From: Thermanaerothrix daxensis
GTDB lineage: Bacteria > Chloroflexota > Anaerolineae > Anaerolineales > Anaerolineaceae
DNA: 64,000 nt
Assembly (NCBI RefSeq): GCF_001306145.1
Contig: NZ_LGKO01000002.1
Span: 1,302,001-1,366,000, forward strand
Direction of reading: 5' to 3'
The notes under the pieces were generated by a model that made no database searches, had not been told where the DNA came from, and was given only the letters and a program-made list of their open reading frames with translations. Positions 1-64,000 of the stretch are shown here, one piece after another. Numbering within the stretch: the stretch's first letter is position 1; each line of letters starts with the position of its first letter. Made by a program: the position numbers and the translations under genes.

Positions 1-8
1 CTGGCAAG

Positions 9-1373
9 GTGCTTGTTGCTAGCCTCCATGGATATCGTTTACGCGCTCAACGTTATGGGCGGTTTTCTGAGCGTTTAGTTGATGAGGCTCTAGAACGTGA
101 TCGTTGGTCACGAGAGCAATGGCAAGCCTGGCAAGAAACCCGCCTAAGTGAAATGCTAGAGGTAGCGGCGAAGCAAGTCCCTTACTACCGTGAGCATTGG
201 GAGAGGCGACGGAGGCAGGGGGATAATGCTTCATGGAGCTATTTGGAAAACTGGCCCGTTCTCAAGAAGGATCCAATTCGTCAAAATCCCAAGGCGTTTG
301 TTGCGGATGGGGCAAATCTTCAATCCCTGATTGAGGAGCATACCAGTGGAACTACCGGGACACCCCTGACGTTGTGGCGCAATTTGGAAACCGAGCGTCA
401 ATGGTATGCCCTCTATGAGGCGCGCGTACGACGCTGGAATGGATTCTCATACCGCGATCGCTGGGCTATCCTGGGAGCACAGCCTATAGTACCGGCTGCA
501 CAACGACGTCCACCGTTTTGGGTGTGGAATGCAGGGTTAAATCAACTCTACCTTTCTGCCATTCACCTGAGCGAAGATTTCATTCCCTTCTACATTGAGG
601 CACTTTGGAAGCATCGGGTCCGTTACTTGTTGGGTTATCCCTTTGCATTGGCGATACTCGTTCGCTTGGCGGAGAAGCATGCGCTGGATTTGCCTGTGTT
701 GGAAGCCGTTATCACAAATTCAGAAATTTTACTTCCCGAAGTGAGGGAAATTCTTTCCCGAGGCTTTAAGTGCCGAGTGATTGATACGTATGGGATGTCA
801 GAGACAGTTGCAGCAGCCAGCGAATGTCGGTCGGGTCGGATGCATGTTTGGCCAGATGCAGGAGTGGTTGAAATTTTGAAAGATGAAGAGGACAAACCAG
901 CGGGAAGAAACGAAACGGGACGACTGGTTCTAACAGGATTGTTAAATCCGGTGATGCCTCTAGTCCGGTATGAAATTGGGGATCGAGGGTGCTGGGCGCT
1001 AGAGCCCGCTATCTGTGAGTGTGGAAGGCAAATGCCGGTGCTGGCTCAAATCAGCGGACGTCTGGATGATGTGCTATTATCGCCGGATGGTCGGCGCATT
1101 GATGCTGTCATTGCAGTTGTTTTTAAAGCAGATCTCCCCATTCGGGAAGCCCAGGTTATTCAAACTGCATTGGATCATTTGGAAATACGAGTTGTTCCTG
1201 AACCGGGATTTTCGGATAGCGATGTTAGTACTCTGGTTTCGCGTGTGAAGAAGATCACCGGTGACTCAATGCATGTGGAAGTTACCAGGGTGGGTTCTAT
1301 CCCACGAGGTCCGAACGGGAAATTTAGATTCGTCATTTCTATGTTGAATACACCTACCCCACTTTCGCTTTAG
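9..1373 (+). CDS. CapK/PaaK-like adenylate-forming enzyme (5' end may lie outside window)
   Basis: This is a member of the phenylacetate-CoA ligase/CapK branch of the ANL adenylating superfamily. The AMP-binding P-loop TSGTTGTP is at residues 112-119, the YGMSE motif at 261-265 and YEIGDRG at 321-327. CapK-type proteins next to glycosyltransferases are thought to activate or attach acyl or aryl groups during capsule or exopolysaccharide synthesis; the substrate cannot be read here. The GTG at position 9 is the first usable start, but the frame is open to the window edge and CapK proteins usually have a few more N-terminal residues, so the true start may be upstream. The next gene follows after about 20 bp, which suggests one polysaccharide operon. 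The family call is firm; the reaction is not. Confidence 0.85.
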   Translation: MLVASLHGYRLRAQRYGRFSERLVDEALERDRWSREQWQAWQETRLSEMLEVAAKQVPYYREHWERRRRQGDNASWSYLENWPVLKKDPIRQNPKAFVADGANLQSLIEEHTSGTTGTPLTLWRNLETERQWYALYEARVRRWNGFSYRDRWAILGAQPIVPAAQRRPPFWVWNAGLNQLYLSAIHLSEDFIPFYIEALWKHRVRYLLGYPFALAILVRLAEKHALDLPVLEAVITNSEILLPEVREILSRGFKCRVIDTYGMSETVAAASECRSGRMHVWPDAGVVEILKDEEDKPAGRNETGRLVLTGLLNPVMPLVRYEIGDRGCWALEPAICECGRQMPVLAQISGRLDDVLLSPDGRRIDAVIAVVFKADLPIREAQVIQTALDHLEIRVVPEPGFSDSDVSTLVSRVKKITGDSMHVEVTRVGSIPRGPNGKFRFVISMLNTPTPLSL

Positions 1374-1392
1374 ATCGGAATTGAAGACACAT

Positions 1393-2412
1393 ATGAAAGC
1401 CCAAGATTGCCCCTTTGTATCCATTGTGATGCCTGTACGAAACGAAGGACCCTATATCCAGCGTAGTTTGGGGGCCGTTCTGGATCAAGACTATCCCCAG
1501 GAATGCGTTGAAATTCTCGTCGTAGATGGGATGTCTGAGGATGGTACGCGTGAATTTATTCTTGAACAGCAGAAAATCCATCCTCACGTGCGCTTGCTTG
1601 AAAATCCCGGCAAGATTGTACCCAAAGGGCTAAATATTGCTATCGCCAATGCCAAGGGAGAGATATTCATTCGGGTAGATGGGCATTGTGTCATTGCCAA
1701 AGATTATGTTCGCCGTTGTGTAGAGGCATTGCAGCATGAACGGGTCGCTGGTGTGGGGGGGCCAATGGAGACCATTGGAGAAACGCCAGTAGCCCAAAGC
1801 ATCGCTTTGGCAATGTCCTCACCATTTGGTGTGGGGAATTCGGCTTTTCGTATCCGGGTAAATAAGCGTCGTTATGTGGATACGGTTCCTTTTCCGGCCT
1901 ATCGAATGAGCACGCTTCAGGAAGCCGGGCCGTTCGATGAAACTCTGGTGAGAAATCAGGACGATGAGTACAACTACCGTCTTCGCGCAATGGGGGGAAA
2001 ACTACTTCTGAGCCCGGATATACGATCAAAGTACTACAGTCGAAGCTCTCTAGGTTCGCTTTGGCGCCAATATTTTCAATATGGATTTTACAAAGTCCGC
2101 GTTTTATATAAACACCCAACCCAAATTAGCCTGAGGCAACTCGTTCCTCCCGCCTTTGTAGGTGGTTTGCTGGGGTTATTGGTTCTCTCTATGTTCGGGG
2201 AGATCTTCCGCTATGGCTTGTTGGGGTTTCTCGTACTCTATGGCCTTCTCAACCTGAGCACATCGTTGGTTTTGTCTGCTCGGCATGGTTGGGAGCATAT
2301 GCTGCGTTTGCCCCTGGCTTTTGCTATTTTACATGTGGCTTATGGATTGGGGTTCTGGGCAGGTCTGTATGACCTAGTACGTCATTTGTTGAGAAAGAAA
2401 ACAAGCCATTGA
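1393..2412 (+). CDS. family 2 glycosyltransferase with C-terminal membrane segments
   Basis: A 339-residue inverting GT-A glycosyltransferase. The N-terminus shows the GT2 nucleotide-binding start (VSIVMPVRNEG), the VVDGMSEDGT loop, a DxD-like RVDGH near residues 94-98 and a QDDEYNYRLR motif in the acceptor/catalytic region. The last third has three hydrophobic segments, as in ExoA/SuccA-type enzymes that act on lipid-linked sugars at the inner membrane. A TTG at 1381 is an alternative start, but the ATG at 1393 gives the conserved N-terminus directly. It sits between a CapK-like enzyme and a phosphoglycosyl transferase, so it probably extends the lipid-linked oligosaccharide. Donor and acceptor sugars are unknown. 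Confidence 0.85.
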   Translation: MKAQDCPFVSIVMPVRNEGPYIQRSLGAVLDQDYPQECVEILVVDGMSEDGTREFILEQQKIHPHVRLLENPGKIVPKGLNIAIANAKGEIFIRVDGHCVIAKDYVRRCVEALQHERVAGVGGPMETIGETPVAQSIALAMSSPFGVGNSAFRIRVNKRRYVDTVPFPAYRMSTLQEAGPFDETLVRNQDDEYNYRLRAMGGKLLLSPDIRSKYYSRSSLGSLWRQYFQYGFYKVRVLYKHPTQISLRQLVPPAFVGGLLGLLVLSMFGEIFRYGLLGFLVLYGLLNLSTSLVLSARHGWEHMLRLPLAFAILHVAYGLGFWAGLYDLVRHLLRKKTSH

Positions 2413-2475
2413 AATTGAAGGGCCTTTGGAGCAACGCTTTACTGATAAGAGTGCAGTGGCGAAATGGAGGGAGGT

Positions 2476-4479
2476 ATGGAAAAAGTGATTTATGCAAGCG
2501 ATCCCGAAAAATCGGGGACGCGAGTGGGTGTTTCTGTCGTGCGTCAGATTGATGATTGGTTAAGTAGGATAAGAGACATAATAATTTCGGGGTTAGGGAT
2601 GATTTTCCTTTCCCCGTTTTTCCTGCTTGTTGTGCTCATGATTCGGCGGGATTCTCCAGGCCCAATATTTTACAAGGGGCCACGAGTTGGAAAGAACGGG
2701 AGGGTCTTTAAGATTCTTAAGTTTCGCACAATGTACGAGCATCCCACCTCGTTCGAAGGCGCACGCGTGACTGCGAAAGATGATCCCAGAATCACCCCTC
2801 TGGGTCGTTTTTTGCGAGAGACCAAACTCAATGAATTGCCGCAATTGTGGAATGTGTTCATTGGGGATATGAGCCTAGTAGGGCCAAGACCAGAGGACCC
2901 CGATATTGCTGCCCGCTGGCCCGAAGATATTCGCCGCGAAATTCTTTCGGTGCGCCCGGGGATTACTAGCCCGGCTTCAGTGTTGTATCGCAATGAGGAG
3001 GAAATGCTCCAATCCCGTAATGTGATGGAGCGTTACCTCTGGGATATTCTACCCAGCAAGTTGCGGCTGGATCAGTTATACGTTCGCAACCGAAGCATTT
3101 GGACGGATTTTGATGTGCTGTTTTGGACAGCTGTCGTGTTACTTCCGCGCTTGAAGAATTATGTGGTTCCTGAACATCTGTTGTATTGGGGACCGTTGGC
3201 GCGTTTTCTAAATCGTTATCTGATCTGGTTCCTGGCTGATTTTGTGGTGGCTTTTTTTGCCATCGGCATTGCGGGGGTGTTGCGACGTCTTAGTGGTCCA
3301 CTGGATTTGGGGATTGAACTTTCACTGGGAATTGCTTTTATCATCGCAATGATGTTTAGTCTGATCAATGCTCTGACGGGCATTAATCGGGTGGAGTGGT
3401 CACGGGCAGGTGCCTCTGAGGCGATTGATCTGGCAGTTTCTACAGGGTTGGTGACTCTGATTCTCTTTCTGATTAATCTCTTCTTGCCCAATGGCACTCT
3501 CTTACCTCCGATTGTTCTAGTTGCTGCGGGAATGTTTGCCTATATCGGTTTTGTTGCTGTTCGCTATCGAAATCGGGTGATCACAGGGCTAGCCGAACGA
3601 TGGTTGCGCGTGCGAGGTGATCGGGTGAAGAGCCTTGGAGAGCGAGTGCTGATCGTTGGGGCAGGACAAACGGCACGATTCGGTTTGTGGTTACTCCGGA
3701 ATGGAGATCTTTCAAAAGCGTTTACACTGGTCGGCTTTGTGGACGATAACCCCCGTAAGATCGGTGCCATGGTAGAAGGCCTGCCCGTTGTTGGGCGGAC
3801 CGATCAGATTCCCGCCCTTGTTCAAAAACACGATGTGGGTTTGATCCTATTTGCTATCAGCGATATTCGACCAGACCATAGCGAACGCATTTTGACGTTA
3901 TGTCGTCAGCCAGGAGTGCGTTTGATCATGATGCCGGAGGTCATGGATACTCTGAGAGCTCATTTCCCGGTGAGCGAACAAAGCCGTGAAGAGCTGGCGG
4001 AAAAAGTATTAAGAAACACACTTTATGATCGCCTTACTAATGTATATAACCAGCAGCATTTTATGCGTTTACTTGAGCGCGAGGCACAACGCGCTCAACG
4101 TTACCACAACCCGCTTTCTCTGATAATTTTCAAAGTCTCGTATCCCTGGCCTGATGAAGCTACCCGGGCTGCTTCGGTAACGGCTCAGATCCTGAAGGCA
4201 GTTGCTGAACGCACCTTGCGGGATATTCGTGAGGTAGATGCCATAGGACGATTGGAGGAAAGTGTTTTTGGGGTCCTTTTGCCTGAAACATCTATTGATG
4301 GAGCCAACCTTGTGGCGGAACGTTTACAGGTACGGTTGTGCAGCGCGCCAGTTTGGACTGACCGCGGCCCGATTAGCGTTGAAGTGGGAATGGGAGTGGC
4401 GTGTCTGGATGATGATGGCGGTCACGAGGGTGTTTTTGAGCGAGCCTATCAAGCCATGAAAATAGCAGTAAATGCGTGA
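2476..4479 (+). CDS. domain-permuted phosphoglycosyl transferase with Rossmann and degenerate GGDEF domains
   Basis: A 667-residue fusion (residue numbers below count from the upstream ATG at 2464). Residues about 33-225 are a bacterial sugar-transferase (monotopic PGT) domain, with a re-entrant hydrophobic segment at 40-60 and the family block ELPQLWNVFIGDMSLVGPRP at 124-143. Four transmembrane segments follow (about 252-272, 286-304, 322-340, 345-364), then a CoA-binding/Rossmann domain with GAGQTA at 399-404, as in the N-terminal half of WbaP. Residues 517-671 match a GGDEF fold (LYDRLTNVYNQQHF), but the signature position reads LEESVF, so cyclase activity is unlikely. The enzyme should load the first sugar phosphate onto undecaprenyl phosphate. 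Start 2476 is preferred over 2464 because GGAGG lies 5 nt before it. Confidence 0.85.
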   Translation: MEKVIYASDPEKSGTRVGVSVVRQIDDWLSRIRDIIISGLGMIFLSPFFLLVVLMIRRDSPGPIFYKGPRVGKNGRVFKILKFRTMYEHPTSFEGARVTAKDDPRITPLGRFLRETKLNELPQLWNVFIGDMSLVGPRPEDPDIAARWPEDIRREILSVRPGITSPASVLYRNEEEMLQSRNVMERYLWDILPSKLRLDQLYVRNRSIWTDFDVLFWTAVVLLPRLKNYVVPEHLLYWGPLARFLNRYLIWFLADFVVAFFAIGIAGVLRRLSGPLDLGIELSLGIAFIIAMMFSLINALTGINRVEWSRAGASEAIDLAVSTGLVTLILFLINLFLPNGTLLPPIVLVAAGMFAYIGFVAVRYRNRVITGLAERWLRVRGDRVKSLGERVLIVGAGQTARFGLWLLRNGDLSKAFTLVGFVDDNPRKIGAMVEGLPVVGRTDQIPALVQKHDVGLILFAISDIRPDHSERILTLCRQPGVRLIMMPEVMDTLRAHFPVSEQSREELAEKVLRNTLYDRLTNVYNQQHFMRLLEREAQRAQRYHNPLSLIIFKVSYPWPDEATRAASVTAQILKAVAERTLRDIREVDAIGRLEESVFGVLLPETSIDGANLVAERLQVRLCSAPVWTDRGPISVEVGMGVACLDDDGGHEGVFERAYQAMKIAVNA

Positions 4480-4527
4480 TTAACCTTCAAGAACAGATTG
4501 AGTTCAACTTTAGGAGAAGTTTCATTG

Positions 4528-5529
4528 ATGACAACGGAAAAGGTGTTAACGGGGAAGCGTGTCCTGGTAACTGGAGCGGCGGGATTTATAGGGAGTCATC
4601 TGGTTGAGCGCTTGCAGAATCTCGGCGCCCAGGTACGCGCATTTGTGCGTTATACCTCGCGCGGTGATGAGGGTTGGCTGAATACACTCTCTGCGGAGCA
4701 TAAGCGAGGATTAGAGATTGTCTTTGGAGATTTGCGTGATCCCAATGCAGTGCGTCGGGCAGTGGCTGACACACACATAGTATTCCATCTGGGAGCCTTG
4801 ATCTCAATCCCTTACTCATATTTACATCCCTATGAGGTAGCCGAGGTCAACCTTATGGGCACCCTTAATGTATTAATGGCTGTGCGAGACCTGGGGGTAG
4901 AACGATTGATCCATACATCCAGCAGTGAGGTGTATGGTTCAGCCCGTTATGTGCCAATTGATGAGAACCACCCATTGCAAGGGCAATCTCCATATTCTGC
5001 CAGTAAAATCGGCGCTGATATGTTGGCAGAAAGCTTTTACCGGGCTTACAACGTCCCAGTAGTGACCGTGCGACCCTTTAATACATATGGTCCTCGTCAG
5101 TCAGCACGCGCAGTTATTCCCGCGATCATCACCCAAGCGCTGGCGGGGGAAATCATCCGGTTAGGCAATCTCTCTACGCGGCGGGATTTTACTTATGTGA
5201 GTGATACGGTGGAGGGGTTTGTCTTGGCGGCAAGTGTGCCGGGAATTGAAGGAAGTGTTCTAAATTTGGGGTCCAATCAAGAGATTTCGATTGGTGACTT
5301 GTGTCAGTTAATTCTGGCTAAAACAGGAAATTTAGCCCGAGTTGAGCAAGAGGAACAGCGTTTACGCCCTGAGAAATCTGAGGTGGTTCGGCTACTCTCA
5401 GATAATCGCCAGGCGCGCAAATGCCTGGGTTGGGAACCCAAAGTGTCTCTTGAGGAGGGTTTAGATCTAACTATTGAGTGGATTCGAGCCAACTTGCATC
5501 GTTTTCGAGTTGGCTATTATGAGATCTGA
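4528..5529 (+). CDS. NAD-dependent nucleotide-sugar 4,6-dehydratase (LegB-like SDR)
   Basis: An extended short-chain dehydrogenase/reductase. The Rossmann GxxGxxG appears as GAAGFIGSH close to the N-terminus, the catalytic Ser/Tyr/Lys set as TSSSEVYG and YSASKIGAD, and RPFNTYGPRQSARAVIP is the signature of the LegB-type UDP-GlcNAc 4,6-dehydratase subgroup. The expected product is a 4-keto-6-deoxy nucleotide sugar, the substrate for the DegT aminotransferase two genes downstream. AGGAG at 4512-4516 supports starting at 4525/4528 rather than at the TTG at 4498. A Leg-type role rests on motif similarity; no NeuB, acetyltransferase or epimerase partner is present in the window, so a simpler 4-amino-4,6-dideoxy sugar is equally possible. 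Confidence 0.88.
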   Translation: MTTEKVLTGKRVLVTGAAGFIGSHLVERLQNLGAQVRAFVRYTSRGDEGWLNTLSAEHKRGLEIVFGDLRDPNAVRRAVADTHIVFHLGALISIPYSYLHPYEVAEVNLMGTLNVLMAVRDLGVERLIHTSSSEVYGSARYVPIDENHPLQGQSPYSASKIGADMLAESFYRAYNVPVVTVRPFNTYGPRQSARAVIPAIITQALAGEIIRLGNLSTRRDFTYVSDTVEGFVLAASVPGIEGSVLNLGSNQEISIGDLCQLILAKTGNLARVEQEEQRLRPEKSEVVRLLSDNRQARKCLGWEPKVSLEEGLDLTIEWIRANLHRFRVGYYEI

Positions 5530-5563
5530 CTAGACTACGAACCTGAACGGGAAGGAGAAAACT

Positions 5564-6280
5564 ATGAAGGCCGTGATTTTAGCGGGTGGGAAAGGGACTC
5601 GCCTGGCGCCTTACACGAAAATACTCCCCAAACCCCTGATGCCTGTTGGTGAAATGCCCATTTTGGAGGTTATTGTGCGCCAATTGCGCTGTGCGGGGAT
5701 TGATGAGATTATTTTGACTGTAGGGCATTTGGCTGAACTGTTGCGAGCATTTTTTGGTGATGGTAGTCATTTCGGTCTCAAGATACGCTACAGTTATGAG
5801 GATCAGCCCCTGGGAACTGCGGGTCCCCTAGCATTGGTAGAAGGGCTTGACGAGACTTTTCTGGTGATGAATGGTGACGTACTGACCGACTTGAATGTAC
5901 GAGAACTTGTGCAGTATCACAAGGAAATGGGTGCCAGCGCTACGATTGCCATGCACCAGCGGAAAGTGAAGGTTGATTTGGGAGTCATTCTATGCGATGG
6001 CGGTTCCCGTGTGGTTGGTTATATTGAAAAACCCACCTATGATTATCAGGTCAGCATGGGGATCTACGTGTTTGAGCCCAGGGTATTGAATTTCATTCCC
6101 AGAGGAAAGTACCTGGATTTTCCTAACCTAGTGCACAAACTTCTGGGTGAAGGAGAAAAAGTAGTGGGGTACCTGTTCAATGGGTACTGGCAGGATCTTG
6201 GTCGGCCTGACGACTATGAGCAGGCGACTGAAGATTTTAATAATTTCCGCGAAAAATTTTTACCGGAGATGATGGGATGA
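5564..6280 (+). CDS. sugar-phosphate nucleotidyltransferase
   Basis: A 238-residue nucleotidyltransferase that activates a sugar 1-phosphate with an NTP. It begins with MKAVILAGGKGTRLAPYT, where GGKGTRL is the pyrophosphorylase nucleotide-binding loop; VMNGDVLTD carries the metal-binding Asp, and the sugar-binding region has GYIEKP. The length fits the short catalytic-domain class (RmlA/PtmE-like) without the left-handed beta-helix. An AAGGAGAA box precedes the ATG by a good distance, and the gene overlaps the next by 4 nt (ATGA), so translation is coupled to the aminotransferase. It probably makes the NDP-sugar used by the flanking dehydratase and aminotransferase. The base and sugar specificity cannot be stated. 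Confidence 0.87.
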   Translation: MKAVILAGGKGTRLAPYTKILPKPLMPVGEMPILEVIVRQLRCAGIDEIILTVGHLAELLRAFFGDGSHFGLKIRYSYEDQPLGTAGPLALVEGLDETFLVMNGDVLTDLNVRELVQYHKEMGASATIAMHQRKVKVDLGVILCDGGSRVVGYIEKPTYDYQVSMGIYVFEPRVLNFIPRGKYLDFPNLVHKLLGEGEKVVGYLFNGYWQDLGRPDDYEQATEDFNNFREKFLPEMMG

Positions 6281-7434
6281 GTATTTGGCGAATACCTTTG
6301 GCTGATATTGATTTGGGGGAAGAAGAGAAGGCAGCAGTCACCGCTGTACTTGAACGTCGGTGGCTAACTATGGGGGAAGAAACACAGCAGTTCGAGCAAG
6401 AATTTGCAGATTTTGTTGGGGCTACCTATGCTTACGCGGTGAGTAATTGTACGGTAGCGCTTCATCTCGCTTGTCTGGCATTAGACCTTGGGCCAGGTGA
6501 TGAGGTATTGGTCCCCTCGTTAACCTTTGTTGCCACCGCTGCTGCAGTACGTTATGTAGGAGCAACTCCCCGTTTTGTGGAGATTACCTCGGAAGATGAC
6601 TTAACAATCTCTCCCCAGGCTTTAGTGGATCGAATTACACCACGAACTCGTGCCATTATCGTAATGCACTATGGTGGTTACATGTGTGACATGCCATCAA
6701 TCCTGGAAATTGCGCGAAAGAACAATCTCTTTGTAATTGAGGATGCTGCTCATGCTCCAGGAGCAAGTCTGAACGGGCAAAAGGCAGGGGTATGGGGAGA
6801 TGTAGGGTGCTTCTCTTTCTTTTCAAACAAGAATCTCTCAACAGGTGAGGGTGGGATGATCACCACGCATCGCCAGGATATCGCTGAAAAAATCCGTATA
6901 TTGCGTTCTCACGGGATGACCGCTCTAACCTGGGACCGCCATCAGGGGCATGCCTGGAGTTATGATGTGGTGACATTGGGGTACAACTACCGCCTGGATG
7001 AGTTGCGATCGACCATTGGACGAGTGCAATTACGCAAGTTAGAGGCTAATAACCGACGCCGCGAGGCGCTGGTGGATTATTACCGGCAACGGCTCCGAAA
7101 GGAAGTCCCAGAAGTAAGTATACCTTTTAGTGAGCATCCTGGGCGGTCGGCCTATCATCTGATGCCTGCCTTGTTACCTTTAGGGGTTTCTCGGGTGGAA
7201 TTTATGGAGGCAATGAAGCGTCGGGGAATTCAAACCAGCGTTCATTACCCTCCAGTTCATAAATTCAGTGCTTACCAGGGGATTGCTCTTTTTCATGGGG
7301 GAGGCTTGCCATTAACAGAGAGTGTGGCCCAGCGGGAGGTCACACTACCCCTCTATCCCATGCTTACCGAAACGCAGGTAGACGAAGTTGTGTTGGCGGT
7401 TCGTGAAGCATTGTTAGAAATCCAGCCCGTCTAA
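6277..7434 (+). CDS. DegT/DnrJ/EryC1/StrS-family sugar aminotransferase
   Basis: A PLP-dependent aminotransferase of 385 residues that acts on keto nucleotide sugars. Visible signatures are VSNCTVALHLA near residue 60, VPSLTFVATAAAVRYVGATP, the PLP-contacting EDAAHAPGA and the Schiff-base lysine in FFSNKNLSTGEGGM; the C-terminal half contains VHYPPVHK. With the 4,6-dehydratase upstream it would convert a 4-keto-6-deoxy intermediate to a 4-amino-4,6-dideoxy sugar. It starts inside the stop codon of the nucleotidyltransferase gene, which supports one transcript and one pathway. The amino-sugar identity is an inference. Confidence 0.9.
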   Translation: MSIWRIPLADIDLGEEEKAAVTAVLERRWLTMGEETQQFEQEFADFVGATYAYAVSNCTVALHLACLALDLGPGDEVLVPSLTFVATAAAVRYVGATPRFVEITSEDDLTISPQALVDRITPRTRAIIVMHYGGYMCDMPSILEIARKNNLFVIEDAAHAPGASLNGQKAGVWGDVGCFSFFSNKNLSTGEGGMITTHRQDIAEKIRILRSHGMTALTWDRHQGHAWSYDVVTLGYNYRLDELRSTIGRVQLRKLEANNRRREALVDYYRQRLRKEVPEVSIPFSEHPGRSAYHLMPALLPLGVSRVEFMEAMKRRGIQTSVHYPPVHKFSAYQGIALFHGGGLPLTESVAQREVTLPLYPMLTETQVDEVVLAVREALLEIQPV

Positions 7435-7475
7435 ACAATCCATTCCTTTCCATTTCAAAAAGAAAGAAGGACTAA

Positions 7476-9326
7476 ATGCAACCACGAGACTATTTAGTCT
7501 TAATTCGACGTTGGCTTTGGTTGTTAGGTGTTGGAATTTTCGTAGGAGCATTGGGAGGCTTGGTTTTCAGTCTTTTGCAAAAGCCCATCTATCAGGCCTC
7601 AACTAAGGTTATGGTTTTAGGGGTTCCTCAAAGCAACCTTAGCGACATTCTGAATCAGAACAGTGAACTTCTCTCCCAAACCTTTACAGAGTTGTTAGTC
7701 ACGCGTCCGGTATTGGAAGCGGCTTCCGAACGATTGGGTTATTACATCAACAGCAGCCAGGTGCGTGTTCAGCAGGTTAGAGGTGCACAACTCATTCAAA
7801 TTATCGTAGAGGATAGTATCCCCGAAAAAGCGGCTGAAATTGCCAATACGCTGGTGACGGTATTCCTTGAGCAAAACGCAAAAATTCAGTCAAGCCGATT
7901 TTCGGCTTCAGAGGAGAGCCTTCAAGCGCAAATTCAGCAAGTGGAGGCTCAGATTGCTGATTTACAAAGGCAATTGGCTCAAACCTCGGAGCAGTCCAAT
8001 GAAAAACGTATCCAAGATGTGACGAATATCATTTCGGGATTGCAGAGCGAAATTAACCAATTGCAGGCAGATATCGTGCGCATTGAAGCAGAGCGTGACC
8101 CCATTCTAGGGGTAAATTCCTTGGGGCAGCCAGCACGCGTGACACCAACTCTGACCGTTGACCAGCAAATTGAACTAACGCAAAAGCGCAGCCGTCTGGA
8201 TGAATTAAGATCTTTGTTGAGCATCTATCAGCAAATTTACGTCAACCTGACTTTCTCCCCCTCTAATCAAGGTAATTCAAACAGCACAAATAGCCAACTT
8301 CAAGCAGCTCTGGTGCTTTACCAGCAAATCTATGCTAACCTGCTTAGCAACTACGAGGCTATTCGTTTGGCTCGACTGCAAAGTACGCCAGAAGTGGTCC
8401 AGGTTGAGGAGGCCCGTGTTCCATCTCGACCTGTTCGGCCTCAAACCACGACAAATGTGTTATTGGGGGGAATTTTGGGATTGGTGTTGGCAGCGGGTAT
8501 CGTTTTCGTGGTTGAGTATTTGGACGACTCTATACGGAACGGGGAGACGGTAACTCGTGTTTTGGAATTGCCGGTTTTGGGCTACATTAACGAGATAAAT
8601 GGGAAGACTCCCTATGAGGATTATCCGCCTCACGTCATTGCCCAGCCGCGTTCACTTATCACAGAGGCTTTTCGCTCCATTCGCACTAATTTAGAGTTTG
8701 TAGAGATTGACCGTCCCTTGAAAACTTTACTGGTTGGCAGTCCAAGCCCTGATGAAGGGAAGACGACCATAGCGGTCAACCTGGCTATTGTGATAGCGCA
8801 GGCCGGTAAGCGCGTATTGCTGATTGATACGGATATGCGCAGACCTCAGATACATGAACGTTTACGCCTACCTAACCGATTCGGATTAAGCGATATCTTG
8901 CGTGAGCATGGAAGTTTGGATGAAAGTCTGCATCATCTAGCCACGGAGGGGATTGATGTTATCACTAGTGGAATCTTACCCCCTAATCCGGCAGAGGTGC
9001 TTTCTTCGGAACGTATGGCGAAACTGATGGAGGAAGTCGCACAACGATACGACAAGGTTATTTTGGATGGACCGCCGTTCTTAATCTCGGACGCTATTGT
9101 GCTAGCATCGCGTGTGGATGGAGTTCTATTGGTTCTTCGTGCGCGCAACACTTCCCAAAGCGTTGCTCTAGAGGTTTTAGATCAATTGGACCGGGTTAAA
9201 GCCAGAGTGGTGGGGGCAGTGCTCAATCGCGTTCAGGATACCACTTCCAACCATTATTACCGCAGTTTGAAATCCTATACCTACGTATCCAAAGAAACTG
9301 ATGAATTGACGCTTCTGGAAAATTAG
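7476..9326 (+). CDS. polysaccharide co-polymerase / BY-type tyrosine autokinase (Wzz-Wzc fusion)
   Basis: A 616-residue fused chain-length regulator and bacterial tyrosine kinase. Transmembrane segments at about 12-35 and 325-348 flank an extracytoplasmic Wzz domain with a long coiled coil (about 145-250) and two YQQIYxNL repeats. The cytoplasmic kinase has Walker A PDEGKTT (425-431), Walker A' VLLIDTDM (447-454) and Walker B VILDGP (528-533). The tail carries a small tyrosine cluster (Y594, Y595, Y601, Y603) for autophosphorylation. Such proteins control polymer length and export through Wzx/Wzy systems. No Wzx flippase, Wzy polymerase or cognate phosphatase is seen in the window, so those must lie elsewhere or upstream. 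Confidence 0.93.
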   Translation: MQPRDYLVLIRRWLWLLGVGIFVGALGGLVFSLLQKPIYQASTKVMVLGVPQSNLSDILNQNSELLSQTFTELLVTRPVLEAASERLGYYINSSQVRVQQVRGAQLIQIIVEDSIPEKAAEIANTLVTVFLEQNAKIQSSRFSASEESLQAQIQQVEAQIADLQRQLAQTSEQSNEKRIQDVTNIISGLQSEINQLQADIVRIEAERDPILGVNSLGQPARVTPTLTVDQQIELTQKRSRLDELRSLLSIYQQIYVNLTFSPSNQGNSNSTNSQLQAALVLYQQIYANLLSNYEAIRLARLQSTPEVVQVEEARVPSRPVRPQTTTNVLLGGILGLVLAAGIVFVVEYLDDSIRNGETVTRVLELPVLGYINEINGKTPYEDYPPHVIAQPRSLITEAFRSIRTNLEFVEIDRPLKTLLVGSPSPDEGKTTIAVNLAIVIAQAGKRVLLIDTDMRRPQIHERLRLPNRFGLSDILREHGSLDESLHHLATEGIDVITSGILPPNPAEVLSSERMAKLMEEVAQRYDKVILDGPPFLISDAIVLASRVDGVLLVLRARNTSQSVALEVLDQLDRVKARVVGAVLNRVQDTTSNHYYRSLKSYTYVSKETDELTLLEN

Positions 9327-9351
9327 TTGTGTATGGCGGAAGGATGCCCCA

Positions 9352-10308
9352 ATGCCCCAGCCTATTTGCCCTTACCTTGGGCTGAAGCAAGACCCAAACA
9401 CAGTTTTAGAGTTCCCCAGCGAACGGAACTACTGTCATCATGCCCGACCAGTGGCTCCGGTCAACCTGAGGCATCAGCGTCTGACGTGCCTCACCGACCG
9501 ATATGTCAACTGCCCGGTTTATCAACAGTCAAATCCTCAGACGTTACCTGAGAATTTGACGTTGCCCAGTTTTCAGCGGGCACGTCAGCGGCGTACTATG
9601 CTGGTGCTCTTCTTTCTCCTTGCTTTGGGCGGGTTGGCGGTGGGAATTCTGGGCACAATGAATGCGACTGAAAAGCGAGAAGAAGTTTCTCAGAGTAGAA
9701 GTTTATTAGGTAATGCTGGCGGGACTCAGGATCTATTGTTGCTGACTCAGGCGTTGAATTTGACCGAGAGAGCCGTTTCTACGTCCATCACTGCGACCTT
9801 GGGCCCTGAACAACCTACGGATTGTGTACCCCCAGAGGGATGGATCGAATATCAAGTCAAACCCACTGACTCACTCTTGCGATTGAGTTTGCTTTATCGC
9901 ACCAGCATAGAAGCCCTGCAGACCGCAAATTGTCTGGGCGATCGCATGTTGATTCAGCCCGGCCAAACGCTTTTTGTACCTCCATCGCCCACCCCATCAG
10001 CAACCCCTACGCGCGCACCAACACGGACGCGTGTCCCAAGTTCGATCGGAATGCCCACTTCGCCGCCACAAAGTGGAAACAACCCCTCGCCACCAACCGC
10101 AACGTCCACATTCACCTTCCCCACAAGCACACCCCAACCCACGGCAACCCCGATCCCTCCAACAGCCACGCCCTTGCCTACTTCAACACGAACCCTTCCA
10201 CCTCCTCCTACCCAGCCTACTCCAACGCCCTTTGTTCCTCCTACCCCTACATTACCCAACACCCCTGAACCCACATACACCTCTGAAGTGCCATCTGTTA
10301 CCCCATAA
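9352..10308 (+). CDS. membrane-anchored LysM protein with Cys-rich N-terminus and Pro/Thr-rich tail
   Basis: A 318-residue protein with three parts. Residues 1-60 are cysteine-rich (C6, C28, C46, C54) with a CPYLGL opening; one transmembrane helix lies at about 82-103; a LysM peptidoglycan/glycan-binding module (about 165-210, with LIQPGQTLFVP) is followed by a Pro/Thr-rich low-complexity tail to the end. The CPYLGL-type N-terminus is one I associate with Chloroflexota membrane proteins; its function is not known to me. The Cys-rich part would be cytoplasmic and the LysM part outside. GGAAGGA sits 7 nt before the ATG. It lies between the chain-length kinase and a large surface protein, so a role in the cell surface is likely. 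Confidence 0.8.
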   Translation: MPQPICPYLGLKQDPNTVLEFPSERNYCHHARPVAPVNLRHQRLTCLTDRYVNCPVYQQSNPQTLPENLTLPSFQRARQRRTMLVLFFLLALGGLAVGILGTMNATEKREEVSQSRSLLGNAGGTQDLLLLTQALNLTERAVSTSITATLGPEQPTDCVPPEGWIEYQVKPTDSLLRLSLLYRTSIEALQTANCLGDRMLIQPGQTLFVPPSPTPSATPTRAPTRTRVPSSIGMPTSPPQSGNNPSPPTATSTFTFPTSTPQPTATPIPPTATPLPTSTRTLPPPPTQPTPTPFVPPTPTLPNTPEPTYTSEVPSVTP

Positions 10309-10345
10309 TCTTCCCTTATCTTCTTGCGTTTGACAGGAGTTCCCT

Positions 10346-12586
10346 ATGTATGGATTAGAATTGAGACGCCTGGTTGGGGCGCTTTCGGTGATAGGTTTGT
10401 TTATCATAATGAGTGTATCTACCGGGAGGGCACAAGGGGCTTGGCGGTTTCCCCTCGTGGAGGCTCAAAGCGTGGGACCGGATGTGTGGTTCATGAGTCT
10501 GCAGACAGATGAAAATCTTAACACCCCTCCAGTTGCGTATGATGATACTTACAGCGTTGAGGAGGACATTCGCTTAATCATTGAGGCCCCTGGTGTATTA
10601 GGCAATGACAGTGATCCGGAGGGGGATACACTCCGTGCGATTAAGGTAAGCGATCCCGCTCATGGCACCCTGGTGCTGAATGCAGATGGGAGTTTCACCT
10701 ACACCCCCAACCTCAATTACTTTGGGGGGGATACTTTCACCTATCGCGCCAACGATGGGCAGGGGGATAGTGACGTAGCCACGGTGAGTATTACGGTTAT
10801 TCCGGTAAATGACCCGCCGGCAGCGAGCTCGCAAGCGGTGACCACAGCCGAGGATACAAGTGTGGAGATCACCCTGACAGCAAGCGATATGGATGGGGAC
10901 AGTCTGACCTACGTTGTTGTGAGTGGACCTACGCATGGGACGCTGAGCGGTTTGATGCCTGTCTTGACCTATACGCCGACAGAGAACTACCATGGCACGG
11001 ATGCCTTTACCTTCAAGGTTAGTGACGGGCAGGTGGATAGCAACGTTGCCACGGTGAGTATTACGATTACCCCGGTAAATGACCCGCCAGTAGCGAACAA
11101 TGATACTTACAGCATCATCGAGGATAGTGTTCTGAATGTTGTGGTACCTGGGGTGCTGCAAAATGATTTGGATGTAGATGGAGATGCTTTGACAGTTCAG
11201 TTGGAGAGTGGTGTGTCTCATGGCACCCTGACGTTAAGTGCAAATGGCAGTTTTGTCTACACCCCAGGTCTCAACTACTATGGGACGGACACCTTTACCT
11301 ATCGTGCTTATGATGGGCAGGCTTATTCAGGGATTGCAAATGTAACCATCAATGTGATTGGAAGTAATGATCCGCCAGTGGCTGTCAATGATGCCTATTC
11401 AATGCCAGAAGATAATGTCTTAACAGTCCTTACCCCTGGTGTATTAGGCAATGACAGTGATCCGGAGGGGGATACACTCCGTGCGATTAAGGTAAGCGAT
11501 CCCGCTCATGGCACCCTGGTGCTGAATGCAGATGGGAGTTTCACCTACACCCCCAACCTCAATTACTTTGGGGGGGATACTTTCACCTATCGCGCCAACG
11601 ATGGGCAGGGGGATAGTGACGTAGCCACGGTGAGTATTACGGTTATTCCGGTAAATGACCCGCCGGCAGCGAGCTCGCAAGCGGTGACCACAGCCGAGGA
11701 TACAAGTGTGGAGATCACCCTGACAGCAAGCGATATGGATGGGGACAGTCTGACCTACGTTGTTGTGAGTGGACCTACGCATGGGACGCTGAGCGGTTTG
11801 ATGCCTGTCTTGACCTATACGCCGACAGAGAACTACCATGGCACGGATGCCTTTACCTTCAAGGTTAGTGACGGGCAGGTGGATAGCAACGTTGCCACGG
11901 TGAGTATTACGATTACCCCGGTAAATGACCCGCCAATGGCTAATAATGATATTGGCTACCGTGCCAGCATCGCCGGGTTAATTGTTGCAGTACCCGGAGT
12001 ATTATTGAATGATGTAGATGTAGATGGAGATGCTTTGACGGTTAGGTTGGAGAGTAATGTATCCCACGGCACCCTGACGCTGAACGCGGATGGTAGGTTT
12101 ACCTACACCCCGAAGGCGGGTTATGTTGGAGTGGACACTTTTACCTATCGTGCCAATGACGGGCAGGTGGATAGCAATCTTGCCACGGTGACCATTGAAG
12201 TTGATGCAGTGCGCCCGAATCCCCCAGATTGGATTTCACCGGTTGGGAATGGGGGGACTTACATCATGAGGGAGAGTGCAGTAACCTTGGGGGTTGCAGT
12301 TACTGATACGGATATTACATCTGTGCGTTTTCTTTGGTATGATGAGGCGACTTCACAATACCGACCAATTGGGCAAGTTAATCAGCACCCCTACACCATT
12401 TCACTTAATTACGCGACTTTACCCTCCAATAAGGAAGTTCAGGTTTTTGCTGAAACCTGGGATAACTTTGGGAATGGGTCGTTGGATACTACGGACAGCA
12501 ACACTTACGCCCAAACAGTGCGCCGCATTTTTATATTTACTACCAGTTTGCGCAATCAGATTTTCTTACCGCTTGTCTTTAGATAG
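10346..12586 (+). CDS. secreted tandem-95 (VCBS/cadherin-like) repeat surface protein
   Basis: A 746-residue exported protein. A signal peptide covers about residues 1-29 (hydrophobic core LVGALSVIGLFIIMSV, then GRAQ). Six Ig/cadherin-like repeats of about 90-97 residues follow (roughly 61-157, 158-246, 247-341, 342-438, 439-527, 528-620), each with NDPP linkers, DxDGD calcium-binding loops and THGTL/GTDTFTY strands. Residues 621-746 form a different domain ending in FLPLVFR, a short hydrophobic tail I have seen on other Chloroflexota exported proteins. Repeats 1-2 and 4-5 are identical at DNA level. It is probably a Ca-stabilised adhesin or surface-layer component. AGGAG lies 6 nt before the ATG. 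Confidence 0.88.
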   Translation: MYGLELRRLVGALSVIGLFIIMSVSTGRAQGAWRFPLVEAQSVGPDVWFMSLQTDENLNTPPVAYDDTYSVEEDIRLIIEAPGVLGNDSDPEGDTLRAIKVSDPAHGTLVLNADGSFTYTPNLNYFGGDTFTYRANDGQGDSDVATVSITVIPVNDPPAASSQAVTTAEDTSVEITLTASDMDGDSLTYVVVSGPTHGTLSGLMPVLTYTPTENYHGTDAFTFKVSDGQVDSNVATVSITITPVNDPPVANNDTYSIIEDSVLNVVVPGVLQNDLDVDGDALTVQLESGVSHGTLTLSANGSFVYTPGLNYYGTDTFTYRAYDGQAYSGIANVTINVIGSNDPPVAVNDAYSMPEDNVLTVLTPGVLGNDSDPEGDTLRAIKVSDPAHGTLVLNADGSFTYTPNLNYFGGDTFTYRANDGQGDSDVATVSITVIPVNDPPAASSQAVTTAEDTSVEITLTASDMDGDSLTYVVVSGPTHGTLSGLMPVLTYTPTENYHGTDAFTFKVSDGQVDSNVATVSITITPVNDPPMANNDIGYRASIAGLIVAVPGVLLNDVDVDGDALTVRLESNVSHGTLTLNADGRFTYTPKAGYVGVDTFTYRANDGQVDSNLATVTIEVDAVRPNPPDWISPVGNGGTYIMRESAVTLGVAVTDTDITSVRFLWYDEATSQYRPIGQVNQHPYTISLNYATLPSNKEVQVFAETWDNFGNGSLDTTDSNTYAQTVRRIFIFTTSLRNQIFLPLVFR
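10587..11089 (+). repeat. 503-bp perfect direct repeat, copy 1
   Basis: Reading it base by base against 11433-11935 I find no mismatch across 503 bp; the offset is 846 bp, which is exactly three repeat domains (282 codons). The match begins at the CCCC before GGTGTATTA and ends at GACCCGCCA. It covers tandem-95 repeats 1-2 of the surface protein. Confidence 0.95.
11433..11935 (+). repeat. 503-bp perfect direct repeat, copy 2
   Basis: Second copy of the repeat at 10587-11089, covering tandem-95 repeats 4-5. The flanking repeats 3 and 6 are clearly diverged from each other, so the identity is limited to this segment. Recombination between the copies would delete exactly three domains and keep the frame. 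Confidence 0.95.
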
Positions 12587-12603
12587 AGGGGTTAGGGTAT
12601 AAT
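12573..12603 (+). promoter_or_regulatory. candidate promoter with TATAAT for the polyprenyl-phosphate GT2 gene
   Basis: An exact TATAAT lies at 12598-12603, just after the surface-protein stop codon. The best -35 is a weak TTGTCT at 12573-12578 with a long 19-bp spacer. Transcription would start near 12610, leaving almost no leader before the ATG at 12619; no Shine-Dalgarno is visible, so translation may be nearly leaderless. Confidence 0.4.
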
Positions 12604-12618
12604 TGTGCACGTCCAACT

Positions 12619-13608
12619 ATGCCTGCCATTGAGCGCCTCTCAATTGTTGTACCAGTATATAACGAAGAGGAGAACTTGCCCCTTTTACATCAGGCAATTC
12701 GATCTGCCATGGATGTCCTCCCTTGGCCATGGGAGGTCATTTTTGTCAATGATGGTAGTCAGGATGGCAGTGGGAAGGTTCTGGAAACTTTAGCCTTTAC
12801 TGACCCGGTTCATGTTCGGGTGGTAGATCTGCGGCGTAATTTTGGGCAGACAGCAGCCATTGCTGCGGGCATTGATCATGCTACCGGGGATGTGATTGTG
12901 TTGATGGATGCGGATTTGCAAAATGATCCTGCAGATATTCCTATGATGTTGGAGAAAATCCAAGAGGGTTATGATGTGGTCAGTGGGTGGCGAGTTCATC
13001 GTCAGGATGCTTACCTGACCCGCACTTTACCATCGCGCATTGCAAATGAGTTAATTTCTTGGGTAACGGGGGTACGTCTGCATGATTATGGTTGTACGCT
13101 CAAAGCCTATCGACGTGAGGTGTTAACCGGTTTCAAACTTTACGGGGAGATGCACCGGTTTATTCCGGTTTATGCTCATGGAGTTGGAGCCAGGATCGTT
13201 GAAGTTCCAGTTTGCCATCACCCCCGGCGATTTGGGAAAGCCAAATATGGGCTTGAGCGCACCCTGAAAGTTATACTGGATCTTTTTACGGTCAAGTTCC
13301 TCAACAGTTATGCCAACAAACCAATTTATCTGTTTGGTGGCACTGGAGCGGTATTGATCGCCATCAGTGCACTTCTGCTGGTTTATCTATTTGTGCGACG
13401 CGTGTTCTTTGGGATTGGGGTATTGAGTTCACCGTTCTTTCAAATGGCGACTATGATCGGTATTTTAGGATTTCAATCTATCCTAATGGGGCTTATTGCT
13501 GAACTACTCGTGCGGACTTATCACGAATCTCAGGGAAAGCCTACCTATACGGTTCGACGGGTTATTCGAAATGGAGAGGAAGAACGAATTTCGATAAATT
13601 CCCACTAA
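12619..13608 (+). CDS. GT2 polyprenyl-phosphate glycosyltransferase (DPM1/GtrB-like)
   Basis: A 329-residue enzyme that transfers a sugar from NDP-sugar to polyprenyl phosphate. The N-terminal GT-A domain begins with IVVPVYNEEENL, has VNDGSQDGS at about 43-51 and the metal-binding DAD in VLMDADLQNDP (97-99), and GCTLKAYRREV in the conserved catalytic block. Two C-terminal transmembrane segments (about 235-257 and 275-297) match GtrB/ArnC-like enzymes. Its product, a polyprenyl-P-sugar, is the donor for GT-C membrane enzymes, and the next two genes encode large multi-pass membrane proteins of unknown specificity that could use it. Confidence 0.88.
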   Translation: MPAIERLSIVVPVYNEEENLPLLHQAIRSAMDVLPWPWEVIFVNDGSQDGSGKVLETLAFTDPVHVRVVDLRRNFGQTAAIAAGIDHATGDVIVLMDADLQNDPADIPMMLEKIQEGYDVVSGWRVHRQDAYLTRTLPSRIANELISWVTGVRLHDYGCTLKAYRREVLTGFKLYGEMHRFIPVYAHGVGARIVEVPVCHHPRRFGKAKYGLERTLKVILDLFTVKFLNSYANKPIYLFGGTGAVLIAISALLLVYLFVRRVFFGIGVLSSPFFQMATMIGILGFQSILMGLIAELLVRTYHESQGKPTYTVRRVIRNGEEERISINSH

Positions 13609-13624
13609 GCTTGCGCTAAGACCT

Positions 13625-15643
13625 ATGAGGAGCAAAAACAACCAACCTTACCGCCAATTCTGGATGTTCTCTTTATTGGCCTTAGGAGGTGTATATATCT
13701 GGGGATTTTTTAATTGGGCTCAGGCGATATCTCGCCTGGGCTTTTTCATTATCTCCTGGAAATGGCGTCTTTTTCTAGCGGGATGCATAGGCTTGGGACT
13801 AATATGGTTGGGGTTGGTTGCACTTGCCCTTTTGGGTAATTTGACGCCACCGATCCTTGTGCGGAAGGTAATCCGAACGCCGCTTATACGGGTGGTCGGT
13901 TTGCTTTTTTCTGTCTTATCGGCTGTTTTTCCTGTGGTGATGATAAGTGGATGGATTCCCAGAGCTGAGATTTGGGAATCTTTTCCTGCCCGATTAATGC
14001 TTTTGAGCGCCAGCGTGCTTCTAGGGGGAGTGGGGATCGCGAGTGTTTGGCCAGAACATGAAGGCTGGGCCAGTCTGGCCGCCAGTGCTTTGATCACTGG
14101 AGTGGGACTGATTTTACTCCAATATCTGCCGGGTATAAGTACTTACCCATTGTCTCTAGGGTGGTCGGAAACCAGCCGCTATTACTATGGATCGTTATTG
14201 TTTGCCAAGCAAATCTACGGGGTTTCAGTCCCCCTTTCGCCCCTCCATCCAGCACGCTATCTACTGCTAGCAATTCCGTTTGCCTGGGGTGATCTTCCGT
14301 TATGGGGGCACCGACTTTGGCAGGTTGCGCTGTGGCTAGGGATGAGCCTTATCGTTTCCATCGCTCTAGTGAAAAGGGTGCAAATTAAGGGATGGTTCTT
14401 TCGTGGTCTGGTCATGCTCTGGGGGGCTCTTTTCCTATTACAGGGCCCGGTTTACTATCACTTGCTCTTATGTGTGGTTCCAATTTTCCTGTTTTTTGAT
14501 GTTCAAAAGCCGGTGCGTTCCTTGGTAATTGTGCTCCTGGCTTCATTTTGGGCAGGGCTCACTCGAGTTAACTGGTTTCCAGTGCCGGGTGCATTGGCAA
14601 TCTTTTTGTGGTTGTTAGAAAGGCCTTTAGGTCGTCAATCCATATTCAAGTATTTAGGGTGGCCTGTGATTTATGGTATAGCGGGGTTGATCGTAGCCTT
14701 CATAGCACAGGCGTTTTATGTGATCCTTTCCAAGCAGCCAGCATGGATGTACCACTCTACATTCACCTCAGACTTGCTCTGGTACCGCCTGTTTCCCAGC
14801 CCAACTTACCCGGTGGGAATTATTCGTGGGATCATTTGGGTTTCCTTCCCCTTGGGGTTGCTTATCGGGGCTAACTTTATACGTAACTTTGCCAGAATAA
14901 ATCTTTGGCGGTGGTTGGGGATAGCGGGGATATTGGGAATCTTCTTAGTGGGTGGGTTTGTCGTAAGTGTCAAAATTGGTGGGGGCAGCAACATTCACAA
15001 TTTGGATGCTTTTCTGGTGTTTTTAATGACATTAGGGGGCTATTTTGCGGCTGGACGGATAGTGGCAGATAACGAACCGTTTGAGCGCTTGCATCCGGCT
15101 CCCATTCTTCTTTTGATTGCGCTGCTACCGGTGGGCTGGCACATGCATTTTTCACATCCTATGACCCTCTTGGATGAAAGAATTGCCTGGCAGGATGTTT
15201 CAGTGATTCGCCAGCGGGCTCAAGAGGTTGCCCAGCAAGGTGGTAGAGTTTTGTTCATTTCTCAACGTCATTTGTTGACCTTCGGTATGGTAACCGGGGT
15301 GCCCCTGGAACCCGACTACGAGTTGCTGGTATTGATGGAAATGGCCATGGCAAATAATCCTCGGTATCTGGAACGGTTTTATCGGGATTTAGAACACCAG
15401 CGATTTGACCTTATCATTGTTGGCCTCCCCAACACTCCGATCAAAGATCCAACCAGGGATGCCTTTGCTGAGGAGAATAACGCCTGGGTGGAGCGGGTGG
15501 TTAAACCCTTGTTAGAACATTACCGTGTAGCGCTTGTGTTACCTTCAGAGGTGGCTCTGATGGTACCGCGAACCAAGGATACAGAGGTTATACCCCCTCG
15601 TTCGATGGGATGGGCAGATTGGGTCAGCGTCTGTGGCAGATGA
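13625..15643 (+). CDS. large multi-pass membrane protein, possible GT-C-type glycosyltransferase
   Basis: A 672-residue protein with about a dozen hydrophobic segments over residues 10-500, followed by a soluble C-terminal domain of roughly 150 residues that contains VLFISQRHLLTFG and FDLIIVGLPNTPIKDP. This membrane-plus-periplasmic-domain layout resembles GT-C glycosyltransferases of the PMT/ArnT kind, but I see no clear DE or DD catalytic loop, so no function is assigned. It lies 17 bp after a polyprenyl-phosphate glycosyltransferase, which suggests use of its lipid-linked donor. The 3' end overlaps the convergent minus-strand gene by 20 bp. Confidence 0.6.
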   Translation: MRSKNNQPYRQFWMFSLLALGGVYIWGFFNWAQAISRLGFFIISWKWRLFLAGCIGLGLIWLGLVALALLGNLTPPILVRKVIRTPLIRVVGLLFSVLSAVFPVVMISGWIPRAEIWESFPARLMLLSASVLLGGVGIASVWPEHEGWASLAASALITGVGLILLQYLPGISTYPLSLGWSETSRYYYGSLLFAKQIYGVSVPLSPLHPARYLLLAIPFAWGDLPLWGHRLWQVALWLGMSLIVSIALVKRVQIKGWFFRGLVMLWGALFLLQGPVYYHLLLCVVPIFLFFDVQKPVRSLVIVLLASFWAGLTRVNWFPVPGALAIFLWLLERPLGRQSIFKYLGWPVIYGIAGLIVAFIAQAFYVILSKQPAWMYHSTFTSDLLWYRLFPSPTYPVGIIRGIIWVSFPLGLLIGANFIRNFARINLWRWLGIAGILGIFLVGGFVVSVKIGGGSNIHNLDAFLVFLMTLGGYFAAGRIVADNEPFERLHPAPILLLIALLPVGWHMHFSHPMTLLDERIAWQDVSVIRQRAQEVAQQGGRVLFISQRHLLTFGMVTGVPLEPDYELLVLMEMAMANNPRYLERFYRDLEHQRFDLIIVGLPNTPIKDPTRDAFAEENNAWVERVVKPLLEHYRVALVLPSEVALMVPRTKDTEVIPPRSMGWADWVSVCGR

Positions 15644-17117
15644 CTGCTGTTTCATCATGATATGGGCATTTCCAATCTGGATGGTGTTGAAGTGCCCGGA
15701 TGAGATCGGAATTGCCTGGAAAGATAACCCATTGGACTTGATAGTGCTTTAACCAGGCATCCCAGCCATTATCAAGTGTCAGAACACTTTCATAAATTCG
15801 CGTCAATTCCTCTCCGTAAAAGTCGGTTTGACCATCAATGAAAACTTGGTAATCAGGCCATAAACGATATAGTAGATAGCCTCCCCAGGTAAAGTAGTTC
15901 ATCATATTGCCCTGAAGTGGTTCGGCCAATATCCATTCGGTGGCCTGGACTGGGAAGACACTCGGATCAAATTGGTTGCGTTGCTTGAAAGTGGGATTGG
16001 ATAAAAGCATTACAATCAGCAGTAATGATCCTGCTGAAGCCCATATTGGGAACCTGATTTGCGCTTGTATAGCCCGAAAATGTTCTTCTATCGAATCCCA
16101 AAGGGAATTGGAAAGAGTTTTAGCGAGTAGTTCACTCAGGATCGGGGTCATCACCAAGGCATAGAGCGGGATATTGCGAGCACTTGTCAAGGCCATTGCT
16201 GTCCAACCCACTGCGAGCAGGCCCTTAGAGAGTGGAAAAGAGCCCTTTTGGGTCATGGATAACCCAAGTGAAAGCAAAAGCATTATTAGAAATGGCCAGG
16301 TGGCAGGACTGTGAAAATCGGGTGGAAGGTACTCTTGTGTATGGCTTACCAAGTAGCGATTGGTGACGAATCCGAGACTGGTTTCCCATAACCGTAAACC
16401 TGCCGGGTTGATGAGCGACACCACAAACAAGGCAATACCAAGGAGTGAAAGCATCATGAATTGGTTGCGTATAATAGGCGATTCTGTTCGGTGCCTGAGA
16501 AAATTCCAAAGAGCTTCAGTCCAATAAGCGAGAAAGCAAGCAAACCCAGCGATAAAAGCCCCGTGGGTATTGACCCAGATGAGCATAAGAAGCAAAGGTT
16601 TCCAGAAAGGTGAGGTAGGATCACGGTGCCATTTATCCAACAACCCCATCCATATCACTAAAAATAGGAGCGTGAACACGTGGGGACGTGCCAGGAAATG
16701 AAGGCTGGCGGCTGCCAAAGAAAGAATGCTCGTCCCTAATGAGACAAGAGGGCGCCGACTTAGCGCGAGCGATTGACGGAAGGCTAACCACCAAGTTATT
16801 GCAATAACCAGGCTCACTAAAACGACCACACCACTCAATCCTGCCCATTTATGGGGAAGTGCAAGGATAACCTGCGCTAGCCATTCATGAGGCGTGAGGG
16901 CGCGTCCATGGAGTGTGTGAGAGAAGAGGTCTTGGGTTGGTATGGTGTGGGAGGAGAGAATAAAGTTCCCAATGGTGAGATGACGTCCTAAATCGCCATC
17001 TTGGTTCAACAAGCGAGGGCCTAGAGCGGCCACTCCTGCGAAAGTGGCCAGAAACAGGATCTCGTCCAGTCCGGGTAAACCCAGGGGTATAGATGTCCGA
17101 TGATCTTTTTTCTGCAT
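15624..17117 (-). CDS. multi-pass membrane protein of unknown function (GT-C-like)
   Basis: A 497-residue polytopic protein with about ten hydrophobic segments and a soluble tail of about 110 residues (WGGYLLYRLWPDYQVFIDGQ onward). Near the N-terminus DGDLGRHLTIGNFIL and SHTLHGRALTPHEWLAQ place an Asp and a His-Glu in an early extracytoplasmic loop, a layout common in GT-C enzymes. I have seen similar uncharacterised proteins in Chloroflexota polysaccharide loci but know of no assigned activity. It is convergent with the preceding membrane-protein gene and divergent from plsY. The 88 bp up to plsY presumably hold both promoters, though none is convincing. Confidence 0.6.
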   Translation of the reverse strand: MQKKDHRTSIPLGLPGLDEILFLATFAGVAALGPRLLNQDGDLGRHLTIGNFILSSHTIPTQDLFSHTLHGRALTPHEWLAQVILALPHKWAGLSGVVVLVSLVIAITWWLAFRQSLALSRRPLVSLGTSILSLAAASLHFLARPHVFTLLFLVIWMGLLDKWHRDPTSPFWKPLLLMLIWVNTHGAFIAGFACFLAYWTEALWNFLRHRTESPIIRNQFMMLSLLGIALFVVSLINPAGLRLWETSLGFVTNRYLVSHTQEYLPPDFHSPATWPFLIMLLLSLGLSMTQKGSFPLSKGLLAVGWTAMALTSARNIPLYALVMTPILSELLAKTLSNSLWDSIEEHFRAIQAQIRFPIWASAGSLLLIVMLLSNPTFKQRNQFDPSVFPVQATEWILAEPLQGNMMNYFTWGGYLLYRLWPDYQVFIDGQTDFYGEELTRIYESVLTLDNGWDAWLKHYQVQWVIFPGNSDLIRALQHHPDWKCPYHDETAVICHRR

Positions 17118-17205
17118 TTTTCCTATTTTACGCCAACAAAGTTCGAGGAAGAAGGCAGGCTAAAATATAAGTGAGGGCCTAGGTTGTTTTATTTGTGGAG
17201 GCAAA

Positions 17206-17817
17206 ATGTTGGGTTGGGCCATCATCTTAGGCTTTATTGCAGGAAGTTTGCCATTCTCGGTTTGGGTAGGTCATTTGTTATTAAAACGGGATATCCGCCA
17301 ATTGGGGGATGGCAACCCTGGTGCCACCAATGTTTTTCGAGCCGGTAACTGGAAGGCTGGCATATTGGCCTTGTGTCTAGATTACATAAAAGGCCTTATT
17401 CCGGTAGCGACTGCTTATTGGGGAGGGGGGATTCGAGATGAGCGAATTATTTTAATCTTTATGGCCCCACTGCTTGGTCATCAATTCTCTCCATTTTTGA
17501 AGTTTAGAGGTGGTAAAGGGATTGCCACTACGTTTGGAGCATGGACAGGGCTAACCCTATGGGAAGGTCCGTGTATATTAGGATTGTTTTTGATATTTTT
17601 CTACTGGTTTCTTGATCAGGATGCGTGGTCGATTGTGCTTGGAATGACGGGGCTTCTTTTTTATTGGGTAATTCGGGGTACAAAGACTGAGGTCTATGGA
17701 GCAGCTTTGTTCAATCTTTGGTTTGTGCTCTGGACGCATCGTATGGCGCTTGGAGGTAAAATCCGTTTAAAGCGACACTACGGAATATTCAAAGGATTCA
17801 TTTCGACAAGGTTATGA
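17206..17817 (+). CDS. plsY: glycerol-3-phosphate acyltransferase PlsY
   Basis: A 203-residue polytopic membrane enzyme that uses acyl-phosphate to acylate glycerol 3-phosphate, the first step of phospholipid synthesis. The three PlsY motifs are visible: AGSLPFSVWVG near the start, GDGNPGATNVFRAGN around residues 37-51, and FRGGKGIATTFG around residue 103. A GTGGAGG box precedes the ATG. The stop codon overlaps the start of the downstream GNAT gene by 4 nt, so the two are translationally coupled. The protein is full length. Confidence 0.93.
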   Translation: MLGWAIILGFIAGSLPFSVWVGHLLLKRDIRQLGDGNPGATNVFRAGNWKAGILALCLDYIKGLIPVATAYWGGGIRDERIILIFMAPLLGHQFSPFLKFRGGKGIATTFGAWTGLTLWEGPCILGLFLIFFYWFLDQDAWSIVLGMTGLLFYWVIRGTKTEVYGAALFNLWFVLWTHRMALGGKIRLKRHYGIFKGFISTRL

Positions 17818-18464
17818 CGCTGGAATACATTATACGGCCTTACTGCCCTAATGATCGAGAGGCGATATTTCGTATTGCCGGTGACACAGCCTATTTTGGA
17901 GAGCCCATTGAAGCCTACATGGAAGATCGTAGACTTTTCACCGATGCATTTTACACCTTTTACACTGATTATGAACCCGAACATGCGCGGGTAGCGGTCG
18001 CAGAGGATCAGGTTGTGGGATTCCTGGTAGGATGTACAGACCCTCATCGCTATCGTGGAGTCATGGGGCTGGAGATACTTCCGAAGGTGGGCGCTCGATT
18101 GTGGCGAGGGTACTATCAAATAGGGCCCAAAACTCGAAGATATCTGTGGGAGGTGTTCAAGGCATTCATAAAGGGTGAGTTACCAGGTGCTGATGAAACT
18201 CTTTATCCTGCCCATTTCCATATCAACATAGCCTCTCAGTGGCGTGGCTTTGGTATCGGCAAAACGCTGATAGTTACTTATTTGCAACAATTAATCGAAT
18301 CGGGCGTACCGGGAGTTTATTTGCAAACCACCAGCCAAAACAAAACAGCCTGTCATCTCTATGAATCTATGGGGTTTCGTCTGTTAGGTTCAAAACGCAC
18401 CCAAATGTGGCGTTGGTTAATTCAGGAGGATATAGAAAACCGCTGTTATGGACGAAGACTATAA
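17814..18464 (+). CDS. GNAT-family acetyltransferase
   Basis: A 216-residue N-acetyltransferase. The acetyl-CoA-binding motif A is visible as WRGFGIGKTLI, preceded by the beta-4 strand HFHINIAS, and motif B as TSQNKTACHLYESMGFRLLG. The N-terminus (YIIRPYCPNDREAIFRIAGDTA) is a typical GNAT entry strand. The substrate cannot be told from the sequence; it could modify a small amine, a protein N-terminus or an amino sugar from the upstream polysaccharide locus. It is coupled to plsY by an ATGA overlap and is followed directly by a strong intrinsic terminator. Confidence 0.82.
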   Translation: MTLEYIIRPYCPNDREAIFRIAGDTAYFGEPIEAYMEDRRLFTDAFYTFYTDYEPEHARVAVAEDQVVGFLVGCTDPHRYRGVMGLEILPKVGARLWRGYYQIGPKTRRYLWEVFKAFIKGELPGADETLYPAHFHINIASQWRGFGIGKTLIVTYLQQLIESGVPGVYLQTTSQNKTACHLYESMGFRLLGSKRTQMWRWLIQEDIENRCYGRRL

Positions 18465-18467
18465 CAA

Positions 18468-18505
18468 GATCAGGACTGGTGATTTGACCAGTCCTGATCG
18501 TTTTT
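18468..18505 (+). terminator. intrinsic terminator after plsY-GNAT
   Basis: A perfect 13-bp stem (18468-18480 with 18487-18499) closes a 6-nt loop and is followed by a TTTTT run at 18501-18505. It starts 3 nt after the GNAT stop codon. The reverse strand lacks a matching T-run, so it probably works mainly for the plus strand. Confidence 0.9.
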
Positions 18506-18526
18506 GCTAGAAGATAGTTTGATTGT

Positions 18527-18739
18527 TTACTGTTTTACGACTACATTGCTGGCCTGCAATCCTTTGGGTCCGCGCTCGATGGAAAATTCGACAACCTGAC
18601 CTTCTTCCAGAGTGCGATACCCATCCCCACGAATGGCAGAGAAATGAACGAAAACGTCATTTCCACCTTCGCGAGAGATGAAGCCATAGCCCTTGCTTCC
18701 GTTGAACCATTTAACCGTGCCGATGTAACGTTCAGTCAT
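18527..18739 (-). CDS. csp: cold-shock protein (CspA family)
   Basis: A 70-residue single-domain cold-shock protein that binds single-stranded RNA/DNA and acts as an RNA chaperone. RNP1 (KGYGFI) and RNP2 (VFVHF) are both intact, and the N-terminal [13 protein letters not shown] is diagnostic. The reading frame extends 8 codons upstream, but AAGGAG at 18751-18756 lies 11 nt before the ATG at 18739, and that start gives the usual family length. The gene has its own consensus promoter about 140 bp upstream and a long leader with a stable hairpin, an arrangement known from cspA-type mRNAs. It is transcribed divergently from the 18986 gene. Confidence 0.95.
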
Positions 18740-18814
18740 GATATTTGTGTCTCCTTCAGACAAAAAATTGGTGTTAGGTGTTCAGCTAGTTCCATCGGAA
18801 CGATCAAATAATTA

Positions 18815-18837
18815 GGCTCACGGAATTTCCGTGAGCC
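18815..18837 (-). promoter_or_regulatory. stable hairpin in the csp 5' leader
   Basis: An inverted repeat GGCTCACGG/CCGTGAGCC (9 bp, extendable into the 5-nt loop) sits inside the roughly 130-nt untranslated leader of csp. There is no T-run directly after it on the minus strand, so it is more likely a leader structure than a terminator. On the plus strand it is followed by a weak CTTTCTT. Confidence 0.6.
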
Positions 18838-18878
18838 GCCTTTCTTATTCCGCGAACTTACTGGATTCCTTGGTTTTG

Positions 18879-18907
18879 TTTATATCATGTGAGAGTAGAT
18901 GTGTCAA
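18879..18907 (-). promoter_or_regulatory. sigma-70-type promoter for csp
   Basis: On the minus strand TTGACA (18907-18902) and TATAAA (18884-18879) are separated by exactly 17 bp. Initiation near 18872 would give a leader of about 130 nt before the csp ATG. Confidence 0.85.
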
Positions 18908-18985
18908 GGGTTGCGCAGAAACTCAATTGTAAAGATGGTATGCTAGAATCTAAAGAACCTTTGAGCCCTGTATGGAGTATGTTGG

Positions 18986-20692
18986 ATGGAACGCACAGTC
19001 CCAAGCACGGCCTCCGAAGAAATTGCCCTTTATTTGCGCACCATCTATTCCTTGTTACGATCCACCGCAGAAGTGCAAATACGCTCTTTAGAGGAAGTGC
19101 ATCTGGCTACTAATTCAACGCTTCATCCCGACGCACGTAAACCCACTCCCGATATATCTGCATTTATCTACAGCCTGTTACGCCTGCCAGACTGCATCTC
19201 AGAGGCGCGATCGGTTATTCTGGGGCAAAGTCTGTCGGTATTTTCGCGACACGGCTATTCCGATGTTGTTAGATGGCAACAGGTTTCTGCCCGCGCTCGA
19301 CGTCGCAAGTGTTATTTTGATAACCGGGATACCCTAGCTTGCCTGATTGCCAGCCGCTCAGATATTGACGATTTGATTCCCACCCTCACTGCCTTCCAAA
19401 TCGAATGGAATAAATTACATCATCTGTTGCAAAAACGTCCTATGAGTTCAAGTTGGGAGGCGTTTGTTGCTAACCCAGAAAATTCTCAAAGCCTAGCGGA
19501 TTTGCTCCAAATTAGTACCGAAGATTTGGAGCGATTGCGCACTGTTTGGGGTTCTCGCTTCGCCCTAAACTTGCAACGCATTGCGCATCGTCCTTGCCAC
19601 TTCAAGGTGCGCCTTTTGAGCGGCTCGTTAACGGAATATCGCCGTGCTACTCGGGCGTGGTGGGAAAATATCCTCCATGCGTGCCCTGATCTTTTAGAGC
19701 GGCCTGTTTATTTTATCTCAAGCAATACTCACAGCGTGGCCAATCTACTTTCCGGATATGCGCTTCACAAAAAAGATGAATTAATTCGCTTTTTAAAGCA
19801 TGAACGCTATTCAGATTGGTTAGAAGAGTGGCAAGGAATCGAAGAAAGGCGTGTGCCTTCTAGTGAGGAGAATTTTTTATACTACATCCTGAAAAAATAC
19901 CAGCAAACATCGCGTGGCCGATACACTCTCAACGAGCAATTGGAATTCGAGATAACACATGGGATCCATCGTATCCCTAGCGAACATTATTTTGATATTG
20001 AAGCCCAGGTCATCCAACTCTCGTCACTTCATGGGGAAGATCTTGACCCGCGCATCCGATTAGGAAACATGAACTTTTTGGCCGAAAGCGATGCTTTGAT
20101 CTTGAATATTGACTATCCACTTGGTCTAGCGGCTTATAACTTATTGAGCATCATTGCGGAGTACATCGAACCTGTGCTGGGGGTATACATAATGGGTAAG
20201 GCTGCTACCCTTAATGGGCGGCTTGGAGATGTAATGATTCCAAGTGTTGTTCAAGATGAACATTCGCAGAATACATATCTTTTTCAAAATTGCTTTAGCG
20301 CTTCAGATGTGGCGCCATATCTCCATTACGGCACGGTCTTGGATAACCAAAAAGCAGTCAGTGTGTTTGGAACCTTTTTACAAAACTCGCGAATTATGGA
20401 TGTGGTTTACCGGGAGGGCTATACAGACATTGAAATGGAAGCCGGCCCGTACCTTTCGGCCGTTTATGAGATGTCGCGCCCCAAGCGCCACCCAGTCAAT
20501 GAAATTGTGACCCTCTATAACTTGCCCTTTGATGTTGGGATTTTGCATTACGCCTCTGATACCCCCTTAAGTAAGGGGAAAAATTTGGGGGCTGGTACCC
20601 TTTCCTATTTCGGAATGGATTCAACCTATGCCACAACTATCGCTATCTTAAGGCGCATTTTTGCTAACGAGCGTTCTCGCATTCGCTCATGA
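18986..20692 (+). CDS. uncharacterised 568-residue protein (possibly DUF6909) with nucleoside-phosphorylase-like C-terminal region
   Basis: I do not recognise a characterised function; the N-terminus (ALYLRTIYSLLRS) reminds me of the DUF6909 family, from memory only. The first 330 residues look mostly helical, soluble and charged. The C-terminal part has features of a purine nucleoside phosphorylase/nucleosidase fold: a GKAATLNGRLGDVMIPS stretch near residues 405-421 and DIEMEAGPYLSAVYEM near 480, resembling the GK(A/T)G...LGDVV and D-MExA motifs of that superfamily. No signal peptide or membrane segment is seen. GGAG at 18974-18977 lies 8 nt before the ATG. It stands alone, divergent from csp, and is closed by a strong terminator. 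Start and reality of the gene are secure; function is open. Confidence 0.8.
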   Translation: MERTVPSTASEEIALYLRTIYSLLRSTAEVQIRSLEEVHLATNSTLHPDARKPTPDISAFIYSLLRLPDCISEARSVILGQSLSVFSRHGYSDVVRWQQVSARARRRKCYFDNRDTLACLIASRSDIDDLIPTLTAFQIEWNKLHHLLQKRPMSSSWEAFVANPENSQSLADLLQISTEDLERLRTVWGSRFALNLQRIAHRPCHFKVRLLSGSLTEYRRATRAWWENILHACPDLLERPVYFISSNTHSVANLLSGYALHKKDELIRFLKHERYSDWLEEWQGIEERRVPSSEENFLYYILKKYQQTSRGRYTLNEQLEFEITHGIHRIPSEHYFDIEAQVIQLSSLHGEDLDPRIRLGNMNFLAESDALILNIDYPLGLAAYNLLSIIAEYIEPVLGVYIMGKAATLNGRLGDVMIPSVVQDEHSQNTYLFQNCFSASDVAPYLHYGTVLDNQKAVSVFGTFLQNSRIMDVVYREGYTDIEMEAGPYLSAVYEMSRPKRHPVNEIVTLYNLPFDVGILHYASDTPLSKGKNLGAGTLSYFGMDSTYATTIAILRRIFANERSRIRS

Positions 20693-20711
20693 CCTCACAG
20701 TTGCAAAAACG

Positions 20712-20755
20712 CAACAAGAGTGGCCTTGGCTTAGAGGCCACTCTTGTTGTTTTTT
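20712..20755 (+). terminator. bidirectional intrinsic terminator between the 18986 gene and valS
   Basis: A perfect 14-bp stem (20712-20725 with 20736-20749) with a 10-nt loop is followed by six T on the plus strand; on the minus strand the same stem is followed by CGTTTTTGC. It can therefore end transcription of both convergent genes. Confidence 0.92.
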
Positions 20756-20790
20756 ATGGATCTCCTAATGTTTTTATGAATCTCCTAATG
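20751..20790. repeat. 20-bp tandem duplication downstream of valS
   Basis: Two adjacent 20-bp units (20751-20770 and 20771-20790), beginning TTTTTATG and ending TCTCCTAATG, differ at one base (G/A at unit position 9). They lie between the valS stop codon and the shared terminator and overlap the terminator's T-run. This is probably a slippage duplication. Confidence 0.85.
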
Positions 20791-20800
20791 CGCCCCGTCT

Positions 20801-23509
20801 TTATTCTCCTAGCGCCTGCAGTTGTTCACGCAGCCGTTGAGCTGTTTCGCGGAAGGTTTCCAATTTTTGACGCTCCTTTTCTACAATATGGGAGGGCGCT
20901 CGTTGGGCAAAGGGGCCGGCCAGAAGGGCTTCAAGGCGCGCTATTTGCTGTTCTGCTTCAGATAGCTCGGTTTCTAGGCGAGTACGCTCTTCTGCAGGAT
21001 CAACAAGGTCGGCAAGGGGGATATACACTTCAATTCCACTAACTACCAATGTGATTTCATTTCCCGGTTTTGTATCTCGCTTCTCGAGAATATGGAAATG
21101 ATCTGACGCAATTCCGGCCAGTGCTGCTAATATTTGCGTCTGTTCCTTCAGCATATCGGCATGCTCACCAGCAACCATTACAGTGGGGATTTTTCTGGCG
21201 GGAGGGACTTTTTTCTCCGTACGTACGTTGCGAATGGCACGGACGATCTCTTGTATCAGGCTGAACTCGGCAACTTTTTGCTCCTCCCATTCTTCCGCGG
21301 CCTTAGGTTCTGGCCATCTTGCAATAATCAAGGCCTCTGCCCAACCCTCTTTTGGAGCAAATGCCTCGCTTTTAGATTGAGCGGCCTTTTTCAAGTGTCC
21401 CCACAGCGCCTCGGTCACGAAGGGTGTGAATGGATGCAGTAACCGTAAACAGGTGTCTAGCACACGTACCAGGGTGTAAGCGGTGTAGAACGCTCGGTCA
21501 CCCCCCTCTGCCAGCTGGATCTTGGCGATCTCGATATACCAGTCTGCAAATTCGGACCAGAAGAAGTCATAAATTTGACGGCCTGCTTCACCAAATTGGT
21601 AGGATTCGAAGAGGCGCTCCACCTCACGTAAAAGATTTTGGAGGCGCGCCCAGATCCAGGAATCGGCGAGGGTCCACTGCGGTGCCCCTTGAGGTGCAAG
21701 GGGACACATATCCAGGGCTCCTATTACGAAACGCCCGGCATTCCATACTTTATTGGCAAAATTTCGGTTGGCCTCCACTTTTTTGAGGCTCAGGTTGATA
21801 TCATTACCAGGGGTAGAGCCTACCAGTAGGGTGAACCGCAGTGCATCTGTGCCCATTTGATTCATGACCTCAAGCGGATCAATCACATTGCCTTTGGTCT
21901 TGCTCATTTTCTGGCCGTGTTCGTCACGAATCAGGCCGTGCAAGTAAACGGTATGGAAGGGCTCACGTCCTGTAAATTCCAGGCCAAACATAATCATCCG
22001 GGCAACCCAGAAAAAGAGAATGTCATAGCCTGTTTCTAGTACAGATGTGGGGTAGAAGTATTTGTAGTCCGGCGTTTCTTCAGGCCAACCGAGAGTAGAA
22101 AACGGCCATAGCCCTGAGGAGAACCAAGTATCCAGGACATCTTCGTCTTGGTGAATCCGCATACTTCCGCAGGTGGCACAATGCGTGGGATCTTCACGGG
22201 CTACGGTCATTGCTCCGCAATCATCGCAGTACCAGACCGGGATGCGATGACCCCACCACAACTGGCGACTGATACACCAATCCTGGATGTTTTCCATCCA
22301 GTTATAGTAAATCTTAGTAAAACGTTCGGGGATGATACGAATGCGTCCCTCTTGTACTGCCCGCAGAGCCGCCTCGGCCAATGGTTTGATGCGGACAAAC
22401 CACTGTTCTGAAAGGCGCGGTTCAATGATCTCTCCACCACGTTGAGATCGAGGTACCGTTAAAGTGTAGGGTTCTTCTTTGATTACCAGGCCTGCGGCCC
22501 GCATGTCTTCCCAAAGTTTCTTGCGGCATTCAAAGCGATCAAGGCCAGCGTATGGTCCTCCTGCCTCGTTAATACGTGCTTCCTCCGTCATGATATTAAT
22601 GATTTCAAGATTGTGGCGCAAAGCAATCTGGTAATCGTTAGGATCATGGGCAGGCGTGACTTTCAGAGCACCGGTACCAAATTGGGGATCTACATAGGGA
22701 TCAGAGATTACCGGGATAAGGCGATTTAAAATAGGCACCCGTACTTTACGCCCCACAAAAGCAGAATAGCGTTCATCCTGGGGATGGACAGCCACTGCGG
22801 TGTCGCCCAGGATGGTTTCGGGGCGGGTGGTAGCGACTGGAATATAGGTGTTGGGATCGTCGGCCAGGACGTATTTGAAATAGTAAAGAGTACCGGGTTC
22901 CTCCGAATATTCAACTTCCAGATCCGAGACTGCGGTGCGTAAACCCGGCGACCAGTTGATCATGCGTAAACCGCGGTAGATCAGCCCTTTTTCGTAGAGC
23001 CGCACAAAGGCTTCGCGCACTGCGCGAGACAACCCTGCGTCAAGGGTGAAGCGCTCACGGCTCCAATCACAGGAGGCGCCTAGTCGGCGAATTTGGCGAG
23101 TAATTATATTGCCGTACTTTTCTTTCCAGGCCCAAACTCGCCTTAGGAACTCATCGCGACCTAGTTGTTCGCGGCGAAGTCCCTCCTTGGCCAGTTCACG
23201 TTCTACCAGGAGCTGGGTTGCAATACCAGCATGATCGGTTCCAGGTATCCATAAGGTGGGTTCTCCTTTCATTCGGTGGTAGCGGATCATTAAGTCTTCC
23301 ATTGCGACGAACATTGCGTGGCCAAGATGAAGCTCGCCTGTAACATTGGGCGGGGGAATGCTGATTACAAAGGGTTTATGGGAGGGATCAAAGTTTGGAA
23401 GGTTGGGGTCGTTCCAGGGTTTGAAGAAACCTTTTTCCTCCCACCAGGCATAAAGGGGTTCCTCAATTGCAGAAAAATCATAAGTTTTTGGTAGGTTATA
23501 GCCAGGCAT
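20801..23509 (-). CDS. valS: valyl-tRNA synthetase
   Basis: A 902-residue class I synthetase that charges tRNA-Val. The HIGH motif appears as HLGH (residues 61-64, in PPPNVTGELHLGH) and the KMSKS motif as KMSKT (534-538). A four-cysteine zinc-like knuckle (CDDC...CATC, about 429-447) and the GTDHAGIATQ block are typical. The C-terminus (about 820-902) is the ValS coiled-coil tRNA-binding arm. The frame is open 14 codons upstream, but GAGG at 23515-23518 lies 5 nt before the ATG at 23509, and MPGYNLPKTYD is the family N-terminus. It is controlled by a T-box leader and a consensus promoter. Confidence 0.97.
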   Translation of the reverse strand: MPGYNLPKTYDFSAIEEPLYAWWEEKGFFKPWNDPNLPNFDPSHKPFVISIPPPNVTGELHLGHAMFVAMEDLMIRYHRMKGEPTLWIPGTDHAGIATQLLVERELAKEGLRREQLGRDEFLRRVWAWKEKYGNIITRQIRRLGASCDWSRERFTLDAGLSRAVREAFVRLYEKGLIYRGLRMINWSPGLRTAVSDLEVEYSEEPGTLYYFKYVLADDPNTYIPVATTRPETILGDTAVAVHPQDERYSAFVGRKVRVPILNRLIPVISDPYVDPQFGTGALKVTPAHDPNDYQIALRHNLEIINIMTEEARINEAGGPYAGLDRFECRKKLWEDMRAAGLVIKEEPYTLTVPRSQRGGEIIEPRLSEQWFVRIKPLAEAALRAVQEGRIRIIPERFTKIYYNWMENIQDWCISRQLWWGHRIPVWYCDDCGAMTVAREDPTHCATCGSMRIHQDEDVLDTWFSSGLWPFSTLGWPEETPDYKYFYPTSVLETGYDILFFWVARMIMFGLEFTGREPFHTVYLHGLIRDEHGQKMSKTKGNVIDPLEVMNQMGTDALRFTLLVGSTPGNDINLSLKKVEANRNFANKVWNAGRFVIGALDMCPLAPQGAPQWTLADSWIWARLQNLLREVERLFESYQFGEAGRQIYDFFWSEFADWYIEIAKIQLAEGGDRAFYTAYTLVRVLDTCLRLLHPFTPFVTEALWGHLKKAAQSKSEAFAPKEGWAEALIIARWPEPKAAEEWEEQKVAEFSLIQEIVRAIRNVRTEKKVPPARKIPTVMVAGEHADMLKEQTQILAALAGIASDHFHILEKRDTKPGNEITLVVSGIEVYIPLADLVDPAEERTRLETELSEAEQQIARLEALLAGPFAQRAPSHIVEKERQKLETFRETAQRLREQLQALGE

Positions 23510-23540
23510 GTGCACCTCTTGGTATGGGTTTCTCAATGGT

Positions 23541-23822
23541 CTCAAAAACAAAACCTTTCGTCCTCATGAGGACGAAAGGTTGACTTCCGCGGTACCACCT
23601 CATTTCGCTGGAATCTAACCAGCGCACTCCCCCGGACCATCATCCGGTTCTCGCGGTAACGGGCTAACCCGTGCCGGTCTACTCTCCCCAGTGTGGGGAT
23701 TTCTTCGGCATCGCTACCGGACGACTTCAGCCAGGGCACTCTGGAGAGGCTCTCAGCCACTGACCTCTTTTTCTGTCAGAGGTAGCCTGACTTACTCCTT
23801 CCGGCTTTCTCGTGTTAAGTTT
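23541..23822 (-). ncRNA. T-box riboswitch (tRNA-Val-sensing) upstream of valS
   Basis: On the minus strand the leader contains all expected parts. Stem I is closed by CCGGA (23804-23800) with TCCGG (23721-23717), with AGTA on the 5' side of the specifier loop. The 3' side reads TGAAGTCG, placing a GTC valine specifier at 23725-23723. The conserved T-box AGGTGGTACCGCGG is at 23600-23587. A perfect 30-nt palindromic terminator (23581-23552) with a T-rich run (23550-23544) follows. Uncharged tRNA-Val should pair with both specifier and T-box and allow read-through into valS. The mechanism is transcriptional attenuation, judged by the terminator. The exact 5' boundary is inferred from the promoter. 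Confidence 0.95.
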
Positions 23823-23828
23823 GGCCTG

Positions 23829-23857
23829 ATTATACAGAAAAGCATTCCCGATGTCAA
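23829..23857 (-). promoter_or_regulatory. consensus sigma-70-type promoter for the T-box/valS transcript
   Basis: On the minus strand an exact TTGACA (23857-23852) and an exact TATAAT (23834-23829) are separated by 17 bp. Predicted initiation near 23822 would start just before stem I of the T-box. Confidence 0.93.
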
Positions 23858-23918
23858 TTTGAAAGTGTTGGGGGAAATGGATATTGTTTCTTTAGAAGGA
23901 TTACAACAAAATTGCCTA

Positions 23919-23946
23919 TTGACTTTTGGTTTGATTTCACTATAAT
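23919..23946 (+). promoter_or_regulatory. promoter of the KDPG aldolase operon
   Basis: TTGACT at 23919-23924 and an exact TATAAT at 23941-23946 are separated by 16 bp. It is divergent from the valS promoter with only about 60 bp between the two -35 boxes. About 90 nt of leader precede the aldolase ATG. Confidence 0.8.
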
Positions 23947-23980
23947 TTTATATAGTAAATTCTATTTTCATACAATGAAA
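23939..23980 (+). promoter_or_regulatory. candidate operator palindromes over and after the -10 box
   Basis: Two inverted repeats are present: ACTATA-N6-TATAGT at 23939-23956, overlapping the -10 element, and TTTCAT-ACA-ATGAAA at 23966-23980, just downstream of the expected start. The operon encodes an IclR-family regulator, and IclR proteins often bind short AT-rich palindromes near their own promoters. The link to that regulator is inference. Confidence 0.55.
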
Positions 23981-24039
23981 TATAACATTCTCTCTTGCTC
24001 TAAGAGCCCATCCCACGAATTAACCGGTACGGAGTAAAG

Positions 24040-24687
24040 ATGAAAACCTTGCAGCCTCTTCAAAAGATCCTTGAAAGTGGTGTTATCGCCATTATGCGAG
24101 CCCCAAGCGCTTCGCAATTATTGGATGCTGCAAAAGCAATTTTAGATGGGGGAATTGATGTAATTGAAGTGACCATGACCACCCCTGGGGCTTTAGAAGT
24201 CATAGAGAAAGCAACCACTCAGCTTGGTGAGCAGGTGGTGTTTGGTGCGGGTTCGGTGTTGGATGCTGAAACTGCTCGATTGGCGATTTTAGCGGGAGCA
24301 CGATTTATCGTTGCTCCAACACTTAACTTAGACACCATCAAACTATGCAAACGATATTCGGTTCCAGTTATTCCAGGCGCTTACACTCCGACTGAAATCC
24401 TGGTTGCCTGGGAGGCGGGAGCGGATGTCGTCAAAGTATTTCCAGCCAATATCGGTGGACCTGGGTACATTAAAGCCATTAAGGCACCTTTACCCCAAAT
24501 TCGTCTTGCGGCAGTTGGTGGAGTGAACCTGGAGAATACGGCCCAATTTTTCCGTGCCGGTGTTGAGATCGTTGGTGTGGGTGCCGAATTAATCAATGCC
24601 CAATTGTTGGAATCCCAATCCTTTGAGGAAATTAGGCGTCGGGCAAGGGCTTTTCGTGAGGAAGTAAAAAAAGGACGAGGGTGGTAA
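24040..24687 (+). CDS. eda: 2-dehydro-3-deoxy-phosphogluconate (KDPG) aldolase family
   Basis: A 215-residue class I aldolase that splits KDPG (or KDPGal/4-hydroxy-2-oxoglutarate) into pyruvate and an aldehyde. The general-base Glu is E43 (VIEVTMTTPGAL) and the Schiff-base Lys is K132 (DVVKVFPA); FGAGSVLD and the phosphate-binding AAVGGVN are present. In E. coli Eda the substrate-binding segment reads VTLRT; here the Arg is replaced by Thr, so substrate preference may differ. It is the first gene of an operon that also holds KDG kinase and a sugar ABC importer, which fits an Entner-Doudoroff/uronate role. Confidence 0.88.
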   Translation: MKTLQPLQKILESGVIAIMRAPSASQLLDAAKAILDGGIDVIEVTMTTPGALEVIEKATTQLGEQVVFGAGSVLDAETARLAILAGARFIVAPTLNLDTIKLCKRYSVPVIPGAYTPTEILVAWEAGADVVKVFPANIGGPGYIKAIKAPLPQIRLAAVGGVNLENTAQFFRAGVEIVGVGAELINAQLLESQSFEEIRRRARAFREEVKKGRGW

Positions 24688-24691
24688 TGCG

Positions 24692-24979
24692 ATGATTGAG
24701 CGGCATGTGACTTTCAAGGTGCTTCCGGGAAAAGAACAAGCGTTTGAACGTCTTTTTATTGAAGAATATCGGTCTGCAATGGCGTTAATGCCTGGATTCA
24801 TTAGTGTGTCCCTGTTGATGGAGGTTGAAAATCCTCAGAACTATCACATGGTTATTCGCTTTCGCTCCGCTGAAGAGGCAGCCGCTTGGCGCAGTTCGAG
24901 TGCCCATCAGTTACTGCAACCCAAGATCAAAGCACTTTATCAGGAGAGCCAGGTACAAGTTTATGAGGTCATCGCATGA
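24692..24979 (+). CDS. ABM-domain protein (antibiotic biosynthesis monooxygenase fold)
   Basis: A 95-residue single-domain dimeric alpha+beta barrel protein of the ABM/YgiN group. It starts with ERHVTFKVLPGKEQAFERLF, continues with PGFISVSLLMEVENPQNYHMVIRF and ends with YEVIA, the typical strand order. Many such small proteins in sugar operons are unassigned; oxygenase activity should not be assumed in a probable anaerobe. It follows eda by 4 nt and overlaps the IclR gene by 4 nt, so it is co-translated with both. Confidence 0.75.
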   Translation: MIERHVTFKVLPGKEQAFERLFIEEYRSAMALMPGFISVSLLMEVENPQNYHMVIRFRSAEEAAAWRSSSAHQLLQPKIKALYQESQVQVYEVIA

Positions 24980-25785
24980 CCCCCAGACGTGCTCAATCGA
25001 ATGCAACACCCAATAATCGTTACAACGTCCGAGTTCTGGATCGCGCCATTAACATTTTGCTTGTGTTATCCGATGGTACGCCCCGTACCCTTCAGGAGAT
25101 CAGCGAAGCTATAGGATTAAGTCCAAGTACAACGTTTCGTCTCCTCGCCACTCTAGGGTGCTACCGACTTGTTCAAAAAGATGCCCTCAATCGCTATTCG
25201 CTTGGCTTGACTTGTTTGGAGCTCGCCAGAGCCTATTATGAAAGCAATGATCTGCGTAAGGTTGCGTTACCAGAATTAGAGGCGCTACGGGATGAAGTCA
25301 AGGAAACGGTCCACCTTGCCGTCCTGGAAGGAATGGAAGTAGTTTACCTCGAAAAACTTCCGGGTTTACACGCTATCGGCTTAATGGGTTCTCGCGTGGG
25401 GGGCCGTGCCCCCTCTCACTGCACTGGTTTGGGAAAGGTGCTGCTGGCTTATTGCAAACCCGAGGAGGTTAAGGCCTTTTTCCTCAAAAACCCACCTCGC
25501 GCCTATACTGAGCGAACGATTACAGACCTTTCGGTGCTTGAGCGCGAATTGGAAGAAATTCGCAGGGTGGGATATGCCTTGGATCGGGGCGAGCATGAGG
25601 GCGAAGTTCGATGCGTTGCTGCCCCGATTTTTGATATGCGAGGTGAGGTGGTGGCTGCTTTAAGTATCTCGGGACCTGCCGGGCGCATGGAGCCTTTGGA
25701 AACCAATTGGACGCTTATCGAAAAGGCGTGCAAAACGGCCCGAACTATTTCGGAGAAGTTGGGTTTCCGTTCCAAATCGTCATAG
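24976..25785 (+). CDS. IclR-family transcriptional regulator
   Basis: A 269-residue regulator. An N-terminal winged helix-turn-helix (about residues 18-78; LQEISEAIGLSPSTTFRLLATL is the HTH, shown here in part as SEAIGLSPSTTFRLL) is followed by the IclR effector-binding domain (about 90-265) with HLAVLEGMEVVYLEKL and GRAPSHCTGLGKVLLA. IclR proteins of this kind usually repress sugar-acid genes and are released by KDG, KDPG or a related acid. It lies inside the operon it probably controls; candidate operators are described at the operon promoter. Confidence 0.92.
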   Translation: MTPRRAQSNATPNNRYNVRVLDRAINILLVLSDGTPRTLQEISEAIGLSPSTTFRLLATLGCYRLVQKDALNRYSLGLTCLELARAYYESNDLRKVALPELEALRDEVKETVHLAVLEGMEVVYLEKLPGLHAIGLMGSRVGGRAPSHCTGLGKVLLAYCKPEEVKAFFLKNPPRAYTERTITDLSVLERELEEIRRVGYALDRGEHEGEVRCVAAPIFDMRGEVVAALSISGPAGRMEPLETNWTLIEKACKTARTISEKLGFRSKSS

Positions 25786-25833
25786 ACCATTATGCAGTGA
25801 ATTTCTTGAATTCTCAAAAAAGTGAGGCGAAAT

Positions 25834-26514
25834 ATGCGAAGGATCATCAACCGACGAGAGTCCCATATTGACCCCCAAATTTTGCAAGGCTTTAAGGAGC
25901 TACTTAAAGTTTATAGTCCATCGTGTGTTGTTGCAGATGCTCAAGAGCGTTATGGGGTCATGCATTCGTCTCTTAAGCCCTTAACACGCGAGACCCGTTT
26001 TGTCGGTCCTGCTTTAACCGTGCGTCTGGAGCCGGGCAATCAAGTGGATTGCCTGGATGCATTGGCCGTAGCAGAGCCAGGCGATGTGATTGTGGTGGAT
26101 GCGGCAGGTGAGACGGAAACCTCGGTCTGGGGAGGGTTGATGGCTGGGCTGTGTAAGATGAAGGGGGTTGCAGGAGCGGTGGTAGATGGGGCTATTCGCG
26201 ATACAGATGAAATTCGAGATCTGGGATTCTATATCTTCTCTAAAGCGGTTGTACCGCGTTCTACGCACTCGCCGTTTTCAGGTCGGCTGGAACCCATAGA
26301 GATAAATGTACCGATCCAATGTGGTGGTGTCCTGGTTCGCCCGGGCGATTTGGTTTTGGGGGATGAGATTGGCGTAGTGGTCATTCCATTAGAGAGAGCT
26401 GCGGAAACTCTAGAGAGGGCACGCGCTCAGGCAGAAAAAGAGGAACGAACGCGTGAAAGGATTCGTCAGGGGAAGACAGTTGAAGAGTTGCTAGCAGAGT
26501 TTGGCCGCTTGTAA
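25834..26514 (+). CDS. RraA-like aldolase/decarboxylase family protein
   Basis: A protein of about 226 residues of the RraA / 4-hydroxy-4-methyl-2-oxoglutarate aldolase fold. The active-site blocks are present: GDVIVVDAAGE, GGLMAGLCKMKGVAGAVVDGAIRD (the Arg-Asp pair binds substrate and metal; quoted here only as DGAIRD) and RPGDLVLGDEIGVVVIP. In catabolic operons these enzymes cleave or decarboxylate oxo-acids such as HMG or oxaloacetate; RNase E inhibition is unlikely here. GTG 25822 and ATG 25834 are both in frame; GAGG at 25824-25827 favours the ATG. The substrate is unknown. Confidence 0.82.
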   Translation: MRRIINRRESHIDPQILQGFKELLKVYSPSCVVADAQERYGVMHSSLKPLTRETRFVGPALTVRLEPGNQVDCLDALAVAEPGDVIVVDAAGETETSVWGGLMAGLCKMKGVAGAVVDGAIRDTDEIRDLGFYIFSKAVVPRSTHSPFSGRLEPIEINVPIQCGGVLVRPGDLVLGDEIGVVVIPLERAAETLERARAQAEKEERTRERIRQGKTVEELLAEFGRL

Positions 26515-26538
26515 TTGAAATGTATCAGGAGGATGAAA

Positions 26539-27717
26539 ATGAGCGCGAATAGAAGGCTTCGAGTCGAAAATTTGCAAGCGTTGATGGCTCAGAAGGACTT
26601 AAGCGCATTAGTTTGCCGATTGCCCGAGAACGTCGTATACCTCACCGATTACTGGCCGCATCATGGTATCTCGGTAGCAGTTTTGCCGCGAGAAGGAAAG
26701 CCTATCCTTTTTGTGCCCGAGGTTGAACAGGAATATACACAATCTGAATGGGCTGAGGTTGTTCCTTTTGGGTGGGGTCTTCTTAAAGATAAAGAGCTTT
26801 ACGAGAACTATCGTTTGCTCATTGATTCGGTGGTGGCATCGTGGAATTTAAAGGGTAAGAAAGTGGGAGCAGAACTTTCCTTTGAAGTTGTTGCTCCGAG
26901 TTATCGGATTGCCGAGCCGGTTGTGCCTTCGGGACCATGGAATACTCTGCTAGGTGAAATTTTTGCGGAGTCGCATCTAGTAGATGCAACGCCAGTATTG
27001 CATGAGGTGCGGGCCATAAAGACGGGGTATGAAATCGAAAAACTTCGTATAGCCAATTCAATAGCAGAAAAAGCAATTCAATCAACCCTCAAAGAACTAA
27101 AACCAGGAATTACAGAAACCCAAATCGGAGCACTAATCGAATACAAAATCCGCTCCGAAGGGCCAGGATTTCAAGGTGCTAAGCTCGTGCGAGCCGAGGC
27201 CGAGGTCGGTGCGGGCCCCGTGGGCAGTACTAAAGGTACCCTTCTTGTTCCTTCAACCACGTACCGCGTTCAGGAGAGGGACTTGGTTATGATTGAACTT
27301 GCCACCATGGTTGATGGTTACTTCTCAGACCTAACCTACATGGCAGTCGTTGGGGAACCCTCACCACGCCAAAAAGAGGTGCATAATGCCCTTCTCGAAG
27401 CCCAGCAAGCCGCGGCACGAGAACTCTACCCAGGCAATTCTTTCGAAGCCCCAGATCGTGCAGCACGCGAGGTGCTAAAACGAGCAGGCTTAGACACATA
27501 TTTTGTCCATATTACTGGCCATGGGGTCGGTATGCGCTACCACGAACCCATTCCCTTACTGGCACCAGGTGCCAAAGGAGTTCTGCAAGAGGGAATGGTT
27601 TGTAGTGTAGAGCCAGGAATTTATATCCCTGGTTTTGGCGGTCTGCGTATCGAGGACAATGTGTTGGTAGGTGCTAATGGACCAATCTTCCTGTCCACAC
27701 CACGCCAACCCTGGTGA
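26539..27717 (+). CDS. M24-family metallopeptidase (creatinase/Xaa-Pro aminopeptidase fold)
   Basis: A 392-residue two-domain protein: a creatinase N-terminal domain (about 10-165) and a pita-bread M24 domain (about 175-390). The dinuclear-metal ligands are visible as Asp in MVDGYFSDLT (two Asp), His in HITGHGVGMRYHE, Glu in VCSVEPGIY and Glu in LRIEDNVLV, so an active hydrolase is likely. It may be a Xaa-Pro dipeptidase, or a creatinase-like enzyme on a non-peptide substrate as often seen in catabolic operons. AGGAGG at 26527-26532 lies 6 nt before the ATG at 26539; a TTG at 26515 and an ATG at 26533 are less likely. Around 27050 the base usage of the coding strand switches from G/T-rich to C/A-rich. 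Confidence 0.85.
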   Translation: MSANRRLRVENLQALMAQKDLSALVCRLPENVVYLTDYWPHHGISVAVLPREGKPILFVPEVEQEYTQSEWAEVVPFGWGLLKDKELYENYRLLIDSVVASWNLKGKKVGAELSFEVVAPSYRIAEPVVPSGPWNTLLGEIFAESHLVDATPVLHEVRAIKTGYEIEKLRIANSIAEKAIQSTLKELKPGITETQIGALIEYKIRSEGPGFQGAKLVRAEAEVGAGPVGSTKGTLLVPSTTYRVQERDLVMIELATMVDGYFSDLTYMAVVGEPSPRQKEVHNALLEAQQAAARELYPGNSFEAPDRAAREVLKRAGLDTYFVHITGHGVGMRYHEPIPLLAPGAKGVLQEGMVCSVEPGIYIPGFGGLRIEDNVLVGANGPIFLSTPRQPW

Positions 27718-27767
27718 TTTCGCCTAAATCGCAAATATATCTACCGATCAGCTGAAGGGAGGGCCAA

Positions 27768-28544
27768 ATGTGCAAAAGGTTCGTTGATCAAGTTGTCATT
27801 GTGACTGGCGGTGCAAAGGGTATTGGCTGGGGAATCGCTAAAGTCTTCAGCCAAGAAGGGGCCAAGGTTGTTGTTGCTGATTGGGACGATGTAAACGGCC
27901 CCAAAACGGTCGAGGAACTGCGTCAATCGGGAGGAGAAGCTATCTACGTTAAGTGTGACGTTTCCAATGAAGAGCAAGTCAAAGCAATGGTTGAGGAAAC
28001 TATCAAGACCTATGGCCGAATTGATGTGCTTGTTAACAATGCAGGCATTGGTGTCTATAAATCGATCCTGGATACGAGCAGCGAAGATTGGGATCGCTGT
28101 CTAGATGTGAATCTCAAGGGTGTTTTTCTATGCTCAAAATACGTCATCCCACACATGCTGAAACAGGGGAAGGGCAATATCATCAATATTTCCTCGGTTC
28201 ACTCTTTCCAAACCGTTAACGGCGTTGCCCCATACGCCGCCTCAAAAGGTGGAATTACAGCACTTACCCGCAACATGGCAATTGATTACGGACCCACAAT
28301 CCGAGTAAACTCCATCGCCCCTGGATGGGTACTCACCCCCCTGATCCAAAGCATCTTTGACAGTTATCCAGACCCCGAGGCCCAGCGCAAGGCCGTTGAA
28401 CAGCGCCAGGTTATGAAACGCATTGGTCGCCCCGAAGATATCGGCTATGCAGCCGCTTTCCTGGCCAGTGATGAAGCCAGTTTCATCACTGGAACCCAAC
28501 TCTTTGTAGACGGTGGATTAACCGCACAACTTGAAACCTGGTAA
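27768..28544 (+). CDS. SDR-family oxidoreductase (sugar or sugar-acid dehydrogenase)
   Basis: A 258-residue classical short-chain dehydrogenase. The cofactor loop TGGAKGIGWGIA is near residue 17, NNAG at about 90 (VLVNNAGIGVY), the catalytic Ser in NISSVHS and the Tyr-Lys pair in YAASKGG. An Asp (ADWDD) at the end of strand 2 suggests NAD preference. The closest functional classes are glucose 1-dehydrogenase, gluconate 5-dehydrogenase and KduD-like 2-deoxy-gluconate 3-dehydrogenase. Sitting next to KDG kinase and KDPG aldolase, a sugar-acid oxidation is likely. A GGAGGG box lies upstream of the ATG. Confidence 0.88.
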   Translation: MCKRFVDQVVIVTGGAKGIGWGIAKVFSQEGAKVVVADWDDVNGPKTVEELRQSGGEAIYVKCDVSNEEQVKAMVEETIKTYGRIDVLVNNAGIGVYKSILDTSSEDWDRCLDVNLKGVFLCSKYVIPHMLKQGKGNIINISSVHSFQTVNGVAPYAASKGGITALTRNMAIDYGPTIRVNSIAPGWVLTPLIQSIFDSYPDPEAQRKAVEQRQVMKRIGRPEDIGYAAAFLASDEASFITGTQLFVDGGLTAQLETW

Positions 28545-28559
28545 TTAAGGGCCGTATCC

Positions 28560-29714
28560 ATGGAAAAGAACTTTGCCTTCAACATCACCCAAGACGATCT
28601 CAGCCGCTTTTCGGGGAAAGGACCGATATTTGTTACTTTTGGAGAAACTCTGATTCGGGAAACTCCAGCAGATTTTCAGCGCCTGGAACGGACCGAAAAT
28701 GTCTACATCTCCCTGGCAGGCAGTGAATTGACTGTTGCTACTTTACTAGCCCGTTTTGGTGTCCCCTCGGCCTACATTACTCGGGTCCCTGATAACCCAT
28801 ACGGGTGGATGGTACGAGACACAGCCCGAAGTCACGGCATTGACACAGAGTATTTTGTTTGGGCAAACAAGGCTGAACCCATAGGGCGTCTGCTATATGA
28901 GATTGGGCGCACTCCACGAAAAAGCGTCGGCTGGTATCAACGGATGTATTCGGCAGCCAGCCGCCTAGGCTCAGGCATGGTCAATTGGAAAAATGCTCTA
29001 CGGAATTGTGAGCTTTTCCATACATCCGGTATCACATTTGGCCTGGCTTACCACAGTCATTACGAACAGAACTACCTGCTTGATGCTTTTTATGAAGCCA
29101 TGTCTCACAAACCACCCAGCTGCTGGGTAGGGCTGGACTTTAATTACCGGGCTACTCTGTGGCGAGCCGAGCAATGTCGGGAGGTAATGACCCCATTAAT
29201 CAGGGAACATGTGGATATTTTGATCACTACAATCGAAGACATGGCCACAGTGTATGGCTTCAGCTGTGGGCAATACTCGCCAGAACAGATTGATAAGGGG
29301 GAAATGGGCGAAATCACCGATAACGATCTACGATCTCTGGCATCTCACCTTGGTGAGTATTTTAACGCCAAAATTGTAGCCATTACGATCCGATACCCTG
29401 ATTCGTTTGAGGAGAATCGCTGGGAGAGCGCCGTAATGGATTCGCAAGGCCATTTCTTCCGCTCTCCAGCGGTTAAATCCATCACTCTATTAGACCGCCT
29501 GGGAGGAGGTGATACCTGGAACGGCGGCTTCTACTATGGACTCTTGACGGCTGGGTTTGGGCCCGAAGGGATCCACAAAGGATTGCTAGTTGGAGATGCC
29601 GCCACACGCATTAAACAGACCCTGATGTTTGATTTGCCCATTATTACCAAAGCAGAAGTGCAAGATTTGCTGAAAGCCGATGTTGAGGGTGGCGGGAAGA
29701 GAGTCTCCCGTTAA
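28560..29714 (+). CDS. kdgK: PfkB-family sugar kinase, probable 2-keto-3-deoxygluconate kinase
   Basis: A 384-residue ribokinase-fold kinase. The N-terminal GETLIRETP and LAGSELTVATLLARFG contact the sugar; the C-terminal DRLGGGDTWNGGFYYGLL holds the anion hole and catalytic Asp. The N-terminal layout resembles KdgK, and the operon also has the KDPG aldolase that would use its product, so KDG to KDPG is the likely step. At 384 residues it is longer than most KdgK proteins (about 310-340), with extra sequence around residues 115-150 and 235-265. Other sugar-acid kinases of this family cannot be excluded. Confidence 0.82.
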   Translation: MEKNFAFNITQDDLSRFSGKGPIFVTFGETLIRETPADFQRLERTENVYISLAGSELTVATLLARFGVPSAYITRVPDNPYGWMVRDTARSHGIDTEYFVWANKAEPIGRLLYEIGRTPRKSVGWYQRMYSAASRLGSGMVNWKNALRNCELFHTSGITFGLAYHSHYEQNYLLDAFYEAMSHKPPSCWVGLDFNYRATLWRAEQCREVMTPLIREHVDILITTIEDMATVYGFSCGQYSPEQIDKGEMGEITDNDLRSLASHLGEYFNAKIVAITIRYPDSFEENRWESAVMDSQGHFFRSPAVKSITLLDRLGGGDTWNGGFYYGLLTAGFGPEGIHKGLLVGDAATRIKQTLMFDLPIITKAEVQDLLKADVEGGGKRVSR

Positions 29715-29753
29715 GCCCAGACCAACCCACAACCTACCATAAGGAGGAATGAA

Positions 29754-30791
29754 ATGAACCACAAAACCTTCTATCTGGCCCTTGCTCTGGTTCTGATTGC
29801 AACCTTGCTCATCGGTTGTGCATCAGCCCAAACCGCGACGCCGGCGGCTTCCACTGGGAGCGAAGGGCAATCCGCTAAGCCCGCAACCTCAAACGAAGAG
29901 TACATCTACGTTTCCTGCATGGGCAACTTAGAATTCTTCAATGCCCACAAATATGGATGGAAATGGGCGGGTGAAGTGTTGGGAGTTAAGACCACCTACG
30001 TCGGCCCGGCTGAATACGACCTGAATGCCATGGTTGCGGCCTTTGATCAGGCCATCGCGAAGAAACCTGCTGGCATTGTTGTGTTTGCGGTTGAGCCTGT
30101 CCTTGAACCTGAGATTAACAAAGCCGTTGACAATGGGATTCCCGTTGTCACTATCTTGGGAGATCTACCCAACTCCAAGCGCCTGGCTTTCGTCGGTTCG
30201 CGCCAGTTTGACCTCGGGTATGTGGGTGGCAAGAAACTGGCCGAAGCCCTGGGCGGCAAGGGTAAGGTGGCTATTCTGAGCATCCCGGGGGTGCAAATGT
30301 TTGACGACCGCGAGCAGGGTTATCGAGCAGCCTTCGCTGAATATCCCGGCATCGAGGTGGTCCAGGTTGGTGACACCAAAGCCGACACCGTCACGGCAAT
30401 TAACGTGGCCAAGGATATCTTGCAGCGCCATCCTGATTTGGCTGCCTTCGTGGGTACAGACTCCACTGGCGGGATCGGTGCAGCCACTGCAGTCAAGGAA
30501 GCCGGCAAAGTTGGGCAGGTGAAGACCGTGGCCATGGATCGTAATTCAGATGTTTTGCAGGCGATCCAGGATGGCATCCTAACCGGTACAGTGGCGCAGG
30601 ACGATGCGGCCATGGCATACTGGGCACTTCTGGTTCTCTATAACTACAATCACCACCAGGCTCCTCTCACCATTGACAACGCCAAGGCTGGCGCCCGCAC
30701 TGGCCCGACCACCGTCTATATGTCAGTCAACTATATTGACAAGAGCAATCTCCAATACTACCTCGAAGCGAATAAGCTTTATCTCCCATAA
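29754..30791 (+). CDS. sugar ABC transporter substrate-binding lipoprotein (RbsB-like, CUT2)
   Basis: A 345-residue exported lipoprotein with a lipobox LIGC (Cys at residue 22) and a type I periplasmic-binding fold. It shows the two-lobe pattern: YIYVSCMGNLEFFNAHKYG at the start, repeated DQAIAKKPAGIVVF and AFVGTDSTGGIGAATAVKEAG motifs, with KVAILSIPG between. CUT2 importers bind monosaccharides such as ribose, xylose or galactose, or small sugar acids. An AAGGAGG box precedes the ATG. It heads the rbsB-rbsA-rbsC-type set at the end of the KDG operon, and a strong stem-loop separates it from the ATPase gene. Confidence 0.9.
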   Translation: MNHKTFYLALALVLIATLLIGCASAQTATPAASTGSEGQSAKPATSNEEYIYVSCMGNLEFFNAHKYGWKWAGEVLGVKTTYVGPAEYDLNAMVAAFDQAIAKKPAGIVVFAVEPVLEPEINKAVDNGIPVVTILGDLPNSKRLAFVGSRQFDLGYVGGKKLAEALGGKGKVAILSIPGVQMFDDREQGYRAAFAEYPGIEVVQVGDTKADTVTAINVAKDILQRHPDLAAFVGTDSTGGIGAATAVKEAGKVGQVKTVAMDRNSDVLQAIQDGILTGTVAQDDAAMAYWALLVLYNYNHHQAPLTIDNAKAGARTGPTTVYMSVNYIDKSNLQYYLEANKLYLP

Positions 30792-30807
30792 CAAGAGTTA
30801 AATCACT

Positions 30808-30842
30808 CCCTGTGGGTGCGGATATACCCCGCATCCACAGGG
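30808..30842 (+). terminator. intercistronic stem-loop after the CUT2 binding-protein gene
   Basis: A 14-bp stem (30808-30821 with 30829-30842, one G-U pair) with a 7-nt loop lies between the binding-protein and ATPase genes. There is no T-run, so it is more likely a 3' mRNA-protecting or partial attenuator element than a full terminator. Confidence 0.75.
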
Positions 30843-30873
30843 AAGAGTTTAAACGATCAATGAGGAGAGAGGT

Positions 30874-32394
30874 ATGGAAGAGGTTTTACGAGCCGAACAC
30901 CTCTCGAAGCGCTTTCCAGGAGTTTTAGCGGTTGATGATGTCTCCTTCTCGTTGGATAGAGGAGAAATTCTGGCTCTGGTTGGCGAAAACGGCGCTGGAA
31001 AGAGTACACTTTCTCTGATGCTGAGCGGGATTCACAAGCCAGATGCTGGAACCATCTTCTTGGAAGGGAAACCTGTGGTTTTCAACGCTCCAGTAGATGC
31101 TATCCACGCTGGTATTGCTATCGTTTTCCAGGAACTTTCCCTCGTGGGCAGCCTTTCAGTGGCAGAAAATATCTTCGCCAACCGTCAACCCGCAGGACCA
31201 GGCGGGATTATTCGGTGGGATGAATTGCACCGACAAACTAGCGAATTTTTAAGACGCTTCAATCTTCACCTTAACCCACGCCAATTAGTCAAACAACTCT
31301 CCATGGGACAGCAACAAATCCTGGAGATTCTGAAGGCTATTTCTATCAATCCAAAAGTGTTAATCCTGGATGAGCCCACTTCATCCTTGACCGAATCGGA
31401 GGCTAACTACCTCTTTGAAAACATTCGAAAGCTCCAAAAGCAGGGGATGTCCTTTATTTACATTACTCACAAGCTTTCGGAGGTCTTTCAAATCGCCGAC
31501 CGGGTCATGGTAATGAGGGATGGAAAACATGTAGGCACTCGCCAAGTGAGCGAGGTCACCGAAAATGATCTAATCGCCATGATGGTAGGACGGCAAATCA
31601 CCAGCCTATATGGAGATGCAGAGAAAAGTCGCGGGGAAGAGTATTTCCGTGTAGAAGGATTTACTCAACCAGGAGCCTTTGAGGATGTATCCTTTGGGGT
31701 AAGGCGAGGGGAAATATTAGGATTTTTTGGTCTAATCGGAGCCGGCAGGAGTGAACTTGCCAGGGCTATCATCGGAATGTATCCCCGGCAATCGGGAAGA
31801 ATTTTCCTGGAAGAGCAGGAGATCACCATCCGGAATCCCCGAGATGCGATTCGCCATGGTATTGCTTACTTGACAGAGGACCGAAAAGGCGATGGTCTGT
31901 TTCTCAGTATGAGCATCCGTGAAAATCTCATTGCTCCATCTTTGCCTTCATTTACAACCCCTCAGGGGCTTCTGGATTTCCGCCGTGTTGAGACCTTTAC
32001 GGAAAATTTAACACAAGCTTTTGCCATTGTTACCCCGTCTTTAACCAAGAAGGTTTCGAATCTCTCGGGTGGAAACCAGCAGAAATGCTTGATCGCAATG
32101 TGGATGGGGATCAATCCACGAGTCATTCTTTTTGATGAACCTACTCGCGGGGTAGATGTTGGTGCACGGGCCGAAATTTACCACAAATTGCGCGAATTAG
32201 CCCACACGGGAGTTGGGATAGTAATGATCTCATCTGATCTACCCGAACTCATTGGGATGTGTGATCGTATCATCGTCATGCACCAAGGACGAATCACTGG
32301 TGAGCTTGCGCGTGGGGAGTTTTCAGAAGAGCGCATTATGACTTTCGCCGCAGGTCTTCATTCTCAGGTTTCTCTAGAGGTGAACCATGGTTAA
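30874..32394 (+). CDS. sugar ABC transporter ATP-binding protein (RbsA/MglA type)
   Basis: A 506-residue protein with two ABC domains, typical of CUT2 importers. Domain 1 has Walker A GENGAGKST (36-44), signature LSMGQQQ and Walker B VLILDEPTSSLTE; domain 2 has the degenerate P-loop GLIGAGRSEL, signature LSGGNQQK and Walker B VILFDEPTRGVD. The degenerate second site is normal for the family. A GGAGAGAGG box precedes the ATG. The 3' end overlaps the permease gene by 8 nt, so both are co-translated. Confidence 0.94.
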   Translation: MEEVLRAEHLSKRFPGVLAVDDVSFSLDRGEILALVGENGAGKSTLSLMLSGIHKPDAGTIFLEGKPVVFNAPVDAIHAGIAIVFQELSLVGSLSVAENIFANRQPAGPGGIIRWDELHRQTSEFLRRFNLHLNPRQLVKQLSMGQQQILEILKAISINPKVLILDEPTSSLTESEANYLFENIRKLQKQGMSFIYITHKLSEVFQIADRVMVMRDGKHVGTRQVSEVTENDLIAMMVGRQITSLYGDAEKSRGEEYFRVEGFTQPGAFEDVSFGVRRGEILGFFGLIGAGRSELARAIIGMYPRQSGRIFLEEQEITIRNPRDAIRHGIAYLTEDRKGDGLFLSMSIRENLIAPSLPSFTTPQGLLDFRRVETFTENLTQAFAIVTPSLTKKVSNLSGGNQQKCLIAMWMGINPRVILFDEPTRGVDVGARAEIYHKLRELAHTGVGIVMISSDLPELIGMCDRIIVMHQGRITGELARGEFSEERIMTFAAGLHSQVSLEVNHG

Positions 32395-33373
32395 AAAGGG
32401 ATCCTTGATCCTGCGCTCATTTCGCTCAATCACAGGCTTTCGTGAATTTGCGCTGATTATTGTGTTACTCGTATTTGGATTTGTAATGTCATTAACCTCG
32501 CCGGTTTTTCTGACCAAGCAAAACATTGAGGCCATTTTGCTTGCCCTCTCGGTTGAAGCAACCATCGCTGTTGGCATGGTAAATCTCTTGATTTCGGGAG
32601 GACTTGATCTTTCGGTGGGTTCCACCTTGGCTTTTACTGGGGTCGTCACTGGTCTTGCGCTTAATGCCGGTGTGCCCGTGGTGTTCTCTATTCTGCTTGG
32701 TCTGCTAGCGGCCCTTGGAGTAGGATTGGCCAATGGTCTATTGGTAGCCAAGATGCGCATCAATCCATTTATCGTCACCCTGGGCACCAATATGGCAGTA
32801 CGTGGGTTGCTTCTTGTCCTCGCCCAGGGACGTGCAGTATTAAACCTTCCAGCGGAGTTCACCATCATTGGGCAAGGCCGGTTGTTTGGTATCCAGTATC
32901 CCATTTATGTGATGCTGGCCTTGGTCATCATCGGCGATTTCTTATTACGGAACACCCGCTTCTTCCGCCAGAATTACTACATAGGGAGCAACGAAAAAGC
33001 CGCTCGCTTTTCGGGGATTAACGTTGATATGGTGAAGGTTATCAACTACTGTATAGTGGCTTTATTGGCAGGGGTGGCTGGATTGATGATCACCGCTCGC
33101 TTCGGCTCTGCATCGGTCACGGTAGGGAGCGGCACAGAACTGCGTGTTATTACAGCGACTATTATCGGTGGTGCCAGCCTAAGCGGTGGCGAAGGTTCCG
33201 TGCTGGGGGCTTTTCTTGGGGCTCTCTTTATGGGTATCTTAGCGAATGCGTTGAATCTTCTCGGCGTAGATGTGTACTGGCAGAATCTCATAACCGGCCT
33301 TATCCTGATTGGGGCTGTGGTTATTGATGTAGTCAACGAGCGACGTAAGAACCAGGCTACGGCTAAAAGTTAA
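32387..33373 (+). CDS. sugar ABC transporter permease (RbsC type)
   Basis: A 328-residue polytopic permease of the CUT2/BPD_transp_2 family with about nine or ten hydrophobic segments. Diagnostic stretches are LISGGLDLSVGSTLAFTG, NPFIVTLGTNMAVRGL and GGASLSGGEGSVLGAFLG, the cytoplasmic loop that contacts the ATPase. It completes the importer with the two upstream genes. Downstream is a 12-bp hairpin (33402-33438) that probably ends or attenuates the operon before azlC. Confidence 0.92.
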   Translation: MVKKGSLILRSFRSITGFREFALIIVLLVFGFVMSLTSPVFLTKQNIEAILLALSVEATIAVGMVNLLISGGLDLSVGSTLAFTGVVTGLALNAGVPVVFSILLGLLAALGVGLANGLLVAKMRINPFIVTLGTNMAVRGLLLVLAQGRAVLNLPAEFTIIGQGRLFGIQYPIYVMLALVIIGDFLLRNTRFFRQNYYIGSNEKAARFSGINVDMVKVINYCIVALLAGVAGLMITARFGSASVTVGSGTELRVITATIIGGASLSGGEGSVLGAFLGALFMGILANALNLLGVDVYWQNLITGLILIGAVVIDVVNERRKNQATAKS

Positions 33374-33401
33374 GCCACCCCAGAATTTCATGAGGCTACT
33401 G

Positions 33402-33438
33402 GCGTCCAAATCGAGAAGCAACAAAGCGATTTGGACGC
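33402..33438 (+). terminator. probable terminator after the CUT2 importer operon
   Basis: A perfect 12-bp stem (33402-33413 with 33427-33438) with a 13-nt loop is followed by ACTTTTATTCTT, an imperfect U-tract. It separates the permease gene from azlC. Confidence 0.65.
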
Positions 33439-33464
33439 ACTTTTATTCTTCGGAGTCTCTTGAT

Positions 33465-34175
33465 ATGGAAAGTGCTAAGAATGAAAGACTAATCATCCTT
33501 CGAGAATTTACAAGTGGGGTAAAGGCCCTTCTCCCTATTCTTTTGGGGGTCATCCCTTTTGGCTTGACGACGGGAATCGCAGTGACTCAAACCCACATTA
33601 CCCCCCAAGATGGCTTTATCATGTCCATATTGGTATATTCAGGAGCAGCGCTTTTGGTGGCCCTACAACTCATTCAGGCTAACACACCTGTGGTGGTCAC
33701 CATTATCAGCGCATTAATGGTCAATCTGCGATTCTTGATGTATAGCATTTCACTATCTCCTTACCTAAAACACTTACCTCAACGATGGCGTGCCCTTTTA
33801 GCATACTTGCTCAGCGACCAGGCTTATGCGGTTTCGATCTCAAATTTTGAAAATCATACCGTCCCGCAACGGGGTCACTGGCATTTCTTGGGTGCGGCGT
33901 TAACGATGTGGGTTGCCTGGCAAGGAAGCCTTCTGATCGGGATGGTAGTAGGAATAAGCCTCCCTAAGGATTGGTCTCTGGATTTCACCATCCCACTCAC
34001 GTTTCTTGCGCTGGCTGTGCCAAATATTAGGGATAAAGCCACAGGAACGGCAGCTCTCTCAGCAGGGGTTATGACCGTTTTACTGAACAACATGCCTTAC
34101 AAGACAGGCACCGTTATCGCCGCTATCGTTGGCATAGGACTAGGAGTGCTTGTTGAGAGGAGCAATAGCATATGA
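33465..34175 (+). CDS. azlC: AzlC-family branched-chain amino acid exporter, large subunit
   Basis: A 237-residue membrane protein of the AzlC family, which together with AzlD exports branched-chain amino acids (also given as 4-azaleucine resistance). The signature GVKALLPILLGVIPFGLTTG is near the N-terminus, followed by MSILVYSGAALLVALQL and MVNLRFLMYSISLSPYL. The frame extends 25 codons upstream into the terminator hairpin; the ATG at 33465 with GGAG at 33452-33455 is preferred. The gene overlaps azlD by 4 nt. Confidence 0.92.
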   Translation: MESAKNERLIILREFTSGVKALLPILLGVIPFGLTTGIAVTQTHITPQDGFIMSILVYSGAALLVALQLIQANTPVVVTIISALMVNLRFLMYSISLSPYLKHLPQRWRALLAYLLSDQAYAVSISNFENHTVPQRGHWHFLGAALTMWVAWQGSLLIGMVVGISLPKDWSLDFTIPLTFLALAVPNIRDKATGTAALSAGVMTVLLNNMPYKTGTVIAAIVGIGLGVLVERSNSI

Positions 34176-34504
34176 CAACATGGGTAATTATGATTGCACT
34201 GGGAATAGGTACCTTCTTGATTCGCTATTCGATGATCGGCCTTACTGGAAAAGTCAACCTTCCTAAAGTGGTAGTGAGAGCAATTCGATTCATACCAGCC
34301 TCTATGCTTTCTGCAGTAGTAGCGTCACAGATGTTGGCCTATGCCCGCCCCGGATCATTTACATTGGACATTCCATATTTTGGAGCGGCAATAATTGCAG
34401 GGGGCGTTGCCTGGAAGACACGGAACGCATTTTTAACCGTGCTGGTGGGAATGATCCTTTTGTGGGTTTTCCGAAATGTATTAGGGTGGTTAGCAGCAGG
34501 ATGA
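34172..34504 (+). CDS. azlD: AzlD-family branched-chain amino acid exporter, small subunit
   Basis: A 110-residue membrane protein with four hydrophobic segments. GIGTFLIRYSMIGL, AIRFIPASMLSAVVASQML and a C-terminal GMILLWVFRNVLG match AzlD. Its ATG overlaps the azlC stop codon (ATGA), as is standard for this pair. No terminator is evident in the following 150 bp. Confidence 0.92.
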   Translation: MTTWVIMIALGIGTFLIRYSMIGLTGKVNLPKVVVRAIRFIPASMLSAVVASQMLAYARPGSFTLDIPYFGAAIIAGGVAWKTRNAFLTVLVGMILLWVFRNVLGWLAAG

Positions 34505-34651
34505 TCACAAGCTTTCGCGTTGGCTTCGTCCTGGTGTTATTTTTGGGATCGCTGTCTCGCCAAAACCACAATATCTAATTACTAATCCGCTAAACTTCAG
34601 CAAAAAACGGCAGAAATATATTGACATTATCCTAACTTTCGCTTGAAATAG
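34505..34651. other. intergenic stretch before the broken DeoR gene
   Basis: There is no coding sequence here that I can support. A TTGACA at 34621-34626 with TGAAAT at 34644-34649 (17-bp spacing) could be a relic promoter of the DeoR-family pseudogene that follows. Confidence 0.4.
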
Positions 34652-35405
34652 CGGCAACTTTCAATAGTAATACCAAATCTGGTAGTAAACCTCCTTCGCA
34701 ACAGCCCTGGGATCAAAGTCACAGAGCTCGCTGAATCTCTAGGGGTATCAGAAGGCACCATTCGCAACGAAAGGACGCATCAAGCGAGTACGCGGAGGAG
34801 CAGTTCTGGTTGGGGATGAGACCATAGCGCACAATTCGTCATTTTGGAAACGCTAAGAAAAGAACTCAGCGGCCAAAACGGTAATTGCCCGCAAAGCCGC
34901 TGAGTTGGTAATGGACAACGACTCTATACTTCTTGACGCAAGCAGTACTGTATACTATCTGGCACGCGAGATTACCAACCGTAATCGTTTGCTTGTCGTT
35001 ACTAACGGCATTGAAGTAGCTCAGATTTTAGCCAAGAATCCTTCAAACACGATCATCTTGATAGGGGGAATTGTAGATAGCAACGCCTCATCAGTCACCG
35101 GCTTGCTCAGCGAGCAGATAATAAGGGAATTACGGGTTCAAAAAGCATTTGTGTCTTGCAGCGGTTTTAGCCTGGAACGGGGCATGACAGAAGTCCACAT
35201 TGAGGAGGCCCAATTGAAACGCAAAGCCATACAAACCGCTCAAGAAGTTATTGGTTTGGTGGATTCAAGCAAAATTGGCAAAGAAGATCTGACATCCTTT
35301 GCGCAAATCCACCAGATTTCTTATCTGTTCACAGATTCGGGGATTGATCCCGAATGGGTCCGAAGAATCGAGCTAGCCGGGATTAAATTAGTGGTTTGTA
35401 AGTAA
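34652..35405 (+). pseudogene. DeoR-family sugar-operon regulator, broken by frameshift and stop codon
   Basis: Three pieces together make a DeoR protein. Frame A (about 34652-34770) encodes a helix-turn-helix, LLRNSPGIKVTELAESLGVS then EGTIRNE. After a loss of about nine codons with a frame change near 34771-34779, frame B gives IKRVRGGAVLVGDET, the usual end of the DNA-binding domain. Frame B then meets TAA at 34854-34856 and continues with AAKTVIARKAAELV and the sugar-phosphate sensor domain (ILLDASSTVYYLA, VVTNGIEVAQIL, DSSKIG) to a stop at 35403-35405. No start codon is found between the TAG at 34649 and the HTH. The sensor domain alone has an ATG at 34905 (166 codons), but without the HTH it cannot act as a normal regulator. 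Confidence 0.85.
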
Positions 35406-35492
35406 CTGGATTTCTGGGCCTTTGCGCTGGCCCAATCTGACCTCTATCCCAATTTTCACATCCTAATCTAAATGATTCATTTTGGGTTTACC

Positions 35493-35609
35493 ATGGGAGA
35501 ATTTATTCTTGAACTACGAGATATCGTCAAACGCTTTTCGGATGTAGAAGTTTTGCATAAAGTTTCATTCAACTTGCGCCCCGGTGAAGTTCATGCATTG
35601 CTTGGGGAA
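35493..35609 (+). pseudogene. truncated sugar ABC transporter ATPase (N-terminal 39 residues)
   Basis: From the ATG at 35493 the translation ILELRDIVKRFSDVEVLHKV then RPGEVHALLGE matches the first 39 residues of an RbsA-type ATPase. Similarity stops exactly before the Walker A NGAGKST, after GE. The sequence beyond 35609 reads better on the other strand as a different gene. An RbsA fragment directly after a DeoR regulator suggests the remains of a sugar-import operon. Confidence 0.8.
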
Positions 35610-35610
35610 A

Positions 35611-35800
35611 TAGGTATAAGATGGGGCGCGCTGTTCATAATGGGAATCGCCTCGCTGATTGGGGGGCGAACGCCCTGCCAGAAAATGAATCCGATGAGCG
35701 CCAAGACAATTACCCCGACCCCAATCCAGATCAAATTGAATCTCGGTTTTTGCCTGCGCTTCTTTTCGTGTTGTTGCTGTCGCTGTGTCTTGGATGAAGC
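35611..35800 (-). pseudogene. truncated membrane-anchored protein (N-terminal part; DUF3105-like)
   Basis: On the minus strand from about 35800 the translation has a basic stretch (KTQRQQQHEKKRRQKPRF), one transmembrane helix (NLIWIGVGVIVLALIGFIFW) and the start of an external domain (RPPISEAIPIMNSAPHLIP), and breaks off at the junction with the ABC ATPase fragment. The tail resembles DUF3105-type proteins, from memory. No good start codon is visible in frame, so the 5' end may be damaged too. Confidence 0.5.
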
Positions 35801-35815
35801 AAGGTTTCCCTGATG

Positions 35816-35851
35816 AATGGCACGGATGCCAAAGTTTGCATCCGTGCCATT
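35816..35851 (-). terminator. long hairpin downstream of the YtkA-like gene
   Basis: A perfect 14-bp stem (35816-35829 with 35838-35851) with an 8-nt loop begins 8 nt after the stop codon of the minus-strand lipoprotein gene. Neither strand has a clear T-run after it, so termination is plausible but not certain. Confidence 0.55.
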
Positions 35852-35859
35852 TAGACTGG

Positions 35860-36258
35860 TTACTGGATCTTTATATCGAGGTCTTCCTGGAAGTCAAGCC
35901 CATCCTTACGGACATGGACTGTCAGCTCCCAGTTTCCGCTCATGCTAAAATCTGCTTTTATGGAATATCTTCCGCCCCCCTGATCGGTGGCAACGCCGCT
36001 CATGCCCATGCCGGTCATGTCAATGTGATCCACGGAAACATCCACAGTCGCACCTTCGATGGGGCTGCCATTTGCATCAGTGATGGTGAAAACCAGTTCG
36101 ACATTACCCATCATGGCGGGGCTGGGTTTGGTTTCCACCTGGATATTCACCAGTTTCTGTTCTGTTGTGCCATCTGCAGCGGGAGCAGCCCCGCCTCCAC
36201 AAGCTGCTAGCAGAACCGACGCCAAAACGAATATACTAATAAAGAACAACTTACGCAT
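35860..36258 (-). CDS. YtkA/FixH-like lipoprotein, probably copper-associated
   Basis: A 132-residue lipoprotein with a lipobox LAAC followed by GGGAAPAADG and an Ig-like YtkA/FixH domain (NIQVETKPSPAMMGNVELVF and YSIKADFSMSGNWELTVHVR). Methionine-rich stretches (DHIDMTGMGMSG) could bind Cu(I). The frame is open to 36291, but AAGGAG at 36269-36274 supports the ATG at 36258, which avoids overlapping the oxidase gene. It follows the multicopper oxidase by 25 bp, so the two probably work together in copper handling at the outer face of the membrane. The copper role is inferred. Confidence 0.8.
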   Translation of the reverse strand: MRKLFFISIFVLASVLLAACGGGAAPAADGTTEQKLVNIQVETKPSPAMMGNVELVFTITDANGSPIEGATVDVSVDHIDMTGMGMSGVATDQGGGRYSIKADFSMSGNWELTVHVRKDGLDFQEDLDIKIQ

Positions 36259-36283
36259 TCTTAACTCTCTCCTTGATTTTGGT

Positions 36284-37360
36284 TTAGTCAACGATGTTGA
36301 TCATCAACATCAAGCCGCCCGGCTCGACGTTATCGTTGGTAGTATGATGCAGGATGTGACAGTGCAACATCCATTGCCCGGTCTCTGTGGCGACGAACTC
36401 GATGTCGTAGCGTTCACCCGGAGCAACGCTGACCGTGTCCTTGGTCAACTGCGCCGCCTCGGGGACAGGATGCCCATCCGTCGCCACGATCTTGAAGGGT
36501 ACACCATGCAGATGCATTGGGTGTATGAACTGACCAATGGCAATGAAGCGCAGCCGCACCAGATCACCTTTCTTGACGGTGATGGTTTCGGTGGCAGGGA
36601 AGGATTTGCCATTAATCGTGAAGTAATTGGGTTCCATCCCACTCATGGGCATGGCGGCATAGGTCCTACCATCTGTTATACGCCATTCCGAGATCATCAG
36701 GGTCTTATCCACAGCGGGGGGATTGGCTAGAGGTTCTTTGGGATCAATAATGAACGGAGCATATAAACCCGCGCCCACCTGCACATCACCTTTATAATGG
36801 GAGTGATACATAAAGGTTCCTGCCCGCTTGGCGGTGAATTCATAGGTAAACGTCTCGCCCGGTTCGATGGGGTCCTGAGTGACACCCGGTACGCCATCCA
36901 TTGCGTTGGGAACTTCGACACCGTGCCAGTGGATCGTGGTTGGATCGGGCAACTCATTCTTGACAATAATGCGGACCTGATCCCCTTCGGTCACGCGGAT
37001 CATGGGTCCGGGTACGGTTCCGTTGTATGTGAAGGCAGTAACGGTCACACCATCCAGGATTTCCCATTGGACAGCTTTGGTCGTTAGCTCAAAGACCTTG
37101 ACTCCATCTTCCAGGCGGTATTCCAGAGGCAATCCGCCTTCCGCTTCAGTGGCCGGCTGGACGTTCGGCGCGGTGATTGGCTGCATCATATGAGCCGCTT
37201 CAGGATTGTCCATCATCATGCTGCCCGGGGTGGGCGTCCCCTCCGCCATGCCTGAATTGTGATTGTTCATTGGCATGTCCCCATTGGAGGTTGTCGCAGG
37301 CGCGCAAGCCGACAATATCAAAGCGAGAGTCGTAATTATAAAAAATAAAATCTTTTTCAT
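36284..37360 (-). CDS. two-domain multicopper oxidase lipoprotein
   Basis: A 358-residue exported protein with a lipobox (ILSAC, Cys about residue 19), a Met/His-rich linker (NGDMPMNNHNSGM) and two cupredoxin domains. Copper ligands are visible: TIHWHG and YHSHYKG in the first half, HPMHLHG and MLHCHILHH in the last 80 residues, covering type 1 and type 2/3 sites of a small-laccase or nitrite-reductase-like enzyme. It probably oxidises Cu(I) or another reductant; nitrite reduction cannot be excluded. It is in one operon with the YtkA-like lipoprotein and in a patch with a YHS-domain relic, all metal-related. Confidence 0.88.
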   Translation of the reverse strand: MKKILFFIITTLALILSACAPATTSNGDMPMNNHNSGMAEGTPTPGSMMMDNPEAAHMMQPITAPNVQPATEAEGGLPLEYRLEDGVKVFELTTKAVQWEILDGVTVTAFTYNGTVPGPMIRVTEGDQVRIIVKNELPDPTTIHWHGVEVPNAMDGVPGVTQDPIEPGETFTYEFTAKRAGTFMYHSHYKGDVQVGAGLYAPFIIDPKEPLANPPAVDKTLMISEWRITDGRTYAAMPMSGMEPNYFTINGKSFPATETITVKKGDLVRLRFIAIGQFIHPMHLHGVPFKIVATDGHPVPEAAQLTKDTVSVAPGERYDIEFVATETGQWMLHCHILHHTTNDNVEPGGLMLMINIVD

Positions 37361-37457
37361 TATGGTTCCTCTGCAAAGCTAGAATAGTGCTTCAGTATAA
37401 TGATTTCCCCTGACCCATCCAGCGCAATTTGACGCGGGGATATATAGGCAACATTGC

Positions 37458-37691
37458 CTATGTGAATGTCAGACAGATTACTGCTGCCTTGATATCCAAT
37501 GCCTCTTTGATAGAGGCAACCAGTTTTCTGTCCGCCCGTTGGGATAGGTCACCCGCAATGGAGAAGCGCGTTTGTCCGTCACTTCCATGCAGGATCAGGG
37601 TAGCAGGTTCAGCAGTTTCACCATAGACCATCAGAACGACCATCTGGCAGTTACAATCCGCTATACCATGATTGGGGTAGGGGCAATCCTG
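37458..37691 (-). pseudogene. Cys-rich small protein remnant, unknown
   Basis: The minus-strand frame after a TAG at 37694-37692 reads QDCPYPNHGIADCNCQ and then MVVLMVYGETAEPATLILH, ending at a stop at 37458. The protein-like sequence then goes on in another frame (NVAYISPRQIALDGSGEIII), which suggests a frameshift near the stop. An ATG at 37643 would give 61 residues. I do not recognise the family; the C..P..H....DC.C motif suggests metal binding. Confidence 0.4.
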
Positions 37692-37938
37692 CTAGATATG
37701 TCTCGCAGTGTGCAGATCAAAAGTTTGTAAAGCCCGCAAACCGGCTGGCGATAATTTTTCTTTTTCTTCACCGTCTGCAAAACCTTATCGCAGGGCAAGT
37801 CAACAATTAGGTAGGAAGGAAAGTTTGGTCATGGAACGCCTCTTTTATCGGATATTCTCCATTTGTAGGTATGTTCCCATAGAGAGCCGCGTGGCGTATT
37901 TATTGATAGGCAGAATCGCCTATCCTGACTCCCTGAGA
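37692..37938. other. stretch without a supportable gene
   Basis: A 134-codon plus-strand frame (37708-38112) crosses this region, but its second half is antisense to the clear YHS-domain relic and it shows no recognisable domain. I see no promoter, repeat or RNA gene here. Confidence 0.4.
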
Positions 37939-38122
37939 TCACCCCTCCGCCTGCTTGATATATTGTTCGGGCGTTCATTCGAGCAATATTCTGCACGCCT
38001 CGGAACAGAAATTAAGTCTCACCCTGATGAATCACTTTGTATGGCGGTTGTTCCGGGTCCACCTTCATTTCGCACACTAGGTCGGTCTCGAATGCCCGAC
38101 TGGCGGGAATGAACTTTGTCAT
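37939..38122 (-). pseudogene. YHS-domain (metal-binding) gene, frameshifted
   Basis: From an ATG at 38122 the minus strand encodes MTKFIPASRAFETDLVCEMK then VDPEQPPYKVIHQGET, a YHS-domain opening with its Cys. It then meets a TAA; removing one A restores YFCSEACRILLE, the second half with the Cys pair, which meets a TGA before TPEQYIKQAEG and the natural stop at 37939. One insertion plus one nonsense change therefore break the gene. YHS domains occur in copper transport and heavy-metal proteins, which fits the neighbouring oxidase. Confidence 0.85.
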
Positions 38123-38168
38123 GCTGAAACTATTCAATTGAACCGCCTGCTATGCCATTGGTGATCCG

Positions 38169-38399
38169 GTGGATGGCTTCACTCATCTCATGGGCGTTTT
38201 CAAATCCATGGACATACCGGCTTTGGGGCTATCTGTTGAGAATTTCCAACGTATTGAGCCGGTAGGGATGGATCACACACTTGCCATTCCCGTTCAACCG
38301 ATGGACACAGATCCGGCCATTACCGCAAGTTTCAAATCGGTTTCGGTCTTGGTGGAGGAGGAAGAAATTGTCAGGCAAGAGCGGGGAGTTATGACATGA
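38169..38399 (+). CDS. hypothetical 76-residue ORF before the LUD gene
   Basis: A GTG-initiated frame open from about 38142. It reads GDPVDGFTHLMGVFKSMDIP and continues with LGLSVENFQRIEPVGMDHTL, with an acidic end (VLVEEEEIVRQERG). The stop overlaps the LUD gene start by 4 nt, which argues for a real coding region. I do not recognise it; it could be the C-terminal relic of a longer protein. Confidence 0.35.
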   Translation: MDGFTHLMGVFKSMDIPALGLSVENFQRIEPVGMDHTLAIPVQPMDTDPAITASFKSVSVLVEEEEIVRQERGVMT

Positions 38400-39037
38400 G
38401 AAATGACAATAAAATTATTACAAAGGTTCGAGAGGCATTAAGGGGCACGTTGACATCCGGAATCCAGCTTCCAACGATTTCTCCATTGCGTCAATCTCAA
38501 AACCTCGAGGTTGAGATTCAAACCTTCCTTCGGGAGCTGGCACTGCTCTCCGCAGAAGGACATTTGATATACGAGGGGGAAGTATCTGAGCAATTGGAAC
38601 GCCTGATTGGTGAGCAAAGGATAACTAAAGCCACTATGTGGAAAACCCCGTTACTGGAGCGACTCAGAATCAGAGAGCACCTTCAAGCGCTAGGGGTTGA
38701 GATTATCTCGCCAAATGCCTCTAAAAATGAACTTGCCAAGTGCGACCTTGGAGTGACAGAGGCTGACTTCCTTTTACCTGAAACGGCGACGGTGGGGTTG
38801 CTTGCCTCCCGTGAGAAATCACGCGCTGTTTCCCTACTCCCGCGCATTCATCTGGTAATCGCTCATACTTCCAAATTTCGTGCAGACTTATTTGAGGTAC
38901 TTACAGAAGCCAAACAATATCATTATTTTGTGCTGATCACAGGACCAAGCCGCACAGCGGATATTGAGCTCACTGTGACTCTTGGCGTGCACGGCCCACA
39001 AAAACTAGTTATTTGGCTAATGAAAGATGAAAATTAA
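38396..39037 (+). CDS. LUD-domain protein (LutC/YkgG-like)
   Basis: A 213-residue protein of the lactate utilisation LutC group. The C-terminal core CDLGVTEADFLLPETATVGL, SLLPRIHLVIAH and GPSRTADIELTVTLGVHGPQ contains the family's conserved residues. LutC normally works with LutA (CCG domain) and LutB (LUD plus ferredoxin) in lactate oxidation to pyruvate; neither partner is in the window, so its role here is uncertain. It starts within the preceding small frame and ends 4 bp before the convergent histidine-kinase gene. Confidence 0.85.
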   Translation: MRNDNKIITKVREALRGTLTSGIQLPTISPLRQSQNLEVEIQTFLRELALLSAEGHLIYEGEVSEQLERLIGEQRITKATMWKTPLLERLRIREHLQALGVEIISPNASKNELAKCDLGVTEADFLLPETATVGLLASREKSRAVSLLPRIHLVIAHTSKFRADLFEVLTEAKQYHYFVLITGPSRTADIELTVTLGVHGPQKLVIWLMKDEN

Positions 39038-39041
39038 ATAA

Positions 39042-41219
39042 TCAAGTTGCTCTTGCCTCTTGAGCCCTGTCTTGGGGATAACGGGGTGGGATGGTGTTTA
39101 ATATCACCTGCAGAATCTCCCTCATTTCATTGGCATTCAAAGGACGAGGCAAGCTCAGTTCAAGCACATTGCCATTGGGAGCCAGTGAGGCTTCTGGTTT
39201 CTCTTCTGCGGAAATGATCACAACAGGCAGGTGAGAATACGAGGGGTTTTGCCTTAATGTTGCCAGCCAATCCCAGCCGTGGATATCAGGGAGTTCAAGA
39301 TCCAACAAGATGGCATCAATAGAGTGCTCCTCAAGGACTTCAAACGCCTTATGGCCGCTTAAAGCGCTAAACAGGCGATAAGGTTGCTCGTTCTTTTCGA
39401 TTTGTATGGATTGGATTGCCTTGGTAATGAAATGTGCCATGGCGGGGTCATCATCTACCACCAGGATAGAATGTACCTGTGGCTCCAAAGATCGAATTGC
39501 ATCCACGAGCGTATAACGCGATATCGGTTTCATTAAGTAGGAATGAATTGAGCCAATTTGTGAGTCAACGTGGGGCAGGTGAATCCTGATTACCGGCAAT
39601 TCGTAAGAAAGTTGCTGAGGGGAGAGCGAGCCCACCTGTGTTGAAAGCAACACCGCTCGTGGATATAGTTTTTCTGTCTGTGGAATAAGCGCATTTAAGT
39701 CGGCAACTTCCTGAATGGTATATTCATCAAGAATTTGACGGATTGTCTGCACATGCTCCTGATTAGGGCTCACAAACAAGATAAATTTATTTTCTTGAGC
39801 GGGGGGATAGTGAATAGCGGAGAAGGAAAGAGGTTTCTCGGGTGGGATGGTAAGGGGAAGCGTGAAATAAAAACGGCTTCCCTCTCCCAAACGGCTTTCA
39901 ACACCCATGGTCCCTCCATGTAGTTCAACAAACCGCCTACTGATATATAACCCCAAACCCGTTCCTGAACGACGGCGCCAGTTTTCTTCACCAACCTGCC
40001 GAAATTCTGTGAATACCTTGGGCAGATCTTCAGGCGAAATACCCACACCTGTGTCAATGACGTTTATGCGCACTGCGTCATCCAACCTCTCCACCCGAAG
40101 CGTAACACCTCCATGATCCGTGAAACGCAGTGCATTGTTGAATAGGTTAAGCAGAACCTGACGTATCCGAGTCGTGTCAATAAAAATAGCCGGCAAATCT
40201 GGGGGGATTTCTACCCTTATCCATAAACCTTTCTCGGCAAAAGCGCTGGCTACCATTTGCTGCACTTCGGCGATAATCTGATCCAGGTGAGCCCTCTCTC
40301 GAAATAAGGTCATTTGGCGGGCATCAATTTTGCCCATATCCAGAATATCATTTATAAGTCGCATCAGATGTTTGCTGGAGTTGTAAATCTCCTGAACATC
40401 ATCATATAACCCGGGAGGCCATTGTTCGAGTGGGGCATAGGTTTCAGGGGCATTGACCATCAAATCACTAAAACCGATGATGAAATTGAGCGGGCTGCGC
40501 AGTTCATGGCTGACAGCTAGCACAAAATGGTTGCGGGCCTCCCGTGCTTCTTCGGCTTGAGCCCGGGCGAAGGAAAGCATTTCGTTGAGACGTTCCAATT
40601 GATAATTAGCATGATTCATTTCTTTCAGGACCCGACTCAGTTCTGCCCGATGCTCGCGTGTCTCTTCAAGCAAGCGGCGCGCTTCTGCATAATGATATGA
40701 GGCCGAGTCTAACGCTTCAACCAGGTTATTTAAGAGCGCCCAGCCCAAAATGCTCATAAATGTTCCCCCAAGAACTAATGCCAGCCTGTAGCCATCTGAA
40801 ATATTGAAAAAACGAGGCAAGAAAATGGCAACGAAAAGGATGCCCAAGTTGGTCGCCAATGTCCCCCCCAACCCCAGAGTTGCGATGGAAATCAGAGGAA
40901 TGAGCGTGAAAAGTAAGAGAATAGCGGGTTGCCGATACAGGTAAAAGGCAATCAGAATGCTAACCCCAAGCCCTGCCAACCATACCACCTGGGACAGTAT
41001 GAAATAACGCTCAAGAAGATACAGGCTAAGCCAGATCAGACCCACCATAAAGAGAGATATCACCCATAGACTGGGGTTAAATACTTGCGAGAATCCAAGG
41101 GTTGCAATAATGTGCCAGGCAAGATACAAGCCACCTAGCGTATAAACCAGGTTGCGGGCGGTGGATTTCATGAGGTCCATCAAGTCAGAGTCCTTAGACA
41201 AGTTTCGCAACCAGGGCAT
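39042..41219 (-). CDS. membrane hybrid histidine kinase with pseudo-receiver and receiver
   Basis: A 725-residue sensor. Residues about 25-165 form six or seven membrane helices, a possible membrane-embedded sensor; a coiled coil (about 170-230) leads to HisKA with the phospho-acceptor H238 (AVSHELRSPLNF). HATPase_c spans about 345-457 with NALRFT, DTGVGI (D389) and SGTGLGL. A receiver-like fold at 477-577 lacks the acidic pocket and Asp and is presumably inactive; a true receiver at 584-710 has DDDP and D640 (ILLDLELPDIHG). AGGAG lies 6 nt before the ATG. It follows the response-regulator gene by 9 bp, so the two form a two-component pair. Confidence 0.92.
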   Translation of the reverse strand: MPWLRNLSKDSDLMDLMKSTARNLVYTLGGLYLAWHIIATLGFSQVFNPSLWVISLFMVGLIWLSLYLLERYFILSQVVWLAGLGVSILIAFYLYRQPAILLLFTLIPLISIATLGLGGTLATNLGILFVAIFLPRFFNISDGYRLALVLGGTFMSILGWALLNNLVEALDSASYHYAEARRLLEETREHRAELSRVLKEMNHANYQLERLNEMLSFARAQAEEAREARNHFVLAVSHELRSPLNFIIGFSDLMVNAPETYAPLEQWPPGLYDDVQEIYNSSKHLMRLINDILDMGKIDARQMTLFRERAHLDQIIAEVQQMVASAFAEKGLWIRVEIPPDLPAIFIDTTRIRQVLLNLFNNALRFTDHGGVTLRVERLDDAVRINVIDTGVGISPEDLPKVFTEFRQVGEENWRRRSGTGLGLYISRRFVELHGGTMGVESRLGEGSRFYFTLPLTIPPEKPLSFSAIHYPPAQENKFILFVSPNQEHVQTIRQILDEYTIQEVADLNALIPQTEKLYPRAVLLSTQVGSLSPQQLSYELPVIRIHLPHVDSQIGSIHSYLMKPISRYTLVDAIRSLEPQVHSILVVDDDPAMAHFITKAIQSIQIEKNEQPYRLFSALSGHKAFEVLEEHSIDAILLDLELPDIHGWDWLATLRQNPSYSHLPVVIISAEEKPEASLAPNGNVLELSLPRPLNANEMREILQVILNTIPPRYPQDRAQEARAT

Positions 41220-41228
41220 GGTCTGCTC

Positions 41229-42425
41229 CTACCCAATGATGTTAAGCTGGTAAAGGACATCGAGAAGCGTTCGCTGTAAAATGGGTTTTTTAAGAAAAGC
41301 CGCTGCCCCCAACGAGTAAGCAAGATCGGGCTCATCCCACGCTGAACAAACCAGGACCGGGATTTTGCGAGTTAGGGGATCGAGTTGCAATGCTTGAAGT
41401 ATCTCCCAACCATCTAAGTGGGGCATCATCACATCAAGAATAATAAGGCTGGGTTGAAGATGGCGAGCTGCCTCCAAAGTTTGCTCGGGGTTAGTCACAC
41501 CAACAACTTCCACACCAACATGGCTAAGATAGCGTTCATACATTCTTAAAGCGGCCGCCTGGTCATCCACAATTAGGATAGTTTGTTGACGGGCAGGGGA
41601 AAAAATCAACTTCAATGAAGCGAGTCCTTTTTGCCTGCGAGATGGGTAACTTTCCACTATTTGGACCTGCATACGTTTACCCCAGGTGCTTACATAATCC
41701 AGGAAGTCTTTGCCGTCATCTCGACTGGTTTCCCACTGCTCATCGGTCTCAAAATCAATCTGCACGACGGTTTGATCAGCCTGATTATCTACCCACAACT
41801 CTAGCCTGGGTCCAGTGCACAGTTGCACGCTGTAATTGATCAGACTCAACAGTATCTGACGCAAGAGCACCCGGTCGGCTTTGATAGGAATGGGATGATC
41901 AGGTAACCTAAGATCAAGATAGATTTGCTCGCTTCGTAAGCGCTGAGCCAGAATGCCCTCAAGGCTTCTTAAAAGTCCCACGAGATCAAGTTTCTCGGGA
42001 TGAAGAACAAATTCGTCTTCGGAAAAGAGAGTCTCTGCCGATCCATTGCGCACTTGGGGCAAGAAATAGCGTTCCCACACTCGCTGACTCAATGCCTGAA
42101 GGGCTCGACTATGATCTCGCCGAAACTGACGATCACCAATGTACAGTGCATTGGCTATGTCTCTTGGACTCTCTCCTTGAACATACCGCTTGAAAAGAAT
42201 CAGATAAGGACGCCACTCTAAGGATTGGGGTTGGGGGTCCTTGTTGGATGGGCGCAGCTGTTCAATTTCGTATAGTATTAATTTTTGGATAGCCTCTGCA
42301 CGATGCTTTGAAGAACCGGAAGGAAGGGGAAAGTGCTTTGTTAATGGATGAGTCTCAAGAACAGTTAAATCGTAGAGATGAGAGATCAGGTCTTTAAAAA
42401 GGGCAGCAAACGTTTCGCGTTCCAT
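41229..42425 (-). CDS. atypical response regulator with HTH-like N-terminus, ATPase-like core and C-terminal receiver
   Basis: A 398-residue protein with unusual order. Residues about 40-125 look like a helical DNA-binding or sigma-like region (YVQGESPRDIANALYIGDRQ). Residues 140-275 resemble a histidine-kinase ATPase fold without the N and G boxes (LLRQILLSLINYSVQ marks the remains). Residues 282-398 are a receiver with VDDQ, the phospho-acceptor D331 (LIILDVMMPHLDG) and K380. It is probably the output partner of the adjoining kinase. It is divergent from a sugar ABC operon, which it may control. No strong Shine-Dalgarno precedes the ATG. Confidence 0.82.
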   Translation of the reverse strand: MERETFAALFKDLISHLYDLTVLETHPLTKHFPLPSGSSKHRAEAIQKLILYEIEQLRPSNKDPQPQSLEWRPYLILFKRYVQGESPRDIANALYIGDRQFRRDHSRALQALSQRVWERYFLPQVRNGSAETLFSEDEFVLHPEKLDLVGLLRSLEGILAQRLRSEQIYLDLRLPDHPIPIKADRVLLRQILLSLINYSVQLCTGPRLELWVDNQADQTVVQIDFETDEQWETSRDDGKDFLDYVSTWGKRMQVQIVESYPSRRQKGLASLKLIFSPARQQTILIVDDQAAALRMYERYLSHVGVEVVGVTNPEQTLEAARHLQPSLIILDVMMPHLDGWEILQALQLDPLTRKIPVLVCSAWDEPDLAYSLGAAAFLKKPILQRTLLDVLYQLNIIG

Positions 42426-42608
42426 GACCGCTGAATGTCCGACTTAAGTCCGCAGAATGATTGTACTTTCGCTCCCCGAGGGATTTAATTGAAGTGTAAC
42501 CCTTGTTATCCCTGAGGGCAAGGAGGTGGTTTTGTCTGAAGAATTAAAAGCCCTGTCTTGCGAGTTTCGTAAACCCTATTCCGGAATGAAGATAGAAGGA
42601 GGAAAGAA

Positions 42609-43940
42609 ATGAAGCGGTTAAGCCTGACCCTTTTGGGTTTGTTGATGATCTTCACGATCGTGCTGAGCGCGTGTGGGACGACCCCAACATCCGCGCCAGC
42701 ACAGCCAACGGCTCCTCAGGAGGCGTCCCAGCCCACCAATCCGCCCTCACAACCGAGCGGAGGCAAACAACAGGTGGAAGTATTTTCCTGGTGGACCGGC
42801 GGTGGTGAGGCGGCTGGTCTAGAAGCGATGATCAAGGTTTTTAAGGCTCAATATCCCGATATCGAGTTCATCAACGCAGCCGTTGCGGGTGGAGCCGGTA
42901 CCAATGCCCGCGCCGTTCTGGCATCGCGTTTACAAGCGGGCGACCCACCAGATTCCTGGCAAGGACATGCGGGTCAGGAATTAATCGGGACCTATGTCGC
43001 TGGTAACCAAATTCAGCCACTGAACGACTTGTATGAATCGGAAGGGTGGCTTGAGGTAATGCCCGAAACCCTTATCCCGCTCATTTCACAAGACGGAAAG
43101 ATCTACTCTGTGCCTGTCAACATTCACCGGGCCAATGTCCTGTGGTACAACCCCAAAATTTTGAAAGAGAACAACATCAATGTCCCGACCACAATAGATG
43201 AGTGGTTTGCCGCTATGGACACGCTCAAGGCGGCAGGTGTCACGCCTCTGGCGCTCGGTGAGCAGTGGACCAAGATGCACCTGCTTGAGACCGTTCTACT
43301 CGGCACGCTTGGCCCGGATGCCTACAACGGCTTGTGGAACGGCAAGACCGACTGGGGAAGCCCAGAGGTCAAAGTGGCTCTGCAAAACTTTGCTAAACTT
43401 TTGACCTACGCCAATTCCGACTCTGCTTCCCTTTCCTGGCAGGATGCGTCTCAATTGGTTGTCAATGGCGACGCCGCGTTCAACGTCATGGGCGACTGGG
43501 CAGAAGGGTATTTCCGTGAGTTAGGGAAGACCCCTCAGGTGGATTACGGCTGGGCGCCGGTACCTGGTACCGCAGGTACCTTCCAATTCCTTTCCGACTC
43601 GTTTGTCCTTGCTGCCGGTGCTCCCCATCCCGATGGTGCCATTGCCTGGTTAAAGATTGCGGGCTCCAAGGCAGGGCAGGAAGCGTTCAACCCGGTTAAG
43701 GGTTCCATCTGCGCTCGAATTGACTGCGATAAGAGCCTCTTTGGAGAGTACCTCCAGTCAGCAATGAATGACTGGGCAACTAACACAGTCGTTGGATCTC
43801 TCACCCATGGTGTGGTGGCTAATGACTCCTGGAAGTCCGAAATTGACACTGCTCTTGGACTTTTTGTCCAGAATGGAGATGTGGACGCTTTCCAGGCTGC
43901 TTTAGTCGCTGCGTGCAAGAGCTCCGGTCCCTGCAAATAA
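42609..43940 (+). CDS. CUT1 sugar ABC transporter substrate-binding lipoprotein
   Basis: A 443-residue extracytoplasmic binding protein of family 1. The signal peptide ends in the lipobox LSAC (Cys 22), followed by a Pro/Gln/Thr-rich linker. The mature part begins with EVFSWWTGGGEAAGLEAMIK and contains LASRLQAGDPPDSW and AAFNVMGDWAEGYF, typical of oligosaccharide-binding proteins. A GGAGGA box lies close to the ATG. It is followed by a strong stem-loop and two permease genes; no ATPase gene is linked, so a shared MsmK/UgpC-type ATPase elsewhere is implied. Confidence 0.92.
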   Translation: MKRLSLTLLGLLMIFTIVLSACGTTPTSAPAQPTAPQEASQPTNPPSQPSGGKQQVEVFSWWTGGGEAAGLEAMIKVFKAQYPDIEFINAAVAGGAGTNARAVLASRLQAGDPPDSWQGHAGQELIGTYVAGNQIQPLNDLYESEGWLEVMPETLIPLISQDGKIYSVPVNIHRANVLWYNPKILKENNINVPTTIDEWFAAMDTLKAAGVTPLALGEQWTKMHLLETVLLGTLGPDAYNGLWNGKTDWGSPEVKVALQNFAKLLTYANSDSASLSWQDASQLVVNGDAAFNVMGDWAEGYFRELGKTPQVDYGWAPVPGTAGTFQFLSDSFVLAAGAPHPDGAIAWLKIAGSKAGQEAFNPVKGSICARIDCDKSLFGEYLQSAMNDWATNTVVGSLTHGVVANDSWKSEIDTALGLFVQNGDVDAFQAALVAACKSSGPCK

Positions 43941-43957
43941 GGATTAGCGTAATAATG

Positions 43958-43992
43958 AGGGGGTGAGGCCTCGTGGAGAGGTCTCGCCCCCT
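43958..43992 (+). terminator. intercistronic stem-loop after the first CUT1 binding-protein gene
   Basis: A 15-bp stem (43958-43972 with 43978-43992, two G-U pairs) with a 5-nt loop and no T-run. An in-frame GTG at 43973 falls inside the loop and is therefore an unlikely start for the permease. Confidence 0.78.
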
Positions 43993-44020
43993 CCAATTCC
44001 CTCTGCATAGGGCTTTACTC

Positions 44021-44917
44021 ATGCGAAAGTTTTTTGCTGATAAGGATCGAGTTCTCTCGGTTGTGCTGGTGCTACCGTCCATTCTGGCGGTCCTGATCTT
44101 TATTTATGGTTTTATTGGCTGGACGGTTCGAGTTTCGTTAAGCAAGTGGAAGGGTCTCAACCCAGACTATACCTGGAATGGGCTAACGAATTACATCAAT
44201 CTGTTCTCGGATCCTCGCTTTGCGGTGGATGTTCGCAATACTGTGATCTTCACAAGCGTCTTCGTTGTAGGCACCATTCTACTGGGATTTTTCCTGGCCG
44301 TTCTTCTGGATCAAGGGCTAAAAGGTGAAGGGTTTTTCCGTAGTCTATTTCTCTTTCCTATGGCTATCTCGTATATCGTAACCGGTGTGGTCTGGCGATG
44401 GTTGATGAATCCAGCCACCGGCACCCGGACCAGCGGCTTTAACCTGCTCTTCTCCTACCTTCACCTCGACTTTCTTCAAAATGCATGGCATACCACCCCA
44501 ACCTGGGGGATAGCGGCAGTAGCGCTGGCTGCCATCTGGCAGATGTCGGGTTACACCATGGCCCTTTATTTGGCCGGGTTACGCGCTATTCCACACGAAC
44601 TGCGAGAGGCGGCTCAAATTGATGGCGCAAGCGATTTACAAATCTATCGCTTTGTAATCTTGCCACTTTTGACCCCGGTGACTCTTAGCGCACTCATTAT
44701 TTTGGGGCACATGTCCCTAAAAGTTTTTGACCTGATCATCGCAATCGCCGGAAAGCAACTTCCCCTGGATGTGCCTGCAATTTACATGTGGCAAACAACA
44801 TTTGACGGTCTGTTCTACGGGCGAGGGGCAGCCATCAGTATTTTGCTATTGATCAGTGTAGCGGTACTTATTATCCCCTATATTATCTACACTTTGCGCA
44901 CCGAGACGTTCAAATGA
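44021..44917 (+). CDS. CUT1 sugar ABC transporter permease (MalF type)
   Basis: A 298-residue permease with six membrane segments (VLPSILAVLIFIYGFIGW is the first). The EAA loop that contacts the ATPase reads ELREAAQIDGASDLQIYRFV followed by ILPLLTP. The ATG at 44021 (MRKFFADKDR) is chosen because the upstream GTG lies in a hairpin loop. The gene overlaps the second permease by 4 nt. Confidence 0.9.
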   Translation: MRKFFADKDRVLSVVLVLPSILAVLIFIYGFIGWTVRVSLSKWKGLNPDYTWNGLTNYINLFSDPRFAVDVRNTVIFTSVFVVGTILLGFFLAVLLDQGLKGEGFFRSLFLFPMAISYIVTGVVWRWLMNPATGTRTSGFNLLFSYLHLDFLQNAWHTTPTWGIAAVALAAIWQMSGYTMALYLAGLRAIPHELREAAQIDGASDLQIYRFVILPLLTPVTLSALIILGHMSLKVFDLIIAIAGKQLPLDVPAIYMWQTTFDGLFYGRGAAISILLLISVAVLIIPYIIYTLRTETFK

Positions 44918-45732
44918 ATCGATTACGCTTCAGCAAGAACTTCTTATATGTTCCTCTCGTCTTCATGGCGATTTTTTACCTCATACCACTTTACGTAATG
45001 TTGGTCACGAGTTTCAAGAGTTTTGCCGAAGTGGATCTGAAGACAATGTGGAATTTGCCTGCGGGCATTCATTTCGACAATTTCATTGAAGCCTATTCAA
45101 AATTAGCCCCATCGTTATGGAATAGTTTCGCGATGGTCATCCCCGCGGCAGTTCTTTCATCCATGCTGGGGTCATTAAACGGGTACATCTTTGCTAAATG
45201 GAAGTTCAGGGGAGCAGACCTGATCTTTCCTTTGATCCTCTTTGGAATGTTTATTCCCTATCAGAGCATCCTCATCCCTCTTGTGCAATTTATGAACGCT
45301 GTCGGCATCAAGGGGTTGGTGGGATTGACACTGACGCACATAATCTACGGAATCCCCATCACGACACTTACATTCCGCAATTACTATGCCAGTCTACCTC
45401 AAGAATTGCTGGAAGCCGCCAAGATCGATGGCGCGGATCTTCTGAAAATTTACCGGCATATTCTCCTCCCCATATCAATTCCTAGTTTTGTGGTGGTGCT
45501 TATCTGGCAATTCACATCGGCCTGGAATGATTTTCTGTTTGCTGTGGTCTTAACAGGCAATAAAGATTGGCCCATCACGGTTGCACTCAACAATATGGCG
45601 GGCAGCCAGATTATTGCCTGGAATGTGCAAATGGCCGGATCGCTCTTGACAGCTCTTCCGCCACTGCTCGTCTACATCCTCGCTGGGCGCTACTTCCTGC
45701 GTGGATTGCTGGCGGGCTCGCTCAAAGGTTAG
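44914..45732 (+). CDS. CUT1 sugar ABC transporter permease (MalG type)
   Basis: A 272-residue permease with six membrane segments. The EAA loop is LLEAAKIDGADLLKIYRHIL, and the C-terminus ends YFLRGLLAGSLKG, typical of MalG-like subunits. It starts inside the stop codon of the MalF-type gene and completes the first CUT1 set. No ATPase gene follows. Confidence 0.92.
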   Translation: MNRLRFSKNFLYVPLVFMAIFYLIPLYVMLVTSFKSFAEVDLKTMWNLPAGIHFDNFIEAYSKLAPSLWNSFAMVIPAAVLSSMLGSLNGYIFAKWKFRGADLIFPLILFGMFIPYQSILIPLVQFMNAVGIKGLVGLTLTHIIYGIPITTLTFRNYYASLPQELLEAAKIDGADLLKIYRHILLPISIPSFVVVLIWQFTSAWNDFLFAVVLTGNKDWPITVALNNMAGSQIIAWNVQMAGSLLTALPPLLVYILAGRYFLRGLLAGSLKG

Positions 45733-46183
45733 AGCCGTTAGAGCCAGTGGCCCTTACCGATGGGTTTTTCTAACTGCTGGACACCAGCGTGGCAATCTGT
45801 TCCAAGCAGATTGCTGAACATACCATTTTTATTGAAATACGATTCGTGCGGATTCGGCGACAGCCCAAACAATTATGCATTAGCTAGCCCTGGTGTGTCC
45901 ATTTAAGTTCCTAATTGCAGCCCAATATTAATTCCGATTATTAAGTGAAATCAGAATCAATCAATTAAACACCTCCAAAATACGCCTCTCGCGCGTTTTT
46001 TCAGGAATACTCCCATATCGGGTGCAGATCCCAAATCTCGAGCCCTGGTTCCCGAAAAATTGACCGAATCCGAGCAAAGATACGCGAAGCGCCGGGCAAT
46101 TGATCACGGATCTCGCTCTGGGTTTTCTCTCATTGCCCTGCGTCCTTGGGGACCCGATTCTTTGCACTTTTTCTTAAAAATAC
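45733..46183. other. 450-bp non-coding stretch with a small hairpin and possible gene relic
   Basis: An 8-bp hairpin (45792-45799 with 45807-45814) lies 60 bp after the permease stop. On the minus strand a protein-like stretch (about 46130-46012: EIRDQLPGASRIFARIRSIF then REPGLEIWDLHP) ends in a stop but has an upstream stop and no start; it may be a gene relic. I recognise no family and see no complete gene. Confidence 0.4.
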
Positions 46184-46212
46184 TTGAAAATTGTGTCATA
46201 TTATGTCATAAT
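46184..46212 (+). promoter_or_regulatory. promoter for the GH4 operon with direct repeats in the spacer
   Basis: TTGAAA at 46184-46189 and CATAAT at 46207-46212 are separated by 17 bp. TGTCATA occurs twice (46194-46200 and 46204-46210), exactly 10 bp apart, the second copy overlapping the -10. Two half-sites on one face of the helix could be a regulator-binding site. Confidence 0.7.
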
Positions 46213-46324
46213 CAATCAAAAGAATTCGATTATAACGCCTTTTTTGCTCCGAAAGTTTGCAGGATACAAGCAATATCAGGTAATACCCATCCCATTTGTG
46301 CAATATTACTCCGGAGGACACTCT

Positions 46325-47659
46325 ATGACCAAAATTGCCTTTATCGGCGCTGGCAGTCTCGAGTTCACTACTGCTTTAGTGCGGGATATTCTGACCTTCC
46401 CACGGCTCCAGGATGCAACCCTGGCGCTCATGGATATCAACGCCGAGCGCCTGGAATTCGCTGAGCAAGCAGTACGCAAAATTATCGCTGCCGGAAATTA
46501 CCCAGCCCATGTCCAGGCCACGCTGAATCGGGCCGAGGCGTTGAAAGACGCGGATGTCGTGCTTACCACGATATTGGTAGGATCAACCGAGGTATGGCGG
46601 CACGATATTGAGATCCCCAAAAAATACGGTGTGGACATTAACGTTGGCGATACCCGCGGGCCAAGCGGCATTTTTCGCTTCCTGCGCACCCTCCCCCCAA
46701 TGCTCGAAATTGTGAAAGATATGGAGCAACTTTGTCCGAAAGCGGTTTTGCTCAACTATACCAATCCCATGGCAATGCTATGCGGTGCTTTACAACGCCA
46801 AACGTTCATCCCGGTGACCGGATTATGCCACAGCGTTCAGGGAACCGCTATGATGCTGGCGGAATGGATTGGCGCCCCCTTCGAAGAGATCACCTACACT
46901 TGCGCTGGCATTAACCATCAGGCTTTCTTCTTGAAATACGAATGGAACGGAGAAGATGCCTATCCGCTTATCCGTAAAGCCATTACTGAGCGCCCGGAGA
47001 TTTATAACCAGGAACAGGTACGCAATGAGATGTTCCTGCATCTTGACTACTACCCCACGGAGTCCAGCGGACACAATTCCGAGTACAATCCGTGGTTTCG
47101 AAAGCGCCCTGATCTGATCGAAAAATACTGTACACACGGAACCGGTTGGAACCCGGGAGAGTATGCCTATATCCTCAAGGAATACCAAAAAACCGAACAA
47201 ACCTGGAAAGATCGGATTCGCGCTGAATTGGCACGCGAACTGACCCCAGATGACCTGAAGCGTGGCAATGAATATGCCGCCTACATCATTAATGCCTTGA
47301 TGGGAGGGGAACCTTTTGGGTTCAATGGCAATGTCCCAAATACGCATCTCATTACAAATCTTCCCCAGGGCGCTTGTGTAGAAGTCCCGGTTTATGTGGA
47401 TAGGGGCGGTTTTCATCCCATTCATGTAGGCGATCTCCCACCCCAACTGGTTGCTCTGATTCATACCAATGTCATGGTAGAGGAAATGGCCATTGAAGCG
47501 GCGCTTACCGGAAACGCACGCTTGGTTATGCAAGCCTGCCTTTACGATCCACTGACTGCAGCAGTGCTGTCTATGGATGAAATAAAGACGATGGTCAAAG
47601 AAATGTTTGCGCAGAATCGTGTCTACCTCCCCCAATTTTCGAAAATTGATGTGGGATGA
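46325..47659 (+). CDS. glycoside hydrolase family 4 enzyme (MelA-type alpha-galactosidase-like)
   Basis: A 444-residue NAD- and Mn-dependent glycosidase that cleaves by an oxidation/elimination route in the cytoplasm. The Rossmann start [19 protein letters not shown] (144-149), the metal ligands C168 (GLCHSVQG) and H198 (GINHQAF), and [12 protein letters not shown] are visible. GLCHSVQG is close to MelA-like members that act on unphosphorylated alpha-galactosides or alpha-glucuronides rather than phospho-sugars. The frame is open to 46184, but GGAGG at 46313-46317 places the start at 46325. It overlaps the amidohydrolase gene by 4 nt. Confidence 0.9.
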
Positions 47660-48708
47660 GAAAAATGTTGCTAGAAAACTACCGGCCACGTTCCCGGCTT
47701 GTGACCAAAGTAACACAGGTGTTAAAACCCCGCTTTCCAATTATTGACGCCCACAACCATCTGGGCGAGCCGTTTGGGGGTGGTTGGGATCACAAACCCC
47801 TCTCGCAACTGCTGGATCTTTTAGACGAGGCTGGGGTTCGAGTTTATGTGGATCTGGATGGAGGTTGGGGCGAGGACATTCTGAACACTCATTTGGACTA
47901 CTTCAAGGCACGTGCTCCCGAACGATTTCGTGTCTTCGGCGGGGTAGATTGGAGTCGGTGGCCTGAGTTAGGCAACCGTTTTCCGGATTGGGCGGCATCG
48001 CGAGTGCGGGCTCAGAAAGAGCGCGGCGCAGACGGGCTCAAGATATGGAAACTTTTGGGGCTTCAGGTACATGATCATGAAGGAAAACTGGTTAAAGTTG
48101 ATGACCCACGTCTGGATCCTATCTGGGATACCGCATCTGAACTCGGCCTTCCCGTGTTAATTCACGTTGCTGATCCGGTGGCTTTCTTTGATCCTGTGGA
48201 TGAAACGAATGAACGCTGGGAAGAACTCCATCAACACCCCGATTGGGTTTTTACCAGCCCACCTTACCCCCCTTTCAGTGAGATTTTAGAGGCTTTCTAT
48301 CGTTTAGTAAAAGGACATCCTCGCACGATTTTTATTGGTGCTCATGTCGGCTGTTATGCCGAAAACCTCACCTGGGTAGGCAAGATGCTGGATGATTGCC
48401 CCAACTATTATGTTGATATTGCAGCCCGCCTTGGGGAGTTAGGGCGACAACCCTATTCGGCACGGCGGTTTTTTATCAAATACCAGGACCGCATTTTATT
48501 CGGTAGTGATATGGGACCGGATCTGGAAGTCTACCGCATTTACTACCGCTTCTTGGAAACCGATGATGAGTACTTCAATTACAACCCCGGAGACATTCCC
48601 CTCCAGGGTCGCTGGTTTATCTACGGCGTTTATTTGCCAGATGAGGTCCTGGCAAAGATATACTACCAAAACGCTCAGGAGGTGCTTGGAATCGAAAAAC
48701 TCCCCTAG
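47656..48708 (+). CDS. amidohydrolase-family TIM-barrel metal hydrolase
   Basis: A 350-residue protein of the amidohydrolase-2 group. The strand-1 metal motif is [24 protein letters not shown] gives the second metal/catalytic His, FIGAHVG another, and the catalytic Asp is in [10 protein letters not shown]. Related enzymes include uronate isomerase-like and decarboxylase-type proteins, so the reaction is open. It is translationally coupled to the GH4 gene (ATGA overlap), so a sugar-derived acid or lactone is a reasonable guess for substrate. Confidence 0.82.
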
Positions 48709-48755
48709 AAATGTTTGAAACCAAAATTTTCAATGGTTAGGAAGGAGAAAAGGAG

Positions 48756-50099
48756 ATGAGACGAAATGTTATATTCTTAATCCTAGCGTTGCTTACCATC
48801 TTAGCAGCCTTTCTTGCCGCTTGTGCCCCAACCACCACTCCAACCCCAACCACTGAACCAGGACCTCCTAAAGCAGAGGCAACTACCGCGGCCCCGCCTC
48901 AACCCGCCCAGGAAAAAATCACGGTGATTTTTCCTCGTCATGAAGCCGACATCACCGGTGCGTTTGAAGCCCGTGTGCGCGAGTTCGAAAAAACAATCGG
49001 AATCCAGGTGGACCTGACTCAAAGCGATTGGGACTCCGTAGCCGACCGCGTGATCCCTGAAATGGCTACTGGGGGAAGCGCCTATGATGTAGTGGAATTT
49101 GACAATGGCTGGGTCGCTGAATGGTGTGGAGCCGGATGGGTGACTCCCCTTAATGACTTCATGCCGGCAAACTTTACCGACGGCATGATTCCTGGCCTGG
49201 TAGATCTCTTCTCCTGCCCAGATGGTAAACTCTATGGCGTTGTTTGGAACAATGACACACGTTTCTTTTATTACAACGCCGCTAAATTAGAAGCGGCGGG
49301 ATTCAAAGAACCGCCTCGTACCTGGCAGGAATTCAAGCAGATGAGCCTGGCTGCCAAAGAAAAAGGCGTGGTCCAATACGGGATGGCACCTTCATGGAAT
49401 CAGGAATGGGCACTTGCAAATGAATTCCACTTCTGGACCTATACCTTTGGCGGCAAGATTGTAGACGAAAACGGGTGCTTTGAATTTAACAAAGATCCCA
49501 ATACTCTGGCCGCGCTCCAGTTTATGATCGACTCGATCAAAGAAGGGGTAGCCAACCCGGCAGGTTTGACCTATGATCAAGCCACATCTCAGGATGCGTT
49601 CTTGAAGGGAGACACCCTTTTCCTGCCCCAGGGAATTGCCGGTCTGATGGCCTACACGCAGGACCCCAGTATTTCTAAGGTGGCAGGTCAGGTTGAGGTT
49701 GGCTTGGTTCCCGGCGCAACCCCGGACTTGAGCGCAACCTTGACACTGCCAGAAGCCTACGCGATCCCAGTAAACTCCAAGCATAAAGAGGCGGCCTGGA
49801 AGTTCATCCAATTCATGACCAGCCGGGAAAACAATGAAATCCTCGCCAAGGAAATCGGCCTCCTGCCAATTTGGACGGATCTCTACACTGATCCGGATCT
49901 TTTGGCCAAATACCCCTTCTGGGCTAATTTCCAGGCTCAGCTCGCAACGGCGCGCGGTCTCTCCAAGTTGACCTGGTACGGCGATTTTGTGGATGTGACT
50001 ATCGCTGAAGTCCATAAAGCCCTGGCTGGTGAGCAGACTGCTCAACAGGCGCTGGATAACATGGCCAAGGGGCTGGCCCAATTCGAATGTAAGCCCTGA
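48756..50099 (+). CDS. CUT1 sugar ABC transporter substrate-binding lipoprotein (second set)
   Basis: A 447-residue family 1 binding protein with lipobox (AFLAAC) and a Thr/Pro-rich linker (PTTTPTPTTEPGPP). The mature start KITVIFPRHEADITGAFEAR and the mid-protein YYNAAKLEAAGFKEPPRTWQ are typical, as is FKQMSLAAKEKG. A GAAGGAG box lies before the ATG. It follows the GH4-amidohydrolase pair by 47 bp and is followed by a stem-loop and two permease genes. Confidence 0.92.
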   Translation: MRRNVIFLILALLTILAAFLAACAPTTTPTPTTEPGPPKAEATTAAPPQPAQEKITVIFPRHEADITGAFEARVREFEKTIGIQVDLTQSDWDSVADRVIPEMATGGSAYDVVEFDNGWVAEWCGAGWVTPLNDFMPANFTDGMIPGLVDLFSCPDGKLYGVVWNNDTRFFYYNAAKLEAAGFKEPPRTWQEFKQMSLAAKEKGVVQYGMAPSWNQEWALANEFHFWTYTFGGKIVDENGCFEFNKDPNTLAALQFMIDSIKEGVANPAGLTYDQATSQDAFLKGDTLFLPQGIAGLMAYTQDPSISKVAGQVEVGLVPGATPDLSATLTLPEAYAIPVNSKHKEAAWKFIQFMTSRENNEILAKEIGLLPIWTDLYTDPDLLAKYPFWANFQAQLATARGLSKLTWYGDFVDVTIAEVHKALAGEQTAQQALDNMAKGLAQFECKP

Positions 50100-50117
50100 G
50101 TTCTTCTAAGGCATGTG

Positions 50118-50152
50118 GCTCCGGGTGCCTTGCTTGCAGAGGCACTCGGAGC
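50118..50152 (+). terminator. intercistronic stem-loop after the second CUT1 binding-protein gene
   Basis: A 13-bp stem (50118-50130 with 50140-50152, one G-U pair) with a 9-nt loop and no T-run. The upstream-most in-frame GTG for the permease (50115) is at the base of this stem. Confidence 0.78.
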
Positions 50153-50165
50153 AAACCCCCAATCA

Positions 50166-51086
50166 ATGCTGAACCTCATGCGAGCGAAAAACCTTTACCG
50201 CCCCATTTCGGATAACCCTCAAGTGTTGGGTCTTTTGCTGACCCTGCCCGCTCTCATTGCCATTTTGGCAGTAGTGTTTTTCCCCATTGTCAGTTCTTTC
50301 TGGTTGAGCCTGCACCAGAAGGACCTTTCCCGCCCCCAATTTGACGCTTTCATTGGACTGAAAAATTATTTCAATCTGCTACATGACTCGCGTTATCTGA
50401 ACTCGCTCTGGGTGACACTTCGCTTCAGTCTGACTTCGGTCATCCTGGAAGTAGTGCTCGGGGTAAGTACGGCACTGGTGCTCAATCAGCGCTTTGTGGG
50501 GCGGGGCTTTGTTCGCGGCTTGATGATTTTACCCTGGGCGATGCCTTCGATTGTCAATGCCGCCATGTGGAAATGGATTTACAACGCAGATTACGGAGCC
50601 CTAAACGCCCTACTGACCCAATTGCATCTCATAGATAGTTACAAAATATGGCTGGCTGATCCCAAATGGGCCACCATTCTTATTATCCTTGCGAATGTCT
50701 GGAAAGAAACCCCATTTACGGTCATCTTAGTTTTGGCGGCGCTACAAACCATACCGGAGGACCTCTATGAGGCTGCTCGGGTTGATGGCGCGTCTGCCTG
50801 GCGCTCCTTCTTGCACATTACGCTCCCTCTAATCGCCCCAGTACTGATGGTAGCAGCCATGTTGCAATTCATATGGGGATTTCAAACCTTTGAACTGGTT
50901 TATGTAGTGACCGGAGGTGGCCCCTTCAGCACAACCGAATTGACAACGTTGCGGATTTATGCCACGACCTTCAGGTCGCTACGATTTGGATATGGTGCCG
51001 CGATGGCTTACCTGACCAGTTTGGCCATTCTGATTCCGGCTGTTTTCTACATCCGTTCCGCTTATCGCCGTGTGGTGGAGATGTAA
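50166..51086 (+). CDS. CUT1 sugar ABC transporter permease (MalF type, second set)
   Basis: A 306-residue permease with six membrane segments (LLLTLPALIAILAVVFFPIV is the first). The EAA loop reads DLYEAARVDGASAWRSFLHI then TLPLIAP. The ATG at 50166 or the one at 50178 is preferred over the GTG inside the hairpin region; no clear Shine-Dalgarno is visible, so translation may depend on upstream ribosomes. The second permease follows after 2 bp. Confidence 0.9.
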   Translation: MLNLMRAKNLYRPISDNPQVLGLLLTLPALIAILAVVFFPIVSSFWLSLHQKDLSRPQFDAFIGLKNYFNLLHDSRYLNSLWVTLRFSLTSVILEVVLGVSTALVLNQRFVGRGFVRGLMILPWAMPSIVNAAMWKWIYNADYGALNALLTQLHLIDSYKIWLADPKWATILIILANVWKETPFTVILVLAALQTIPEDLYEAARVDGASAWRSFLHITLPLIAPVLMVAAMLQFIWGFQTFELVYVVTGGGPFSTTELTTLRIYATTFRSLRFGYGAAMAYLTSLAILIPAVFYIRSAYRRVVEM

Positions 51087-51088
51087 AC

Positions 51089-51946
51089 ATGCATCTATCC
51101 TCAAGACGGACTCTTCGGGCTTTGTTACTCTATGTAATCGTGCTGATGATTGTTATATGGACGATTGCCCCGTACCTATGGCTAATTATCTCCTCTTTCT
51201 CCTCCAAAATCGAGTTACTTACCGTTCCTTTGAGGTGGTTGCCATCTCGCCCCACTCTAGAAAATTACCGCTCGCTGTTTTTCGAATATGGCGAGCAATC
51301 GGTAAATGCCCGGCTTTTTATAAGATCTCTGAGCAATTCGGCAATCATCTCGCTTAGCACTATGATGATCGCAGTGGTCCTAGGCGTTCTAGCGGCCTAT
51401 GCAATTGCCAGGTTGCGTTTTCGCGGTAGTCAATGGATGATTCTGGCGATGATGACCATTCAGTTAATCCCTCCCATTATTCTTGTGATCCCCCTCTATG
51501 TCATTATGCGGCAAGCAAAACTTCTAGATACGCATCTGGGGCTCATAATTGTGGATCTGAGCATTGCCCTACCGCTGGTGATCTGGCTCATACGCAGTTA
51601 CTTCGCCTCCATCCCCTCAGAGTTAGAGGACGCTGCACGCATAGATGGATGCACTTATCTGGATGCTTTGTTTCGTATTGTCTTGCCCCTCTCTGGCCCC
51701 GGTTTGGTGAGCGTGATGATCTTTGCATTCATCGCTTCTTGGAATGAATATCTGTATGCTTTCATCTACACGAATGTCAATGCCAAAACTCTGCCGGTTC
51801 TAATTGGAGAATTCAGCACCAAACTTGGCCTGGAGTACTTGAAGATCGCGGCCGCCGGCGTTTTAGCCAGTTTACCGCCGGTGGTCCTCGCGCTGATTTT
51901 CCAACGCTTCATCATTCGTGGGTTAACAGCAGGTGCAATCAAGTAA
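51089..51946 (+). CDS. CUT1 sugar ABC transporter permease (MalG type, second set)
   Basis: A 285-residue permease. The EAA loop is ELEDAARIDGCTYLDALFRI followed by VLPLSGP, with Asp replacing the first Ala-side Glu neighbour as often seen, and the C-terminus ends FIIRGLTAGAIK. It completes the second CUT1 set, again with no ATPase gene. The GH36-like gene begins 25 bp further on. Confidence 0.92.
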   Translation: MHLSSRRTLRALLLYVIVLMIVIWTIAPYLWLIISSFSSKIELLTVPLRWLPSRPTLENYRSLFFEYGEQSVNARLFIRSLSNSAIISLSTMMIAVVLGVLAAYAIARLRFRGSQWMILAMMTIQLIPPIILVIPLYVIMRQAKLLDTHLGLIIVDLSIALPLVIWLIRSYFASIPSELEDAARIDGCTYLDALFRIVLPLSGPGLVSVMIFAFIASWNEYLYAFIYTNVNAKTLPVLIGEFSTKLGLEYLKIAAAGVLASLPPVVLALIFQRFIIRGLTAGAIK

Positions 51947-51971
51947 TCCTGATGGAGAGGTCGGTTACGCC

Positions 51972-53960
51972 ATGCAAATGATTTTAGGAAATTTAGGCTT
52001 TGAATTTAGTCACCATGCAGAGATCATCCTGTTCTATGAAAACCACCAAGTAGGCAAGGTGTTTCCGCAATTGCTCTCTGAAGGGGTCAACTTACTATCC
52101 TCACCCGAAGCAATTTCTTTTCATGATCCCCGCACTTTTGCATCCACCCTAGGGCATGGGTCGCGCTACTCAATTAAGGTTTCTTATAAGCAGGGTTTGA
52201 CTTACCTCCTGAACATAGATTATTACCCTCAGTGGCCAGACACAGTCTTTCTAAAATGGCATTTCGAAAACCGCGGGAGTGCTTCTATTAAGATTGAGCG
52301 GGTGGAACTCCCCTGCCTTGATCTCCCGCGTTTTCACGATAAACCCGTGTGGACACTGCAGGGAGCAGCGGTTAAGTGGGGTCAGGATTTTGCGTTTGAA
52401 TTACCAGCGTCCTTTCAACGCGATAATTATCTTGGGCACTTGCAAGACAGCGAAGGCGGCGGAATTCCCGTCAATGATTTCTGGAGCGCCGAGTATGGAA
52501 TAGCTCTTGCCCACGCAGAACCTTTGCCGCACGATTGGTTCATGCCGGTTGAAGCCACTTTCGAAAAATTAATAACCTCACTTCAGCGTCGCGGTTCCTT
52601 TATCCTGCAGCCTGGAGAATCCTTTTCCAGCTTGCAAAGTGTCTTGATTTTCCATCGCGGCGACTTTTTTGAACCCATTTCCCGTTACCGTGAAATTTTA
52701 GAGAAGCAGGGCCTTCAACCCGCTCCACCTTCTCCGGAGGATTTTGAACCCGCATGGTGTTCGTGGGGATATGAGTTTGATGTAAGACCAGAGGAGGTTG
52801 AAGGTGTCTTGCCTATGCTTAGGCGCCTTGGCATCCGTTGGGTCACCCTCGATGATCGCTGGTTTGACCATTATGGAGATTGGAACCCTCGCCCTGACAC
52901 CTTCCCGGGTGGCGAAGCCCGGATGTCTCTTTTAGTGGAGAGAATCCACCAGGAAGGAATGCTGGCCCAACTGTGGTGGTATCCGCTCTGTGCAGAGGAT
53001 GGACATGGTCACTGGGATACCCTGACCTACGGTTATTCTCAAATCTTGAAGGATCATCCAGATTGGGTAGTTATAAACCCGGATGGAAGTGTGGCGCGTA
53101 ATAACCGTCATCTTGCTATGCTTTGTCCGGCTTTGCCTGAAGTGCAGGAATATACATTGCGCTTGGTACAGCGTTTTATAGGCAAATGGGGATTTGACGG
53201 CTTTAAGCTCGATAATATCTACACCATGCCACCGTGCTACAACCCTGCTCACCATCATTCTCATCCCGAAGAGTCCATGTGGGCATTCGGGAAACTCTAC
53301 CAGCAAATTCTCACTGAAAGCCAGCGTTTGTGTCCTCATGCTGGGGTGCAGATTTGTCCTTGCGGCACTCCAATCACGTTTAGTTTGCTTCCTGCAACTA
53401 CCCAGACCGTCACCGCAGACCCCATTTCGAGCGCCCAGGTACGGCAGCGAATTAAGTTTTACAAAGCTCTGATGGGCTCAAAGGCGGCGGTTTTTGCTGA
53501 TCACGTGGAACTTACCGATGGGGGGATTGATTTTGCTTCTCAGATTGGTGCCGGAGGAGTACCGGGAACGAAATTCATCTGGCCTGAGCAGCCCGAAATC
53601 CTTGCTCGTCTGCGTGAGGTCTGGCTGCTCACCCCCGAGAAAGAAGCGTTGTGGGAAAAGTGGTTCCGGATCTACAATCACCACCGCCCTGCTGAGGGAG
53701 AGTACCTCAATCTTTATGATTCTGCCTTTGATCAACCAGAAGCACACGTATTACGCAAGGGCCAGGCGCTATATTATGCCTTCTTTGCTCCATTTTTCAA
53801 AGGCGATGTTGAACTGCGGGGACTGGAGGGCGGAAAAAGTTATCGTGTTGAGGACTACACCAAGGGTCGTGCTTTAGGCGTGGTGAGTAAGCAGCATCCA
53901 TTCCTGTCAGTCAAATTTGAGGGATCGCTCCTCATGATCGCTATTCCTGAAAACTATTAA
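51972..53960 (+). CDS. GH36-like alpha-galactosidase (melibiase family)
   Basis: A 662-residue glycoside hydrolase: an N-terminal beta-sandwich (to about 255), a TIM barrel (about 258-560) and a short C-terminal beta domain. The barrel shows WVTLDDRWFDHYGDWNPRPD, the nucleophile D414 in GFDGFKLDN, and an acid/base candidate D483 in TADPISSAQVRQR. There is no signal peptide, so it acts in the cytoplasm on imported oligosaccharide. The frame extends upstream into the permease gene; the ATG at 51972 follows GGAGAGG by about 11 nt. Raffinose-type or related alpha-linked substrates are plausible; exact specificity is unknown. Confidence 0.85.
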   Translation: MQMILGNLGFEFSHHAEIILFYENHQVGKVFPQLLSEGVNLLSSPEAISFHDPRTFASTLGHGSRYSIKVSYKQGLTYLLNIDYYPQWPDTVFLKWHFENRGSASIKIERVELPCLDLPRFHDKPVWTLQGAAVKWGQDFAFELPASFQRDNYLGHLQDSEGGGIPVNDFWSAEYGIALAHAEPLPHDWFMPVEATFEKLITSLQRRGSFILQPGESFSSLQSVLIFHRGDFFEPISRYREILEKQGLQPAPPSPEDFEPAWCSWGYEFDVRPEEVEGVLPMLRRLGIRWVTLDDRWFDHYGDWNPRPDTFPGGEARMSLLVERIHQEGMLAQLWWYPLCAEDGHGHWDTLTYGYSQILKDHPDWVVINPDGSVARNNRHLAMLCPALPEVQEYTLRLVQRFIGKWGFDGFKLDNIYTMPPCYNPAHHHSHPEESMWAFGKLYQQILTESQRLCPHAGVQICPCGTPITFSLLPATTQTVTADPISSAQVRQRIKFYKALMGSKAAVFADHVELTDGGIDFASQIGAGGVPGTKFIWPEQPEILARLREVWLLTPEKEALWEKWFRIYNHHRPAEGEYLNLYDSAFDQPEAHVLRKGQALYYAFFAPFFKGDVELRGLEGGKSYRVEDYTKGRALGVVSKQHPFLSVKFEGSLLMIAIPENY

Positions 53961-53976
53961 TCAGAAGGGATGTTGT

Positions 53977-55020
53977 ATGGAACAAGGACGCTTCACATAT
54001 CATGAGATTATGACCCAAACGGAAGCCTGGAACGAAGCGCTAGATCGAGTGGAGGCTCAACGCTCAGACCTGTTGGATCTATTCCGTCCCGATTACGAAC
54101 AGATCATCTTTACAGGTTGCGGCTCAACGTATTATCTCTCCCTTGCCGCATCTGCTTTGTTCCAACAATGCACTGGCCGCATCGCCCGTGCGGTCCCTGC
54201 TGGCGAATTGTTGCTTAATGAAGGTACCGTTTTGCGGCATTCCCCTGAGCATTCGCTTTTGATTGCGATCAGCCGTTCAGGCGCTACCACAGAGACCCTG
54301 CGTGCCGTCGAGCAGTTTAAAACCCGCACACGAGGAAATGTCTTGGCCATCACTAACTACCCAGAGCATGCGTTGCCCAAATTGGCTGATCTTGCCCTGG
54401 TGGTTGAGAAAGGCCAGGAGGAAAGCGTGGCCCAAACACGTTCCTTTGCCTCTATGTATGTTGCTGCGGTGGCTACAAGCCTTCTGGTAGGTGCACGCCA
54501 TGCTGACCTGCACGCAATGCGTCGGTTGGCCGAGGTTGGAGCAAGACTGCTCCATGATTATGCACCCTTGGCTCAGAAAATGGGGGCCAATCTTAATTTT
54601 GACCGCTTCTATTTCTTGGGCAGCGGGATTCGCTACGGGCTTGCTTGTGAAGCCAATCTGAAGATGAAAGAAATGACACTCACTCACAGCGAACCCTTTC
54701 ATTTTCTGGAGTTCCGGCACGGTCCAATGTCAATGGTCAATAACCGTACAGTGATCGTCGGGCTTTTGTCTGAGGCGAACCTCCCTTATGAATGGGCAGT
54801 TTTGGAGGAAATGCGATCCTTGGGCGCAACAATCCTGAGCCTGAGCGAAGCGGATGAGAGGGCCAGCGTTCAGTTTCAGAGCGGCATTCCCGAGATTGCT
54901 CGGGGCGTTCTCTATCTTCCAGTGCTGCAGTTGATGGCCTACTACCGCTCCCTGGCTAAAGGGTTGAATCCCGACCGTCCCACTCACTTGAGCGCCGTGG
55001 TTGAATTGGGCGCGCTTTAG
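53977..55020 (+). CDS. double-SIS-domain sugar isomerase/deaminase (GlmS C-half or AgaS-like)
   Basis: A 347-residue protein with two SIS domains. The first has FTGCGSTYYLSLAASALFQQ and the phosphosugar-binding loop ISRSGATTET; the second contains YFLGSGIRYGLACEANLKMK and HFLEFRHGPMSMV, as in the isomerase half of GlmS. There is no glutaminase domain, so it may be an AgaS-type amino-sugar phosphate deaminase/isomerase or a FrlB-like deglycase. It follows the GH36-like gene by 16 bp and probably processes a sugar released by it. Confidence 0.87.
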   Translation: MEQGRFTYHEIMTQTEAWNEALDRVEAQRSDLLDLFRPDYEQIIFTGCGSTYYLSLAASALFQQCTGRIARAVPAGELLLNEGTVLRHSPEHSLLIAISRSGATTETLRAVEQFKTRTRGNVLAITNYPEHALPKLADLALVVEKGQEESVAQTRSFASMYVAAVATSLLVGARHADLHAMRRLAEVGARLLHDYAPLAQKMGANLNFDRFYFLGSGIRYGLACEANLKMKEMTLTHSEPFHFLEFRHGPMSMVNNRTVIVGLLSEANLPYEWAVLEEMRSLGATILSLSEADERASVQFQSGIPEIARGVLYLPVLQLMAYYRSLAKGLNPDRPTHLSAVVELGAL

Positions 55021-55121
55021 TTTCCAGGAAGGAGGTGGTAATCAAAGATTGGCGTGTCAGAAACAATCCTCTATCTCATAAACCCGCTAACCTTGAAAAT
55101 TAAAAAACTTAAGGAGGAACC

Positions 55122-56462
55122 ATGAAAAGACTAGCCCTGTTCTTTGCCTTGGTTTTGGTCCTCTCCATGGTACTGAACGCATGTGCGGGAGGTCCTCAAA
55201 CAACTGCACCAACCCAGCCCTCTCCAACCACTGCGCAGGCCGAGGCAACCGCTCCGGTCTCTACGGGCAAAGCTGAGCTGCGCATGATGATGTGGGGGGC
55301 TCCCGAAGAGCTGGCCATCTGGAAACAAATCGTTGCCGATTTTCAGGCAAATAACCCTGAGATCACGGTCAACGTCGAGGTTTCGGAGTGGGAGGCTTAC
55401 TGGACTAAACTCAAGACTCTGCTGGCCGCGGGTACCCCTCCGGATATTTTCGCTATTGATGCCCCCTACTATCTCGATTACCAGACACGAGGGGTTCTGT
55501 TGAACCTACAACCCTATCTGGATGCTGAACCCAATTTGCTTGATGATGTTTACCCACAAACCCTAAAGGCCTATCAAACCCCAGAAGGTTACTTTGGCCT
55601 GCCGCGTGACTTTCAGACCATCGTGGTTTTCTATAACAAGGACATGTTCGATGCAGCGGGGGTGCCTTACCCCTCCCCCGATTGGACGTATGATGACTTT
55701 CGGGCTACGGCCAAAGCTCTCACCCTTGACAAAGACAAAGATGGGGTCATAGATCAGTACGGTTACGCTACCGACCTATGGGACATGGAACTGTTCTGGA
55801 GCGAGGTAATCTGGGCTTTTGGTGGGGATATTATTAGTCCTGACCACACTCAAACTCTCATCGGTTCTCCAGAGGCCCGTAAAGCCTGGCGGTTTATTTA
55901 CGACATGATGTTTGTAGATAAATCCATGCCAGATACTACAACGGCTGCCCAATATGGCGGAGACCTCTTCCAGGCGGGTAAGGCAGCAATGACGACAATT
56001 GGGCATTGGGCGGTACCCGGTTATGCAGAAGCAGGGTTGAATTTTGACGTGGTGCAGATGCCCGCGGGTCCGGCAGGAAGAGCAACTAGCGTGAACAGCG
56101 CCGGCTTTGTCATTGCCAAGAACACTAAATATCCCGATGCGGCCTGGAAATTCCTCAAATTTGTGATCAGCACGCCGGCTCAAACACGTCTAGCAGAACT
56201 GGGCTTTGCCTGCCCGGTGCTTAAGTCCGTAGCTGAAAGCCCGGCCTTCCTGGACCAGCCGATCAAGATCAACCACAAGGTGTTCCTGGATTCGCTGGAG
56301 TTCGCACGCATGAAGCCGGTCTTCAAGGGGTATGATGAGTGGGCCTCTGTTATCGGTGATGGGATGGCACCAATCTGGGCTGGCGAGGAAGCAGATTTGG
56401 ACGCGGTGCTGGATGAGATAATTCCGCAAGCCGATGATGTTTTGAAACAATATAACCCGTAG
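55122..56462 (+). CDS. CUT1 sugar ABC transporter substrate-binding lipoprotein (third set)
   Basis: A 446-residue family 1 binding protein with lipobox (VLNAC, Cys 21) and a Thr/Pro/Ala linker. The mature part begins ELRMMMWGAPEELAIWKQIV and contains LLAAGTPPDIFAIDAPYYLD and NTKYPDAAWKFLKF. An AAGGAGG box precedes the ATG. It is followed by a stem-loop and two permease genes, the third such set in 14 kb. Confidence 0.92.
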   Translation: MKRLALFFALVLVLSMVLNACAGGPQTTAPTQPSPTTAQAEATAPVSTGKAELRMMMWGAPEELAIWKQIVADFQANNPEITVNVEVSEWEAYWTKLKTLLAAGTPPDIFAIDAPYYLDYQTRGVLLNLQPYLDAEPNLLDDVYPQTLKAYQTPEGYFGLPRDFQTIVVFYNKDMFDAAGVPYPSPDWTYDDFRATAKALTLDKDKDGVIDQYGYATDLWDMELFWSEVIWAFGGDIISPDHTQTLIGSPEARKAWRFIYDMMFVDKSMPDTTTAAQYGGDLFQAGKAAMTTIGHWAVPGYAEAGLNFDVVQMPAGPAGRATSVNSAGFVIAKNTKYPDAAWKFLKFVISTPAQTRLAELGFACPVLKSVAESPAFLDQPIKINHKVFLDSLEFARMKPVFKGYDEWASVIGDGMAPIWAGEEADLDAVLDEIIPQADDVLKQYNP

Positions 56463-56479
56463 AAGCACGAAAGCCATTC

Positions 56480-56514
56480 AGGGGAGTTGCCCGGTATTGC
56501 AAGGCAGCTCCCCT
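56480..56514 (+). terminator. intercistronic stem-loop after the third CUT1 binding-protein gene
   Basis: A 12-bp stem (56480-56491 with 56503-56514, one G-U pair) with an 11-nt loop, followed by TCCCCC rather than a T-run. Confidence 0.75.
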
Positions 56515-56540
56515 TCCCCCAAATTGGAGGAGCACAGTCT

Positions 56541-57428
56541 ATGGAATCTGGAATTAGGCCTCTTGGGCGAGAAAAAATTTGGCTATGGATCTTGTTGGCC
56601 CCGACTCTCTTTGGCTTGGTGTTCAGTGCTTTTGGGGCATTGTTGGCTACCTTGGGTTTATCGTTTACCGAATGGGATCTGTTTACTCCGCCCAAGTGGG
56701 TGGGACTTAATAACTACATCATGTTATTCACCGATAAACGCTTCCTGCGGGCACTGACCAACACGGCTCAGTTTGCTGCCCTTTATGTCCCAGGAGTGGT
56801 AATTATTTCCCTTTTCGTAGCAGTATTGATGAACCGAAGTATTCGGGGAATTTCCCTATATCGAACCATGTATTATCTGCCCGTGGTAACCTCAGCAGTG
56901 GCTACAGCACTGGTATGGAATCTTATTTATGGGAAGGATACGGGGGTCCTGAATTACATTCTGAAGCAATTTGGGTTGCAACCAGTGTGCTGGTTATGTA
57001 CCGATCGCGCGATGCTCTCGGTTGTCATTGTCAATATTTGGGGCGCGATCGGCGAGGGAATGATTATTTTTCTGGCGGGTCTCACCGCTATCCCTCGGGA
57101 GTACTACGAAGCCTCAGAGATGGATGGTGCTAACCGATTTCAGCAGTTTTTTAGGATTACACTTCCACTTATTACTCCTAGCATTTTCTTCCAGACCCTT
57201 ATCTCCACAATTAATGCATTTCAGGCTTTTGATTATATCTACATGTTGACCCGGCGGGGTCAGGGAGACAGTTCCATTCCGGTGGTCGTCTTCTCAATTT
57301 ATCGCAACGCCTGGCATTTCAACAAATATGGTGTTGCCAGTGCTCAAGCCATTGAACTCACGTTGATTGTGGCGGCACTGATGGTGATCTACCTGTGGGC
57401 CGAGAAAAGATTTGTCGTGTACGAGTAA
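56541..57428 (+). CDS. CUT1 sugar ABC transporter permease (MalF type, third set)
   Basis: A 295-residue permease with six membrane segments (IWLWILLAPTLFGLVFSAFG first). The EAA loop is EYYEASEMDGANRFQQFFRI then TLPLITP, with Ser in place of the second Ala. GGAGGAG at 56526-56532 lies 8 nt before the ATG at 56541, so the in-frame start at 56487 within the hairpin region is not used. Confidence 0.92.
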   Translation: MESGIRPLGREKIWLWILLAPTLFGLVFSAFGALLATLGLSFTEWDLFTPPKWVGLNNYIMLFTDKRFLRALTNTAQFAALYVPGVVIISLFVAVLMNRSIRGISLYRTMYYLPVVTSAVATALVWNLIYGKDTGVLNYILKQFGLQPVCWLCTDRAMLSVVIVNIWGAIGEGMIIFLAGLTAIPREYYEASEMDGANRFQQFFRITLPLITPSIFFQTLISTINAFQAFDYIYMLTRRGQGDSSIPVVVFSIYRNAWHFNKYGVASAQAIELTLIVAALMVIYLWAEKRFVVYE

Positions 57429-57441
57429 GAAGAGGCTGACA

Positions 57442-58281
57442 ATGGGCAAAAAGATTGAGAAAGTGATGTTGGATCTCATTACCTACCTGCTCCTTTCCTT
57501 AGGGGCTGTTATTATGGTGGTGCCCTTTTTGTGGATGGTGGCTACGTCGTTCAAGCAACCAGCAGATCAATTCACGATGACTTTGATTCCCAACCCAATC
57601 ACACTCGATAATTACCGCAGCCTCTTCAGTGTGGATTTGAACTTTCCCCTCATGTTTATGAATAGTACGGTTATCTCACTGTTGGTAACAGTAGGGCAAT
57701 TATTGACTTGTTCCATGGCGGCGTTCTGTTTCGCAGTAGTGAAGTTCAAAGGACGCGATATATTGTTTGCGGCGCTTTTGGCCACTTTGCTCATTCCCTT
57801 TCATGTCACACTGATCCCCAATTTCATTATTTTCCGATTTCTCGGATTAACTGGTACAAGTGTACCTATCTGGTTGCCCGCTTTTTGGGGAGGTGCCTTC
57901 GGTACCTTCTTGATTCGCCAGTACTTTCTTACTATCCCCCGTGACCTGGTGGATGCGGCACGGGTAGATGGTGCCTCGCTGCTGCAAATATTTTGGCGAG
58001 TTTATTTACCACTCGCCAAACCTGCACTGGCAGCGCTGGGCATTTTCACGTTCCAGGGTGCATGGAATGACCTGCTTCATCCTCTTATTTATATGCCGGC
58101 AGCCCCCAATACAACATTGACGGTAGGATTGGCCTTCTTCCAACAGCAAATGGTACTGGGTGGAAAGTTCACAGTCTTGATGGCGGGTGCTTTTGTTAGC
58201 ATCCTCCCCCTGCTGCTAGTTTTCTTCTTCGCCCAGAGGTACTTCATACAAGGAATTGCGCTTACTGGGGTGAAGAGATAG
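57442..58281 (+). CDS. CUT1 sugar ABC transporter permease (MalG type, third set)
   Basis: A 279-residue permease. The EAA loop is DLVDAARVDGASLLQIFWRV then YLPLAKP and the C-terminus is YFIQGIALTGVKR. An AGAGG box lies about 6 nt before the ATG at 57442; the frame start at 57412 would overlap the previous gene. It ends the third CUT1 set. The hydrogenase operon converges on it from the other strand, and no clear terminator is seen in the 91 bp between them. Confidence 0.92.
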   Translation: MGKKIEKVMLDLITYLLLSLGAVIMVVPFLWMVATSFKQPADQFTMTLIPNPITLDNYRSLFSVDLNFPLMFMNSTVISLLVTVGQLLTCSMAAFCFAVVKFKGRDILFAALLATLLIPFHVTLIPNFIIFRFLGLTGTSVPIWLPAFWGGAFGTFLIRQYFLTIPRDLVDAARVDGASLLQIFWRVYLPLAKPALAALGIFTFQGAWNDLLHPLIYMPAAPNTTLTVGLAFFQQQMVLGGKFTVLMAGAFVSILPLLLVFFFAQRYFIQGIALTGVKR

Positions 58282-58372
58282 CTTTATCGATACCTTGCTC
58301 CTTTTGAGGGGTGGGATGGGTTTTATTTGATTTTGTTGGTTTAATGGTTTGAGTGTAAGTGGCTATACGAAA

Positions 58373-58927
58373 TTATTCTGCATGCAATTTGAAACAATCC
58401 CCCACCCACGCTGCCAAAAACCTTACCAAACCACGAACGCTTCTCCGAACCGCTGGGGTCAAGCCTTCTCCAAAACGAAGCGAGACCGGCTGAATACCGA
58501 TAATCCCCATCTGGCACCCCAGTTCGGCCCCCAAGTAGTGCCCCAATAGCCCAGGCGACAAGGTATGGGTTGAAATCTGTGGTATCTCTTCAGCGCCTTC
58601 CCACATCACCCACGACACGGCACCCGGTGCCTGGTTCATATCCGCTGCATCTACCCACAGCACCCAATTTGGCTCAAAACGCCGCAACACTCCGGTGAAG
58701 TTTTCCGGTGCAATGCCTGCCTCTACCAAAAGCAATCGTTCATGTTGAGGTAAAACCCACTTTAGGCCCCGCACTATCCACAGACCAGCTCCATCATCGC
58801 CGTTAAGTTCGTTCCCCACCCCCACAAATGCCAGACGCAAGGCATCAGCCGGCAGATTCAGAGCACGGCGCTGCTTCTCCAGCGCATCCCTGAGCGGCTC
58901 GCTCCAGGAGGAATTGAATGTCTTCAT
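58373..58927 (-). CDS. hycI: HycI-type [NiFe]-hydrogenase maturation protease
   Basis: A protein of about 184 residues that trims the C-terminus of the hydrogenase large subunit after nickel insertion. FVGVGNELNGDDGAGLWIV carries the first nickel-sensing Asp region, WVDAADMNQAPG the central Asp, and STHTLSPGLLGHYLGAELG the conserved His segment, as in HycI. The preferred ATG (58927) lies inside the ferredoxin gene, giving an 83-bp overlap; a later non-ATG start is possible. It is the last gene of the operon, and its presence supports that the large subunit is a real Ni enzyme with a cleaved tail. Confidence 0.9.
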   Translation of the reverse strand: MKTFNSSWSEPLRDALEKQRRALNLPADALRLAFVGVGNELNGDDGAGLWIVRGLKWVLPQHERLLLVEAGIAPENFTGVLRRFEPNWVLWVDAADMNQAPGAVSWVMWEGAEEIPQISTHTLSPGLLGHYLGAELGCQMGIIGIQPVSLRFGEGLTPAVRRSVRGLVRFLAAWVGDCFKLHAE

Positions 58928-59285
58928 CACGGCCATATAATACTTCAAAAGGCACCTTGCTGGCCGAAGCCAGTTCCCATTCCTCGGTCGAAAACCCTAA
59001 ACACTTGAACCGACAACTTTCCACACATTGCGCGCAGTAAATACAACGATCTGCGTGATAGCGCATCACAAAGCGTTTACTGGCCTTATCAACAACGATC
59101 AACTCCAAGGCATTGGCCGGGCAGTCCTTCACACACAACTGACATCCCGAGCAATTCTCGGGATTCCAAACCACTTTAGCCCGCAATCGTTCTGGAACCT
59201 GCGGTCGCTGATATGGGTAACGCTCGGTGAATGGCCTTTTGAAAAGGGAGCGAAACACATCGCCAAACATGCTACCTATCGTCAT
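58845..59285 (-). CDS. 2x[4Fe-4S] ferredoxin subunit of group 4 hydrogenase (HycF/NuoI-like)
   Basis: A 146-residue electron-transfer subunit. Two cluster motifs are complete: CSGCQLCVKDCP and CIYCAQCVESC. The N-terminus (MFGDVFRSLFKRPFTERYPY) matches NuoI/EchF/MbhN-type proteins. It should pass electrons from reduced ferredoxin to the small subunit on the cytoplasmic side. An AGAGGTGG box lies just before the ATG; it follows the NuoH-like gene by 9 bp. The C-terminal extension after the second cluster is acidic, ending in a Cys-containing tail (GCAGEAAPCSESAG). Confidence 0.92.
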   Translation of the reverse strand: MTIGSMFGDVFRSLFKRPFTERYPYQRPQVPERLRAKVVWNPENCSGCQLCVKDCPANALELIVVDKASKRFVMRYHADRCIYCAQCVESCRFKCLGFSTEEWELASASKVPFEVLYGRDEDIQFLLERAAQGCAGEAAPCSESAG

Positions 59286-59294
59286 ATGCCACCT

Positions 59295-60233
59295 CTAGAA
59301 AATCAGATTCCCAACATAGCGCCCAAGAACAATCGCAATTAACTGGATAACTGCCAGGATCGTGCCAATGCGCCACCACAACCCCACCACCTGATCAATT
59401 CGCAAGCGCGCAAAGAGGGTCTGAAGAAGTGCCACCACCAGCAACAGCCCCACCGTCTTGACCAGGAAATCCAGCGGGGAGTGGATACCACCCAAGTAAA
59501 AGGCTGCCACCAGCGTGAGCCCAATGACCAGTTCAATGTCCTTGCTCAGGCGGAACAGCGCCAGCCCGCGTCCGCTGTACTCGGTTAGTGCTCCAGCCAC
59601 AATCTCCGTCTCAGCCTCCGGCGCGTCAAAAGGCGGCAACTCCAGTTTCCCCATCAACCCCACCAGTGCGACCAGAAAACCAATCGGCTGGGCAATCAAC
59701 AGCCACAGGTTTTGGCTGGCATACTCGTTGATAGATCGAATTTGCCAGGTTTGTGCCGCAATGGCCGGACCCAGCAATGCCAGCATGAAAGGGGCTTCGT
59801 ACGAGAACAGTTGCGTCAATGTACGGGTGGCCCCCACCAGGGCAAAGCGATCCACCGTGCACGCCCCGGCCAACCCCATACTGAGAGTCAGCACACTGAG
59901 CAGGTAAATTGTCACAATCAAATCACCCTGGAAAGCATATGCCGGCAACAACCCCGCCATGGGCACATAAAGGGCAGCCGTCAGAGCAGAAGCCAGAGCA
60001 AATAGCGGCAGCAGGTAAAACAACCCACGCTGAACCCCCAAAGGCGTGATCTCCTCTTTAGAAAGCAGTTTAAGCAGATCCGCCAAAGGCTGAAACCAGC
60101 GCGGCCCAATTCGATTCTGGAACCTTGCTACCAGCTTACGATCCAAGTATTCATAAGCCAGCCCAGCCATAATCAGAAACAGTCCGCCCGGGAAAATCAA
60201 GAGAACAATCAATGGGTTCAGGTTTAACGTCAT
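59295..60233 (-). CDS. NuoH/HycD/EchB-like membrane subunit
   Basis: A 312-residue polytopic protein with eight hydrophobic segments that anchors the hydrogenase module and links it to ion translocation. Conserved blocks are YEYLDRKLVARFQNRIGPRW, KEEITPLG, ELPPFDAPEAETEIVAGALT and EYSGRGLALF, the NuoH loop with acidic residues at the quinone/proton-channel entry. AGGAG lies 9 nt before the ATG. It sits between the large subunit and the ferredoxin subunit, as in Ech/Hyc-type clusters. Confidence 0.92.
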   Translation of the reverse strand: MTLNLNPLIVLLIFPGGLFLIMAGLAYEYLDRKLVARFQNRIGPRWFQPLADLLKLLSKEEITPLGVQRGLFYLLPLFALASALTAALYVPMAGLLPAYAFQGDLIVTIYLLSVLTLSMGLAGACTVDRFALVGATRTLTQLFSYEAPFMLALLGPAIAAQTWQIRSINEYASQNLWLLIAQPIGFLVALVGLMGKLELPPFDAPEAETEIVAGALTEYSGRGLALFRLSKDIELVIGLTLVAAFYLGGIHSPLDFLVKTVGLLLVVALLQTLFARLRIDQVVGLWWRIGTILAVIQLIAIVLGRYVGNLIF

Positions 60234-60257
60234 GGGGCTTTTCTCCTGCGCCGGGAA

Positions 60258-61367
60258 TTAACGAACCGTTTTTACAACCACCGTCCGATCATTACACGAG
60301 AAGCAGGGGTCAATTCCTGCCACCAGCATCGGGATATCCGCCAGTTTATGGCCAGGCGCCGTAGCAAGCACCGTTCCCCAATTGGCCAGACTGGGGGTAC
60401 GCACTTTCACCCGTTCGGGTTTATCGCTTCCATTACTCACAATGAAGTAGAACAACTCCCCTCGCGGCGCCTCCACCCGGCTGATCACCTCCCCTGCCGG
60501 GATTCGCCGAGGCATTCGTGCGGTGAGTTCACTTTCTGGAAGGTTGTTTAGAATTTCGCGGATCACACGGATGCTCTCAAAGAGCTCCTCTAGTCGCACA
60601 ACAAAGCGAGCCTGCAGGTCGCCTTGCTGGCTCAGCACCATCCTGACTGGAAATTCGGTATAAGCGGCGTAAGGAACATCCACACGAACATCCCGAGGTA
60701 CTCCTGAAGCCCGTGCCGTCGGACCCACGGCTCCCAGTCGCTCGGCCTCTTCGCGGCTGAGAACCCCCACTCCGCGGGTACGACCCAAGAACGTCTCATC
60801 GGAGTTTACCACGTTGAGATAATACTGTACGCGCTCCTCAAGAAAACTTACACCATCCAGAATGCGTACCTTTTGGTCTGGTGTCACATCGAACTTGACT
60901 CCGCCCAACAAGTTGGCGGAATAATTCACACGGTTACCACTCAAGAGTTCCAGCAAATCCATGACAGTCTCGCGATCCCGCCAACTGTACATAAATAGAG
61001 CATCAAAACCCGCCTCATGAGCCGCCACACCCAACCACAACAAATGGCTATGCAGACGCTCTAACTCAGCCACGAGCTGACGAATGGCACGCGCCCTTGG
61101 CGGCGCCTGGACCCCCGCAAGGGCCTCCACACCCTGCGCAAAAGCCAAGGCATGGACATGCGAGCAAATACCACAGATGCGCTCCATTAAATAGAGGTTT
61201 TGGGTCCAGGTTCGTTGTTCAGCCCCCTTCTCGATGCCACGATGAACATATCCAAGGCGCAGTGTGGCATTAATGACCTCTTCTCCATCTACAAAAATCT
61301 CAAAATGGCTCGGTTCCTTCAGGGCTGGATGTTGAGGACCAATAGGAATAACAAATTTCTCACTCAT
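60258..61367 (-). CDS. group 4 [NiFe]-hydrogenase large subunit (HycE/EchE/NuoD-like)
   Basis: A 369-residue catalytic subunit. Both Ni-Fe ligand pairs are present: ICGICSHVHALAFAQ near the N-terminus (C65, C68) and DPCFSCNDR near the end (C355, C358). NuoD of complex I lacks these, so this is a hydrogenase. Eight residues (TVVVKTVR) follow the Arg at the expected maturation cut, a short C-terminal peptide for the HycI-type protease encoded downstream. It lacks the NuoC-like N-terminal domain of HycE; that part is a separate gene. The frame is open to 61487, but GGAGGGG just upstream and MSEKFVIPIGPQHPAL fix the start at 61367, overlapping the NuoC-like gene by 8 nt. Confidence 0.95.
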   Translation of the reverse strand: MSEKFVIPIGPQHPALKEPSHFEIFVDGEEVINATLRLGYVHRGIEKGAEQRTWTQNLYLMERICGICSHVHALAFAQGVEALAGVQAPPRARAIRQLVAELERLHSHLLWLGVAAHEAGFDALFMYSWRDRETVMDLLELLSGNRVNYSANLLGGVKFDVTPDQKVRILDGVSFLEERVQYYLNVVNSDETFLGRTRGVGVLSREEAERLGAVGPTARASGVPRDVRVDVPYAAYTEFPVRMVLSQQGDLQARFVVRLEELFESIRVIREILNNLPESELTARMPRRIPAGEVISRVEAPRGELFYFIVSNGSDKPERVKVRTPSLANWGTVLATAPGHKLADIPMLVAGIDPCFSCNDRTVVVKTVR

Positions 61368-61872
61368 CGGACCCCTCCTTGGCTTCGGGGAAGCCTGTAA
61401 ATGCCTTCCGAAGTGGATACACACCTTCAGGCCAATTATCCGGTAAAAGCAGACGACTCGTATCCGGTGTTCCCTCGATTCGTACACCGAACATCTCGCT
61501 TAGTTCACGCTCGAATAGAGTAGCCGAGGGCAAAATTCCACAAATTGAAGGAAGTACCGCATCTGAGTAAGGTACACTGACACGTAAGGTCAACACCTTG
61601 TCTTTTTCGCAAAAATGGTACAACACCTCCACATGCCCCTCCTGAGCGCTTTCCCCCTCCGCAGGTTCAGTCACAGGATGATCCAAACCGGTAATAGCGC
61701 TCAAATAACCCCATTGGATTCGCCTAAGCGTTTCAACCACTGTCAGCAAATCCTCACGATCAATCACTACATCCACCCGATTGGGTTGAGGAGTTTTTTC
61801 CGCCCGAATCCACGATCGGATGGCGTCTAACGCCTGTCTTAGAAGGTCCTCCTGCATCACTTCCTGGCTCAT
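61360..61872 (-). CDS. NuoC-like (30-kDa) subunit of the hydrogenase
   Basis: A 170-residue soluble subunit. The C-terminal block ERELSEMFGVRIEGTPDTSR then LLLPDNWPEGVYPLRKAFTG is diagnostic for the NuoC/HycE-N/EchD fold. It has no cofactor and serves assembly and interaction between large and small subunits. It lies 12 bp after the small-subunit gene and overlaps the large-subunit gene. Confidence 0.92.
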   Translation of the reverse strand: MSQEVMQEDLLRQALDAIRSWIRAEKTPQPNRVDVVIDREDLLTVVETLRRIQWGYLSAITGLDHPVTEPAEGESAQEGHVEVLYHFCEKDKVLTLRVSVPYSDAVLPSICGILPSATLFERELSEMFGVRIEGTPDTSRLLLPDNWPEGVYPLRKAFTGFPEAKEGSDE

Positions 61873-61884
61873 CCCCTCACTCCT

Positions 61885-62394
61885 CTATGCTTTGTTTTCA
61901 AACTGAGGTTCCGGGATCACTGCAACTGCCTCGGGTTTTCGTCCCGTTTTCAGCGCTTCCAGCAGCTGCACAATTCCGAAAATGATCGCTTCGGGTTTGG
62001 GGGGACACCCCGGAATGTACATATCTACCGGGATAACCTTTTCAATACCCCCCAGGACATTGTAGCACCCTTGAAAGACACCGCCCGAAATTCCACAGGA
62101 ACCCACCACCACTACAAACTTGGGCTCAGGCATTTGTTCATAAATGCGACGCAAACGATCCCGGGATTGCATGGTCACTGGCCCAGTGCAGATCAACACA
62201 TCAGCATGGCGTGGGCTTCCCTGTAATTTAATCCCAAAGCGCTCCACATCATAACGTGGAGTCAGGGTAGCCAGAATTTCAATGTCGCATCCGTTGCACG
62301 AACCACTGTTGTAATGCAATGCCCAGGGGGAATTTACCCTCGCCCAGGTTCGTATTTTGTCCAAAAACCCAACACCCTTATCTTTGTCGCTCAT
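61885..62394 (-). CDS. [NiFe]-hydrogenase small subunit (NuoB/EchC/HycG-like)
   Basis: A 169-residue protein that holds the proximal [4Fe-4S] cluster. The four ligands are C33 and C36 (SGSCNGCDIE), C100 (VGSCGISGG) and C130 (PGCPPKPE). The SCNGCD spacing is that of hydrogenase small subunits (CxxC), not the CC pair of NuoB. It passes electrons from the ferredoxin subunit to the Ni-Fe site. It follows the NuoA-like gene by 30 bp. Confidence 0.94.
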   Translation of the reverse strand: MSDKDKGVGFLDKIRTWARVNSPWALHYNSGSCNGCDIEILATLTPRYDVERFGIKLQGSPRHADVLICTGPVTMQSRDRLRRIYEQMPEPKFVVVVGSCGISGGVFQGCYNVLGGIEKVIPVDMYIPGCPPKPEAIIFGIVQLLEALKTGRKPEAVAVIPEPQFENKA

Positions 62395-62424
62395 TTGTTA
62401 CTCCTTTCTATACTCCTCACCACA

Positions 62425-62736
62425 CTAACCCAATATGACCGCAATAAGGGTAAGTAACACCCCAAAAAGGTAAGGTAAAATGCGAGGTGAAAGATCTCCT
62501 GTCCCTAGAATCAAGACCCCCAGATGGACAACTGCAAAGAAAAATGCTACCAGGAAGAATGGCGCGTACCCGGGAGCCGCAAAGGTCACATCCGCCTCCT
62601 CCCCGCTAGCATACGGGCTATCCTTTAGCGGTGAGTGCTTTTCCGGTGGGGCTAGAAGTTTGCCCAACCCCAGAATGCCCAGTGAAACGCCCAGATAAAC
62701 CAGAAACGCAAGAGGTGGTGTTAATAAAATCTCCAT
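62425..62736 (-). CDS. NuoA-like small membrane subunit
   Basis: A 103-residue protein with three hydrophobic segments. SPYASGEEADVTFAAPGYAP then FFLVAFFFAVVHLGVLILG aligns in layout with NuoA (YECG loop, then a helix with an acidic position), with ASGE replacing ECG and a His-Leu where NuoA has FD-E. GAGGG at 62746-62750 supports the ATG at 62736 (9-nt spacing) over 62742 or the TTG at 62754. A NuoA-type subunit is not a standard part of Ech, Mbh or HycA-I complexes. Confidence 0.78.
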   Translation of the reverse strand: MEILLTPPLAFLVYLGVSLGILGLGKLLAPPEKHSPLKDSPYASGEEADVTFAAPGYAPFFLVAFFFAVVHLGVLILGTGDLSPRILPYLFGVLLTLIAVILG

Positions 62737-62750
62737 GGACATCTTCCCTC

Positions 62751-64000
62751 TCAACGTATCCCGAATCCTAAAATGCTCGACGCCGCCCAGTCGTTTATCG
62801 GGTTCATCAATGAAGGCACAAAGCCAAGAACAAGAATTCCCAGAGCAACAATAAGGAGAGGAAGGATCATCACAAGCGGTAGGGGATTGCCCTTCAGAAC
62901 AGCCTCGGAGGCTTGATGACGGTAGAGGCGATTAACGATAGGGGCATAGTATCCCAGCGACAAAACGCTATTCAACCCGGCGAAAATCATCAATGCCACC
63001 GAAGCATTCGTCTGCGCGCTAAATCCACCCACGAGAATCTGCCATTTCGACATAAATCCCGCCAGTGGAGGTAACCCGCCCAACCCCAAAAGTGCAATCG
63101 CCAAAGTCAAACTGGCAAGGGGATAGCGCTGGGCTGCACCACAGACATCCTCCACAGTTAGAGGAGTGTGTTGATGGTGACTGATCACCAACGCATACAA
63201 AAGGGCGCCTACTGCTAAAAAGGCCAAACCCTTCATTAGGGCATGGGTAAATAGATGGAACATTCCACCAGCGAGTGCAATCGGTTGCTGATAGGCCAAT
63301 CCCACACCAATCCCGGCGAGCATGTAACCGACCTGAGCGACGCTCGAGAAAGCCAACAACCGCTTAATCTGATGTTGTCGCAAAGCCATCAGATTTCCAA
63401 ATAACATATTGAGGGCCCCAAACCCCATCAAAAGAATACCCCAATGGGTTTCTGCAGCCCCCAGGGCCGTGAGAGCCCGTAGCATGGCAACCAGGCCAGC
63501 CTCGATGACCACCCCCGAAAGCATCGCACTGATTCCACTCGGGGCTTGAGCATGAGCATCCGGCAGCCAGGTGTGCAGCGGTACCAGAGCAGCCTTCACC
63601 CCAAACCCAATTATGAACAAGCATCCTGCAACCCATAAGGGTGCACTGAGATCAGAAAAACGTGCACGGATGCCGTCTAACTGCAATGTCCCGGCAAAGG
63701 TGTAAGTGAGCGCAATGGCCAGCAAAATCAGCACCGATCCAACGGCACTCTGAACCAGATACTTAACACCGGCTTCCAAAGAACCTTTTTCCTGAGGGTA
63801 AAAGGCCACCAGCAGATAAGTGCTGACCGCCATCAATTCAAACCATAACCACAGGTTAAAGAGATCATTGGATGCCCCTAACCCAATAATTGCCCCGATC
63901 ATGAGCAAAAGAAGTGGAAAATACTTATCATGGGCTTTCTCCCCAGCCAGGTAGGTCCCCGAGAATAATGTGACCACGCTCCCCAGTAAGAGGGTTGTGA
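62751..64000 (-). CDS. MrpD/NuoN/HyfB-like ion-translocating antiporter subunit (partial, runs off the right edge)
   Basis: At least 416 residues of a proton/sodium-antiporter-like subunit; the frame is open to the window end, so some N-terminal residues are missing. Conserved blocks are WFELMAVSTYLLVAFYP, GFGVKAALVPLHTWLPDAHA (with the key Lys and the PLHxWLPxAH motif), QHQIKRLLAFSSVAQVGYML and FHLFTHALMKGLAFLAVGAL (channel Lys). It ends with LGLGGLPPLAGFMSKW and several more helices. It should provide the ion pump of the hydrogenase complex. Its stop lies just before the start region of the NuoA-like gene. Confidence 0.92.
   Translation of the reverse strand, partial: TTLLLGSVVTLFSGTYLAGEKAHDKYFPLLLLMIGAIIGLGASNDLFNLWLWFELMAVSTYLLVAFYPQEKGSLEAGVKYLVQSAVGSVLILLAIALTYTFAGTLQLDGIRARFSDLSAPLWVAGCLFIIGFGVKAALVPLHTWLPDAHAQAPSGISAMLSGVVIEAGLVAMLRALTALGAAETHWGILLMGFGALNMLFGNLMALRQHQIKRLLAFSSVAQVGYMLAGIGVGLAYQQPIALAGGMFHLFTHALMKGLAFLAVGALLYALVISHHQHTPLTVEDVCGAAQRYPLASLTLAIALLGLGGLPPLAGFMSKWQILVGGFSAQTNASVALMIFAGLNSVLSLGYYAPIVNRLYRHQASEAVLKGNPLPLVMILPLLIVALGILVLGFVPSLMNPINDWAASSILGFGIR

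Follow-up and report, generated by a model that had tools for sequence, protein, structure and literature searches.

Near the start of the window, by which we mean the whole stretch of Thermanaerothrix daxensis DNA that was analyzed (64,000 nucleotides), one open reading frame joins a phosphoglycosyl transferase (PGT), a four-helix membrane region, and a Rossmann domain to a GGDEF-like domain. This raises the question of whether its product still initiates the synthesis of an exopolysaccharide and whether the added domain places that step under the control of cyclic di-GMP (c-di-GMP). The original prediction was that of a WbaP with permuted domains, acting at the committed step of polysaccharide synthesis and carrying a dead, c-di-GMP-independent, possibly regulatory GGDEF tail.

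The reading frame is intact, and residues are numbered here from position 2464 (Table 1). The better start is probably the ATG at 2476 that was chosen originally, because GGAGGGAGGT lies directly before it. The order first described, with the PGT domain in front, four predicted membrane helices and a PF13727-type Rossmann domain behind it, and a GGDEF-like domain last, is borne out by Pfam (Bac_transf, residues 35 to 227, 6.1e-56; CoA_binding_3, residues 306 to 491, 5.3e-11; GGDEF, residues 520 to 668, 1.8e-14) and by AlphaFold2. The model of the whole protein has a mean pLDDT of 65.5, with values mostly of 73 to 94 in the PGT part (dipping to 57 at residues 91 to 100), about 51 to 70 in the membrane part, about 65 to 89 in the Rossmann part, and below 50 in the tail, and it contains long helices at residues 244-275, 284-305, 317-339, and 349-383, followed by an alpha/beta unit. 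The best PDB match of the PGT fold is 8e37, a small monotopic PGT (monoPGT) of the PglC type. Modeled alone, the tail reaches a pLDDT of 90.3 and a pTM of 0.83 and matches GGDEF structures in the PDB (PleD, TMq of about 0.77), in agreement with the proposed fold; the alignment used for this model included 23 canonical GGDEF domains, which favors a GGDEF fold.

Table 1. Features of the permuted PGT gene and its surroundings (window positions; residues counted from 2464)
Feature	Position	Strand	Basis or remark
AMP-binding (PaaK-like) protein, upstream in operon	9..1373	+	
Family 2 glycosyltransferase, upstream in operon	1381..2412	+	
Whole reading frame, 671 aa	2464..4479	+	Probable start ATG 2476
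Monotopic PGT domain (PF02397), aa 35-227	2566..3144	+	Pfam
N123-E124, at the place of the monoPGT catalytic Asp-Glu dyad	2830..2835	+	HMMER alignment to WbaP Asp
Four predicted membrane helices, aa 244-383	3193..3612	+	AlphaFold2 model, modest confidence
Rossmann domain (PF13727/DUF type), aa 391-500	3634..3963	+	Pfam and AlphaFold2
Degenerate GGDEF domain, aa 520-668	4021..4467	+	Pfam, model of tail, PDB match
R543	4090..4092	+	Equivalent of PleD R313
FKVSYP, 556-561	4129..4146	+	K557 replaces first metal Asp (PleD D327)
REVD, 589-592	4228..4239	+	I-site RxxD (PleD R359/D362)
EESVF, 598-602	4255..4269	+	At the place of GG[DE]EF
R620	4321..4323	+	Third I-site residue (PleD R390; PelD R402 by analogy)
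LegB-like NAD-dependent 4,6-dehydratase (soluble SDR), directly downstream	4498..5529	+	
Sugar nucleotidyltransferase	5564..6280	+	
DegT-type sugar aminotransferase	6277..7434	+	
Wzz/tyrosine autokinase (Wzc-like) co-polymerase	7476..9326	+	

A frame artefact or an assembly fusion is ruled out, as the PGT-first order occurs in 70 distinct proteins (duplicates removed, told apart by their Rossmann stretch) and the GGDEF tail in 6 of them. A profile search of the window's own family, Anaerolineaceae, gave 50 matches to the permuted type, five of which were partial, and these came from 48 of 147 genomes. In the class sample, 65 of 396 genomes matched at a loose cutoff; 30 of these carry the permuted protein (32 matches with E below 1e-190), and the other matches comprise small PGTs, fusions of larger size, and a fragment. 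A phylum sample of 400 genomes gave matches in 21, of which 20 belong to the same class and were all already present in the earlier samples, and one comes from another class. The complete four-part order was found in five genomes besides that of the window, all six from the window's family, and 64 of the 70 proteins lack the tail: in 34 the chain ends no more than 30 residues after the Rossmann profile (several after only 4 to 16), 24 have other tails of 31 to 90 residues, and 6 have a tail with a CxxC motif. The last are short (L139 to L143 and L153, of the FQCQHCLARY or CQVCLMRG type) and may perhaps form a metal hook, while the short helical tails of some permuted proteins are candidate remnants of a PglF C terminus. 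No beta-hairpin of the WbaP type was seen by eye after the DUF, a region where the model is weak.

The gene lies in what is probably an exopolysaccharide operon of the Wzx/Wzy type, a reading that rests on the Wzc-like protein and on a Wzy_C protein encoded upstream of the permuted gene. The gene product that we call LegB-like scores 417 bits, below the NCBIfam cutoff of 475. A relative of it lies directly downstream and on the same strand in 63 of the 70 permuted loci, and one of the seven loci without it stops at a contig end; in many loci, where the flanks are often only 1.5 kb, the LegB-like gene is followed by a nucleotidyltransferase gene. Just after the exopolysaccharide genes of the window, positions 10346-12586 encode a repeat protein with internal repeats that appear near-identical by eye, which we take to be cadherin-like or VCBS-like.

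What speaks against a simple active enzyme is N123. The catalytic residues of monoPGTs form an Asp-Glu dyad, which in PglC is D93-E94 (PMC12802240), and all members of the superfamily are said to have it, with a covalent intermediate in catalysis (PMC10519829). Among the permuted proteins, 71 PGT sequences were distinct, one of which (fragment L020) stops short of the dyad; all 70 that cover it read Asn-Glu, as does a further truncated member, L019. In 142 rows of other PGTs, Asp stands at this position in 137; the others have Asn (one), His (one, from a viral contig), or a gap (three), so that Asp is found in 137 of the 139 nonpermuted PGTs that cover it. The one Asn belongs to a small PGT (L089:5722-6702) on a contig titled Alphaproteobacteria. 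The dyad is Asp-Glu in all six fusions of a PGT to a PglF-type dehydratase, and Asp also stands in L443, a protein from another class in which the start of the SDR domain is still in frame; in these samples, therefore, the change to Asn accompanies the loss of the dehydratase. E124, K86, R118, R142, and the DX12P motif of the re-entrant helix (D38 and P51) are invariant in 16 aligned sequences, and the first four residues and D38 are at least 97% conserved in the larger set. By eye, from motif context, K86, R118, and R142 correspond to the substrate-orienting K59, R88, and R111 of PglC. Three further residues, D217, W152, and K121, are fixed in the permuted family and not elsewhere.

Judged from these residues, the PGT-like part would have either a changed chemistry or a regulatory or scaffolding role as a pseudo-enzyme. 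The first alternative, to which we give appreciably less than an even chance, is an active PGT in which undecaprenyl phosphate (Und-P) attacks the NDP-sugar directly, or in which the part of the nucleophile is played by Glu124 or by a different acid such as D217; the sugar donated may be the 4-amino-4,6-dideoxy product of the neighboring cassette. Strict conservation of the Asn and of the other motifs, the restriction of fixed D217 and W152 to the permuted family, and the surroundings, with the LegB-like gene in nearly all loci and the nucleotidyltransferase and DegT genes in the window, all point in this direction, but a dyad that is said to be universal and a catalysis that proceeds through a covalent intermediate (PMC10519829) argue against it. 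The second alternative, which we find somewhat doubtful, is that the PGT domain is inactive: the protein would then act in the membrane as a scaffold or an inhibitor, either by binding NDP-sugar and Und-P or by pairing with a canonical PGT whose gene lies elsewhere, and the tail, where there is one, would tune this function. This would agree with the division between Asn in the permuted proteins and Asp in the others, with the two canonical Asp-Glu PGTs encoded elsewhere in the genome (L002 and L003), and with a chain that has lost its dehydratase and whose cyclase site is dead; however, the invariance or near invariance of the other catalytic residues would be unusual for a dead enzyme, and within the window, a whole-genome protein search at E up to 0.001 detected no PGT besides this one. 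That the protein performs the committed step is thus itself uncertain, given the Asn in place of the catalytic Asp, which the original prediction had passed over. A search of the open-licence PMC literature found no paper on the catalytic dyad of an inactive monotopic PGT, and the invariant Asn offers a test of whether monoPGTs truly need an Asp nucleophile.

At the other end of the chain, the letters LEESVF and IFKVSYP were quoted correctly, and the dead cyclase site that was read from them is confirmed by the residues; with EESVF for GG[DE]EF and K557 for D327, an active cyclase is ruled out. The roles and numbers of PleD residues used for the tail positions are assumed here, and R543 stands at the position of PleD R313, a residue of the secondary I-site, an equivalent that is missing from one of the two groups of tails (group B). 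GG[DE]EF is lost in all six tails, the equivalents of PleD N335, G343, D344, G369, and K440 are kept in none and that of D327 in one, and catalytic and GTP positions as a whole are kept in 0 to 3 of the six. The equivalents of R359, D362, and R390 are kept in all six, and the spacing of the I-site residues is that of PleD, with an offset of 230 throughout. Reference rows were taken from 70 places in the six tail-bearing genomes, 62 of them with an intact signature (one protein, L004/L210, is counted twice among the 62). Of 36 GGDEF positions that are conserved to at least 70%, 8 are kept in all six tails, and the chance that the three named I-site positions would be among them is 0.008, ignoring kinship. 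Because RxxD is the default in catalytic GGDEF domains (56 of the 62 intact rows, with all three residues in 41 of the 62), retention of the I-site may be inertia or structural, and the signal in the tails is one of retention under decay. The two groups of tails are 16 to 25% identical to each other, so this retention does not stem from recent copying, and with only about two tail lineages the statistics are weak. In the TM-Rossmann tree, the six tailed proteins do not form one clade (p-AU 0.019), which rejects a single gain with simple descent and leaves either two separate gains or one gain combined with losses, while the GGDEF tree joins the six tails weakly (79), together with two other degenerate domains.

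The same pair of features is known from PelD, in which RxxD and a later Arg bind c-di-GMP (PMC7112168; for P. aeruginosa PelD, PMC8461298) and alanine changes at the trio in the Bacillus cereus protein leave no detectable binding (PMC7112168). As the I-site is kept and GG[DE]EF is lost in all six tails, as in PelD, sensing of c-di-GMP by the tail appears likelier than the c-di-GMP independence that was originally proposed, whereas the idea of a possible regulatory tail on an exopolysaccharide-initiation protein gains support. All six genomes also encode intact GGDEF domains (109 GGDEF matches in total, 7 to 40 per genome, tails included), and PilZ and EAL matches are each found in four of the six.

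An alternative that we find somewhat doubtful is that the tail is a decayed GGDEF domain kept without a ligand, only for dimerization or stability. In WbaP, the DUF dimer owes most of its contact to the hairpin that follows the PF13727 domain (PMC10942596), and the tails of the permuted family sit about where this hairpin would be; that unrelated tails (those of 31 to 90 residues and those with CxxC) occur near this place suggests that the site may need a dimer element, and one protein, L198, seems to have lost its GGDEF tail. Against this, the I-site residues are kept as a set where the active site is gone, and RxxD is likewise kept in most degenerate GGDEF domains that are fused to Wzz. One such fusion (L269:2119-3219) is encoded in G002, one of the six tail-bearing genomes, where genes for a small PGT and for a Wzy_C protein lie nearby. 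A search for Wzz-GGDEF fusions in the class sample matched 24 of 298 genomes, with 18 of 25 matches spanning both domains and no match in the window's own genome; in the 12 tails that were read (L269 and L272 to L282, some from the same genera), GG[DE]EF is present in none and RxxD in 10. In the class Anaerolineae, as judged from sequence, degenerate GGDEF tails are attached to two different components of the exopolysaccharide pathway. We found no paper on Wzz-GGDEF co-polymerases, on a PGT-GGDEF fusion, or on exopolysaccharide and c-di-GMP in Anaerolineae in the open-licence PMC literature. A further degenerate GGDEF tail, with RDNQF as its signature and RxxD kept, was seen on a BTAD-domain transcriptional regulator (L252:113-1474, in G546).

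As to where the arrangement came from, six proteins (L144 to L148 and L150; 853 to 1030 residues from stop to stop) contain a PGT, four membrane helices, a Rossmann domain, and an SDR dehydratase in a single frame. Among these fusions, Pfam was applied to L144 and L148; the SDR domain (Polysacc_synt_2) is present in both and in L149, where separate genes for a small PGT and for a dehydratase resembling PglF adjoin, and the window protein has no Polysacc_synt_2 Pfam match at E up to 0.1. L146, L147, and L150 lie beside a relative of the DegT aminotransferase. In the TM-Rossmann tree, which holds 36 of the 64 tail-less and all six tailed proteins, the permuted proteins group with L144, L148, and L149 (SH-aLRT 99), and a smaller tree with 12 tail-less and the six tailed rows gives the same grouping (SH-aLRT 97). 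In the PGT tree, again with 12 tail-less and six tailed rows, they join five of the fusions (SH-aLRT 86) and a 99% branch stands between them and every one of the 20 WbaP rows; the PGT of the sixth fusion, L148, falls on the WbaP side. Both trees suggest, with moderate confidence, that the permuted family consists of PGT-PglF/CapD fusions that lost their dehydratase. The LegB-like dehydratase gene downstream in 63 of the 70 loci fits this origin. A true shuffling of WbaP, as originally envisaged, is quite improbable, for although the same three domain families are involved and a clade uniting the permuted proteins with WbaP is not rejected by an AU test of the TM-Rossmann half (p 0.178), the 99% branch separates the PGT halves, and the TM-Rossmann half is nearest to two PGT-PglF fusions and to the PglF-like protein beside a small PGT. 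Additions of sugar-modifying and receiver domains to small monoPGTs have reportedly been described (a 2025 paper attributes this to O'Toole, PNAS, 2021), so fusions of a PGT with a dehydratase may have been published before. The N-terminal domains that WbaP shares with the functionally unrelated PglF dehydratases are called "puzzling" in PMC10942596; in the permuted proteins, as in the PGT-PglF fusions, a PGT and this 4TM-Rossmann module are parts of one chain.

The explanation that we favor, and to which we give about an even chance, is a PelD-like c-di-GMP input on an exopolysaccharide-initiation protein that descends from a PGT-PglF fusion and whose own catalysis is noncanonical or lost. 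A small PGT would have been fused to a membrane dehydratase of the PglF/CapD type and the dehydratase domain then lost, as the trees suggest, while the 4TM-Rossmann part would have been kept as a nucleotide-sensing, dimer-forming regulator of the kind known from WbaP, in which the PF13727 domain binds uridine nucleotides and UMP inhibits with an apparent IC50 of 4.1 uM (PMC10942596). The free C terminus would in six of the genomes have come to carry a degenerate GGDEF domain, which lacks the residues for making c-di-GMP, has kept its I-site, and most likely serves to bind c-di-GMP in the manner of PelD. The ligand, bound at the I-site, might pair two chains, which is the most economical proposal, or move the Rossmann domain, and either event could switch the PGT-like part between states. 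We also entertain, as unlikely, a wider proposal: a clade of monoPGTs that starts glycan synthesis with no Asp nucleophile, arose from a PGT-PglF fusion, passed the dehydratase step to the LegB-like gene, and is in some members switched by c-di-GMP through a PelD-like tail.

Posttranslational control of the Wzx/Wzy-type pathway is described as incompletely understood (mBio 2025, PMC12802240). If the wider proposal is true, c-di-GMP would act directly at the first step of such a pathway, and if the tail senses c-di-GMP, the initiation of sugar chains would come under a biofilm signal. By title and start of abstract, we found no report in the open-licence PMC literature of direct c-di-GMP binding to a Wzy-dependent initiating glycosyltransferase. 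The tail, with its parallel in the Wzz-GGDEF fusions, is a concrete and mutable candidate for the point at which c-di-GMP acts on the beginning of what is probably a Wzx/Wzy-type pathway.

Among known systems, PelD of Pseudomonas and Bacillus cereus, a degenerate GGDEF receptor for c-di-GMP in Pel synthesis, shares with the tailed proteins four membrane helices, a cytoplasmic domain, a C-terminal degenerate GGDEF domain, and an exopolysaccharide operon, as well as RxxD with a later Arg (here R589, D592, and R620); unlike them, it has a GAF domain, has no PGT or Rossmann domain, and belongs to a synthase-dependent pathway. WbaP and other large monoPGTs share the PGT, 4TM, and PF13727 families, the membrane location, and a place at the start of exopolysaccharide or O-antigen synthesis, but their order is 4TM, DUF, and PGT, whereas the permuted protein has the PGT first, Asn for the nucleophile, an added GGDEF domain, and a different place in the PGT tree. 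PglF/CapD dehydratases share the 4TM-Rossmann module, and the PGT-PglF fusions share the order of PGT, 4TM, and Rossmann domain; both have the SDR dehydratase domain that the permuted family lacks, and the fusions have Asp-Glu rather than Asn-Glu. Small monoPGTs of the PglC type have the same PGT fold with the Asp-Glu dyad and no extra domains. Finally, in the Myxococcus EpsZ/EpsW pair, a signaling domain likewise acts on an initiating PGT, the receiver protein activating EpsZ and being proposed to promote the EpsZ dimer (PMC12802240), but there the receiver is a separate protein, and the transferase, unlike the permuted protein, has the canonical domain order and dyad.
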